Below are positions 1 to 45,287 of a stretch of DNA of 45,287 nt, piece after piece (position 1 is the first letter of the stretch; the number at the start of each line of letters is the position of its first letter). The notes under the pieces were generated by a model. It had not been told where the DNA came from. It worked only from the letters and a program-made list of their open reading frames with translations, and ran no database searches. Location: assembly GCA_937934185.1 (NCBI GenBank), contig CALHAB010000055.1, positions 1 to 45,287 on the forward strand. Reading direction: 5' to 3'. The position numbers and the translations under genes were made by a program. This stretch comes from an uncultured Ignavibacterium sp. (lineage in GTDB: Bacteria > Bacteroidota > Ignavibacteria > Ignavibacteriales > Ignavibacteriaceae).

Positions 1-1
1 A

Positions 2-151
2 ATTTAAAAGAGCCCTATATCTTCTGGCTTCTTTGTATTCATTAAATAGGGTTACAAATTCATTGCCGAGTATGTCATAAATCTTCAGTGTGAAAAGGTT
101 CCTCACTGCGTTCGGAGGGACATCAAAGAATTTTTTAACGGCTTCTAAAAA
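2..151 (-). pseudogene. Decayed fragment resembling a T9SS/Por C-terminal sorting domain
   Basis: Minus-strand frame reads FLEAVKKFFDVPPNAVRNLFTLKIYDILGNEFVTLFNEYKEARRYRALLN, resembling the common LKVYDVLGxEVxTLVNExxxxGxYxxxF motif; an in-frame stop (TAG, 152-154) lies directly upstream; runs off the window edge. Confidence 0.6.
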
Positions 152-274
152 CTAAACAGGAAATCTGGTATAAGGATATAAGGTATAAGGGAAAAATTAA
201 AATCAGAATCTTTACTGATTCATTTAATAGAGAATTTCTACTCTAATTTGACTTCTACTAAGTTGTAGATTCAA

Positions 275-291
275 AAATCCCGTAGGGATTT
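275..291. repeat. Short perfect hairpin AAATCCC-GTA-GGGATTT
   Basis: 7-bp perfect inverted repeat with GTA loop. Confidence 0.8.
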
Positions 292-330
292 AATTATTGT
301 AGAAAAACAAATACAACCAACAAATACAGT

Positions 331-345
331 ATCCTCGTAGAGGAT
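331..345. repeat. Short perfect hairpin ATCCTC-GTA-GAGGAT
   Basis: 6-bp perfect inverted repeat with the same GTA loop as 275-291. Confidence 0.8.
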
Positions 346-537
346 AAATAAATATTTTTTTAACACATTAAAATCAAATGATTAAAGAAGTCAATAAATC
401 CGGAAGTAAAATTAAGTTCACACTTTTGCAATAAAAGGTTGACAGAATAATACTATTTGTACAGTCCTAAACAAAAAATATTAGGTTGAATGAGTTTCTA
501 CCTCTTGCAGAAAATGTTGATAATGATTGTTTTATTG

Positions 538-557
538 CCCTGTCTTTTAAGGCAGGG
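538..557. repeat. Hairpin CCCTGTCTT-TT-AAGGCAGGG
   Basis: 9-bp stem with one T/G wobble. Confidence 0.7.
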
Positions 558-614
558 ATTGTAATGATAATTCAAATCACTGTCGGGACTTTAGTCACAT
601 TCGTTCTGCTGAGT

Positions 615-638
615 AATAATGTCATCCTTTCAGGATTT
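615..638. repeat. 24-nt unit AATAATGTCATCCTTTCAGGATTT containing hairpin ATCCT-TTC-AGGAT
   Basis: Aligns without gaps to 666-689 with compensatory stem changes. Confidence 0.7.
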
Positions 639-665
639 TATTGATTTGTTTTATGATTTCGTTAC

Positions 666-689
666 AATAATTTCATCACTTAGTGATTT
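666..689. repeat. 24-nt unit AATAATTTCATCACTTAGTGATTT containing hairpin ATCAC-TTA-GTGAT
   Basis: Aligns without gaps to 615-638; stem changes preserve pairing. Confidence 0.7.
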
Positions 690-857
690 GTTGTGCAGAG
701 GATTTCTCACTTGGATGAATCTACGTTCGGAATGATATAGACAGATAAGGAGAGTCGAATAAGGAAATAAGGTATAATGGAATAAATAATAATAGTAACA
801 AAAACTTTTGCACAGTATCCTTTCGAGGGGAGTTATTTTTCCCGTTTATGTTAAAGA

Positions 858-905
858 CTTTATGCTTTGCTGCTCAAGTCTGGAGACTTGAGCTACGGCA
901 TAAAG
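858..905. repeat. Two-tier inverted repeat (outer CTTTATGC/GCATAAAG, inner GCTCAAGTCT-GG-AGACTTGAGC)
   Basis: Perfect 8-bp outer stem (858-865/898-905) and perfect 10-bp inner stem (872-881/884-893). Confidence 0.8.
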
Positions 906-982
906 AATGACAAATTAAATCGAAGAATCTAAATTAAATGGGTGTGAATAGTTATGTATATCTAAAAATACTTATAACTTAA

Positions 983-1020
983 TAAAAAAGGGCTTGTCAA
1001 TAATTAAATTGAACAAGCCC
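983..1020 (-). terminator. Rho-independent terminator downstream of rplI
   Basis: GGGCTTGT...ACAAGCCC stem followed on the minus strand by a T-run. Confidence 0.85.
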
Positions 1021-1043
1021 TGATTAAAACAGTTTAAGTTAAA

Positions 1044-1487
1044 CTACTCTCTTACAACCCACAATTTAATTTTTGCACTTACACTTGGATGCAGTTTAAT
1101 ATTCACATTATAAATACCAAGTGTTTTAATTTGCTCTTCAAGTTCAATTTTTCTTTTATCAATATCGTGTCCTTTTTCTTTCAAAGCATCTGCAATCATC
1201 TGAGTAGTTACACTTCCGAAAATTTTATCCTCTTCACCAACCTGAACAGGAATAGTAACTGAAATCTTTTCCAATTCAGAGGCAAGCATCTCAGCGGCTT
1301 TAAGTTCCTGCTGATTTCTTTTTTCAACAATCTTTTTCTCTTCCTCAAGGGCTTTTACATTGCCTTTGACAGCAACATAAGCAAATCCTTTAGGAATAAG
1401 ATAGTTTAAGGCATAACCGTCTTTCACATCAACAATCTGTCCGATTTTGCCAAGTTTGTCGATATTTTGTCTTAATATTACTTTCAT
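1044..1487 (-). CDS. rplI: 50S ribosomal protein L9
   Basis: MKVILRQNIDKLGKIGQIVDVKDGYALNYLIPKGFA is the L9 N-terminal signature. Confidence 0.97.
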   Translation of the reverse strand: MKVILRQNIDKLGKIGQIVDVKDGYALNYLIPKGFAYVAVKGNVKALEEEKKIVEKRNQQELKAAEMLASELEKISVTIPVQVGEEDKIFGSVTTQMIADALKEKGHDIDKRKIELEEQIKTLGIYNVNIKLHPSVSAKIKLWVVRE

Positions 1488-1505
1488 TACTCAATCCTTT
1501 CTGAA

Positions 1506-1736
1506 TTACCTTACAGTATCCGCAACATAAGGCAGAAGTGCCATATGTCTTGCACGCTTAATTGCAATTGCTAATTGTCTCTGATATTTGGCGCTTGTGC
1601 CGGTAATTCTTTTAGGAATAATTTTGCCCTGCTCGGTAATAAATTTCTGAAGCAGTTTTACATCTTTATAATCGATGTACTTTATTCCGGCTTCAGTAAA
1701 ACGGCAGGTTTTTTTTACTTTAATTTCCTTTTTCAT
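1506..1736 (-). CDS. rpsR: 30S ribosomal protein S18
   Basis: [34 protein letters not shown]18 signature; rpsF-ssb-rpsR-rplI order. Confidence 0.97.
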
Positions 1737-2229
1737 CTTTTGATTCCGTTCCTGATTGTTTAATTAAATTTGACTCTTCATCAGATAAAAACTTATCAAA
1801 TGAATCTTCTGTATAATCGTTCTCATCTTCGCTTACACTTGTAACTTCGTCTTCTTTAAGAGTTCCGTTTTCAGTTCCGATTAATCTTTTATTTAAGAAT
1901 TGAATTCTTCTTGCTTTGATTTCGACGATACTTCTGTTATGTCCGTCTTCAGATTTCCAGCTTCTGCTTTGAAGCTCACCATCAACAAGAACGGCAGAAC
2001 CTTTTTTAAGTCTGTCTCTGCAGCTTTCAGCAAGTTTGTTCCAGGCAACAACACCAACATAGCAAACATCTTCCTGCCATTGGTTTGAGCTGTCTTTGAA
2101 CTTTCTGTTGGATGCAATTGAGAAATTGACAACAGGAGTTCCGTTGGTTGTTTCTCTGAAAACAGGATCTTTAGTAAGATTTCCTGCAACAATAACATAA
2201 TTAATTTCGGGCATTTTCAATTCAGCCAT
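1720..2229 (-). CDS. ssb: Single-stranded DNA-binding protein
   Basis: OB-fold SSB motifs ([39 protein letters not shown]); between rpsF and rpsR. Confidence 0.95.
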
Positions 2230-2257
2230 TTGTAACCTCCGTACTAATCGTTATAAA

Positions 2258-2677
2258 TTAATTTTTGTCGTTATCTTCAATTTCTTCTTCCTCTTCAACC
2301 GGAAGATTAACTTCGGGTTCGGGAATTGAATCTTCTTTTATGGATACACTTTGGGTTTTATTCTTTTCGATTTGTTCAAGGGCTTCCTTACTAAGTTTTA
2401 TAGTAAGGTAACGCAGAATGTGCTCGTCAAGATTGTAAAATCTTTCAAGCTTTGAAACTATGCTTCCCGGTGCATCAAATCTTAAGATTGCGTAGTAACC
2501 AATCTTACTTTTTTCGATGGGATAAGCCAGTCTTTTTCTTCCCCAGTTTTCAAAATCACGGATTTGTCCACCATTTGTTGTGATGAACTCTTTAACGCGA
2601 TTTATGACATTTTCGATTTGATTATCTTCAAGTGCAGCATTTATTAAAATCGCACTTTCGTATACACCTGATTTCAT
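2258..2677 (-). CDS. rpsF: 30S ribosomal protein S6
   Basis: S6 motifs (ENWGRKRLAYPIEKSKIGYYAILRF); operon order. Confidence 0.96.
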   Translation of the reverse strand: MKSGVYESAILINAALEDNQIENVINRVKEFITTNGGQIRDFENWGRKRLAYPIEKSKIGYYAILRFDAPGSIVSKLERFYNLDEHILRYLTIKLSKEALEQIEKNKTQSVSIKEDSIPEPEVNLPVEEEEEIEDNDKN

Positions 2678-2728
2678 TCGGTATTTTCACCTCCCTTTGG
2701 TCTTTTGGCCCTTACGATAGGTAAGAGC
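2675..2728 (-). promoter_or_regulatory. Candidate rpsF leader, possibly an S6:S18-binding autoregulatory element
   Basis: Upstream of rpsF: hairpin CTTAC-CTATC-GTAAG, then GGTGAAAATACCGAATG with a CCG next to the start codon. Confidence 0.3.
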
Positions 2729-2751
2729 AGGGTTTATGACAAATGTTAATT

Positions 2752-2786
2752 AAAAAAGCGCACCAAATCTACTTAATCAAGGGCGC
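2752..2786 (-). terminator. Possible terminator overlapping the hppA 3' end
   Basis: GCGCCC...GGTGCGC (bulged stem) followed by TTTTTT on the minus strand. Confidence 0.45.
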
Positions 2787-4970
2787 AATTACAAGAGCTA
2801 CAACAGACATCAGTTTGAGCAAAATGTTTAGAGAAGGACCTGATGTATCCTTGAATGGATCACCAACAGTATCGCCGACAACCGCAGCTTTATGAGCCTC
2901 GGAGCCTTTGTAATATTTCTGTCCGTCCAATTCAACACCTTCTTCAAACATCTTTTTTGCGTTATCCCAGGCACCTCCGGCATTTGCCTGAAAGATAGCC
3001 ATCAAAACGCCTGTAACTGTAACACCGGCTACCAAACCGCCGAGCATTTCTTTTCCTCCTAAAAATCCAGTCAATATCGGCACAATTACAGCAAGCAAAC
3101 CGGGCAGAATCATTTGTTTAATTGCTGATGCAGTCGAAATTTCAACACATTTAGCATATTCAGCTTTTCCGTCTGCTTCTTCAAAAACTTTGAGGTCTGA
3201 ATCGCTCCATTCAGATTGTTCCTTCCCTTGATTTTTACGCATAACTTCAAGAGCAGCTTTAAGTTGTGGAATTGAAGTAAATTGTCTTCGCACTTCCTGA
3301 ATCATTGACATAGCAGCTTTACCAACTGCCTGCATAGCGAGTGCTGAAAAGAGAAATGGAATCATTGCACCAATGAGTAATCCGGCCATTACCTGAGCTT
3401 TTGAAATATCAATTGCCTTGATATCTGCAGATGTCATATAAGCGCCAAACAGTGCTAATGCAGTCAGAGCTGCTGAACCGATTGCAAATCCTTTTCCAAT
3501 TGCTGCAGTTGTGTTACCAACAGCATCAAGTTTATCAGTTCTTCCGCGTACTTCTTTCGGAAGCTCAGACATCTCTGCAATTCCGCCGGCGTTATCTGAA
3601 ATTGGTCCGTAAGCATCTACGGCTAACTGAATTCCAAGAATAGAAAGCATTCCAACAGCTGCGATTGCAATTCCATACAATCCGCCAAAATTAAAAGCGA
3701 TAACAATTGCTAATGCTATAACTAAAATAGGTAACGCGGTAGAAAGCATTCCGACGCTGAGGCCTGCGATTATATTAGTTGCTGTGCCGGTAACAGATTG
3801 TTGGGCAATTCGTTTTACCGGCGGTTTACCACTGCCTGTAAAGTATTCGGTTATCATTCCAATCAATGCACCAGAGGCAATACCTGCTACAGTTGCTATA
3901 AAAATTCCCGTAGCGGTGTATTGATTTCCCTTTACTGGATCAGCCCATTCATACAGTGGATCCTGATAAAACCAGCTTTCGGGCAGCAGCCATTTTATTA
4001 AAAACCAAGAAGCTGCGATCATTAAAAATCCCGCTACAAGATTTCCGTTATTCAATGCCTTTTGAGGATCGCCGCCTTCTTTTACTCTTACGAAGAAAGT
4101 CCCGATCATTGACATTACTATTCCTACTGCAGCAATTACAAGTGGAAGCATAACTGCACCAAGAGAAAAGTTGTTTACAAATTCAGGAATTGTAAAAAAT
4201 GCAGCTCCAAGAACCATTGTGGATATAATTGAACCGACATAAGATTCAAATAAATCTGCGCCCATTCCTGCAACATCACCAACATTATCTCCAACATTAT
4301 CAGCAATAGTAGCTGGATTAAGAGGATGGTCTTCAGGAATTCCTGCCTCAACTTTCCCAACTAAGTCAGCACCAACATCAGCAGCTTTCGTATAAATTCC
4401 ACCGCCTACTCTGGCAAATAAAGCAATTGAAGAAGCACCAAATGAAAAGCCGGTAATTACAGTGATAACTTTTGTAAGATCATCAGCAGTATTTATACCG
4501 AATGTATCACTGTAAAAAATAAATAATAATCCGAGACCCAAAACACCCAAACCGACAACACCCATTCCCATCACAGAGCCACCTGCAAAAGCAATTTCCA
4601 ATGCTTTGCCAAGACTTTCTCTCGCAGCGTTTGTGGTTCTTACATTTGCTTTAGTTGCAACACGCATTCCGATGAAGCCTGCCAGCGCAGAGCAGAAAGC
4701 TCCGACAACAAATGAAACTCCAACCAATGGTGAAGAGTTTACTGCTGTTGAACCACTGTAAGCCAGAAGAGCGGCAACAACAATTACAAAAAATATTAAA
4801 ACTCTGTATTCAGCTTTAAGGAAAGCCATTGCACCATCAGCAATATACTTTGCGATGCGTTGCATTTTTTCTGTACCGGGATCTTTTTTAGAAATCCAGG
4901 AAGACCTCCAAAATGTATAAACCAGAGCAAGTACTCCTAATAACGGTACAAGGTGAATTATGAGATCCAT
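2769..4970 (-). CDS. hppA: Membrane-bound ion-translocating pyrophosphatase
   Basis: Multi-[58 protein letters not shown] and DNAGGIAEM signatures. Confidence 0.97.
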
Positions 4971-4979
4971 ATTTATCTC

Positions 4980-5585
4980 CTAACTTCCGTTTGAATCTTT
5001 AGTATTATTTTTTAATTGATTTTTTATCTTGCTATACTCGGATAAGCAGGAATTATAACCTCCAACAATAAATGCTCTTAATATTGCAGAGGTATATTCA
5101 AATGTTTCAAATAGTTTTTTCAATTCAGTCTCATCAAAATCTGATAACACATAATCAGCAAGACTGCCTTTATCAAAATTACTTCCAATACCAATTCTTA
5201 AACGAGGAAAAGCATCTGAGTTTAAGTGATAAATTATAGATGCTAATCCATTATGTCCGCCATCGCTGCCGGATTTTTTCAATCTGAAATCAAACTCATT
5301 AAGATTAATATCATCAACCACTACAAGAAGATCCTGAACCGGAATATTGTAAAAACCAGTCAGGTCTTTAACAGCTATTCCGGAATTATTAACATAAGTT
5401 GCCGGCTTTGCTAAAATGAAGGGCGCTCCTTCAACTTCCCCTTCGGAAAAATAATATTCATACTTTGAGGGTATGAATTTCAAGTTATGTTTTTCAGCAA
5501 AATGATCTATCGCAAGAAAGCCCACATTGTGCCTGTTGAATTGATATTTTTTACCAGGATTTCCAATTCCAACGATGGCACGCAC
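4980..5585 (-). CDS. pth: Peptidyl-tRNA hydrolase
   Basis: VGIGNPGKKYQFNRHNVGF, KPATYVNNSG, GGHNGLASI motifs. Confidence 0.96.
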   Translation of the reverse strand: MRAIVGIGNPGKKYQFNRHNVGFLAIDHFAEKHNLKFIPSKYEYYFSEGEVEGAPFILAKPATYVNNSGIAVKDLTGFYNIPVQDLLVVVDDINLNEFDFRLKKSGSDGGHNGLASIIYHLNSDAFPRLRIGIGSNFDKGSLADYVLSDFDETELKKLFETFEYTSAILRAFIVGGYNSCLSEYSKIKNQLKNNTKDSNGS

Positions 5586-5591
5586 AATAAA

Positions 5592-6233
5592 TTATTCTTC
5601 TTCCTCTTCTTTGGGTTTACCTTTACCGATTACTTCTGGTTCTGCAGGTGCTTCACCCTCAGCAGCAGGAACTTCTTCTTTTTCAGCACGAGGATGAGTG
5701 ACAGATACAACCAGTGCGTCGGCACTTGTAATGAATTCAATTCCCGGAACACTTAAATCGGATACATGAATTGAATCACCAATTTTCAGATTTGTTATAT
5801 CAACTTCAATGTGCTCGGGGATATCTGTTGGCAAGCATTCTACTTCCAGCTTGTGGGCAAAATGCTGAACAACTCCGCCTTCTTTTACTCCAATAGCAGT
5901 TCCTTTAAGAAGGACAGGAACTTCAAACTGAATTTTTTCTCCGACCTGCAAACCGATCAAATCAAAGTGAACAATTTTATCTGTAACAGGATCAAACTGA
6001 ACATCTTTGATTACACAGTCATATTTTTCACCACTATCTAAACTAAGAGAAATCCAACTTGTTTTGGATGTGAATACCAATGGCTTAATTGCCGATTCAG
6101 GTACTTCTATAGTAATCGGTTCGTGATGTTTGGAATAGAAAACACCAGGAATTTTACCGCTTTTTCTTAATTGATTTAAAGCAGATTTAGTTGGTGTTTG
6201 TCTTTTCTTTGCTTCTAAGGTTACTTTATCCAT
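5592..6233 (-). CDS. rplY: 50S ribosomal protein L25/general stress protein Ctc
   Basis: L25/Ctc N-terminal and TL5-like C-terminal domains; neighbours pth and prs. Confidence 0.93.
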   Translation of the reverse strand: MDKVTLEAKKRQTPTKSALNQLRKSGKIPGVFYSKHHEPITIEVPESAIKPLVFTSKTSWISLSLDSGEKYDCVIKDVQFDPVTDKIVHFDLIGLQVGEKIQFEVPVLLKGTAIGVKEGGVVQHFAHKLEVECLPTDIPEHIEVDITNLKIGDSIHVSDLSVPGIEFITSADALVVSVTHPRAEKEEVPAAEGEAPAEPEVIGKGKPKEEEEE

Positions 6234-6251
6234 GTTTACTCCAGATTCTAA

Positions 6252-7199
6252 TTATCCTTTATCTATGTTAAATAATGAACTGATTGATTCATTGTTATGA
6301 GTTCTGATAATTGCTTCAGCAAATAAATTTGCCGCAGATACAACAGTTATTTTGTCACATTGGTTTGAGTCAATATTTATCGAGTCCGTTACAAATAATT
6401 TTTCCAATGCTTCACATTTTTTTAATCTTTCGAATGCCTGCCCTGACAGGAGCGGATGAGTAATTGCACCATAAATTTTGTTTGCACCTTTTTCTTTCAA
6501 AGCATTAACAGCTCCAACAAAAGTTCCCGCTGTATCAATTAAATCATCCACAATTAATATGTCTTTGCCTTCAACTTCACCGATAATATTCATAACTTCG
6601 GCAACATTCTGTTTTGGTCTTCGCTTATCAATTACGATAAGACTTGAATTGAGCATCTTTGCATAGGCACGGGCAATTTTGATTCCACCAACATCAGGTG
6701 AAACAATAGATAAATTATCAGAAAGACCACTCAAATGATTCAAAAACACTGACGATCCGTAAAGATGATCAAAAGGAATATCAAAAAAACCCTGAATCTG
6801 CGATGCGTGTAAATCCATTGCAATTACACGATCAGCACCAGCTTCAGTTATAAGATTAGCCATAAGTTTTGCAGTGATTGCAACTCTCGGCTGATCTTTT
6901 CTATCCTGCCTTGAATATCCAAAATATGGAATTACTGCCGTAACTCTTTTTGCTGATGCCCTGCGTGCAGCATCCAGCATTATGAGTAACTCCATAATGT
7001 TTTCAGCCGGAGGATTTGTTGATTGGATAATGAAAATATCTCTTCCGCGGATATTTTCACCATATTTAACCCAAATCTCTCCATCACTGAATCTTTTTAA
7101 TTCAATCTGGCCTAAATCAGTACCAATCTTATCAGCAATTTTTTGGGCTAGCGGAAGGTTAGAACTGCCCGAAAAAATCATAAATTCAGTTGAAATCAT
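6252..7199 (-). CDS. prs: Ribose-phosphate pyrophosphokinase
   Basis: FSDGEIWVKYGENIRGRDIFIIQST, RQDRKDQPR, IVDDLIDTAGT motifs. Confidence 0.97.
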   Translation of the reverse strand: MISTEFMIFSGSSNLPLAQKIADKIGTDLGQIELKRFSDGEIWVKYGENIRGRDIFIIQSTNPPAENIMELLIMLDAARRASAKRVTAVIPYFGYSRQDRKDQPRVAITAKLMANLITEAGADRVIAMDLHASQIQGFFDIPFDHLYGSSVFLNHLSGLSDNLSIVSPDVGGIKIARAYAKMLNSSLIVIDKRRPKQNVAEVMNIIGEVEGKDILIVDDLIDTAGTFVGAVNALKEKGANKIYGAITHPLLSGQAFERLKKCEALEKLFVTDSINIDSNQCDKITVVSAANLFAEAIIRTHNNESISSLFNIDKG

Positions 7200-7293
7200 A
7201 AAATCCTTGTCAGCTTTTTAAAAAGCAGAGGCGAAATATAACCAAAGCACTCTGCTCTGTCAATAAAATTTAGATCTTGTTATATACAATCAA

Positions 7294-7953
7294 CTAATCT
7301 TTTTTCTTGCGGAAAAGGTAAATAATTACTACAAGCAATACTAAACCAGCTAAATAATAAATCCATTTCGGTGTCTCTTTTAACTTATATGGCTTGAAAG
7401 TAACAGAGATTGTTTTACCTCTTCCGATTTCATTCAGATTATATTGCCAGGTAAGAACATTCTTAACCTGACTTGTAGCATTATGAGTAATTATATCACC
7501 GCGGATTTCGTAAATATATTTCACATAAAACTTTGAAGCATCTATCCCAAATCCTGTAGTGACAGGCGGAATAAACTGAGTGAAAATTTTCTGATTAGCT
7601 GCTCCGTCCTTCAATGAAAATTCTGATTGTGCAAATGCTTTGATTGTGTTTAATGAATCAATGCTGCTGAATTCAATTTTGATTACCGAATGAATTGTGG
7701 AATCAGTTGTATCCGAATATGTTGTTATATCCAATATATGAACGAATGGAGAGCTGAATTCATTTCTGATTGAATCGGGGATGAATATTCCAAGATTGGA
7801 AATAGATTTTGCAACTATGGTATCCGGCACATTCATCCAGTAATGAATTTCCATATTACCCGAGCCATCGGGGTATATCAGAACTTTTTGCTCATAATTT
7901 AAACAACTTGTTAAAATGACAGCTATAACTGTAATAGCGAAGATTTTTTTCAT
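7294..7953 (-). CDS. Putative lipoprotein of unknown function with C-terminal TM
   Basis: Signal peptide with lipobox-like LTSC and C-terminal TM; start taken at internal MKKIFAITVIAVILTSC. Confidence 0.7.
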   Translation of the reverse strand: MKKIFAITVIAVILTSCLNYEQKVLIYPDGSGNMEIHYWMNVPDTIVAKSISNLGIFIPDSIRNEFSSPFVHILDITTYSDTTDSTIHSVIKIEFSSIDSLNTIKAFAQSEFSLKDGAANQKIFTQFIPPVTTGFGIDASKFYVKYIYEIRGDIITHNATSQVKNVLTWQYNLNEIGRGKTISVTFKPYKLKETPKWIYYLAGLVLLVVIIYLFRKKKD

Positions 7954-8046
7954 CTGTTGAAACCTGAATAATATTATCCGCATCAAAATTATAGAATTTT
8001 TTAATAATTCTGCTTAAGTTTGCCCACAAAAATTTAGGAGTAAGAT

Positions 8047-8307
8047 ATGCCAACGTATGATTACAAGTGTTCATCCTGCAATTATACATTTGAGTTTTTC
8101 CAATCAATGAAAGACGATCCGCTAACAACCTGTCCAAAATGTGGCGGAGTTCTAAAGAGATTAATTGGGCCGGGTGCAGGTCCAATTTTTAAAGGAAACG
8201 GTTTTTATCAGACGGATTATAAAAATAACTCATCCAATTCAAATTCCGGGAACTCAAAGAAAAATAGTACTAAAAGTGAAAGCAGTGTAAAAGAAGCTGC
8301 GGCCTAA
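8047..8307 (+). CDS. FmdB family zinc-ribbon protein
   Basis: MPTYDYKCSSCNYTFEFFQSMKDDPLTTCPKCGGVLKRLIG, CxxC...CxxC. Confidence 0.92.
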   Translation: MPTYDYKCSSCNYTFEFFQSMKDDPLTTCPKCGGVLKRLIGPGAGPIFKGNGFYQTDYKNNSSNSNSGNSKKNSTKSESSVKEAAA

Positions 8308-8326
8308 AATTTCAATTTTATAATTC

Positions 8327-8356
8327 TGTAGAGACTTACGATTGTGAGTCTCTACA
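8327..8356. repeat. 30-nt hairpin TGTAGAGACTTACGATTGTGAGTCTCTACA between convergent genes
   Basis: 10-bp perfect stem, remaining centre pairs through A-T, C-G and G/T wobble; followed by TTTT on the plus strand. Confidence 0.8.
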
Positions 8357-8389
8357 TTTTAAAACTTTAACGAACTCAAATAAAATTTA

Positions 8390-11300
8390 TCAGTAATCCA
8401 ATCCTATCGAAAAATAAAATTTAGGTCCTGACCATTTTTCAACAAAGTATGCCCAGGCAACATCAAACTTAAGCAAGAAACCTAAAAAGTAAACTCTTGA
8501 ACCAACACCGGTTCCTATGAGTAAATCTTTTGTTCTGGTTTGACCAAATTGATTTTTATCAAATAGTTGAAGTTGTTTGTTATCATTCCAGGCGGTTCCG
8601 ATATCGAGGAATGCAGTTCCAAGAATATTAGCAAAGAATAATGGAATGCCACGCGGAATCAGGTAACCAATGAGAGGGTATCGGAATTCATAATTCATCA
8701 GTGCATACTTTGTTCCTATTCTTTCGGAATAGTCAAATCCACGCATAGGAAGAACAACTGTCAGAAATGCGAAATCTGTAGTAGAGTTGATAGGAATTTC
8801 TGTTGTGGCAAAACTTCTGTTGATCCAGTTTTCAGTTCCACCCATAAAAAATCTTTGTGCATTAGCACCGGAAGAATATCCACCTGAAAATCTGATTGCA
8901 AAACTATAGTCAGTAAAAAATCTGAAATAAGTTCTGTAGTCAGCAGTTGTAGTCCAGAAACTCAAACGCTTATTACCAAATCCGGGATTTCCATAAGTAT
9001 CAAATCTGTATCTGGTTCCTTCAATTGGAGAAGTATATCCCCACAGAACATTATCGTGAACAAAAGCCAACTGCGGAACAAAGAAACTTGCTTCTTCAAG
9101 CGGTACTGTGTAATCATCAAGATTTTCACTACGGACATTCATATAACTGACACCGCTTTCAAATCTGTAAAAACGATTCAATGGATAATTTGCATTTACA
9201 GAAAGCTGGAAGTTTCTGAAGCGATAAAGATTTATATAATTGCCTCTGATCAAATTTACAAACCTTGCTGTATGAAATCCTTCGATACCGTATTTAATTC
9301 TTCCGCCAAGATAATAATATGCGAGGCCATAATCACTGTTCTTTAAATCAATCTGTAAACCTGTAACTCCAATCAGCCGATGATCTCCAAGTACATCACT
9401 GAAAGATAAAATCGTTGTTCCGATAAGTCCATAAAAAGTGCTGTAACCAGCATTTGCATAAACCAAATCTGGTCCGAAAGTAACTTTATATTTTCTTACT
9501 TTGAAATTACCATCTTCATCAAGATTATCCTGTGGAGTAAAAAGATTTGAAATCTGTCTAACAGAATCCTGTGACTGTGTAATTCCAAAAATATATCTTG
9601 AATAATCGCGCTCAGCTTTACTTAAAGTATCATTCGGATCAACTACATTTCCCGTAAAGATTGTGATGTCCTCACCATTTTTATCAGTTGTATCGGAGAC
9701 GGCTTCATCAACAACTATTATCTGTCCATCACCTTCTAATTCTTTCTTTCTGATTTTCTCGATGAATAATGTTGGTTTCAAAGGTTTAAGATCAGTTTTA
9801 GGTTCAAAAGGATTATTCATAAGAAATATATTAAACACCGATTCATAAAGTGAAGAGAAAGCCATTTTCTTTGTATCGTAAGAAAGAGAAAGCTGATAAA
9901 GTCCTGTTAAAGAATTTGTTATAGGAGTTAAATCTGTTTCTTCATCGGCAATTTTTATTGAATTATCATCTCTCGTAAAATCAAATGTATAAATGTTATT
10001 TATTCCATTAATGTCTGAAATGAAAATTAGCTTAGTATCATCAGCACTCAAATGAGGGAATGTTTCATCACTTTGAGGCAGATTTGTAATTCTTTCAATT
10101 TTTCGATTATCTAGTGAAATCCGGTAAATATCTTTCTGGATAAAGTCAGATTTAAAGATTGATTCGCCATCAAGCACATAATCTGTTCTGAGAATATCAC
10201 CACGATCTGAAGAGAAGTAAATAAACTTATCGTCATTAGACCAGGATGGATCATAATCGCCAAAAGAATCGTTAGTGATATTAGTAAGACTATTTGTTTC
10301 AAGTTCATAGATATAAATATCCGACTGTTTTTTATCTTGTCCGATAAATGCTAACTTGTTTCCATCGTGCGACCAGGTAACACTGTGAATAGCTTCAAGT
10401 TTAATTGGAAGAGATTTTCTTTCTTCTGAATTAACATCAATTATGTAAATTATATCATAACCATTACTTTTAGCCGAAAGCGCAATTTTATTTCCATCCG
10501 GCGACCAGGTTAATCCCGGCGTTAGAATATTCAGTTCTTCAAAATCCGGAGTTCTGTTTCCCTTTACAATTCTTTTGATAATCTTACCATCAATTGCATC
10601 CATAATGAATACATCGAAATAAAAATTCCTGTTGGAGATAAATGCAATCTTATCGCCCTGTGGTGAAAGCGCCGGTGAAGTATTGTAAAAACCATCATCA
10701 TTTTTCGGATTGGTAAGTCTTTTGGCAAATTGCTCTGGATCTTCCCGCAGTGCAATATCTGGCCAATAAGTTTTTTTAATTTCCTTTTTCCATCTTTCAC
10801 CAAGTTCCTTTAAATCAATTCCCAAAGTTTGACGGAAAGCTTCCGGAACATTCCCGACGCCTTTAATTTTGTTCATCAGTTCACCTATCTTCTGACGACC
10901 ATATTTATTAGCAATGTAATAGAAGACAGATTGTCCGCCTCTATAAGCAAAGTAACCATCAAGGTTCATCATATCAGGAAGATTTTCGCTGATAGTTGCA
11001 TCACGCAAAAACATATCGGTATCAACATCCCAACCCAGAGATTCATATTCAGCCAGACCTTCAGAAAACCATATCGGAAATTGCAATGATATGTTGCTGG
11101 AAATTATATTTTGAATTGAACCGCCATAATACATATCATTCATTACAGCGTGCACAAGTTCGTGATGAATAAGATGACGGAATTGTTTGTATGACCCTGT
11201 AAATTGTATTACGACTCTGTTCTTGAATAACTCCGTAAATCCCTGAATACCTTCGCTTAGATAAGTATCAGTTACATTCGTTTCCTGAAAATCATTCTGG

Positions 11301-11560
11301 GAATTGTAAACAATTAAAGTTATACGACTATTGATTTTATACTTAAATGTGTTTTGAATGGAACTCAGAGCATCTTCCGCTGCCTGCGCCGTAAATTCTG
11401 TTAAGGTTTCTCCGCCTTCATTAAAATAAATATCGAAGTGGTCTGTCTGAATATAATACCAAACATAATCTTTGTACTGAACTTTATTTTTACCAAACTG
11501 TGCAAAGCTTATCTGCGCAGAAATAATCATTAAAGTGATAATTAAGAGTATCTTTTTCAT
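8390..11560 (-). CDS. Fusion of peptidase MA-like domain, TolB-like propeller and C-terminal outer-membrane beta-barrel
   Basis: Signal peptide; HELVH...GLAEYE gluzincin-like motif; repeated WSPDGNKIAL / WSHDGNKLAFIG blades; aromatic C-terminal strands ending FYFSIGLDY. Confidence 0.85.
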   Translation of the reverse strand: MKKILLIITLMIISAQISFAQFGKNKVQYKDYVWYYIQTDHFDIYFNEGGETLTEFTAQAAEDALSSIQNTFKYKINSRITLIVYNSQNDFQETNVTDTYLSEGIQGFTELFKNRVVIQFTGSYKQFRHLIHHELVHAVMNDMYYGGSIQNIISSNISLQFPIWFSEGLAEYESLGWDVDTDMFLRDATISENLPDMMNLDGYFAYRGGQSVFYYIANKYGRQKIGELMNKIKGVGNVPEAFRQTLGIDLKELGERWKKEIKKTYWPDIALREDPEQFAKRLTNPKNDDGFYNTSPALSPQGDKIAFISNRNFYFDVFIMDAIDGKIIKRIVKGNRTPDFEELNILTPGLTWSPDGNKIALSAKSNGYDIIYIIDVNSEERKSLPIKLEAIHSVTWSHDGNKLAFIGQDKKQSDIYIYELETNSLTNITNDSFGDYDPSWSNDDKFIYFSSDRGDILRTDYVLDGESIFKSDFIQKDIYRISLDNRKIERITNLPQSDETFPHLSADDTKLIFISDINGINNIYTFDFTRDDNSIKIADEETDLTPITNSLTGLYQLSLSYDTKKMAFSSLYESVFNIFLMNNPFEPKTDLKPLKPTLFIEKIRKKELEGDGQIIVVDEAVSDTTDKNGEDITIFTGNVVDPNDTLSKAERDYSRYIFGITQSQDSVRQISNLFTPQDNLDEDGNFKVRKYKVTFGPDLVYANAGYSTFYGLIGTTILSFSDVLGDHRLIGVTGLQIDLKNSDYGLAYYYLGGRIKYGIEGFHTARFVNLIRGNYINLYRFRNFQLSVNANYPLNRFYRFESGVSYMNVRSENLDDYTVPLEEASFFVPQLAFVHDNVLWGYTSPIEGTRYRFDTYGNPGFGNKRLSFWTTTADYRTYFRFFTDYSFAIRFSGGYSSGANAQRFFMGGTENWINRSFATTEIPINSTTDFAFLTVVLPMRGFDYSERIGTKYALMNYEFRYPLIGYLIPRGIPLFFANILGTAFLDIGTAWNDNKQLQLFDKNQFGQTRTKDLLIGTGVGSRVYFLGFLLKFDVAWAYFVEKWSGPKFYFSIGLDY

Positions 11561-11575
11561 AAACTGTTTCCTTGT

Positions 11576-13672
11576 TTATTCTACAATGAGAAAGTCTAAT
11601 TCAAGTCTTTCTTCATTTACTCGTACAAGTTTAACACTAACTTTATCTCCAAGTCTATACATTTTTTTGGTTCTCTTTCCTATAATAGCGTATTTCTTTT
11701 CATCATAAAGATAAAAGTCATCATCCAAATCTCTCAATCTTATAAGGCCTTCGGCCAAAATATCAGTTATTTTAACAAAGATTCCGAAATGCACCACACC
11801 AGAAATGATTGCGTGAAATTCATCTCCCAAACGATTAGACAGCAATTCAACCTGCTTGAGTTTAACAGAGTATCTTTCAGCTTCCATTGCTGTTCTTTCA
11901 CAGGCGGAAATGTGATCGCAAATTTCTTCAAGCTCTGCGAGAGAATAGCCAGGCAATTTGGGATTATCAATATATTTGAATAAAAGTCTGTGAACCAGCA
12001 AATCGCTGTATCTTCTTATAGGTGAAGTAAAGTGAGTATAGTATTTAAATCCTAAACCGTAATGACCAATATTTCTTGGAGAATAAAAAGCTTTAGCCAT
12101 TGATCGGATTGCAAGTTCGTTAATGAGCGGTTCTTCTTCTTTTCCTTTAACCTGATCAAGCAACTTCTGGAACTCACTGGATTTTTTAATCAGGTTTGGA
12201 CTAACCTGATAACCAAGTGATTTAACGAACCGAATGAATTCCATAATTTTCTCCTGATCCGGTAAATCGTGTACACGATAAACAAATGGTTGTGCTTCTC
12301 CGCGTTTAGGTTGGGCAATGTGCTGAGCAACAATTTTGTTTGCAAGAAGCATAAATTCTTCTACCAGCATATTGCTGTCTTTCATAGATTTTATATAAGC
12401 TTCAAGAGGCCTTCCATATTCATCAAGTTTAAATTTTACTTCAAGAGTATTGAAATCAAAGCTTCCTTCCTTCATTCTTTTCTGTCTTAGAATCTTCGCA
12501 AGTTTATCGAGGTTCAGAATATCTTCAGCAAAATCTCCCTGACCTGTTTCAATAATTTTCTGAACTTCATCATAATTAAATCTTCGTTTTGAGTTAATGA
12601 TTGTTTTACGAATCTGATAATCGAGAACTCTTCCTCTTGGAGTCATTTCAACAATCACAGAATATGTAAGTCGGTCTTCATTCGGAACGAGTGAACAAAT
12701 ATGATTAGAAAGATTTTCAGGAAGCATCGGGATAACTTTACCAACAAGATAAACACTGTTTCCTCTTTGCTGTGCTTCATCGTCAAGATAAGAATCATAT
12801 TCCACATAATGGGAAACATCAGCTATGTGAATTCCAACAACAAAGTTGCCTTTCTCATTTTTCTCAATCGATAACGCATCATCAAAATCTTTTGCATCTT
12901 CTGGATCAATAGTTATAACATTTTTCTGTCGGAAGTCAATTCTCCTTTTTATTTCATCAGGAGTTATTTCAAAAATAATTTCCTCAGCTTCACTGATTAC
13001 ATTAGCCGGAAAGAGGTATCTAAGTCCAAATTCTTTTGCAATAGAAGTCACTTCTGTATCCAAAGAACCGGGCTTACCAAGTACTTCAATTATTTCTCCG
13101 ATAGGATTCTGAGTTGGTGATTCCCAAACAAGATTTCCAACAACTACTTTGTCACCAACTTTTGCTGAATTTAATTTTTGTGGGTCAATGTAAATATCCC
13201 GATGGATTGTCGGTTCATCTGGTGTAATGAAGTAAAGAGACTTTTCTTTCTTCAAAGTTCCCACATATTCTTTTCGCTTTCTTGAAATAACATTTACTAT
13301 CTGGCCTTCAAGATTTCTTCCTTTTTGTTTTGCAAAAAGAACAACCTCAACTTTATCACCATCGAAAGCAGTTCCTAAATTTCTTGCAGCAATAAATATA
13401 TCACTTAGTTTTCGGTTATCTGGAATTACAAATCCATAGCCGCCTTCAGTCAATTCGAGTGTACCAATGATTTTATTTGTCGAAGGCATTTGATTTAGTT
13501 TGAATCTTTTTCCTGTTCGTGTAAGAAATTTTTCATCATAAAGTTTATTCAAAGCACTTTTTAATGCTTCATACTGATGGTCTGAATTTGCATTCAGGCG
13601 TCTGGCAATATCTTTTGCTTTGTAAGACCTGCCGGGATTTTTTTTGAAAAATGCTTTTAATTCTTTTTTCAT
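11576..13672 (-). CDS. rnr: Ribonuclease R
   Basis: N-terminal winged-helix-like region, cold-shock domains, TIDPEDAKDFDDALS RNB motif, C-terminal S1 domain. Confidence 0.95.
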   Translation of the reverse strand: MKKELKAFFKKNPGRSYKAKDIARRLNANSDHQYEALKSALNKLYDEKFLTRTGKRFKLNQMPSTNKIIGTLELTEGGYGFVIPDNRKLSDIFIAARNLGTAFDGDKVEVVLFAKQKGRNLEGQIVNVISRKRKEYVGTLKKEKSLYFITPDEPTIHRDIYIDPQKLNSAKVGDKVVVGNLVWESPTQNPIGEIIEVLGKPGSLDTEVTSIAKEFGLRYLFPANVISEAEEIIFEITPDEIKRRIDFRQKNVITIDPEDAKDFDDALSIEKNEKGNFVVGIHIADVSHYVEYDSYLDDEAQQRGNSVYLVGKVIPMLPENLSNHICSLVPNEDRLTYSVIVEMTPRGRVLDYQIRKTIINSKRRFNYDEVQKIIETGQGDFAEDILNLDKLAKILRQKRMKEGSFDFNTLEVKFKLDEYGRPLEAYIKSMKDSNMLVEEFMLLANKIVAQHIAQPKRGEAQPFVYRVHDLPDQEKIMEFIRFVKSLGYQVSPNLIKKSSEFQKLLDQVKGKEEEPLINELAIRSMAKAFYSPRNIGHYGLGFKYYTHFTSPIRRYSDLLVHRLLFKYIDNPKLPGYSLAELEEICDHISACERTAMEAERYSVKLKQVELLSNRLGDEFHAIISGVVHFGIFVKITDILAEGLIRLRDLDDDFYLYDEKKYAIIGKRTKKMYRLGDKVSVKLVRVNEERLELDFLIVE

Positions 13673-16600
13673 TAAAACTCAAATAAATATTTTAATCCGA
13701 TTTCATTATAAAGCTCAGCATTTACAACAGATTGATTTACGAATGACTCTTTTCTTTCCAGCTTGAGTAAAAGTCTTCTGGAAACAGGCCAGTTTATTTT
13801 AACACTTGCTCTGCTAAGGTCCTGGAAAACTTCAGTAGTTCCGCCAATTTCATATCTGAAATTACCAACTTTACCGATAAGATTGAATTTAGTTTCTGTG
13901 CCAACTTGTCTTAACTGAATACTTCGAACATAATCACCAACAAACTGATTCAGAACACCACCCAGCACTGAGCCAGCAAGATCAGTTGCAACTGAAGCAA
14001 CTGCATTTCGTTCCTGAGTAGTTGCTCCATCAGTAAACTTTCCCGAAATTATGAAGAACACAGCATCTGATGGAGTTTTTGTCGGGTCTCTTTGATCCTT
14101 TTGAATATTTTCAGTTCCTATATAAACTCCAATATTAGCGGGATCTTTAACAAAATTCTGATTAAGCTCACTGAGCGGTCCTTTCAATTTTATTTTTACA
14201 GCAACTTCCTGTTCCGAGGTTCCGCTTTCAGTTACAGGAAAGTAATAGTCTCTATATGTCGCAGTAATATCAATAAGCGGATTACTGATATTTTCAAATT
14301 TAATATTTCCACTTGCCTCAAAAGTTTTTATAAAAGTGAGCTTTGATCCTTCAAGAAGATTAAACTGACCACTTGTTCGCTGAAGACCATTCAGTGAAGA
14401 AAGGATTACATTCCCGTCCAAAACAGCTGTTAAATCCTGATTAAGTTCTTTGGAAAGCATTACAACAATTTTTGCTTCAGTATTTAGTTTAACATCAATT
14501 GTATAATTAAATGTTCTTTTGCCGTTCGTTGTAAGTTTTGCAATTTCTCTTCTTTCAAATTCAAGAAGAAGACTATCGAGTTGAGATTCGATTATACTTT
14601 TGGCGCTATCATTATCAATCCATCTGTACTTAAAGTCAGCTGCGCCGGAATACGCAGATTTGGAAAGCGGAAAAACAAGATCAGCTTCAGTAACATTTAA
14701 TGGCATAGTTAAATTCATCTGAGTTTCATTCATTTCAAAAGTTAGATCACCCCTTGTCTGTACTGCAAGATCTCCATATACATTCGGATTAACTTCTTTA
14801 GATATTTTATCAAGCACTTTCAAATCACCATTAAATTTAAATTCAGCAGTAGAGATTGAAAATTTATCGAGCTTTATATTTCCACCGCCCTTAATTGAAC
14901 CTCCGTTTTTAGTACCTATCTGATTACTTAACAAAATACTTTCAAAAGATATTTCTTCATTATCCCAGTAAATTTTTGAATCGAAATTGTAAACAAGATT
15001 ATTAAACAGTGATTTGATATTGACTGAGTTAAAAGAAAGGTAACCAGTGACAACAGGATTATCGAGCTGACCTTCAAGATAAATTTCCGTTTCAAGAATA
15101 CCGCTTTTTACTTCAAGTGTAGGTATCAGATTTCCGAGAGAAGCAAGATTAAAATTATCAGATTCAACATGTAAATTCATCTGTTTTACAGGTTCGCTGA
15201 GACTATCTGCCTGAGTAAGATTTAAAGGAATATAACCTGTTATTAAAAGTTCAGGTTCAGAGACACCCTCGGTTCTATCGACAATTCTGATGTCTGTGTT
15301 CAACAGATTATTTTCATAATCGAATTTTGCGAAAAGCGATCCAAACTTTTTATCATTAATTACTATGTCTTTCATCGAAGCATTAATGTTAAAAACAGGA
15401 TTAGAGATATTACCTGTCAATTCTCCTTCAATATTTATGTTGGAACGAATAGAATTTTCCGGAGTGAGTGAAAGAATTTTTTCACTAATCAATTCGCTGC
15501 TAACATCTTTAACAACCAGCGTGATTTTTCCATCAGAGCTTTCACCAAAATAACCACTTGCAATAATTTTCCCTTTTGCAGCATCAAGAACAAAGTTATC
15601 AAATATAAAATCTCCATTTGAGTAGAAAATTCTCAAATCATTTTTGTTTTGAATCAGAATACCTTTGTAAATTATATTCAGATCGGGGAAATTCATTTTA
15701 AGAGTATCATCATTAACTTTACCAACCGCATTAAAATTATAGCTCAGATTATTCTGAATGAATCCGCCGGATGAAATCTGAAGCAAGTCATTATTGTAAT
15801 TCACATTCAATCTTATGTTATAAAAATTTGTACCTGCATAAATTCTGTCTGAAGTAAATCCGATTTTTAATGCTGTATTGATAGTTGAATCCGGTTTTCT
15901 TTCATTTAAAAGATTTACATTCAATTTTGATTCAGTAAGAAAAACAAGATTAGTCCGGGACATCAGTTTCAGGTAATCGAGGTTCGAATTCAAAACTAAT
16001 TCCAAAGTATTTGGTGTTGCTTTAATATTTCCTGTAATCACTCCGCCAATTTCAATTTCGTTACTGTTGATTCTCAGAGGTGCAAACTCTTTAAAGTCCA
16101 GAAGAATATCAGCATAAAAAGCAGAGTTTGTAATTGCCGTTTTATTTAATTGAAACTCAGTCTTATATTCATCCTCAAATCCGAGGACTGGATTAATTTT
16201 TTCTTTTATTTGTTCGATAATCACCTGACTTTCATTTGCAAATGCTTTGGCCAATGTTGTTATATAGAAATCACCCTTCAGGGTAATATCTGCAATATCA
16301 GAGACAAGATTTATTACTTTTATACCACCATCGTTTCTTCTTATATCAAGAATTAATCTTGTGCTGTCTATTTCATAATCGCTGAAGAATGAATTTTTTA
16401 TATCCGTAATAAGAAACAAGTCCATACTGTCCGGATTAAAGCCACGACCTTCTTCATCCAGACTTAAATTGATGTTTGAGTTAAGCGATTCATCATTAAG
16501 AAGTTTTGCTAGATTAAGATTTTCAACAAAGCCATCTATTTTATGATATGGATCATTTTGATTAAGGTAATCCACGACCCCGGTCAGGAAAACTTTTGCG

Positions 16601-18123
16601 GTGTCAGATGAAAGATTTACATCAAACTGAATTCTTTTATCATCTGCTGAAGTGTTCAACTGAAAAGAATTAATTACAAGTTTTCCGAATGAGGAATTAT
16701 TTGCATCGAATTCAACTTTCGTATTTAAAAATTCCAGGTCAGTGCCTTCTCCCTTAATTTTTAAATTAGAATTAATGCGGCTGGGAATTCCGGTGAACAC
16801 AGAAAAATCAAAATTTTCTGTAAACAACTCTGCATCATACTTTAAATTATCAGTTGAAAAATCAAGAAAAGATTTTCCTCTTAATTTTCCCCTTTGAGAT
16901 TCAAGAGCGAATGTTGAATTAAATGCTGATACTGATCCATTATATTTTAATTCGTTGAATTTGATCAAACCGAAATCTTTGTAATCATTCAGTGATGGAG
17001 ATTTTATAATCGTTCCAACATCCGGCAAAAAAATGTATGAATTATCTAACGAGGCAGTAATCTTCAAACTATCCGGTCCGAGAAGATTTTTTAATTCAGC
17101 ATTTGCGACGATAGATGTTCTTCCTGTATAAAGTTCTAATGTTTTAACTTTAAGATCATTCATCGTTCCTGAAAGACTTAATTTACCACTAAAGTCACCG
17201 GCAAGCATTTCCAAATCAGGGACGAAAGTAGAAACAGCATTAATATTTAATCTGACAATATCAAGATCTAACCGAAGCGGAGCGATTCTCAAATCATCTT
17301 CAGAAAAGTTTTCAAGAAAATCAACATAGGTAATACCTGCTGATAAATTAAGTTCTGAGTCGTCAGTTTCGATATTAAGATTATCAATTCCTGCTGCATT
17401 TCTTGTTAATAAAAATCTTCCTGAAAGATTTTTAAGGTTGAAAAAAGTAAAATTTGGCTCGAATGAAAGTTTATCGAGCTGAAGCTGAAAATCATATTTA
17501 TTTAAATCAGCGAATGCAGAAAGTGAAAGACTTAAATTTCTGATTCGTAAATCATCAAAGTTCATTGATGGATAATTAGCAGTGCTGCCAACAAAGTTAT
17601 ATTTCTGAAATGAGAAATTGATGTTATTAAGCTCCAAAGAAGCAACAGAAATAGTAAACGGGAATTCCGATTTAGTTGTGTCTTCAGGTTCTTCAGACGG
17701 AGGGAATATTTTTAGAAGATTTAATTCGCCATCTTCTTCTTCAACAAGCTTTGCGTTAACATCACGAAGTTCAATGTGTCGGGCATAAATATTTTTGAAC
17801 AGAAGTTTAAGCGGACTTGTTCTCAGCTCTATATAACCTGCACTTACAACCGTGTCCTTTTGCAATGAAGTTAATACGGCATTTTTAATCATCAATGAAG
17901 TAAAGATTGTTCCATCAATTTCATCAATTGAAAGTACACCATTTATTTCATTGTTTACAGTTTCTACTACAGTATCCCGAAGCCATTCTTTGAATAATGT
18001 TGTCTGAGATATACCGAAGATAATCATTAACAAAAAAATAATTCCGACTACAAAGTAAACCATAGTATTTACTATGTATCGAAGAATGCGCCGCCAGGTT
18101 GCTATTTTTTTTACTTCAGGCAA
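13672..18123 (-). CDS. TamB-like translocation/assembly protein (DUF490)
   Basis: 1483 aa with N-terminal TM and long beta-rich repeats; C-terminal region with SGKFTDG...VGDYVRSIQLRQVGTETKFNLIGKVG. Confidence 0.85.
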   Translation of the reverse strand: MPEVKKIATWRRILRYIVNTMVYFVVGIIFLLMIIFGISQTTLFKEWLRDTVVETVNNEINGVLSIDEIDGTIFTSLMIKNAVLTSLQKDTVVSAGYIELRTSPLKLLFKNIYARHIELRDVNAKLVEEEDGELNLLKIFPPSEEPEDTTKSEFPFTISVASLELNNINFSFQKYNFVGSTANYPSMNFDDLRIRNLSLSLSAFADLNKYDFQLQLDKLSFEPNFTFFNLKNLSGRFLLTRNAAGIDNLNIETDDSELNLSAGITYVDFLENFSEDDLRIAPLRLDLDIVRLNINAVSTFVPDLEMLAGDFSGKLSLSGTMNDLKVKTLELYTGRTSIVANAELKNLLGPDSLKITASLDNSYIFLPDVGTIIKSPSLNDYKDFGLIKFNELKYNGSVSAFNSTFALESQRGKLRGKSFLDFSTDNLKYDAELFTENFDFSVFTGIPSRINSNLKIKGEGTDLEFLNTKVEFDANNSSFGKLVINSFQLNTSADDKRIQFDVNLSSDTAKVFLTGVVDYLNQNDPYHKIDGFVENLNLAKLLNDESLNSNINLSLDEEGRGFNPDSMDLFLITDIKNSFFSDYEIDSTRLILDIRRNDGGIKVINLVSDIADITLKGDFYITTLAKAFANESQVIIEQIKEKINPVLGFEDEYKTEFQLNKTAITNSAFYADILLDFKEFAPLRINSNEIEIGGVITGNIKATPNTLELVLNSNLDYLKLMSRTNLVFLTESKLNVNLLNERKPDSTINTALKIGFTSDRIYAGTNFYNIRLNVNYNNDLLQISSGGFIQNNLSYNFNAVGKVNDDTLKMNFPDLNIIYKGILIQNKNDLRIFYSNGDFIFDNFVLDAAKGKIIASGYFGESSDGKITLVVKDVSSELISEKILSLTPENSIRSNINIEGELTGNISNPVFNINASMKDIVINDKKFGSLFAKFDYENNLLNTDIRIVDRTEGVSEPELLITGYIPLNLTQADSLSEPVKQMNLHVESDNFNLASLGNLIPTLEVKSGILETEIYLEGQLDNPVVTGYLSFNSVNIKSLFNNLVYNFDSKIYWDNEEISFESILLSNQIGTKNGGSIKGGGNIKLDKFSISTAEFKFNGDLKVLDKISKEVNPNVYGDLAVQTRGDLTFEMNETQMNLTMPLNVTEADLVFPLSKSAYSGAADFKYRWIDNDSAKSIIESQLDSLLLEFERREIAKLTTNGKRTFNYTIDVKLNTEAKIVVMLSKELNQDLTAVLDGNVILSSLNGLQRTSGQFNLLEGSKLTFIKTFEASGNIKFENISNPLIDITATYRDYYFPVTESGTSEQEVAVKIKLKGPLSELNQNFVKDPANIGVYIGTENIQKDQRDPTKTPSDAVFFIISGKFTDGATTQERNAVASVATDLAGSVLGGVLNQFVGDYVRSIQLRQVGTETKFNLIGKVGNFRYEIGGTTEVFQDLSRASVKINWPVSRRLLLKLERKESFVNQSVVNAELYNEIGLKYLFEF

Positions 18124-18125
18124 TT

Positions 18126-18596
18126 TTATTTGTATCGGTTAAGAATAGTTTGAATAATTTTTGAGGTTGATTGATCGTTAACAAATTCAATTGTTTTAAC
18201 TTCGCCGCCATTTGCTTCTACAACATCTCTTCCAACAATTTTATCTATTGACCAGTCAGCACCTTTAACTAAAATATCCGGAATTAAATCTGCAATTATT
18301 TCTGCGGGAGTGTCTTCATCAAAAAAAGTAACATAATCAACAGGTTTTAAGTTCGAGACTATAAATGCTCTTTCATCCTGTGTAAGTATAGGTCTTTTCT
18401 CTCCTTTGATTCTTCTGACTGAAGCATCAGTGTTAAGGCCAACAATCAGAACATCGCCAAGCTGTTTGGCTTTTACGAGATAATCAACATGACCAGAATG
18501 AATTAAATCAAAGCAGCCGTTTGTAAAAACAACTTTTTTATTCTGTGATTTTAATTCTGCTCTTACTTTTTTTAATTCCTCACGGGATAAAATCAT
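18126..18596 (-). CDS. rfaE2: D-glycero-beta-D-manno-heptose 1-phosphate adenylyltransferase
   Basis: VFTNGCFDLIHSGHVDYL cytidylyltransferase motif; VDQST-like C-terminus; adjacent to the kinase. Confidence 0.93.
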   Translation of the reverse strand: MILSREELKKVRAELKSQNKKVVFTNGCFDLIHSGHVDYLVKAKQLGDVLIVGLNTDASVRRIKGEKRPILTQDERAFIVSNLKPVDYVTFFDEDTPAEIIADLIPDILVKGADWSIDKIVGRDVVEANGGEVKTIEFVNDQSTSKIIQTILNRYK

Positions 18597-18598
18597 AT

Positions 18599-19594
18599 CT
18601 ATTTATTTTCTCTTAAGATTGTTTCGAATAAATGATCAGCTTCAATCGGTACAATTCCGACTTCTTCACATACAAGTCCACCAGCATAATTTGCGAGATA
18701 AGAAGCTTCAATTATATCAGCACCGGCAGCAAGTGCAATTGTTAAGGTTGAAATTACTGTATCACCAGCGCCTGAAACATCCGCAACTTTTCTTGCCTTT
18801 GTGGGCATTCTTCTTTCCTCTTTCCCTTTTTCAAACACTGCAATGCCTCCTTCTCCAAGTGTCAGCAAAATGTTTTTAGCATTCAACTTTTTCAGGAGAA
18901 TATTTCCTGCTTTAGAAATATCTTCATCAGTTTTGATTCTCATCCCCAAAACATCTTCAGCTTCTTTTCTGTTAGGTTTGAATACAGTTACATTTTTATA
19001 TTCAAAGAAATTATGAAACTTCGGATCTACGGTTATCAGTACATTTTTTTTGTTAGCAAGTGAAATGATTTTCTTGATTAGTGATTCCGATAAAACTCCT
19101 TTATTATAATCCTGAAGTATTATGCCATCAAGCTTTTCAATAATACTTTCAAGATATTTATAAATTTTGTCCTGAATGTTTTTATTTATTGTATTCTTAC
19201 TTTCCTTATCTATTCTTACAACATGCTGACTTCCGGCAATTACTCTAGTTTTGGCAGTAGTAGGTCGTTCATCGTCAATGATAATTCCATTGTGGGAAAT
19301 GTCCATTTCCTGCAAAAGTGAATTAAAGATGGAACCATAACTATCATAACCAATTACACCTATTGGTTCAGGAATGCCGCCGAGTTTAAGAATGTTTAAT
19401 GCACAGTTGGCTGCTCCTCCGAATCTGAAAATTTCATTTTCAACTTCAAGCACCGGAACAGGAGCTTCGGGTGAAATTCTTTTAACATCTCCCCAGAAAT
19501 AAATATCAAGCATCATATCACCAACTACAGCAATTCTTTTATTCCTGAAATTCTTTTTTAATTGTAACAATCTTTTTTCCGGAATTTTTATCAT
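18599..19594 (-). CDS. rfaE1: D-glycero-beta-D-manno-heptose-7-phosphate kinase
   Basis: PfkB family: VVGDMMLDIYFWGDVKRISPEAPVPVLEV, DVSGAGDTVIST. Confidence 0.94.
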   Translation of the reverse strand: MIKIPEKRLLQLKKNFRNKRIAVVGDMMLDIYFWGDVKRISPEAPVPVLEVENEIFRFGGAANCALNILKLGGIPEPIGVIGYDSYGSIFNSLLQEMDISHNGIIIDDERPTTAKTRVIAGSQHVVRIDKESKNTINKNIQDKIYKYLESIIEKLDGIILQDYNKGVLSESLIKKIISLANKKNVLITVDPKFHNFFEYKNVTVFKPNRKEAEDVLGMRIKTDEDISKAGNILLKKLNAKNILLTLGEGGIAVFEKGKEERRMPTKARKVADVSGAGDTVISTLTIALAAGADIIEASYLANYAGGLVCEEVGIVPIEADHLFETILRENK

Positions 19595-19689
19595 AAACTA
19601 TCTCTGATTATTGAAATTTGATGTGCAAAATAACTATAAATTCAGATGGTTAAAAAGGCAGGTAACATTCTCATTAAATATATTATTGG

Positions 19690-20820
19690 CTATCTGACGC
19701 CCCATTTAGCAAGTGGATTAGAAATATTTATTCGAACAAGTCCGTTATCAGTTCCAAGCCATAGATAATTTCCATCGAAATAAATTTTCCTGATTGTAGA
19801 AGTTGAGATATCAATCTGATTCAGGTCAATTGGAAAAACTTTTTTATTAAAACGGTTTATCATATATAAACCTTTTCCATATTCGGATTTATCCTTCATA
19901 CGAAACTCATAGACACCAGCAAAAATATAGTTGCCAACCTTGCCCAGCGAATAAATCCCATTTCCTCCAAGTCCATTTGCTTTTCCGATTCTTTCCCAAT
20001 TTAATTTTCTGTCATAAACATATATTCCACCAATATTATACTCGGGTTGTTCTTTCGTTATGAATTCATCTGTTCCAAACCAAATCGAATTTTTCTGAAA
20101 AAGTATATCTGATACTGAAACAGAAAAACCTTCACCTTTAAACCAACGACCTTTATTTGTGAAATATTCCCAGGATGAATTTTCATCTTTAGCTTTTAAG
20201 TTCAGTTTGTGAACACCAGACTCTGCTCCAAACCAGATCGCGCTGTCAGCTTCTGCTGAAATGCAATTGATATTGTTCGTTTTTGAATTACCTCCGATTT
20301 CCCGATTATATTCTTTGTATGTATTTGTCTTGAGGTCAAACATTGTGATGTTTCTGAATCTGCCAATCCATAGCTTATTGTTTTTATGATCAACATATAA
20401 GGATCTAATCCAGTTGCCAAATTCACCACCATCAGAAAATTTCTTGAGCGTCCATTTTTTGGTTTTTCTGTTATAAATAAACAGACCTTCATTTCCTCCG
20501 CCCCAGATAAAATTTTTATTAACAGCAACACAATGAAATAGGTCATTGTTCAGATCGGTAGTTTTGGATGAGTAGTTTGTCCACTTGTTTTCTTTCGGAT
20601 TGTACTGATAAATTCCTTGTCCGTATGTTGCTACCCAGATTTCATTATCGAATTGTTTGATGTCAGTGATAATGGCTTTTTCAAGAAACAATCTCGACTC
20701 AATCTGAGCAGAAATTTCTTTTGAAGGAAAGAACAGAAAAAGGAAAAACAATAAGACGAAAAGTTCTGTGTGAAGAAAACTTTTATTGAAGAGAAAATTC
20801 TTTGATATCAACATCAGCAT
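19690..20820 (-). CDS. Secreted beta-propeller protein (Reg_prop-like repeats)
   Basis: N-terminal hydrophobic segment; repeats such as IWVATYGQGIYQYNPKENKWTNYS and LWLGTDNGLVRINI. Confidence 0.75.
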   Translation of the reverse strand: MLMLISKNFLFNKSFLHTELFVLLFFLFLFFPSKEISAQIESRLFLEKAIITDIKQFDNEIWVATYGQGIYQYNPKENKWTNYSSKTTDLNNDLFHCVAVNKNFIWGGGNEGLFIYNRKTKKWTLKKFSDGGEFGNWIRSLYVDHKNNKLWIGRFRNITMFDLKTNTYKEYNREIGGNSKTNNINCISAEADSAIWFGAESGVHKLNLKAKDENSSWEYFTNKGRWFKGEGFSVSVSDILFQKNSIWFGTDEFITKEQPEYNIGGIYVYDRKLNWERIGKANGLGGNGIYSLGKVGNYIFAGVYEFRMKDKSEYGKGLYMINRFNKKVFPIDLNQIDISTSTIRKIYFDGNYLWLGTDNGLVRINISNPLAKWGVR

Positions 20821-21526
20821 TAAAATGTTTTTTGAAACCCTGAATTAAGCACTCAGAAAGATATTCATAATTAATTTCTTTTTTGAGAATTGATCTGAGA
20901 TCAATTGTAGTCTCAGCAATTTCATTTTTTATCTCTCTTTTCTTCTCATCATCAAAATTAAGGTACTCAGTTATTCTTAAATGATAATCACCGCACAAAA
21001 TTGATCCGTGCTGAAGAACTACTTTGCCGATTTTTCTTTGTGCACTGCCAACAAGTTTTTTATTGTTAAAATTAATTTCACTTTTTGACGAAACAGCAAA
21101 GCATATTGCACTTTTATCTTCTTTGTAAAAATTTTTGAAATCAACCTGATTGTGTTCTAATTCGAGTTGACTCAACAATGGATCATAGAATATTAGTCCT
21201 TTTCTGAGAGCAAGATTTATTTCATTATAAATTGCTCTTGCAGAATAATTCAGATCCAACGGAAAAACAACTGAATAAGTAAGTTCTTCAGAATGTAAAA
21301 TTGCTCTTCCTCCGGTTGGTCGCTTCACTACATCAATATTATCAGCTATTGCTTTTGATATATTAACTTCATCAATTCTTTGGTTTGCACCGAGTGAAAT
21401 GCAATAAGGTTTCCATCTGTAGAGTCTCAGTATCGGATTTTGAATAAAACTTTTGGCAAGTTCCAGATCAAAATCCATATTAAATTTACCTGTGTTTTCT
21501 CCTGATAGAATTACATCCCAAATCAT
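20783..21526 (-). CDS. Lipoate-protein ligase A-like protein
   Basis: BPL/LplA fold motif VKRPTGGRAILHSEELTYSVV; GSAQRKIGKVVLQHGSI. Confidence 0.9.
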   Translation of the reverse strand: MIWDVILSGENTGKFNMDFDLELAKSFIQNPILRLYRWKPYCISLGANQRIDEVNISKAIADNIDVVKRPTGGRAILHSEELTYSVVFPLDLNYSARAIYNEINLALRKGLIFYDPLLSQLELEHNQVDFKNFYKEDKSAICFAVSSKSEINFNNKKLVGSAQRKIGKVVLQHGSILCGDYHLRITEYLNFDDEKKREIKNEIAETTIDLRSILKKEINYEYLSECLIQGFKKHFNADVDIKEFSLQ

Positions 21527-22299
21527 TTACCTATTATTCCCCGCTTACTCGAACGAATAAATTCAACCACATGCTGAACATGTTTGTTATCAATTAATTC
21601 ATCTTCGATTTTCTTTAAAGCCTGAGATACATTAAGTGATTTGTCATAAATATAGTTGTAAGCTTTCTTCAAAGCTTCAATATCTTCGGTTGCAAAGCCG
21701 CGCCGACGCAAACCAATAACATTTAGCCCGGCAAACCGAAGCGGTAAATCTCCGCAGAGAATATAAGGCGGAACATCCTGAACAGCACGCAAACCTCCTC
21801 CAACCATTGCATGACAACCAACTTTACAAAATTGATGAACAGGTGTCATTCCGCCAATAATTGCATAATCTTCGATATGAACATGGCCGGCTATCTGAAC
21901 TCCGTTTGCAAGAATAACATTATCACCAATTTCACAATCGTGTGCAACATGCGAATAAGCCATAAGCAAACAATTTTTACCGATGCGTGACATTCTGGTT
22001 TCTTTTGTTCCCCGATGAAGTGTAACAAATTCATGTATAACAGTATTATCACCAATTATAAAAACAGATTCTTCATTTCCAAACTTTAAATCCTGAGGAA
22101 CATGAGCAATCGAAGCTGATTGTTTAATCTTTACTTTATTTCCGATTCTTGCACCATCATATATTACAGCATGAGGACCAATCTGACAATCATTTCCGAT
22201 TTCAACATCATCCTGAATGATTGCAAAGGGACCGATTGTGTTATTATCGCCAAGTTTTGCATTAGGACTTACAATAGCAGTAGGATGGATTGAATTCAT
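21523..22299 (-). CDS. lpxA: UDP-N-acetylglucosamine acyltransferase
   Basis: MNSIHPTAIVSPNAKLGDNNTIGPFAII hexapeptide repeats; HRGTKETRMSRIG; start corrected to MNSIHP. Confidence 0.95.
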   Translation of the reverse strand: MNSIHPTAIVSPNAKLGDNNTIGPFAIIQDDVEIGNDCQIGPHAVIYDGARIGNKVKIKQSASIAHVPQDLKFGNEESVFIIGDNTVIHEFVTLHRGTKETRMSRIGKNCLLMAYSHVAHDCEIGDNVILANGVQIAGHVHIEDYAIIGGMTPVHQFCKVGCHAMVGGGLRAVQDVPPYILCGDLPLRFAGLNVIGLRRRGFATEDIEALKKAYNYIYDKSLNVSQALKKIEDELIDNKHVQHVVEFIRSSKRGIIGK

Positions 22300-22303
22300 G
22301 AAA

Positions 22304-23716
22304 TTACTCTTCTGATTTTTGTTCTCTGTCAACAATGCCTGCCATAAATTCAGCTTCAGCAACAAGAACATCATTCACATAAGAACGGGCAGTCATAACT
22401 ACGACTTTACTTTTCTTCTGAGTCAGTTCAACTTCCATAAAAAGCTGGTCACCGGGCACAACCGGTTTTCTGAATTTGGCGTTATTTATCTGCATAAAGT
22501 AAACTAATTTTTCTTCAGGATTAGGGAATGAATTAAGAAGAAGAATTCCACCTGTTTGAGCCATAGCTTCAAGTATTAAAACTCCCGGCATTATCGGCTG
22601 ACCAGGGAAATGACCAATAAAGAACGGCTCATTAACAGTAACTGATTTTACACCAATTACTTTTTTATCCATATCAAGATGAATTATTTTATCAACTAAC
22701 AGAAAAGGATAGCGATGCGGAAGAATTCTTTGAATAGCATTTGAATCGAATACAACTCCTTCTTTCTTTACAAACTGAAATTTCTTTACGAGTTTTTTCT
22801 GCTGATATAGTTTCCTGATCTGCTTTGCAAATTCGACATTAGCTTTATGACCAGGCCGGGCGGCAAGTATCTGAGCTTTTATTGGCGCACCAATTAAAGC
22901 CAGATCTCCCATCAAATCCAAAAGTTTGTGTCTGACGGGTTCATTTTTGAATCTCAACTGCTTATTGTTCAGAATTCCGTGTTCACCCAAAACAAAATTT
23001 TCTGTAATTCCAATTTTCTTTCCCAATTCTTTAAGCTCTGAATCATTCAGATTATGATCAACTATAACAACTGCGTTATCCAAATCACCACCTTTAATCA
23101 AGCCATTATTAGCAAGTGCTTCCACTTCACTAAGAAAACAAAATGTTCGTGCAGGGGCAAATTCATTTACAAATTCCTTTTCTAAATCAAACAAACCAGT
23201 GTGCTGACTTCCTAAAGCAGGATTCTGATAATCAACCATTACAGTAATCCGGTAACCGTCAAGAGGAAGTGCTACTATATCAATTTGTTTTTCTTCGTTG
23301 TGGTACATTACTGTTTCATCAATCACAAGATAATCTTTTGGTGCTTCCTGTTGAACGAAACCGGCTTGCTGCAACACTTCCACATAAGGTAATGCACTTC
23401 CATCACCAACCGGTGGTTCAATTCCATCAAGTTCAATTATTATGTTGTCAATTTGCAATCCTACGATAGCTGCTAAAACATGCTCAACTGTATGAACTTT
23501 AGCTTCGCCAATTCCGATGGTTGTCCCTCTAGAAACATCAACAACATGTTCAGCAACTGCCGGAATTTCAGGATTACCACCTAAATCAATTCTTACAAAA
23601 CGAATCCCCGTATTTTCTGCAGCAGGTTTAAAGGTCATTGTACATTCAGTTCCTGTGTGAAGTCCGATACCACTCATTGAAACCGGATTAGCAATTGTTC
23701 TTTGTGTTTGAATCAT
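22304..23716 (-). CDS. Bifunctional LpxC deacetylase / FabZ dehydratase fusion
   Basis: N-terminal LpxC (VSMSGIGLHTG, HTVEHVLAA, DLMGDLALIG); C-terminal FabZ (ILPHRYPFLLVDKI, GHFPGQPIMPGVLILEAMAQTGG). Confidence 0.96.
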   Translation of the reverse strand: MIQTQRTIANPVSMSGIGLHTGTECTMTFKPAAENTGIRFVRIDLGGNPEIPAVAEHVVDVSRGTTIGIGEAKVHTVEHVLAAIVGLQIDNIIIELDGIEPPVGDGSALPYVEVLQQAGFVQQEAPKDYLVIDETVMYHNEEKQIDIVALPLDGYRITVMVDYQNPALGSQHTGLFDLEKEFVNEFAPARTFCFLSEVEALANNGLIKGGDLDNAVVIVDHNLNDSELKELGKKIGITENFVLGEHGILNNKQLRFKNEPVRHKLLDLMGDLALIGAPIKAQILAARPGHKANVEFAKQIRKLYQQKKLVKKFQFVKKEGVVFDSNAIQRILPHRYPFLLVDKIIHLDMDKKVIGVKSVTVNEPFFIGHFPGQPIMPGVLILEAMAQTGGILLLNSFPNPEEKLVYFMQINNAKFRKPVVPGDQLFMEVELTQKKSKVVVMTARSYVNDVLVAEAEFMAGIVDREQKSEE

Positions 23717-23951
23717 ATCCTTTCCTGATTTTATTTAAATTTTTTCGTGAGCCAAAATAAAAAGACGAGCCCATAAATACAATTTAAACGATGTCTGAGA
23801 ACTCAAGCACAGATTCGGGTCACAAAAAACTATTTATTCAATTATCATTTAATGAAGCTGTAATAAAATATTTTCAGGTTCGCTTGTAAAAGATTAATTT
23901 AACAATAGTTCTTATCAACTCTTTATAACAACAATTCATCGGAGATTTGCT

Positions 23952-24302
23952 ATGAAAACTTTAATGCTTTTTACTTCACTGTTGATACTGTTTCTATTTA
24001 ACAATGCTTCCGCGCAGGTGCAATCTGGTACATGGTCAGTTAAAGAAGGACAAGCCGGATATAATCTTCATACCAATCAGGGTGAAAGGGCAATGACAAT
24101 AAGTGTTCGATTTCCAACTTCATTTGAAAACAAACCAAAAGTAGCATTATCAGTTACACAAATTGACGCAGATAAAAATGCAAATCAAAGATATAATGTT
24201 GAAGCAATTTCTATTTCAAGAGATGGTTTTACAATCAAAATAAGAACCTGGGCTGACTCAAAAGTATTTAGTATCAGTGGATATTGGATAGCACACGAAT
24301 AG
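23952..24302 (+). CDS. Secreted H-type-lectin-domain-like protein
   Basis: Signal peptide ending SAQ; ISVRFPTSFENKPKVALSVTQIDADKNANQRYNVEAISISRDGFTIKIRTWADSKVFSISGYWIA matches the H_lectin pattern. Confidence 0.75.
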   Translation: MKTLMLFTSLLILFLFNNASAQVQSGTWSVKEGQAGYNLHTNQGERAMTISVRFPTSFENKPKVALSVTQIDADKNANQRYNVEAISISRDGFTIKIRTWADSKVFSISGYWIAHE

Positions 24303-24330
24303 TTTATTTATTTAGATAGGAGGAACAGTA

Positions 24331-24552
24331 ATGAAAGCAAAAATTATCATAATGTTAATTCTGATTGGAGTTTTCATTTTATTTGTCATTCAAAATATTG
24401 AAGTCGTGAATATAAATTTTTTGTTTTTCTCATTTCAAATTTCACATGTTCTGCTTTTATTCATAGTATTTGCTTTAGGTGTAATTATCGGGATGATGTT
24501 ACCGGCAGTTTTAAACAATAAAAAGAAACCGAATGGAGCTGAAAATAAATGA
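24331..24552 (+). CDS. LapA-domain (DUF1049-like) membrane protein
   Basis: Two TM helices: IGVFILFVIQNIEVVNINFLFFSFQISHVLLLFIVFALGVIIGMML. Confidence 0.7.
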   Translation: MKAKIIIMLILIGVFILFVIQNIEVVNINFLFFSFQISHVLLLFIVFALGVIIGMMLPAVLNNKKKPNGAENK

Positions 24553-25676
24553 AAGCGCAATTGATTTTGCTACTTACTATCGTTTCTTATTTAATGGTTG
24601 GCTGTTTGAAAGAAATGCCTGACAAAGAACTTACTGTGTCAATTGAAAGTGAAAATCCGATTAAGAACTTACAAAAGCTTACATCAAATGAATTCAAGTC
24701 CAGTATTCTGATTCTCGGTGTTCCGCCCTTAAATGTACTTAGGAAAGATTTTTCTCCTGCTCTGCTTGATAGTTTAATCCTTATTCTTAAAAAGTTTAAT
24801 CCATCTTTAATTTGCATCGATGGTATTTCTCCGAAGGAAATAGAAGCTTTTCAGCATCTTGATGAATATCATAATAAACTAGTTAATTCAATCGCTTCAA
24901 AAGAAATTTATCTTGCAGAGCAAGTCAGAAAAAAATATAAACTCAATTATTCCAAATCTATTGAAGAGATTGATTCCTTGATGCGAAAAGATATTTCAGA
25001 TAAAGCTCTGTCCATAAAAGAAAGAACGGAATTGATTAAACATCTGATAGCGGTTTATGACATTTACAGTGCTGCTCTTCAATGGAGTTATTTTTCCAGG
25101 CAGGAAAAGTTAAAGGCAGAGCTTGAACCGTCATTAAAAGAAGAGCTTGATCAATTGATCAATTCAAATGATGAAAATAGTTCTATTGGGATTAGATTAG
25201 CTCGAGAAATAAAAATTCAAAAGCTTTATCCGATTAACGATTACACTGATAAATTTTATCTGGATAAAATTTCAGACAAGCTTTATGAAGAAATGCTTAT
25301 CAGTGAAGTTTATCTTAATTCAAGAAAAGATATTCTGGATTATCAGACAGATAAAAGATTAAAAGATGCTTTGGCAAACAAAAATCTATTGCCTTTTTTC
25401 AGACATATTAATTCAATGGATTATATTATTAAGTCAACAGATAAAAACTGGGGAATTTATTACAAAATGTTTCTTGATTCCGGATTAGATCGAACAAGAG
25501 CTGCTCTTTGGGAAATGAAATGCCTGCGAATTGCAGCAAACATCAGGGAAATAAGCTCATTTTATCCGGGCAAAAATGTTCTGGTAATTATTGATGTATC
25601 TGCAAAACCATTTTTGGAAGAGTATCTTAAATCGATGGGTGATATTCGAATAACAGGTTTGGAAGAGATTAACTAA
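24549..25676 (+). CDS. Putative lipoprotein, distant TraB/GumN or DUF5694-like
   Basis: Lipobox-like LMVGC; ILILGVPPLN...NPSLICIDGI start and RIAANIREISSFYPGKNVLVIIDVSAKPFLEEYL end resemble the family layout. Confidence 0.45.
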   Translation: MKAQLILLLTIVSYLMVGCLKEMPDKELTVSIESENPIKNLQKLTSNEFKSSILILGVPPLNVLRKDFSPALLDSLILILKKFNPSLICIDGISPKEIEAFQHLDEYHNKLVNSIASKEIYLAEQVRKKYKLNYSKSIEEIDSLMRKDISDKALSIKERTELIKHLIAVYDIYSAALQWSYFSRQEKLKAELEPSLKEELDQLINSNDENSSIGIRLAREIKIQKLYPINDYTDKFYLDKISDKLYEEMLISEVYLNSRKDILDYQTDKRLKDALANKNLLPFFRHINSMDYIIKSTDKNWGIYYKMFLDSGLDRTRAALWEMKCLRIAANIREISSFYPGKNVLVIIDVSAKPFLEEYLKSMGDIRITGLEEIN

Positions 25677-25795
25677 AAAATTCAGATAAAATAATTGATG
25701 GGTTCAGCTATTCTCAAAATCATAAAAATGATTTTTTTGACGAAACTATTTTATATTAAACAAAGAGGGAAAATTTTACGAGAAACTTTAGTATC

Positions 25796-25824
25796 GATAG
25801 TCGCAGACATTGTCCGCGACTATC
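25796..25824. repeat. 29-nt hairpin GATAGTCGC-A-GAC-ATT-GTC-C-GCGACTATC between convergent genes
   Basis: 9-bp outer stem, one A/C mismatch, then GAC/GTC. Confidence 0.8.
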
Positions 25825-25834
25825 TGAAAAAAAA

Positions 25835-26041
25835 TTACATTTTCATTTTCTCAGTTGGAACTTTAGTTTTTGTGGAAATTCCCAATAAAGTATATGCCGG
25901 ACAGAAACCTATAAATGCAGTCAGCAGTGGAACAAGTCCTACTAAACCCCACCAACTTTCATTCAGATATCCGATAACGATAATTGCAAGACCGATAACA
26001 ATGCGGATAATTTTATCTGCGCTTCCAACATTAGCAGTCAT
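25835..26041 (-). CDS. DUF2892-like small membrane protein
   Basis: MTANVGSADKIIRIVIGLAIIVIGYLNESWWGLVGLVPLLTAFIGFCPAYTLLGIST. Confidence 0.85.
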   Translation of the reverse strand: MTANVGSADKIIRIVIGLAIIVIGYLNESWWGLVGLVPLLTAFIGFCPAYTLLGISTKTKVPTEKMKM

Positions 26042-26246
26042 AACGACCTCCTTTTAATTTGTGAGAAAAGTTATAATTATAATTCTGGTTATATGATGCA
26101 TAAAGAATAATAAAGTCTCAAGGTTAAATAAAGAATTTATTTGTTGATTTTCTGGGTGATTACTTAAAGATGCTATTGAACCAATTTAAAGAAAATTTAA
26201 AGTGGCTTTTGGTAATAATCCTTCAAAATCCAATGAGATGAATTAA

Positions 26247-27212
26247 CTACCTGGTATTACCATTTCTCTGTTCGATAATATGTTGTCGATTCAATCTTTC
26301 TTCGGTAGCAGGTTCAACATGAACCAGTACATTAGAAACCTGAGGGAAAGTGCTTTTTAGATAATCCTTGACATTATGTGCAATTTCATGACCATCGTGT
26401 ACTGTGAGATTACCATCAACAATAATGTGAATATCAATAAAGTAATCAAGTCCCATTTTCCGGACATAACACTTATCAGTTGCTATCACGCCTTCAACTG
26501 AGTTTGTAGCGTTGATAATCTCCTGATTTATTTCTTTTGAAGGAGCTGCATCCATTATTTCGTCAAGCGCCGGTCTCAGCAAACGATAAGCATTAAAAAT
26601 TATTACTCCGGAAGCAAAAAGAGCGGCAAAATCATCTGCTTGCTCATAACCTTCCCCGCCAATTAAAGCTATTGATATTCCAATAAATGCCGCACCAGAT
26701 GTAATCGCATCGCTTCTATGGTGCCATGCATCATTTTTAACTGCAACACTATTGACATCTTTTCCAACCTTAATAATATATCTGAACAGAAATTCTTTTG
26801 TAAGTACCACAACAACCAACACAATTAAAGTGAAAGGAGCAGGTGCGTGATGAGGAGTAATAATTTCATGAATGCTTTGTGTTATAATAATTATAGCAGC
26901 AACAAATAAAGCAATTGCAACTATAATTCCTGCAAAAGGTTCTGCTTTACCGTGACCATAAGGATGCTTTTGGTCCGGAGGTAATTGTGCAATTCTTAAA
27001 CCTGCAAGAACAATAATAGAAGTAAAAACATCTGAAGCAGATTCTATTGCATCAGCAATAAGCGCATAAGAATTTCCCATAATGCCTGCAACAGCTTTAA
27101 CAGCGGCGAGAAGAATACTCGTTATTATTCCAAGAACTGTTGTACGAATACCTTTATTTGCAGCTTCAAATGAATTCTGATTGGCTAATATTTTTTTATT
27201 TCTGAACGGCAT
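26247..27212 (-). CDS. Cation diffusion facilitator family transporter
   Basis: YALIADAIESASDVFTS, HPYGHGKAEP, NDAWHHRSDAITS metal-site motifs. Confidence 0.95.
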   Translation of the reverse strand: MPFRNKKILANQNSFEAANKGIRTTVLGIITSILLAAVKAVAGIMGNSYALIADAIESASDVFTSIIVLAGLRIAQLPPDQKHPYGHGKAEPFAGIIVAIALFVAAIIIITQSIHEIITPHHAPAPFTLIVLVVVVLTKEFLFRYIIKVGKDVNSVAVKNDAWHHRSDAITSGAAFIGISIALIGGEGYEQADDFAALFASGVIIFNAYRLLRPALDEIMDAAPSKEINQEIINATNSVEGVIATDKCYVRKMGLDYFIDIHIIVDGNLTVHDGHEIAHNVKDYLKSTFPQVSNVLVHVEPATEERLNRQHIIEQRNGNTR

Positions 27213-27263
27213 AAATAAATTTTTTAATTACTCTAAGCTAAAAAATTTTTATCTAAAAATTTT

Positions 27264-27608
27264 TCATTTTGGCTCCCATGCAGAACCTTCACAAGGAATA
27301 AAGTTTTTGGTAGGATGCTTATCATATTTCATACAAAGGACTGCGCTTTCATCAAAATGTTTACAACTTGAACATAAAGAAGATTCAAGAACTTCTTTAT
27401 TATTCTCGATAAATTTTCTGTAAAATGTAATAGCCGGCGAGATTACAAAAAGATAAAAAGATAGAGAAACAATAATCCAAAAATATTTTTCGCCCCAAAC
27501 ATCTTTACTTATCCAGAGAATTAAAATCAGAAAAGCTGTTCGAAGTATTGTCCAGAAAACTATTTCGCCCATAAAATGCTCATAAAATGTCGGGAAAAAT
27601 TTACACAA
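27264..27608 (-). CDS. Small two-TM protein with Cys-rich C-terminus
   Basis: Two TM segments then CSSCKHFDESAVLCMKYDKHPTKNFIPC. Confidence 0.6.
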   Translation of the reverse strand: MCKFFPTFYEHFMGEIVFWTILRTAFLILILWISKDVWGEKYFWIIVSLSFYLFVISPAITFYRKFIENNKEVLESSLCSSCKHFDESAVLCMKYDKHPTKNFIPCEGSAWEPK

Positions 27609-27698
27609 ACATATATAAAATCCTTAAAAATTTGCTGATTTTATTATAATATGTTATTATTAGATAGGTTCATTTGAAAAATTTGGCATAGAGGGCAT

Positions 27699-27721
27699 AA
27701 AAAAAGCCACAGTTAAGTGGC
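27699..27721 (-). terminator. Rho-independent terminator downstream of tRNA-Lys
   Basis: Minus strand GCCAC-TTAACT-GTGGC followed by TTTTTTT. Confidence 0.75.
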
Positions 27722-27736
27722 AATTTTTACTTGTTG

Positions 27737-27808
27737 TGAGCGCGGGTGGGCTCGAACCACCGACCCTCTGCTTAAAAGGCAGATGCTCTACCCCTGAGCT
27801 ACGCGCCC
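27737..27808 (-). tRNA. tRNA-Lys (anticodon TTT), CCA not encoded
   Basis: Minus strand GGGCGCGTAGCTCAGGGGTAGAGCATCTGCCTTTTAAGCAGAGGGTCGGTGGTTCGAGCCCACCCGCGCTCA; loop CTTTTAA. Confidence 0.95.
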
Positions 27809-27882
27809 TTAAAAATTTGAGTGCCAAATATATAGAACACTAATTTTTTATACAAATAATTGAAATCATTTAATGGTGGGAT

Positions 27883-29253
27883 ATGACGGAATTAGCAAAA
27901 AATTCTAAAATTCTCGTTTGTGATGACGAGGAAGCACTTTGTTACCTTCTTAAAGAGCAACTCATAGAAGAAGGCTTTGATGTTGACGCCGTTTATGACG
28001 GCAAGTATGCAATTGATGCGATAAAACAAAAAAATTATGATGTGGTTCTCCTTGACCTCAATATGAGGGAAGTTCAGGGAGAGGAAGTTCTAAAATTTGT
28101 AAAGGACGAATATCCTTCTATTGAGGTTATAATACTCTCTTCTCAAACAGAAATGAAAAAAGCTATTCAGTGTATCAAAGCTGGTGCTTATGATTACATA
28201 CCCAAACCACATGATCCGGAAGAACTGATTTTAACCATCAATCGTGCACTTGAGCATAAAAACCTTATCTTAAAAACAGAGATTCTGGAAAAAGAAATTC
28301 TTAAAAAACACCCTGTAAATATTATCGGTACAAGCAAAGCTTTGCATCGTGTTTTAACTCTGGCAAATAAAGCAGCAATGTCTGATTCAAATATTCTGAT
28401 TGAAGGTGAAACCGGAACAGGGAAAGAATTGTTTGCAGAATACATACACAAACAGTCAGCGAGAAAAGATAAACCATTTGTAGCTATTAACTGTGCATCT
28501 TTACCTGATCAATTGATTGAAAGCGAATTATTCGGACATGAAAAAGGAGCTTTCACTGATGCAAAATCTACAAAGCAAGGACTGGTTGAGATTGCCCACG
28601 GCGGTACTTTATTCTTGGATGAAATCGGAGAACTTAGTTTATCACTTCAACCAAAACTTTTAAGATTCCTTGAAAACGGTGAATACAGGAGAATCGGTGG
28701 TATTACAAATCTTACTTCAAATGTCAGAGTTATTGGTGCAACTAACAGAAATCTTCTGGAAGAAGCCGAAAACAGAAATTTCAGAAAAGATCTTCTTTTC
28801 AGATTGAATGTCATTACACTTACAATTCCACCTCTGAGAGAAAGACGGGAAGATATAATTCTTCTTGCAAATTATTTCCTTGAATCAAAATCACCCGTCA
28901 GATCGCCGAAAAGACTTTCAGCTGAAGCAGCTGAATTACTGATGAACTATGATTTTACAGGAAATGTTAGAGAACTTGAACATATTATTGAGCGAGCGAT
29001 AATTTTTGCTGATGGAGATGTTATTAAAGCAGAAGATCTGAATCTGCCAACATCTGGTGGAAGTGTTGCACGCGGAAAAGGTTCGGTTGAAATTCCATCT
29101 GACATTTTAAGTATGGAAGAACTTGAAAAGTGGCATATCGAAAATGTTCTCAATGCTAACAAATGGGACAGGACCCAAACGGCTATGCAACTTGGTATCA
29201 GTCCCAAAACACTTTATACAAAAATTAAAAAATACGAACTCAAACAGAACTGA
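27883..29253 (+). CDS. Sigma-54-dependent response regulator (NtrC/AtoC type)
   Basis: REC domain, AAA+ ([40 protein letters not shown]), Fis-type HTH. Confidence 0.95.
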
Positions 29254-29257
29254 TTAA

Positions 29258-31234
29258 ATGTCTGATGACTTGTTAAGAAGAATAAATGCAGCTGATTTAT
29301 TTGAAATTCAGAATACAGGTATTGCTTTAGCTGATAAAAATTTTAAAGTAATCTGGTTTAATAAAAGCTTTAAAAAGACTGCCGGCGCCGGAAGAATAAA
29401 AGGAATTTCGCTCAGCAGTCTTTTTAATATAACTTTACCAAATGAAAGCGAAGTAATTTCAAGTTCCAAATCCGTTGTAGTTCCCCTGCCCTCTTACGGA
29501 AAAAATCTGATAATAACTCCAATACCTCAAATAAAGAAAAGTGATGATGGAGCTTTCTTTGTTGAGCTTTATCCACTATCTGATTACAGCGGTGATATTC
29601 AAAATGATCAGATAATTCAAAATCTGAAATTCCAAAAAGAACTTCAGGAGATTCTGGTTTTACTCCTTAAGGAAAAATCAGTTGAAGTTATTACTGAGGA
29701 AGTTTTAGAAAGGTTGTTTAACATTACCAAAAGTGATTTTGCTATTGCTGTTCTTCATGAAAGAGATGATAAACGAAATTACATTTATTATGACCCGCAA
29801 AAAGTTTTGACATCAAGGGAAGAAATAGAAAAAGCACTCAGTTATAATTCTTCATTTATAACAAAGTGGCTAGATATTAACAGAAGACCTCTGCTTGCAT
29901 TAAATCATCAGAATAATATTGGTTACGGCATCGTTCAATCGTTTAATTGTGAATCTGTTTGTATTGCTCCGTGTTTTTTCGATAATATACTGGAATCTGA
30001 AATAATCCTTGGAAAACTCAACAGCACTTTTTCATCCTCGCACATAAGTATCGTTGAACAGTTTGCGACTATACTTTCATTTGCAATCAGTCATATAAAA
30101 ACACGCGAATTAAATCAGGCATTGGAATCAAGATTATTGCAGGCACAAAAGCTTGAAACAATCGGAAAGCTTTCAAGCGGAATGGCTCACGATTTCAATA
30201 ATCTTCTTTCCAGTATTTTCGGAAGTCTGAATCTGCTGCGAAGCAGAGTACCTGCATCAGAATCAGTAACAAAATTAATTGATAATATTGAGAACTGCTC
30301 TATCCGCGCAAAAGATCTTACTAAAGGTTTATTATCATTCGGAAAACCGACCCCCAAACGAAAAGAAATTGTTTATCCAAATCTCTTATTGAATGAGCTG
30401 ACTAAAGTTATAGTTCAAACATTTCCAAAGAACATAACAATCGAAGAAAAGATTGAAAGTAATCTTAACAGTATTTTAGGTAACAGCACAGAAATATATC
30501 AGATATTACTTAATCTCTGTGTCAATGCAAGAGAGGCAATTGAAGGTAAAGGTAAGATTACAATTTCTGCCGAAAATATCCTGATTGATGAAAAAAATTC
30601 AATCAATTATCCTCTGCTTGATAAAGGTAAATATGTTAAGCTTTCAGTCAGTGATACGGGAGTTGGAATTGATGAAGAAAATCTTTCAAAAATTTTTGAT
30701 CCTTATTTCTCAACCAAGCAAAAAGATACAGGTTCGGGATTAGGACTATATGTAACTTATGGAATTATAAAAGCACATAACGGACATGTTGATGTTTCAA
30801 GCAAGGTTGGTGAAGGAACTACATTTGATGTTTACATCCCGGCATTTGAACCTAATAAAATTGACAAGACCAAAGCCGGCAATAAAATAATAATGCTTGC
30901 AGATGATGAAGAAATGTTAAGTGATATTCTTGGCGAGATGCTTGAAGCTTACGGATACTATGTTATAAAAGTTAAGTCATCCGAAGAGGTAATTCAGGTT
31001 TTAACAGAGGAAATAAAAGTTGATTTATTAATCATTGATTATAATATGCCTGAAATGAACGGACTTGAGTGTGTTGCTGAGTTAAGAAAAAGGAATTTTG
31101 ATATGCCCGTAATTTTATCGTCAGGAAGTTTGAGTTTTGATGATGAGGATTTGAAGAAAGTAAAAATCAACAGCAAGCTTTTGAAACCATATGAGTTTGA
31201 AACTATGTTAAAGACAATCCAGGAGCTTTTGTAA
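29258..31234 (+). CDS. Hybrid sensor histidine kinase with C-terminal receiver
   Basis: HisKA (MAHDFNNLLSSIFGSLNLL), HATPase (NLCVNAREAIEGKG, DTGVGIDEENLSKIFDPYFSTK), C-terminal REC (MLADDEEML...IDYNMPEMNG). Confidence 0.93.
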   Translation: MSDDLLRRINAADLFEIQNTGIALADKNFKVIWFNKSFKKTAGAGRIKGISLSSLFNITLPNESEVISSSKSVVVPLPSYGKNLIITPIPQIKKSDDGAFFVELYPLSDYSGDIQNDQIIQNLKFQKELQEILVLLLKEKSVEVITEEVLERLFNITKSDFAIAVLHERDDKRNYIYYDPQKVLTSREEIEKALSYNSSFITKWLDINRRPLLALNHQNNIGYGIVQSFNCESVCIAPCFFDNILESEIILGKLNSTFSSSHISIVEQFATILSFAISHIKTRELNQALESRLLQAQKLETIGKLSSGMAHDFNNLLSSIFGSLNLLRSRVPASESVTKLIDNIENCSIRAKDLTKGLLSFGKPTPKRKEIVYPNLLLNELTKVIVQTFPKNITIEEKIESNLNSILGNSTEIYQILLNLCVNAREAIEGKGKITISAENILIDEKNSINYPLLDKGKYVKLSVSDTGVGIDEENLSKIFDPYFSTKQKDTGSGLGLYVTYGIIKAHNGHVDVSSKVGEGTTFDVYIPAFEPNKIDKTKAGNKIIMLADDEEMLSDILGEMLEAYGYYVIKVKSSEEVIQVLTEEIKVDLLIIDYNMPEMNGLECVAELRKRNFDMPVILSSGSLSFDDEDLKKVKINSKLLKPYEFETMLKTIQELL

Positions 31235-31235
31235 A

Positions 31236-31928
31236 TTACTTAATAATATCCTCATTATTCTCAGTTTGATCCGCATCCAGCTTTACCATTTTAATATTGG
31301 AAGTATATTTTGAAAGAACTGGTGTTTTAATTTCATTCAACTGGTTCAGCACTTCTGTAATTTCTTTAATTGCGATATCAATATAATTCATCCTTTTAAG
31401 AATCATCTCTTTGGATATTTCATCCTTTTCAAGTTCCCTTTTAATTGCGGTTGATGACAAACTTAGTAAAGTTAACGGCTGTTTGATTTTATGATTTGCA
31501 GTTACAACCGTTGCCATAAAAGTGTCGCGCTTCTCTGCTTCAAGAAGAAGTTTATGCGCTTCTGATAATTTTAATGCTGATTTTACTCTTGCAAGAAGTT
31601 CAACTCTGTTGAATGGCTTTTTGATATAGTCGAAAGCTCCTGCTTCAAGCCCTTCTTTAGTATCTTCTGCACCTGATTTGGCTGTTACAAGAATGATTGG
31701 AATATCTTTGGTTACCGGATCATTGACAAGCCGGCGGCAGACTTCAATACCAGTAATGTCCGGCATCATTACATCAAGCAAAATTAAATCAGGTAATTCA
31801 CTTAATGCTTTTTCAATTCCGGTCGAACCGTTGTAAGCAGTTATAACTTCATAGCCTTCGTGCTCTAATCTGTCCTGCAGCATAAAAACATTTTCGGGAA
31901 GATCATCAATAACTAAAATTCTTTTCAT
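31236..31928 (-). CDS. Response regulator with C-terminal HisKA-like segment, no ATPase domain
   Basis: REC (ILVIDDLPENVF, LLDVMMPDITG, YIKKPF) then MATVVTANHKIKQPLTLLSLS; ORF ends without N/G boxes. Confidence 0.85.
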   Translation of the reverse strand: MKRILVIDDLPENVFMLQDRLEHEGYEVITAYNGSTGIEKALSELPDLILLDVMMPDITGIEVCRRLVNDPVTKDIPIILVTAKSGAEDTKEGLEAGAFDYIKKPFNRVELLARVKSALKLSEAHKLLLEAEKRDTFMATVVTANHKIKQPLTLLSLSSTAIKRELEKDEISKEMILKRMNYIDIAIKEITEVLNQLNEIKTPVLSKYTSNIKMVKLDADQTENNEDIIK

Positions 31929-34900
31929 AAAATATTCTGTTTAGCTTTGGAAAAAAGTTGACTTATCTTTGCTGAAACAATAGTTGAATTAACTGGTTTA
32001 GGAATGTAATCATTAAAGCCGAACTTCAGAATAACTTCTTTATCACCAGACATAGCTTTGGCGGTTACAGCAAAAACCGGAATGTTTGAAAAAGATTTAT
32101 TCATACGAATGTTCTTAAGGGTTTGAAATCCATCCATGCCCGGCATCATTATATCCAACAAGATAAGGTCTGGTTTAATATGATCTAACATCTTTAAACA
32201 TTCAACACCAGACTTTGCAAGATATGTTTTATAGCCCATTGACTGAACCAATTCATTCATCGTAAACAAAGTGTCGGGGTCATCATCAACAATCAAAATT
32301 TCTTCAACTGCTTTGTTGATATTTTTCTGTAATTCTGAGAGAGAATTTTTTTCTGAATCAGTTGAAATCCGGGATTTCAAAGTTTGACTTTCCTGTTCTT
32401 GCTGCTTAATTCTGTCTCGAACGATTTTAAGAACATCCATCGGATGTCCCTGTGACTTAATGGCAATTTGTTCCACAACTGAATTCAATGATTTCTTTTC
32501 ATTATCTGAAAGATCTTTTGCTGTACTTATTATTATTGGGATGTTCCTTGTGCTTCTGCTTGATTTTAGTTTATGGGTAAGTGAAATCCCGTCAACCTTT
32601 GGCATTATCAAATCAATGATTATTAGATCAGGTTGAACCTCAGAGATTTTATTAAAAGCATATTCACTATCCTGAATATATTCTATCGAAATGTTTTCGA
32701 AGCTGAATTCCTTTTTAAATTTTTCAAACTCGAGTTCATCATCATCTACAATCACGATCTTATGAATTTTTTTCTGTACTGATGCTTCAAGTTTATCAAA
32801 AGCTGCGAGAAGATTTTCTGCCGTAATTGGTTTAACGAGAAAATCAAAAGCGCCCAGTCCGACACCGATATTTTTATCACCGACAAATGAAACAAGAATA
32901 ACAGGAATATTTTTTGTCACCGGGTTTTCTTTTAATTCTTTGAGTACAGACCAGCCATCTTTATCAGGTAAAATAACATCAAGGGTTATTGCAAACGGTT
33001 TATTTTCAACGGCTAGTTTAATTCCACTTTCAGCATCCGGGGCAAAAATAACTTCATAACCTCTCGTAGTAAGATACTGCCCGATGGTAAAACGAACATC
33101 CGGGTCATCATCAATTACGAGAATTGGTTTATTAACATTTCTTTTATCAACTCCAAGCAAATTTAAATCAAATTCCTTGTTCCAATATTCACCACGATAA
33201 TTAACGGGTATTGTAAATGAAAATATTGAACCTTTGCCAACAATGCTTTTAACCCAGATTTTTCCGCCAAGCAGATCAACAATCTTCTTTGATATTGCCA
33301 AACCCAGACCTGTTCCGCTGTATCTTCTGGTTGTTGAACCATCAACTTGTCTGAACTCTTCGAAAATAATTTTTTGTGCATCTTCAGGAATACCAATTCC
33401 GGTATCGCTTACAGAGAAGACAAGATTATTATCATCCATCAGTGCAACACTTAATTCAATGTTTCCCTTGTCCGTAAATTTAACTGCATTACCAAGCAGG
33501 TTAATCAAAACCTGAGTTACTCTTCCTTTATCAGTTGTAACAATAATTTTTGTATCACATTTACGATTAATTGTGAATCGTAACCCCTTTTCATAAACAA
33601 GCGGTTGGATAGTTGAGGAAACATCCTCCAGCAATTCTTCAAGAAGAATTTCTTCTTCACGAATTTCCATTTTGCCAGCTTCAATCTTTGATAAATCGAG
33701 AATATCATTTATAAGATTCATCAATCTCTTTCCGCTTTTTAACACGACTTCAAGCCGTTCACGGTTCTTATCATCAATCTGAGCTTTATCAAGAATTAAT
33801 TCAGTCAGGCCGAGTATAGAATTCATAGGTGTTCTAAGTTCGTGAGACATACTCGCAAGAAATTGTGATTTTAATTTTGTTGATTCCTCGGCTTTTTGTT
33901 TTTGAATTTCAAGTTCTTTTGCTTTCTCTTTCAATTGCTCAGAAAGTTCGAGCAGGGTTTTATTCTGTTCCTTTATTTGTTCATTTTGTTTTTGCATCTC
34001 TTCATTGAGACGACTGAGTTCTTTAACAAAATTTTCTAACTGCACAAAAGCTTTTGCATTAGTTAAACCAATGGCCAATTGATCCTGGATTTTTGAAAGA
34101 TAGTTTATTGCTTCGTCAGTCGGTTTATTCAAGGAACCGAATTCTAAAACCGCAACAACTTTGTTTGAATAAATTACTGGTCTGATATGAAGATATTTGA
34201 TTTTGATTTCTAAAATTCCGGTTGAAGCAACAGGAAGAAAATTTTCAGATTCAATTGTTATTGGCTCTTTTGTTTCAATTACTTTTTTATAAAAAATATT
34301 ATTCTCCGCACCAATTTTATTGCTGCCAAGTCCGAAGGAAGTTATAAAACTAACTTCCTGGTCATCAACAGAGTAAATTGCTCCAATGGTAAACCCGCAG
34401 GTTTTAATTATCTTTTTTAATGCTGCTTCAGAAATTTCAGTAAGTGAAGGATTCTGATTAATTAGAGTTATAAATTCTGTATAATCATTCATTGCTTTGT
34501 GGTTTTTCACTATCTCATCGAGCATCAGATTAAATGCGTCACCCAATTTAGCTACTTCATCTTTACCCTTTACAGAAACTCGTGTGCTAAAATTTCCACT
34601 TCTAATCTCTTCTGTTGCAGAACTTAGTTCACCGATTTGCCTTCGGATTTTATTTGTAAGAAGATAAGAAAGAATTAATGATATAATTATTCCCACAAAG
34701 CCAATGATGAACAATACATTTTTCAGCGTATCTCTGAGAGTTGCAGCTTCACCCATTTTGTTAAATATCAGAAAGGAAAGATTAGTCTTTATGACATCAT
34801 CAGCATTGGTTTTATATAATGTTGCCAGGATGTCAGAGGCCTTGGTTCCCTGTGTATAAATTTCAAAATTATTTTTGTTTTTTAAATAATTATAAGCGGT

Positions 34901-35446
34901 ATTTATCAAATAAAGATATTCTCTGTTAACGGTTGGATTAGAAAGTTCTGCGGCAGAATTTTCCCATATTACAGCAACTTCTGCATTTATTCTCTGAGCA
35001 ATATCATCAATGAAACCCGAGTTAATTATTTTTCCATAAATATAATTTTGTCCCTCGAAGTTTTTTCTTTTAACAAGAGCCAGTGGATTAATTTCAAGAA
35101 ATTTTGAAATTGATTTCACATCCGGACTGATTAATACATTTTTGGAAAGGTAGAGATAATCAATAGTTTTTTCATCACTCTTAACTAAGATTACAAAATC
35201 GAGAGTTCTGGAGTTTATGAATTGTGATTTGTTTTTATTTTCAAGAAATGATAACAATTCATCATCAAGCTCAGACAATAATTTCTGAAAAGAATAGATA
35301 AAACTATTTGATGAATTGATAAGATTTTTTGTTTGCTGTGAATTGAGAGTACTAAAAATCAGTGAATAAAAAACTGTGGCGGCTGAAAGAAGAATTATAA
35401 CTACTACAGTGAAGTTTATAAGCAGTATTCGAAAGCTTATTTTCAT
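31925..35446 (-). CDS. Hybrid sensor histidine kinase with HAMP, GAF-like region and three tandem receivers
   Basis: TM, HAMP, coiled coil, SMSHELRTPMNSILG, DTGIGIPEDAQKIIFEEF, three REC domains each with an aspartate block. Confidence 0.93.
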   Translation of the reverse strand: MKISFRILLINFTVVVIILLSAATVFYSLIFSTLNSQQTKNLINSSNSFIYSFQKLLSELDDELLSFLENKNKSQFINSRTLDFVILVKSDEKTIDYLYLSKNVLISPDVKSISKFLEINPLALVKRKNFEGQNYIYGKIINSGFIDDIAQRINAEVAVIWENSAAELSNPTVNREYLYLINTAYNYLKNKNNFEIYTQGTKASDILATLYKTNADDVIKTNLSFLIFNKMGEAATLRDTLKNVLFIIGFVGIIISLILSYLLTNKIRRQIGELSSATEEIRSGNFSTRVSVKGKDEVAKLGDAFNLMLDEIVKNHKAMNDYTEFITLINQNPSLTEISEAALKKIIKTCGFTIGAIYSVDDQEVSFITSFGLGSNKIGAENNIFYKKVIETKEPITIESENFLPVASTGILEIKIKYLHIRPVIYSNKVVAVLEFGSLNKPTDEAINYLSKIQDQLAIGLTNAKAFVQLENFVKELSRLNEEMQKQNEQIKEQNKTLLELSEQLKEKAKELEIQKQKAEESTKLKSQFLASMSHELRTPMNSILGLTELILDKAQIDDKNRERLEVVLKSGKRLMNLINDILDLSKIEAGKMEIREEEILLEELLEDVSSTIQPLVYEKGLRFTINRKCDTKIIVTTDKGRVTQVLINLLGNAVKFTDKGNIELSVALMDDNNLVFSVSDTGIGIPEDAQKIIFEEFRQVDGSTTRRYSGTGLGLAISKKIVDLLGGKIWVKSIVGKGSIFSFTIPVNYRGEYWNKEFDLNLLGVDKRNVNKPILVIDDDPDVRFTIGQYLTTRGYEVIFAPDAESGIKLAVENKPFAITLDVILPDKDGWSVLKELKENPVTKNIPVILVSFVGDKNIGVGLGAFDFLVKPITAENLLAAFDKLEASVQKKIHKIVIVDDDELEFEKFKKEFSFENISIEYIQDSEYAFNKISEVQPDLIIIDLIMPKVDGISLTHKLKSSRSTRNIPIIISTAKDLSDNEKKSLNSVVEQIAIKSQGHPMDVLKIVRDRIKQQEQESQTLKSRISTDSEKNSLSELQKNINKAVEEILIVDDDPDTLFTMNELVQSMGYKTYLAKSGVECLKMLDHIKPDLILLDIMMPGMDGFQTLKNIRMNKSFSNIPVFAVTAKAMSGDKEVILKFGFNDYIPKPVNSTIVSAKISQLFSKAKQNIL

Positions 35447-35461
35447 TTGGTATCATTATCT

Positions 35462-35824
35462 CTACTCTTTTTGGAGTACTTTTCTGATTGTGATTAATAA
35501 TTCATCAAAGTCATATGGCTTGCTGAGAAAATCATTTGCTCCCATTTTGGCTGAGTCAATTGCACTTTTAACATCAGCGTATGCAGTAAGAACAATTACT
35601 TTTGCTTTAAGATCACGATACTCCATTTCTTTCAAAACTTCAAATCCATCTATGCCCGGCATTTTTAGGTCAAGAAGCATTAGATCAACCGAATTTTTTC
35701 TCAGAAAATCTAATGCTTCAAAACCACTGTTAACATAATTTACTTCATATCCAACCTCTGACAGTTCTTCACTTAGCACTTTACATAAGTTCACATCATC
35801 GTCAACTATCAGAATTGATTCCAT
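35462..35824 (-). CDS. Single-domain response regulator
   Basis: ILIVDDDVNLCKVL...LMLLDLKMPGIDGFEVL...FLSKPYDFDELL. Confidence 0.93.
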   Translation of the reverse strand: MESILIVDDDVNLCKVLSEELSEVGYEVNYVNSGFEALDFLRKNSVDLMLLDLKMPGIDGFEVLKEMEYRDLKAKVIVLTAYADVKSAIDSAKMGANDFLSKPYDFDELLITIRKVLQKE

Positions 35825-35830
35825 TGCAGT

Positions 35831-37054
35831 TTACCTGTTCTCAATTGTTTCGGTGCCATTAAGTTGATAGAATTTTATTTTATTATTTGCTTCTACTCTT
35901 TCTTTGAGTAATAAATTATCTGAAGTAGGATTGTTATGTCTTTCCTGTAAAGTAGGAAGCAGCTCAGCTTTTAGCAATATTACTAATTCTTTTTTTGTAA
36001 CCGTAGTCTGATCAGAACCAAATAAATACCTGAGACCGAAGAACCAGCCGGGTAAATCTTTTAAGAAAGGAATTCCATTTCTTGTCTGAGTTTCTTCATT
36101 TACAAACAATCCGCCAAGGACTGTTTCTTCTCCATTAAGCATAAGTATCTGAGTTGAAGCATTGGTTTTTCTGATTTCAGTAGTTTGTTCATTAAATGAG
36201 AATGAGCTTCTCTCAACAAGAATTTTGAGAAGTATATAGTCGATTCCTTTCTCATTATAAATATATGGTGTAACTTCGATGATTGTTCCGGTCGGGAAGA
36301 ACTTTTCAACAGTGTTACCAGCGAAGTCTCTCGTTCTTACTGAGAAATCAGAACCGACCTGAATTCGTCCCTGATTTTTATCTCTGACAACTACTGATGG
36401 ATTGGCAATAATCTCACCGAGATTTTCTTCCTCAAACCATCTGAAAAGAGCGGTTGCTTCTCCAAAGAAACTTCCAACTTTTCCAGCAGCTTCACTTGTA
36501 ATATTCAATTCTGGTGGTCTTGCCTGTTGCTGCTGTTGTGAAGTTGTTTGTGTGAATAACTCAGCACCAACATTCCAATCACTTTTTGATAATAAAATCT
36601 TCCAGTCAATTCCTCTTTTCTTTGATTCAGAAACATTCATTTCAAAAAAGACAGCAGAAATTTTTACTTCTCTGGTATCAAAGGATGCATACTCAGGTAA
36701 AGATTTTAACTTATCCTCGCCCGGTCGTTTTACGATAATTACATCTTCAGTTTCCTCAAAGATGTAACCATTATACTGAACTATTACCAGCAAAGCTTTG
36801 TCGTAAGGCATTCCTTCGATTTCAATTCCTATAGGATCTTTCGAATCAATAGTTGAAACGATTCTTTTTCCAGTTGTCATTTCACTTACTTTACTTAACA
36901 AAGCAATAGCTTCATTGAAAGGAAGTGATTGAGAAAGAGTAACAAGCTCATCGGGATTTCGGAAAGTCTTGAATTGCTTTTCAAGACGTTGCTGCGGGAG
37001 AACATCCCCAATTAAGATAAACACAAGTATTAAGATTGAAGTTATTGTTTTCAT
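35831..37054 (-). CDS. Short PilQ/GspD-like secretin
   Basis: Signal peptide; secretin core (ANPSVVVRDKNQGRIQVG..., LNGEETVLGGLFVNEETQTRNGIPFLKDLPGWFFGLRYLFG, ELVILLKAELLP). Confidence 0.88.
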   Translation of the reverse strand: MKTITSILILVFILIGDVLPQQRLEKQFKTFRNPDELVTLSQSLPFNEAIALLSKVSEMTTGKRIVSTIDSKDPIGIEIEGMPYDKALLVIVQYNGYIFEETEDVIIVKRPGEDKLKSLPEYASFDTREVKISAVFFEMNVSESKKRGIDWKILLSKSDWNVGAELFTQTTSQQQQQARPPELNITSEAAGKVGSFFGEATALFRWFEEENLGEIIANPSVVVRDKNQGRIQVGSDFSVRTRDFAGNTVEKFFPTGTIIEVTPYIYNEKGIDYILLKILVERSSFSFNEQTTEIRKTNASTQILMLNGEETVLGGLFVNEETQTRNGIPFLKDLPGWFFGLRYLFGSDQTTVTKKELVILLKAELLPTLQERHNNPTSDNLLLKERVEANNKIKFYQLNGTETIENR

Positions 37055-37064
37055 TTTACTTCTC

Positions 37065-37955
37065 TTATTTTTTCTTATTAAACTCTGTTCGATCTAATTC
37101 AAGATCTACTTTTTCTATTATACCACCTTTATTAAGAACGAAGCTGACCTTACTGTTCTGATAATCAATTTTAGTAAGATAACCGAGATAAACCTGCTCA
37201 CCTTCCCAAACAAGATAAGTATTACCTTTGGTGTCAGCTATGAAAGCACCTTCGGGAATCAATGCCAGCAACCTTGCGCCTTGCACATCAAGTAATCCAT
37301 CAACATTTGGCGGAATCTCGTTTCTGATCAACGGGAAGAATGCATCATAAATTTGACCAGTTCCAAGATTGTTTTCAACAGGCACAGCTGGTGCAAATCT
37401 GCTGTCGGTGGAAAAATATGCCACCACATCCATTGTAAAATTTACAAGGAACAATGGATTCTGATTCTTATCTGTTTTCACCAGGTTCCCGAAACTTATA
37501 GTTTTGATCTTCTTCAACTCTTTACTTTGTTCAATTGCATAAATTAATCTGTAAACTTCGTTGAAGTAACCAAAACCCGAAAGTTTATAGGAATGAGTTA
37601 AAAACTCTTTATCCTGTTTTTGGTCTAGATATTCAACATTCACCTGAGTCTGGTCAGAGAAACCAGATATGATACCATTGATAAAGTTAAAGAACTTTAT
37701 CGATGAGAGATTTTGCGGAATGTTGAATTTCCGGTTTGCTAGTATTGAATCCAGTTCAGCTGATCTTTTTGCTAATTCCATATAGCGGTTGTTAAGCTCA
37801 ACAGGATCAATAACTTTTGCATTGAGCTCTTTAAGTTTTTCTCTTTTTTCATCCAGCTTTTTACCCTGGATAAAGATAAGATAAATTAATCCCGCTGCAA
37901 CAATTACAACAAGAAGACCAAGAAGAACCAGTGTGCTTCGTAGTTTTTTATTCAT
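37065..37955 (-). CDS. PilO-like inner-membrane pilus assembly protein
   Basis: Start corrected to MNKKLRSTLVLLGLLVVIVAAGLIYLIF; single TM, coiled coil, between pilMN and secretin. Confidence 0.7.
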   Translation of the reverse strand: MNKKLRSTLVLLGLLVVIVAAGLIYLIFIQGKKLDEKREKLKELNAKVIDPVELNNRYMELAKRSAELDSILANRKFNIPQNLSSIKFFNFINGIISGFSDQTQVNVEYLDQKQDKEFLTHSYKLSGFGYFNEVYRLIYAIEQSKELKKIKTISFGNLVKTDKNQNPLFLVNFTMDVVAYFSTDSRFAPAVPVENNLGTGQIYDAFFPLIRNEIPPNVDGLLDVQGARLLALIPEGAFIADTKGNTYLVWEGEQVYLGYLTKIDYQNSKVSFVLNKGGIIEKVDLELDRTEFNKKK

Positions 37956-39504
37956 GTTTCTTTGGGTATGAAGATATATCAAAAATAATATTGAATTTAT
38001 AAGCATTTTGCTCTCTAAGAGGTTCATACAAAACACTCTTGAGAGTTGCTGATTGCAAATTAGTTGCAAACTCACTCAACGATGGTCTGTCAAGTCCATA
38101 ACCTTCCAGAAGAACAGTTGGACCATCATCTTTAGAAATTCTTGAAAGCCAAAGGTTTTGTTTTCTTCCCGCAAAAGTTGAAACATCACCTATTACTTCG
38201 TGCCATACACCAGCACCTGCGGATGCTGAATCAAGAATAGCAACGGTCTGATCAAAGCTGTTTATTTTTCCTTCCAGTTCAGCTATCTTCGACAAGACTT
38301 CTTCATTCTGTCTTAACAATATTGTCTTCTGGGCAATTTCCTGATCCATTTGAGCAGCATCTTTGTTATTCTGCAACACCTTCAAAGTAATTAAAAACGG
38401 AGCTAAGAATAACAATGGCAAAACTGCGAAGCTGTGCCATGAAAACTGAAAGAATTTCTGTTCTTCAGATATATACTTGGGAAGAAGATTGATTCCTTTA
38501 TGTTCCTTGGCAAGTTCATCAAAATATTCAGTTGCAATTGCCATCGGAACACTGAAAGAGGAAATCTTGCTCTTAACTTCATCATTTAATGATGAAAGAT
38601 CGAAATCGTCAAATTCAAGACGACTTACATTTGCTTCAGGAAAAGTTCCGTAGAAAGAAAGTATTAGATTTTCAGAATCATCTTCGCCGCAAACAATGAT
38701 ATTATCAAGCGATGATACTCCACCGGTTTCCATTTCAAGAAGTATCTTTGAGAAGTAAACATCATAAGTATGAAGATTGAGTGTACCGATATCAAGCGTA
38801 GTTCCGATATGTTTTAATTTTCTTCCGTGGAGGAAAATTAATTTACTGTATTCTTTTCCAATATAAACGATCAGACTCTGGTCATCAGGAAAAAACTTTT
38901 TTCTTTTAGCCACATAATACGCAAGTGCAACATCAGCACTTTTTATAGTAGGAACCTTGAAGAACTTTTTACCAAAATGATTAGCTATTCCATTAACCAG
39001 ATTAACACAAGCAACCTGTCCATCAACGAAAGCTGCAAGCAAACCACCATCTGAGAGTTCTGTGTAATCAATACTACCTTTTTCTACATTAATATTTTTT
39101 GAATCTCTGATTTCATTAATCAAAGACTCAATAATTTTCTGAGGTTTAAGGTCTTTCCTTCCCTCATAATAATGATAGAAAATGGCAGGCTCAGTAAGTG
39201 CCGGGATGAATTCAACTTTTGCCGGATTGATATTCTTAAATGCCTGAGCCATTGCTAAGATGCTTGGTGAGTCAGCTTCTCCAAGCAAACCAGCAGCTGC
39301 GTCAGGATTTGTATCAATCCCTTCAAGTTGAAGTCCTTCTGTATCGAGACTAAATGGAGTAGTTGATTCAGCTCCAACCTTCGGAGCAACTACATCAACA
39401 GCAGCAGTACTTAATACTTTTAATTTAGTACTGCCTTTCTCTTTAGTCACGATTGCAAGTTTTGTATCGTTGCCTTCGCAATATATGCAGGCGATTGTCT
39501 TCAT
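37948..39504 (-). CDS. PilM-PilN fusion
   Basis: N-terminal actin-like PilM region; then PilN-like INLLPKYISEEQKFFQFSW, TM, coiled coil and C-terminal alpha/beta domain. Confidence 0.75.
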   Translation of the reverse strand: MKTIACIYCEGNDTKLAIVTKEKGSTKLKVLSTAAVDVVAPKVGAESTTPFSLDTEGLQLEGIDTNPDAAAGLLGEADSPSILAMAQAFKNINPAKVEFIPALTEPAIFYHYYEGRKDLKPQKIIESLINEIRDSKNINVEKGSIDYTELSDGGLLAAFVDGQVACVNLVNGIANHFGKKFFKVPTIKSADVALAYYVAKRKKFFPDDQSLIVYIGKEYSKLIFLHGRKLKHIGTTLDIGTLNLHTYDVYFSKILLEMETGGVSSLDNIIVCGEDDSENLILSFYGTFPEANVSRLEFDDFDLSSLNDEVKSKISSFSVPMAIATEYFDELAKEHKGINLLPKYISEEQKFFQFSWHSFAVLPLLFLAPFLITLKVLQNNKDAAQMDQEIAQKTILLRQNEEVLSKIAELEGKINSFDQTVAILDSASAGAGVWHEVIGDVSTFAGRKQNLWLSRISKDDGPTVLLEGYGLDRPSLSEFATNLQSATLKSVLYEPLREQNAYKFNIIFDISSYPKKHE

Positions 39505-39507
39505 TTT

Positions 39508-40734
39508 TTATGCTGCTAATATTTGATGAATTCGTGTTTTATTGTTTGCGTAAGTAATTGCTGTTTCTAATGAAATTTTCTTCTCCAAATATAATCTCTT
39601 TAAATCTTGTTCCATAGTGATCATACCTTGTGCTCCGCCCTGATTCATCATCATATAAATTTCACTGGTGTTGTTATTCTTGATCGCTGCTTTAACACTT
39701 GGTGTTACAATCAGAACTTCTTTTGCCAGAACCCGCTTACCATCCAGACTTGGAACAAGCTTCTGAGAAACAATTGAAATAAGAACATCTGCTAATCTGT
39801 TTCTTACACGCTCCTGCTCGGTCGGATGAACTTCAGCAATAATTCTGTCAATAGATTCAACTGCTGAAGAAGTATGTAATGTTGAAAATACTTTATGACC
39901 AGTGTCTGTAACTTCAAGAGCAGCCATTATAGTATCAGGGTCTCTCATTTCACCCACGATAATAATGTCGGGGTCTTGTCTTAATGCCTGAACAATTCCA
40001 TCTTTGAATGTCGCTACATCTCTTCCAACTTCGCGGTGTTTTATCAAAGAAACATTTGAAGTGTGAACATATTCTATAGGAGCAGCAATTATAATTATAT
40101 GGCAGGGATCAAATTTATTATGATGATCAACTATTGAGTCAAGAGTAGTTGATTTACCTGAACCGGTTATACCAGTAATCAGAGATAAACCAAATTTAAT
40201 GTATCCGTGACTCATTGTCCTGACAACATTTGGATGGAATTCAAGACTTGCCAGAGGTCTGATACTTTGATTAATTGCTCTCATATTAAGAGTGAGAGTA
40301 TCAAGGTCAAAGTATGCATCGGCTCTGAATCTTACATTAACATTTCTTCTTTCGTAAAGGAAAGTATAACTGAAATCCAGATTTTTATTTTCCCAAAGGT
40401 GTTTTCTCTGATTGGTATTAAGCAGGTTTATTATAATTGTTGCAGCTTCATCATCTGAAAATTGCGGCAGGTCTTTAGCTCTTTCTTTATTACCATAAAC
40501 TCTCATCCATATGTAACCACAGTTTCCATGACCACCAACTTCAATATCTGAAGCATCACGTTCGATCATGCTTGTTAAAAACTTATTGAAGAGTTTACGG
40601 AGGAGAATTTTATCCTGATCTTTTATATTATCTATGTTTTCAATAATATAATGCACGCGATCGGGACCAAACAAGCCTTCGGGAATAGTTCTGCAAAAAA
40701 CTTCAAGTACTTTTTTTTCTTCTTGAACGTTCAC
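39508..40734 (-). CDS. PilT-like type IV pilus ATPase
   Basis: Walker A GITGSGKSTTLDSIVDHHN, Walker B IIIVGEMRDPDTI, STLHTSSAVESIDRII; unusual Asp box AAPIEYVH. Confidence 0.9.
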   Translation of the reverse strand: MNVQEEKKVLEVFCRTIPEGLFGPDRVHYIIENIDNIKDQDKILLRKLFNKFLTSMIERDASDIEVGGHGNCGYIWMRVYGNKERAKDLPQFSDDEAATIIINLLNTNQRKHLWENKNLDFSYTFLYERRNVNVRFRADAYFDLDTLTLNMRAINQSIRPLASLEFHPNVVRTMSHGYIKFGLSLITGITGSGKSTTLDSIVDHHNKFDPCHIIIIAAPIEYVHTSNVSLIKHREVGRDVATFKDGIVQALRQDPDIIIVGEMRDPDTIMAALEVTDTGHKVFSTLHTSSAVESIDRIIAEVHPTEQERVRNRLADVLISIVSQKLVPSLDGKRVLAKEVLIVTPSVKAAIKNNNTSEIYMMMNQGGAQGMITMEQDLKRLYLEKKISLETAITYANNKTRIHQILAA

Positions 40735-40878
40735 AATACTCCCTAAAATTTATTTTACATATATAATATTATATATAAAACTATACCAGACTCAGGAAAA
40801 AGTTTTAATGACTTTTAGATTTTTTTTAACCCGAATGTCCTTAAAAGTAAGGTAAATTTTACAAGTTGCAATAAATTT

Positions 40879-42672
40879 TTACTGTTCTGTAGTGTTAGCA
40901 AGCACTTCCTCGATAGATGTTAAACCCATCTTAACTTTTTCAAAGCCGGCTTCCCTCAATGTGAGTGTACCATCTTTTCTTGCCTGTTCACGAATTTTTT
41001 CTTCATCAACTTCTTCACCTGCTTTAACAATAATATGTCTGATTTCTTTTGTGAAATATAATGCTTCGTGAATAGCAATTCTACCTTTGTAACCTGTATG
41101 GTTACACTGATCGCATCCAACTGCCTGATAGATTGTATAATTTCTCCACTCTGCAATGTTTAATCCTGCAGCATTCATTACATCTTCATCAAAGTTCACA
41201 ACTTTCTTCTTGCAATTATTGCACAACCGTCTGATAAGTCTTTGAGCGACTATAAGATTTATCGCATAAGCAATTAAGAATGGTTCAATACCCATTTTAT
41301 ATAATCTTGATACAGCACTTGGGGCATCGTTCGTGTGAAGTGTGGAAAATGTTAAGTGACCTGTATTAGCAAGTTTTATTGCAGTCTCAGCTGTTTCTCT
41401 GTCTCTCATCTCACCAACCAGTACAATATCAGGGTCATGTCGAAGTATAGATCTGATTGCCTGTTCAAAGTTCATCTTAAATCCAATCTTCAGCTGACGG
41501 GCACCTTCGATAACATACTCAACAGGATCTTCAACTGTCAGAACATTTACCTCCGGAGTTATAACCTGATATAATGCCGCAACAAGAGTAGTGCTTTTAC
41601 CACTACCCGTCGGACCAGTTAGAATAACCATTCCCTGCGGTTCATTAATAGCTTTCTCAAATGCTTTTCTTGCATAGCCGGCAAGTCCCAATTTATCAAG
41701 GTCTTTGATAACTTTTCTGTCATCAAGAATTCTTATTACTACACTTTCAAATTTATTTTTCAGCTCAGTGCCCACCATTGGAAGAATTGATACACGGAAT
41801 CTTATAATATGGTTATCAATTTCTCTCTGGATAAAACCGTCCTGAGCCATTTCTCTTTCAAACCTGTCCATTCCTTTCGAGCGGTCTTTTACAACTGCAA
41901 CGACTGCTTCGGGCAAAGTATTTTCCTGAGTATGCCACAATTGTAAGTTACCATCAATTCTGAACATAATATCTGTTTTATTTCCTGAGCGGGGAATGAA
42001 ATGAATATCGCTGGCGCCTTTTCTTACACCTTCAATCAAGGCTCCTTCAACAAGATTAATAAGAGCACTTCTATTAATTTCAGCTTCAAGTTCCTGCTCA
42101 TCAATACCGCCCTCGTCAACAGATGCTTCAATAAATTCCTGCTGTTCTCTTTCCAGCTCTTTCAGAAATTCATTTTCAGGGGGAAGAATAATGTTGATAA
42201 GTTTTTCGTAATCTTTTTTCTTGATAAAAATTACTTCATGCTTCTTTGCATTAAGTCCGAAAGCAATCTTTGCAATTTCTCTGTCGGTTGGATCTGTTGC
42301 TGCGAGAATAAGCTTGTCGCGATTGCGGTCATCAAACATGAAGGGTATGACGCCGTGTTCGAGCATCGTCTTCTTTAAGTTTTCACCACCGCTTTCAATA
42401 AGATTACGGATAAGCTGTAAACGGCTTTCCGGAATTTCTTCGGGCTTTGTATCTAATTCACGGAATGCATAAAGAATTGCAACTTCGCGGAAAATAACAT
42501 CGTGATCGTAGCCAAAATCCTGCACAAGTATCTGTGCAAGATTTCTTTTGACTTTGCTTTTATCATTGTTCTTGGCATTAAGTGCCCTCTCAAGTGTTTG
42601 AGCATCGATTATCCCCTTTTTATAAAGGAGATAACCGATTTTGTCGCTCATCTCGAGATTTGTATCAATCAT
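40879..42672 (-). CDS. pilB: PilB/GspE-type assembly ATPase
   Basis: N-terminal MshEN-like domain; GPTGSGKSTTLVAAL, VEDPVEYVIEGARQ, CNNC...CDQC metal site. Confidence 0.95.
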   Translation of the reverse strand: MIDTNLEMSDKIGYLLYKKGIIDAQTLERALNAKNNDKSKVKRNLAQILVQDFGYDHDVIFREVAILYAFRELDTKPEEIPESRLQLIRNLIESGGENLKKTMLEHGVIPFMFDDRNRDKLILAATDPTDREIAKIAFGLNAKKHEVIFIKKKDYEKLINIILPPENEFLKELEREQQEFIEASVDEGGIDEQELEAEINRSALINLVEGALIEGVRKGASDIHFIPRSGNKTDIMFRIDGNLQLWHTQENTLPEAVVAVVKDRSKGMDRFEREMAQDGFIQREIDNHIIRFRVSILPMVGTELKNKFESVVIRILDDRKVIKDLDKLGLAGYARKAFEKAINEPQGMVILTGPTGSGKSTTLVAALYQVITPEVNVLTVEDPVEYVIEGARQLKIGFKMNFEQAIRSILRHDPDIVLVGEMRDRETAETAIKLANTGHLTFSTLHTNDAPSAVSRLYKMGIEPFLIAYAINLIVAQRLIRRLCNNCKKKVVNFDEDVMNAAGLNIAEWRNYTIYQAVGCDQCNHTGYKGRIAIHEALYFTKEIRHIIVKAGEEVDEEKIREQARKDGTLTLREAGFEKVKMGLTSIEEVLANTTEQ

Positions 42673-44045
42673 GTGATTCTGAATTCCGTATTATTTGTTA
42701 CTGATGCTGTTCCGGGTGTCTTTGGTCTTACCGTAGCAGTTTCTGCAGACACTAATGTTAATGCAATCATCACTACCATTATTATCATAGCAATAGCCAC
42801 CTGAATAAGTTCAATTAAGTTTTTGAGTTTATAAACTGTTTCAGCTTCGTAATAATTTGCTAATTGTAATGCTGTATTTTTTATTGTTCCCGTTTCCTCA
42901 CCTGAATGGAATCTTGACAAAGCTGTTTCAGTAAACACACCCGCAGCTTCAAATGCTTCTGTAACACCAATACCTTTTTTAATCATAAGAGGAATTGCTA
43001 CATTTTTTATTCTGTCTTCAAAATATCTGTTGCCTGCTGCTTCTGCTGCTATTCTTATCGGCTCAATACTTTCTGCTGATCCGCTATATAGTGCATAAAA
43101 CACGCGACAGAAAACTTCAATTAATGTTTTATGAATCAAAGGACCAATTACAGGCAATGTTAAAATCCATTTGTCAATCAGATACGCTCCTTTATCTGTA
43201 CGCGAAAAGTAAAACAGCCCAACTGGTGGAATTATAAAAAATGCCGCCACAAGATAAGGATTCTCAACTAAAAAATCACTTATCTTTAATGTAAAAGCAG
43301 TCATAGGAGGTAACTCAACTCCAAAGCGAACAAACAACTTTGCAGTTTCGGGAAAAATATATCCGACATAAAATATTACTGCAAGGAATAAAACAAACAC
43401 AGTAACCATCGGAGTGATAAGCGCGCTTCTTAAATTTTTTCTGAACTCTTGTCTTCGCTCAAGAAACTTTGCGGTAGCTTTATATATCTCGGTCATATTA
43501 CCGGACTTTGAAGCAAGACCAAGCATATAAGCAGTAAACTTTCCAAACACATCCTGATACTTTAAAAATGTAACCTGGCTGTCTGCACCTTTTTTAAGTT
43601 CGTTGTTGATTTCTTTCAGAGTGTTTTTGAGAGTTGCGTTTTGAGTGTCATTGATGAGTAAGTTCAGAATCTCACCATAGGAAAGTTTCTGCTCAAGTAA
43701 TTCTGCACTTATCTTTACAAATGTAACTATCTCCTGAACAGGCGGCTTTGCCTGGAAATCAATTAACTTCTGATTTACAGATATTACTTTATAACCAAGT
43801 CTGGTCAAAGCGTCTTCAACTTCTTTTTTGTTGAATGCTTTCTGTTCGCCTTTGATTGGTTTGTCATTCCCTTTTTGTGCTTTATAAAGGAATGTTCTTT
43901 TCTTTTCAATAGAAAGAACTTTTAATTGATTCTTCTCAGCAAGTGCTGAGAGTTTTTTCTTTCCTTCACTAAGTGCATTTGCTGAAAGAGTTCCGGTAAT
44001 TGTCTGACCGTTAACTTTCTGGGCAGTGAATTTAAATTCGATCAT
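42669..44045 (-). CDS. pilC: PilC/GspF inner-membrane platform protein
   Basis: N-terminal FKFTAQKVNGQTITGTLSA; two GspF domains (LGLASKSGNMTEIYKA, FHSGEETGTIKNTALQLANYYE). Confidence 0.93.
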   Translation of the reverse strand: MIEFKFTAQKVNGQTITGTLSANALSEGKKKLSALAEKNQLKVLSIEKKRTFLYKAQKGNDKPIKGEQKAFNKKEVEDALTRLGYKVISVNQKLIDFQAKPPVQEIVTFVKISAELLEQKLSYGEILNLLINDTQNATLKNTLKEINNELKKGADSQVTFLKYQDVFGKFTAYMLGLASKSGNMTEIYKATAKFLERRQEFRKNLRSALITPMVTVFVLFLAVIFYVGYIFPETAKLFVRFGVELPPMTAFTLKISDFLVENPYLVAAFFIIPPVGLFYFSRTDKGAYLIDKWILTLPVIGPLIHKTLIEVFCRVFYALYSGSAESIEPIRIAAEAAGNRYFEDRIKNVAIPLMIKKGIGVTEAFEAAGVFTETALSRFHSGEETGTIKNTALQLANYYEAETVYKLKNLIELIQVAIAMIIMVVMIALTLVSAETATVRPKTPGTASVTNNTEFRIT

Positions 44046-44316
44046 AGTTCACTCGTGTTTGTTTTTATTGGTTCACTAATGTCAAATATAGTTCCATATT
44101 TTTTCTTCGTTTTTTGTTTAATTATCGCTTTCTATCGGAGATTTTTAACCAGTGGTATGAAAAAAAGAAATGAAGTGTAAAAAATTCTTGCAATTTATTT
44201 AACACATAATTTTCTTTTGATTTGGTATTTTAATAATAAATCCCAACTTTTATGAACAAGCGCTATTATATTTAAGAAGCCAGATAATTTTTCAAACACT
44301 TTTTATTCAAGCACAT

Positions 44317-44343
44317 AAAAAAAGGCTGTCTATTTAGACAGCC
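44317..44343 (-). terminator. Rho-independent terminator downstream of pilin-like genes
   Basis: GGCTGTCTA-TT-TAGACAGCC then T-run on the minus strand. Confidence 0.88.
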
Positions 44344-44364
44344 TCAAATGTCCTTGGGAATTTA

Positions 44365-44754
44365 TTAGTTCTGTACAACTACGCTATTAATTTCAGTGGG
44401 CGTTACAGTTGTAGTCACAGTCCAATCATATTCAGATTCTTTTGGAGTTCCGGTAATCTGAATGCTTGTAGAACTACCTGACCCAATTGACCAAGTACCG
44501 GTTGGGGTATCTAATAAATTCGCTGGAACTCTACCAGGGTCCTCAAATCCAGCGAAACTATTTCCACCGCCACCCATAGCTACTGGTTTTTTGTAGTACT
44601 GCTGTGCTAAAGCACCGAGGTTTGTTCCCTCTGAAATCATTGTGTCCTTAGCTGATTCCTCAGCATTTGCGTTAAATAAGTTGATACCAACTACTACTGC
44701 AATACCAACTATAATGACGCCAAGAACGATTAAGAGAAGTTGTTGTTGACCCAT
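44365..44754 (-). CDS. Pilin-like protein, paralogue 1
   Basis: MGQQQLLLIVLGVIIVGIAVVVGINLF N-terminal helix; GGGGNSFAGF motif; RBS AAAGGAGATCTAAA before the start. Confidence 0.75.
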   Translation of the reverse strand: MGQQQLLLIVLGVIIVGIAVVVGINLFNANAEESAKDTMISEGTNLGALAQQYYKKPVAMGGGGNSFAGFEDPGRVPANLLDTPTGTWSIGSGSSTSIQITGTPKESEYDWTVTTTVTPTEINSVVVQN

Positions 44755-44809
44755 TTTAGATCTCCTTTATTTTGTTGAACATATTGAATGAATTTAATTA
44801 AGAGAAACT

Positions 44810-45190
44810 TTAATTTATAATTTCCGTTTTTATGCCACTAGCATCAACTTTTGTTCTAATCTCAACAAGCACACCGGAAGTGACATATTCATTACCTATA
44901 CCGGTTATAATAACACTATCTTGAAATATCTGAGCACTATAGGAACCATTAGTCGTAGTTTGTAGTCGAGCGGGAATTTGCCATCCGCTAAATGAATATT
45001 CACCGCCTCCATATAGTCTGGCCTTCTTATAATATTGTAAAGCCATAGATGCTATGTTAACACTCTCATTAATCACTACATCCCTTTTATTCTCAATCGA
45101 ATTCGCTTGGAATAATATAATCCCAATAACTATTGCTATACCCACAATTATTACACCTAATACAATTAAAAGTAACTGTTGTTGTCCCAT
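44810..45190 (-). CDS. Pilin-like protein, paralogue 2
   Basis: Near-identical N-terminus MGQQQLLLIVLGVIIVGIAIVIGIILF; YYKKARLYGGGEYSFSGW motif. Confidence 0.75.
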   Translation of the reverse strand: MGQQQLLLIVLGVIIVGIAIVIGIILFQANSIENKRDVVINESVNIASMALQYYKKARLYGGGEYSFSGWQIPARLQTTTNGSYSAQIFQDSVIITGIGNEYVTSGVLVEIRTKVDASGIKTEIIN

Positions 45191-45287
45191 TTTATTTTGC
45201 CTCGCTTATTTCTACTTCTTAAATTTTGTGCCGATGTTGTCTGCTATGCTATTTCTATTTTTTTGAATGATTATTTTCTTATCGGCA

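Follow-up and report, generated by a model that had tools for sequence, protein, structure and literature searches.

Pilins that begin Met-Gly-Gln-Gln-Gln in a probable lineage of retractable type IV pili mostly lacking the prepilin peptidase

Can a type IV pilus be built from pilins that have no leader to lose? The N-terminus of a pilin is normally freed for assembly by leader removal, and the question arises from two adjacent genes in a 45,287-nucleotide stretch of DNA from an uncultured Ignavibacterium sp. (hereafter the window), whose products begin Met-Gly and lack Glu5, a residue frequent but not universal among pilins. Published prepilin leaders comprise 6–26 residues and end in Gly or Ala (2014 review, PMC4471445), the leader is used to recognise pilins, and reviews list the prepilin peptidase as a universal component of type IV filament systems (PMC4471445, PMC10191384). 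Our literature searches for leaderless pilins found no paper, and the 2013 genome paper on Melioribacter roseus reported pilT, pilQ, pilB and pilC and neither pilA nor pilD (PMC3534657).

Both genes lie on the minus strand. The proximal gene, pilA1 (44365–44754, 129 aa), encodes the candidate major subunit, and the distal gene, pilA2 (44810–45190, 126 aa; MGQQQ...IENKRDVVINES...), a second leaderless pilin. A sequence-only reading of the window had described tandem open reading frames (ORFs) with a near-invariant N-terminus and Leu in place of Glu5, followed by divergent sequence apart from one motif. The two proteins proved identical over their first 19 residues (MGQQQLLLIVLGVIIVGIA), with Leu for Glu5 in both, and divergent beyond residue 19 save for QYYKK...GGG..SF.G. 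A hydrophobic N-terminal helix of 20–25 residues was present in sequence and models alike, and in essentially all homologues Met-Gly alone, rather than a hydrophilic class III leader, preceded Gln-Gln-Gln-Leu.

Misplaced start codons, with longer leaders hidden upstream, would explain this N-terminus, and these data refute that explanation so clearly that we give it next to no credence. We assembled 134 homologous ORFs from other genomes with a pattern fixing Gly2 and Gln3–Gln5. An in-frame stop stood 1–18 codons 5' of the start at every locus but one, which was cut off; 1 of the 134 ORFs offered another start in frame, and the upstream codons were not conserved. Shine-Dalgarno-like sites preceded the assigned start in 113 of 133 ORFs, compared with 16.5% of random positions; in the window, an AAGGAG site (44762–44767, minus strand) lies 7 nt before the pilA1 ATG. 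TTG or GTG replaced ATG at the same codon in 18 of the 134 ORFs, again followed by Gly-Gln-Gln-Gln-Leu. The stops, the scarcity of other possible starts and the Shine-Dalgarno sites make the assigned start codon secure. Outside the picking pattern, Leu7, Leu8, Ile9 and Leu11 were 96–99% invariant across the 134 ORFs while their codons varied freely, indicating that selection acts on the protein, and the conservation of this N-terminus is far beyond chance. A pattern-free HMM search recovered the MGQQQLLL start in all homologues outside the class, with the exception of one paralogue (MGNRELLL). A pilin paralogue at L118:4218 (plus strand) begins MGNRELLLVILV and has charged residues where the other pilins have the Gln triad.

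Structure prediction bore out the proposed pilin-like nature of both proteins. The AF2 model of pilA1 (pLDDT 96.4, pTM 0.81) contained a helix at residues 3–55 and four strands, and that of pilA2 (pLDDT 91.6) a helix at residues 2–55 and four strands. The window pilins are thus predicted to adopt the pilin lollipop fold, in which a helix of about 53 residues carries a four-stranded antiparallel beta sheet. Foldseek lists for the models were led by pilins, namely PilV (probability 0.98), PAK pilin (TM 0.64 by query) and Thermus PilA4, with weak E-values (best 0.09 and 0.24). Sequence similarity was also weak: no Pfam or NCBIfam model, N_methyl included, scored above cut-off against either window pilin, the Pfam ComP pilin model matched 7 of 41 family members (best E 4.7e-4), neither the pilin nor the profile of a minor-pilin-like family (J, below) found a credible relative in sequence searches of the PDB, and the profiles of the major pilin and canonical GspG showed no significant match.

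Such weak similarity to known pilins could mean that the MGQQQ proteins are small membrane-anchored accessory proteins of a pilus whose real pilin is encoded elsewhere. The predicted pilin fold argues against this, as does the genomic position of the genes. On the same strand, the two pilin genes are followed by pilC (inner-membrane platform, 42669–44045; Pfam T2SSF E=4.9e-28 and NCBIfam GspF/PilC models), pilB (extension ATPase, 40879–42672; T2SSE 9.9e-106, TIGR02538 PilB 1.6e-131), pilT (retraction ATPase, 39508–40734; TIGR01420 5.9e-98, exceeding the curated cut-off), a pilM-pilN-like fusion of the alignment complex (37948–39504; a weak Pfam PilN match of 0.0035 and its operon position in relatives), a pilO-like gene (37065–38075) and pilQ (outer-membrane secretin, 35831–37054; Pfam Secretin 7.9e-30, TIGR02515 PilQ 3.2e-28). 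The pilO-like protein gave no credible family match; it was assigned by conserved position and tblastn matches, and its probable start lies near 37955 (MNKKLRSTLV). The location upstream of pilC and pilB given by the sequence-only reading was therefore right and extends to pilT, pilMN, pilO and the secretin. An extension ATPase, a platform protein and a secretin are encoded with the pilin, as in type IV filament systems, and the window's cluster held no further conserved gene. Between pilA1 and pilC lies an intrinsic-terminator-like hairpin with a 10-bp stem and a T tail (44322–44345, minus strand), consistent with the pilins being transcribed more strongly than the machine.

Where the flanks were long enough, most relatives inside and outside the class showed the same arrangement, pilA followed by pilC, pilB, pilT and the remaining genes, so homologues did not lie mostly away from pilus genes. 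Among 250 genomes sampled from the class, 133 carried the pilin, 131 carried PilC/GspF and 129 carried both, leaving 4 and 2 discordant genomes (Fisher p about 1e-63); PilC thus accompanied the pilin in 129/133. In 115 of the 133 pilin-bearing genomes no other pilin was seen, since these had neither an N_methyl pilin nor the prepilin peptidase domain Peptidase_A24 (A24; PilD). Together with the pilA position ahead of pilC and the intervening terminator, these observations make an accessory role very improbable. Directly after pilQ, positions 31236–35824 encode two response regulators on either side of a multi-domain hybrid sensor kinase of 1173 aa, and these three proteins may regulate the pilus. 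Elsewhere in the window (22304–23716), a single 470-aa ORF appeared by eye to be an LpxC-FabZ fusion.

Scanning a single genome for each species yielded at least 487 relatives; the 79 loci that we retained derive from Ignavibacteria, Kryptonia, KSB1 and records with similar names. Besides its members in the class sample, the family was present in about 43 genomes elsewhere in the phylum sample (a hand count from lists), and the MGQQQLLL start ranged from Ignavibacteria to Rhodothermus; the pilin system extends over several families of the phylum. Two of the carriers, G252 and G256, very probably belong to Rhodothermus (R. marinus or a near-identical relative), since the G252 cellulase is almost identical to the solved endoglucanases 2bw8/1h0b, which we take to be R. 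marinus proteins, and the G256 copy is closer still. Balneolaceae and similar family names for further carriers are guesses. The two window genes fall into separate, ancient groups of paralogues: in the tree, the clade of pilA2 (support 0.995) took in 33 of the 42 distal genes and none of the proximal ones. L004 and L005, on different contigs of a single Ignavibacterium assembly, are seemingly identical pilus clusters, perhaps an assembly duplicate.

The sequence-only reading had treated Met-Gly as a two-residue leader cut after Gly2. This part of the claim was not supported, as the cutting enzyme was missing from most of these genomes. Peptidase_A24 was not found in the window's own genome at E-values up to 10 (a draft, 86% complete). 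Within the class, 119 of the 133 pilin-bearing genomes lacked it, as did 38 of the 43 outside the class (hand count from lists), or 157/176 in the class and the rest of the phylum sample. Among single-contig pilin-bearing genomes, 13/14 lacked it (7/7 in the class, 6/7 outside). The same search detected the domain in 12 of 14 control genomes, archaea and Caulobacter among them.

Where Peptidase_A24 did occur, it followed a different set of pilins. All 14 of the 250 class genomes with an above-cut-off match were pilin-bearing, and 13 of these 14 also encoded canonical N_methyl pilins (p=7e-17). In the five class loci read (L097, L099, L100, L101, L102), the A24 gene was close to a GspG-type gene with a normal leader ending in G/FTLIE, G/FSLTE or similar, and in four of the five it lay within a fuller T2SS-like cluster; outside the class, the surroundings of A24 in L134 and L135 resembled these clusters. 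Since A24 stands beside canonical pseudopilins in separate clusters, these genomes hold both kinds of system. Processing of the MGQQQ pilins by A24 was considered and rejected, as A24 follows the N_methyl pilins and sits in separate T2SS-like clusters in the loci read. The sole A24 match without N_methyl pilins is on a 1.8-kb orphan contig of G238 (L104, G238:C362), and this ORF may be a contaminant. G174, a complete genome that lacks A24, carries a second GspF-like gene interrupted by an internal stop (G174:C1:2518637-2519617), perhaps a decaying T2SS.

Alternatively, an unrecognised peptidase could remove a very short leader by cleaving after Gly2, and the exposed Gln1 (Gln3 of the translated protein) could then cyclise to pyroglutamate. 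The invariant Gly2 resembles the prepilin Gly at −1, and pyroglutamate has been described in a Methanococcus maripaludis pilin (review PMC4471445). We nevertheless regard this as unlikely, because Peptidase_A24 is so widely missing, because the window's cluster offers no additional conserved gene and because the minor pilins of the same set point the other way. Three leaderless minor-pilin-like families were found, encoded in the order I-J-K with a hydrophobic helix at each start (I, J and K about 140–190, 165–230 and 320–520 aa). Kryptonia-, Rhodothermus- and Balneolaceae-like loci have these genes between pilB and pilT, L050 has them between pilA and pilC, and in L070 they follow pilB; HMM searches of Ignavibacteria loci added many more members. 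Family J was detected in 130 of the 133 pilin-bearing class genomes; it was not found in the window's genome, and G158, a complete genome of the same genus, has two. K is the one family for which profile comparison showed sequence homology to canonical minor pseudopilins (K versus GspK, 82% probability); the comparison of J with GspJ was not significant.

These minor-pilin-like proteins begin Met-Asn, Met-Ser or Met-Phe, which does not fit a cut after Gly2: residue 2 is Asn in 18/43 I and 7/45 J members and Phe in 11/45 K members. Of 45 J members, 25 have their first acidic residue at position 6, which becomes position 5 only through the loss of Met and nothing more (for example M/SELLDTIGS); 16 have it at position 8 and 4 at position 3, the last including the MSDLIE type, which also carries Glu6.

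We therefore consider it likely that this is a lineage of retractable type IV pili whose pilins are translated in their mature form, with at most the removal of Met, and which has dispensed with PilD. The pilin would be translated nearly mature as Met1 followed by Gly2-Gln-Gln-Gln-Leu and the hydrophobic helix, and SRP/Sec would insert it with its N-terminus on the cytoplasmic face. Methionine aminopeptidase removes Met preceding Gly, Ala, Ser or Thr. Because Gly2 is a classic substrate, a Met-Gly start would need no other enzyme, and the housekeeping methionine aminopeptidase could strip the initiator Met and leave a free N-terminal Gly at the membrane surface. Minor-pilin-like proteins with Asn or Phe as residue 2 probably retain their Met, so that Met removal would not be universal. 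PilB and PilC would then polymerise the pilins into a fibre that exits via PilQ and is retracted by PilT. Mutants of Glu5 fail to form homopolymers (PMC4471445), and on this ground the invariant Gln triad probably stands in for Glu5, capping the N-terminus within the fibre. The leaderless I-J-K set, with J mostly acidic at residue 5, would probably form the initiating tip complex. Without a leader, nothing is left for PilD to cut, and PilD would have been lost save where a separate T2SS-like system still requires it.

The proposed pilus shares its machine parts and N-terminal hydrophobic helix with the type IVa pilus (PilA/PilE, PilB, PilC, PilT, PilMNO, PilQ), together with a predicted lollipop fold and a minor-pilin-like set, but differs in the absent leader, the mostly absent PilD, the lack of Glu5 in the main pilins and the blindness of Pfam N_methyl to them. 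The T2SS pseudopilins GspG-K of the same bacteria (L097, L100, L101, L102) work with a related ATPase, platform and secretin and include an I-J-K-style set; unlike the leaderless pilins, they have longer leaders (G/FTLIE, G/FSLTE or similar) and PilD within the cluster. MSHA loci, as here, have no prepilin peptidase of their own and may borrow that of another system (superfamily survey, PMC6668835); MSHA-bearing genomes, however, always have a system with a usable PilD, whereas most of the genomes studied here contain none at all. Nanoarchaeota were the sole phylum with prepilins and no detectable prepilin peptidase in a 2014 survey (PMC4471445). The absence of the peptidase is common to both cases, but the nanoarchaeal type IV filament genes are archaeal and leaderless subunits have not been described for them.

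A lineage-wide loss of prepilin processing and of PilD would mean that leader removal is not essential to type IV filament assembly, a conclusion that we consider likely. The function of the leader and of Glu5 would thereby become directly testable, with the genomes that hold both systems serving as natural controls.
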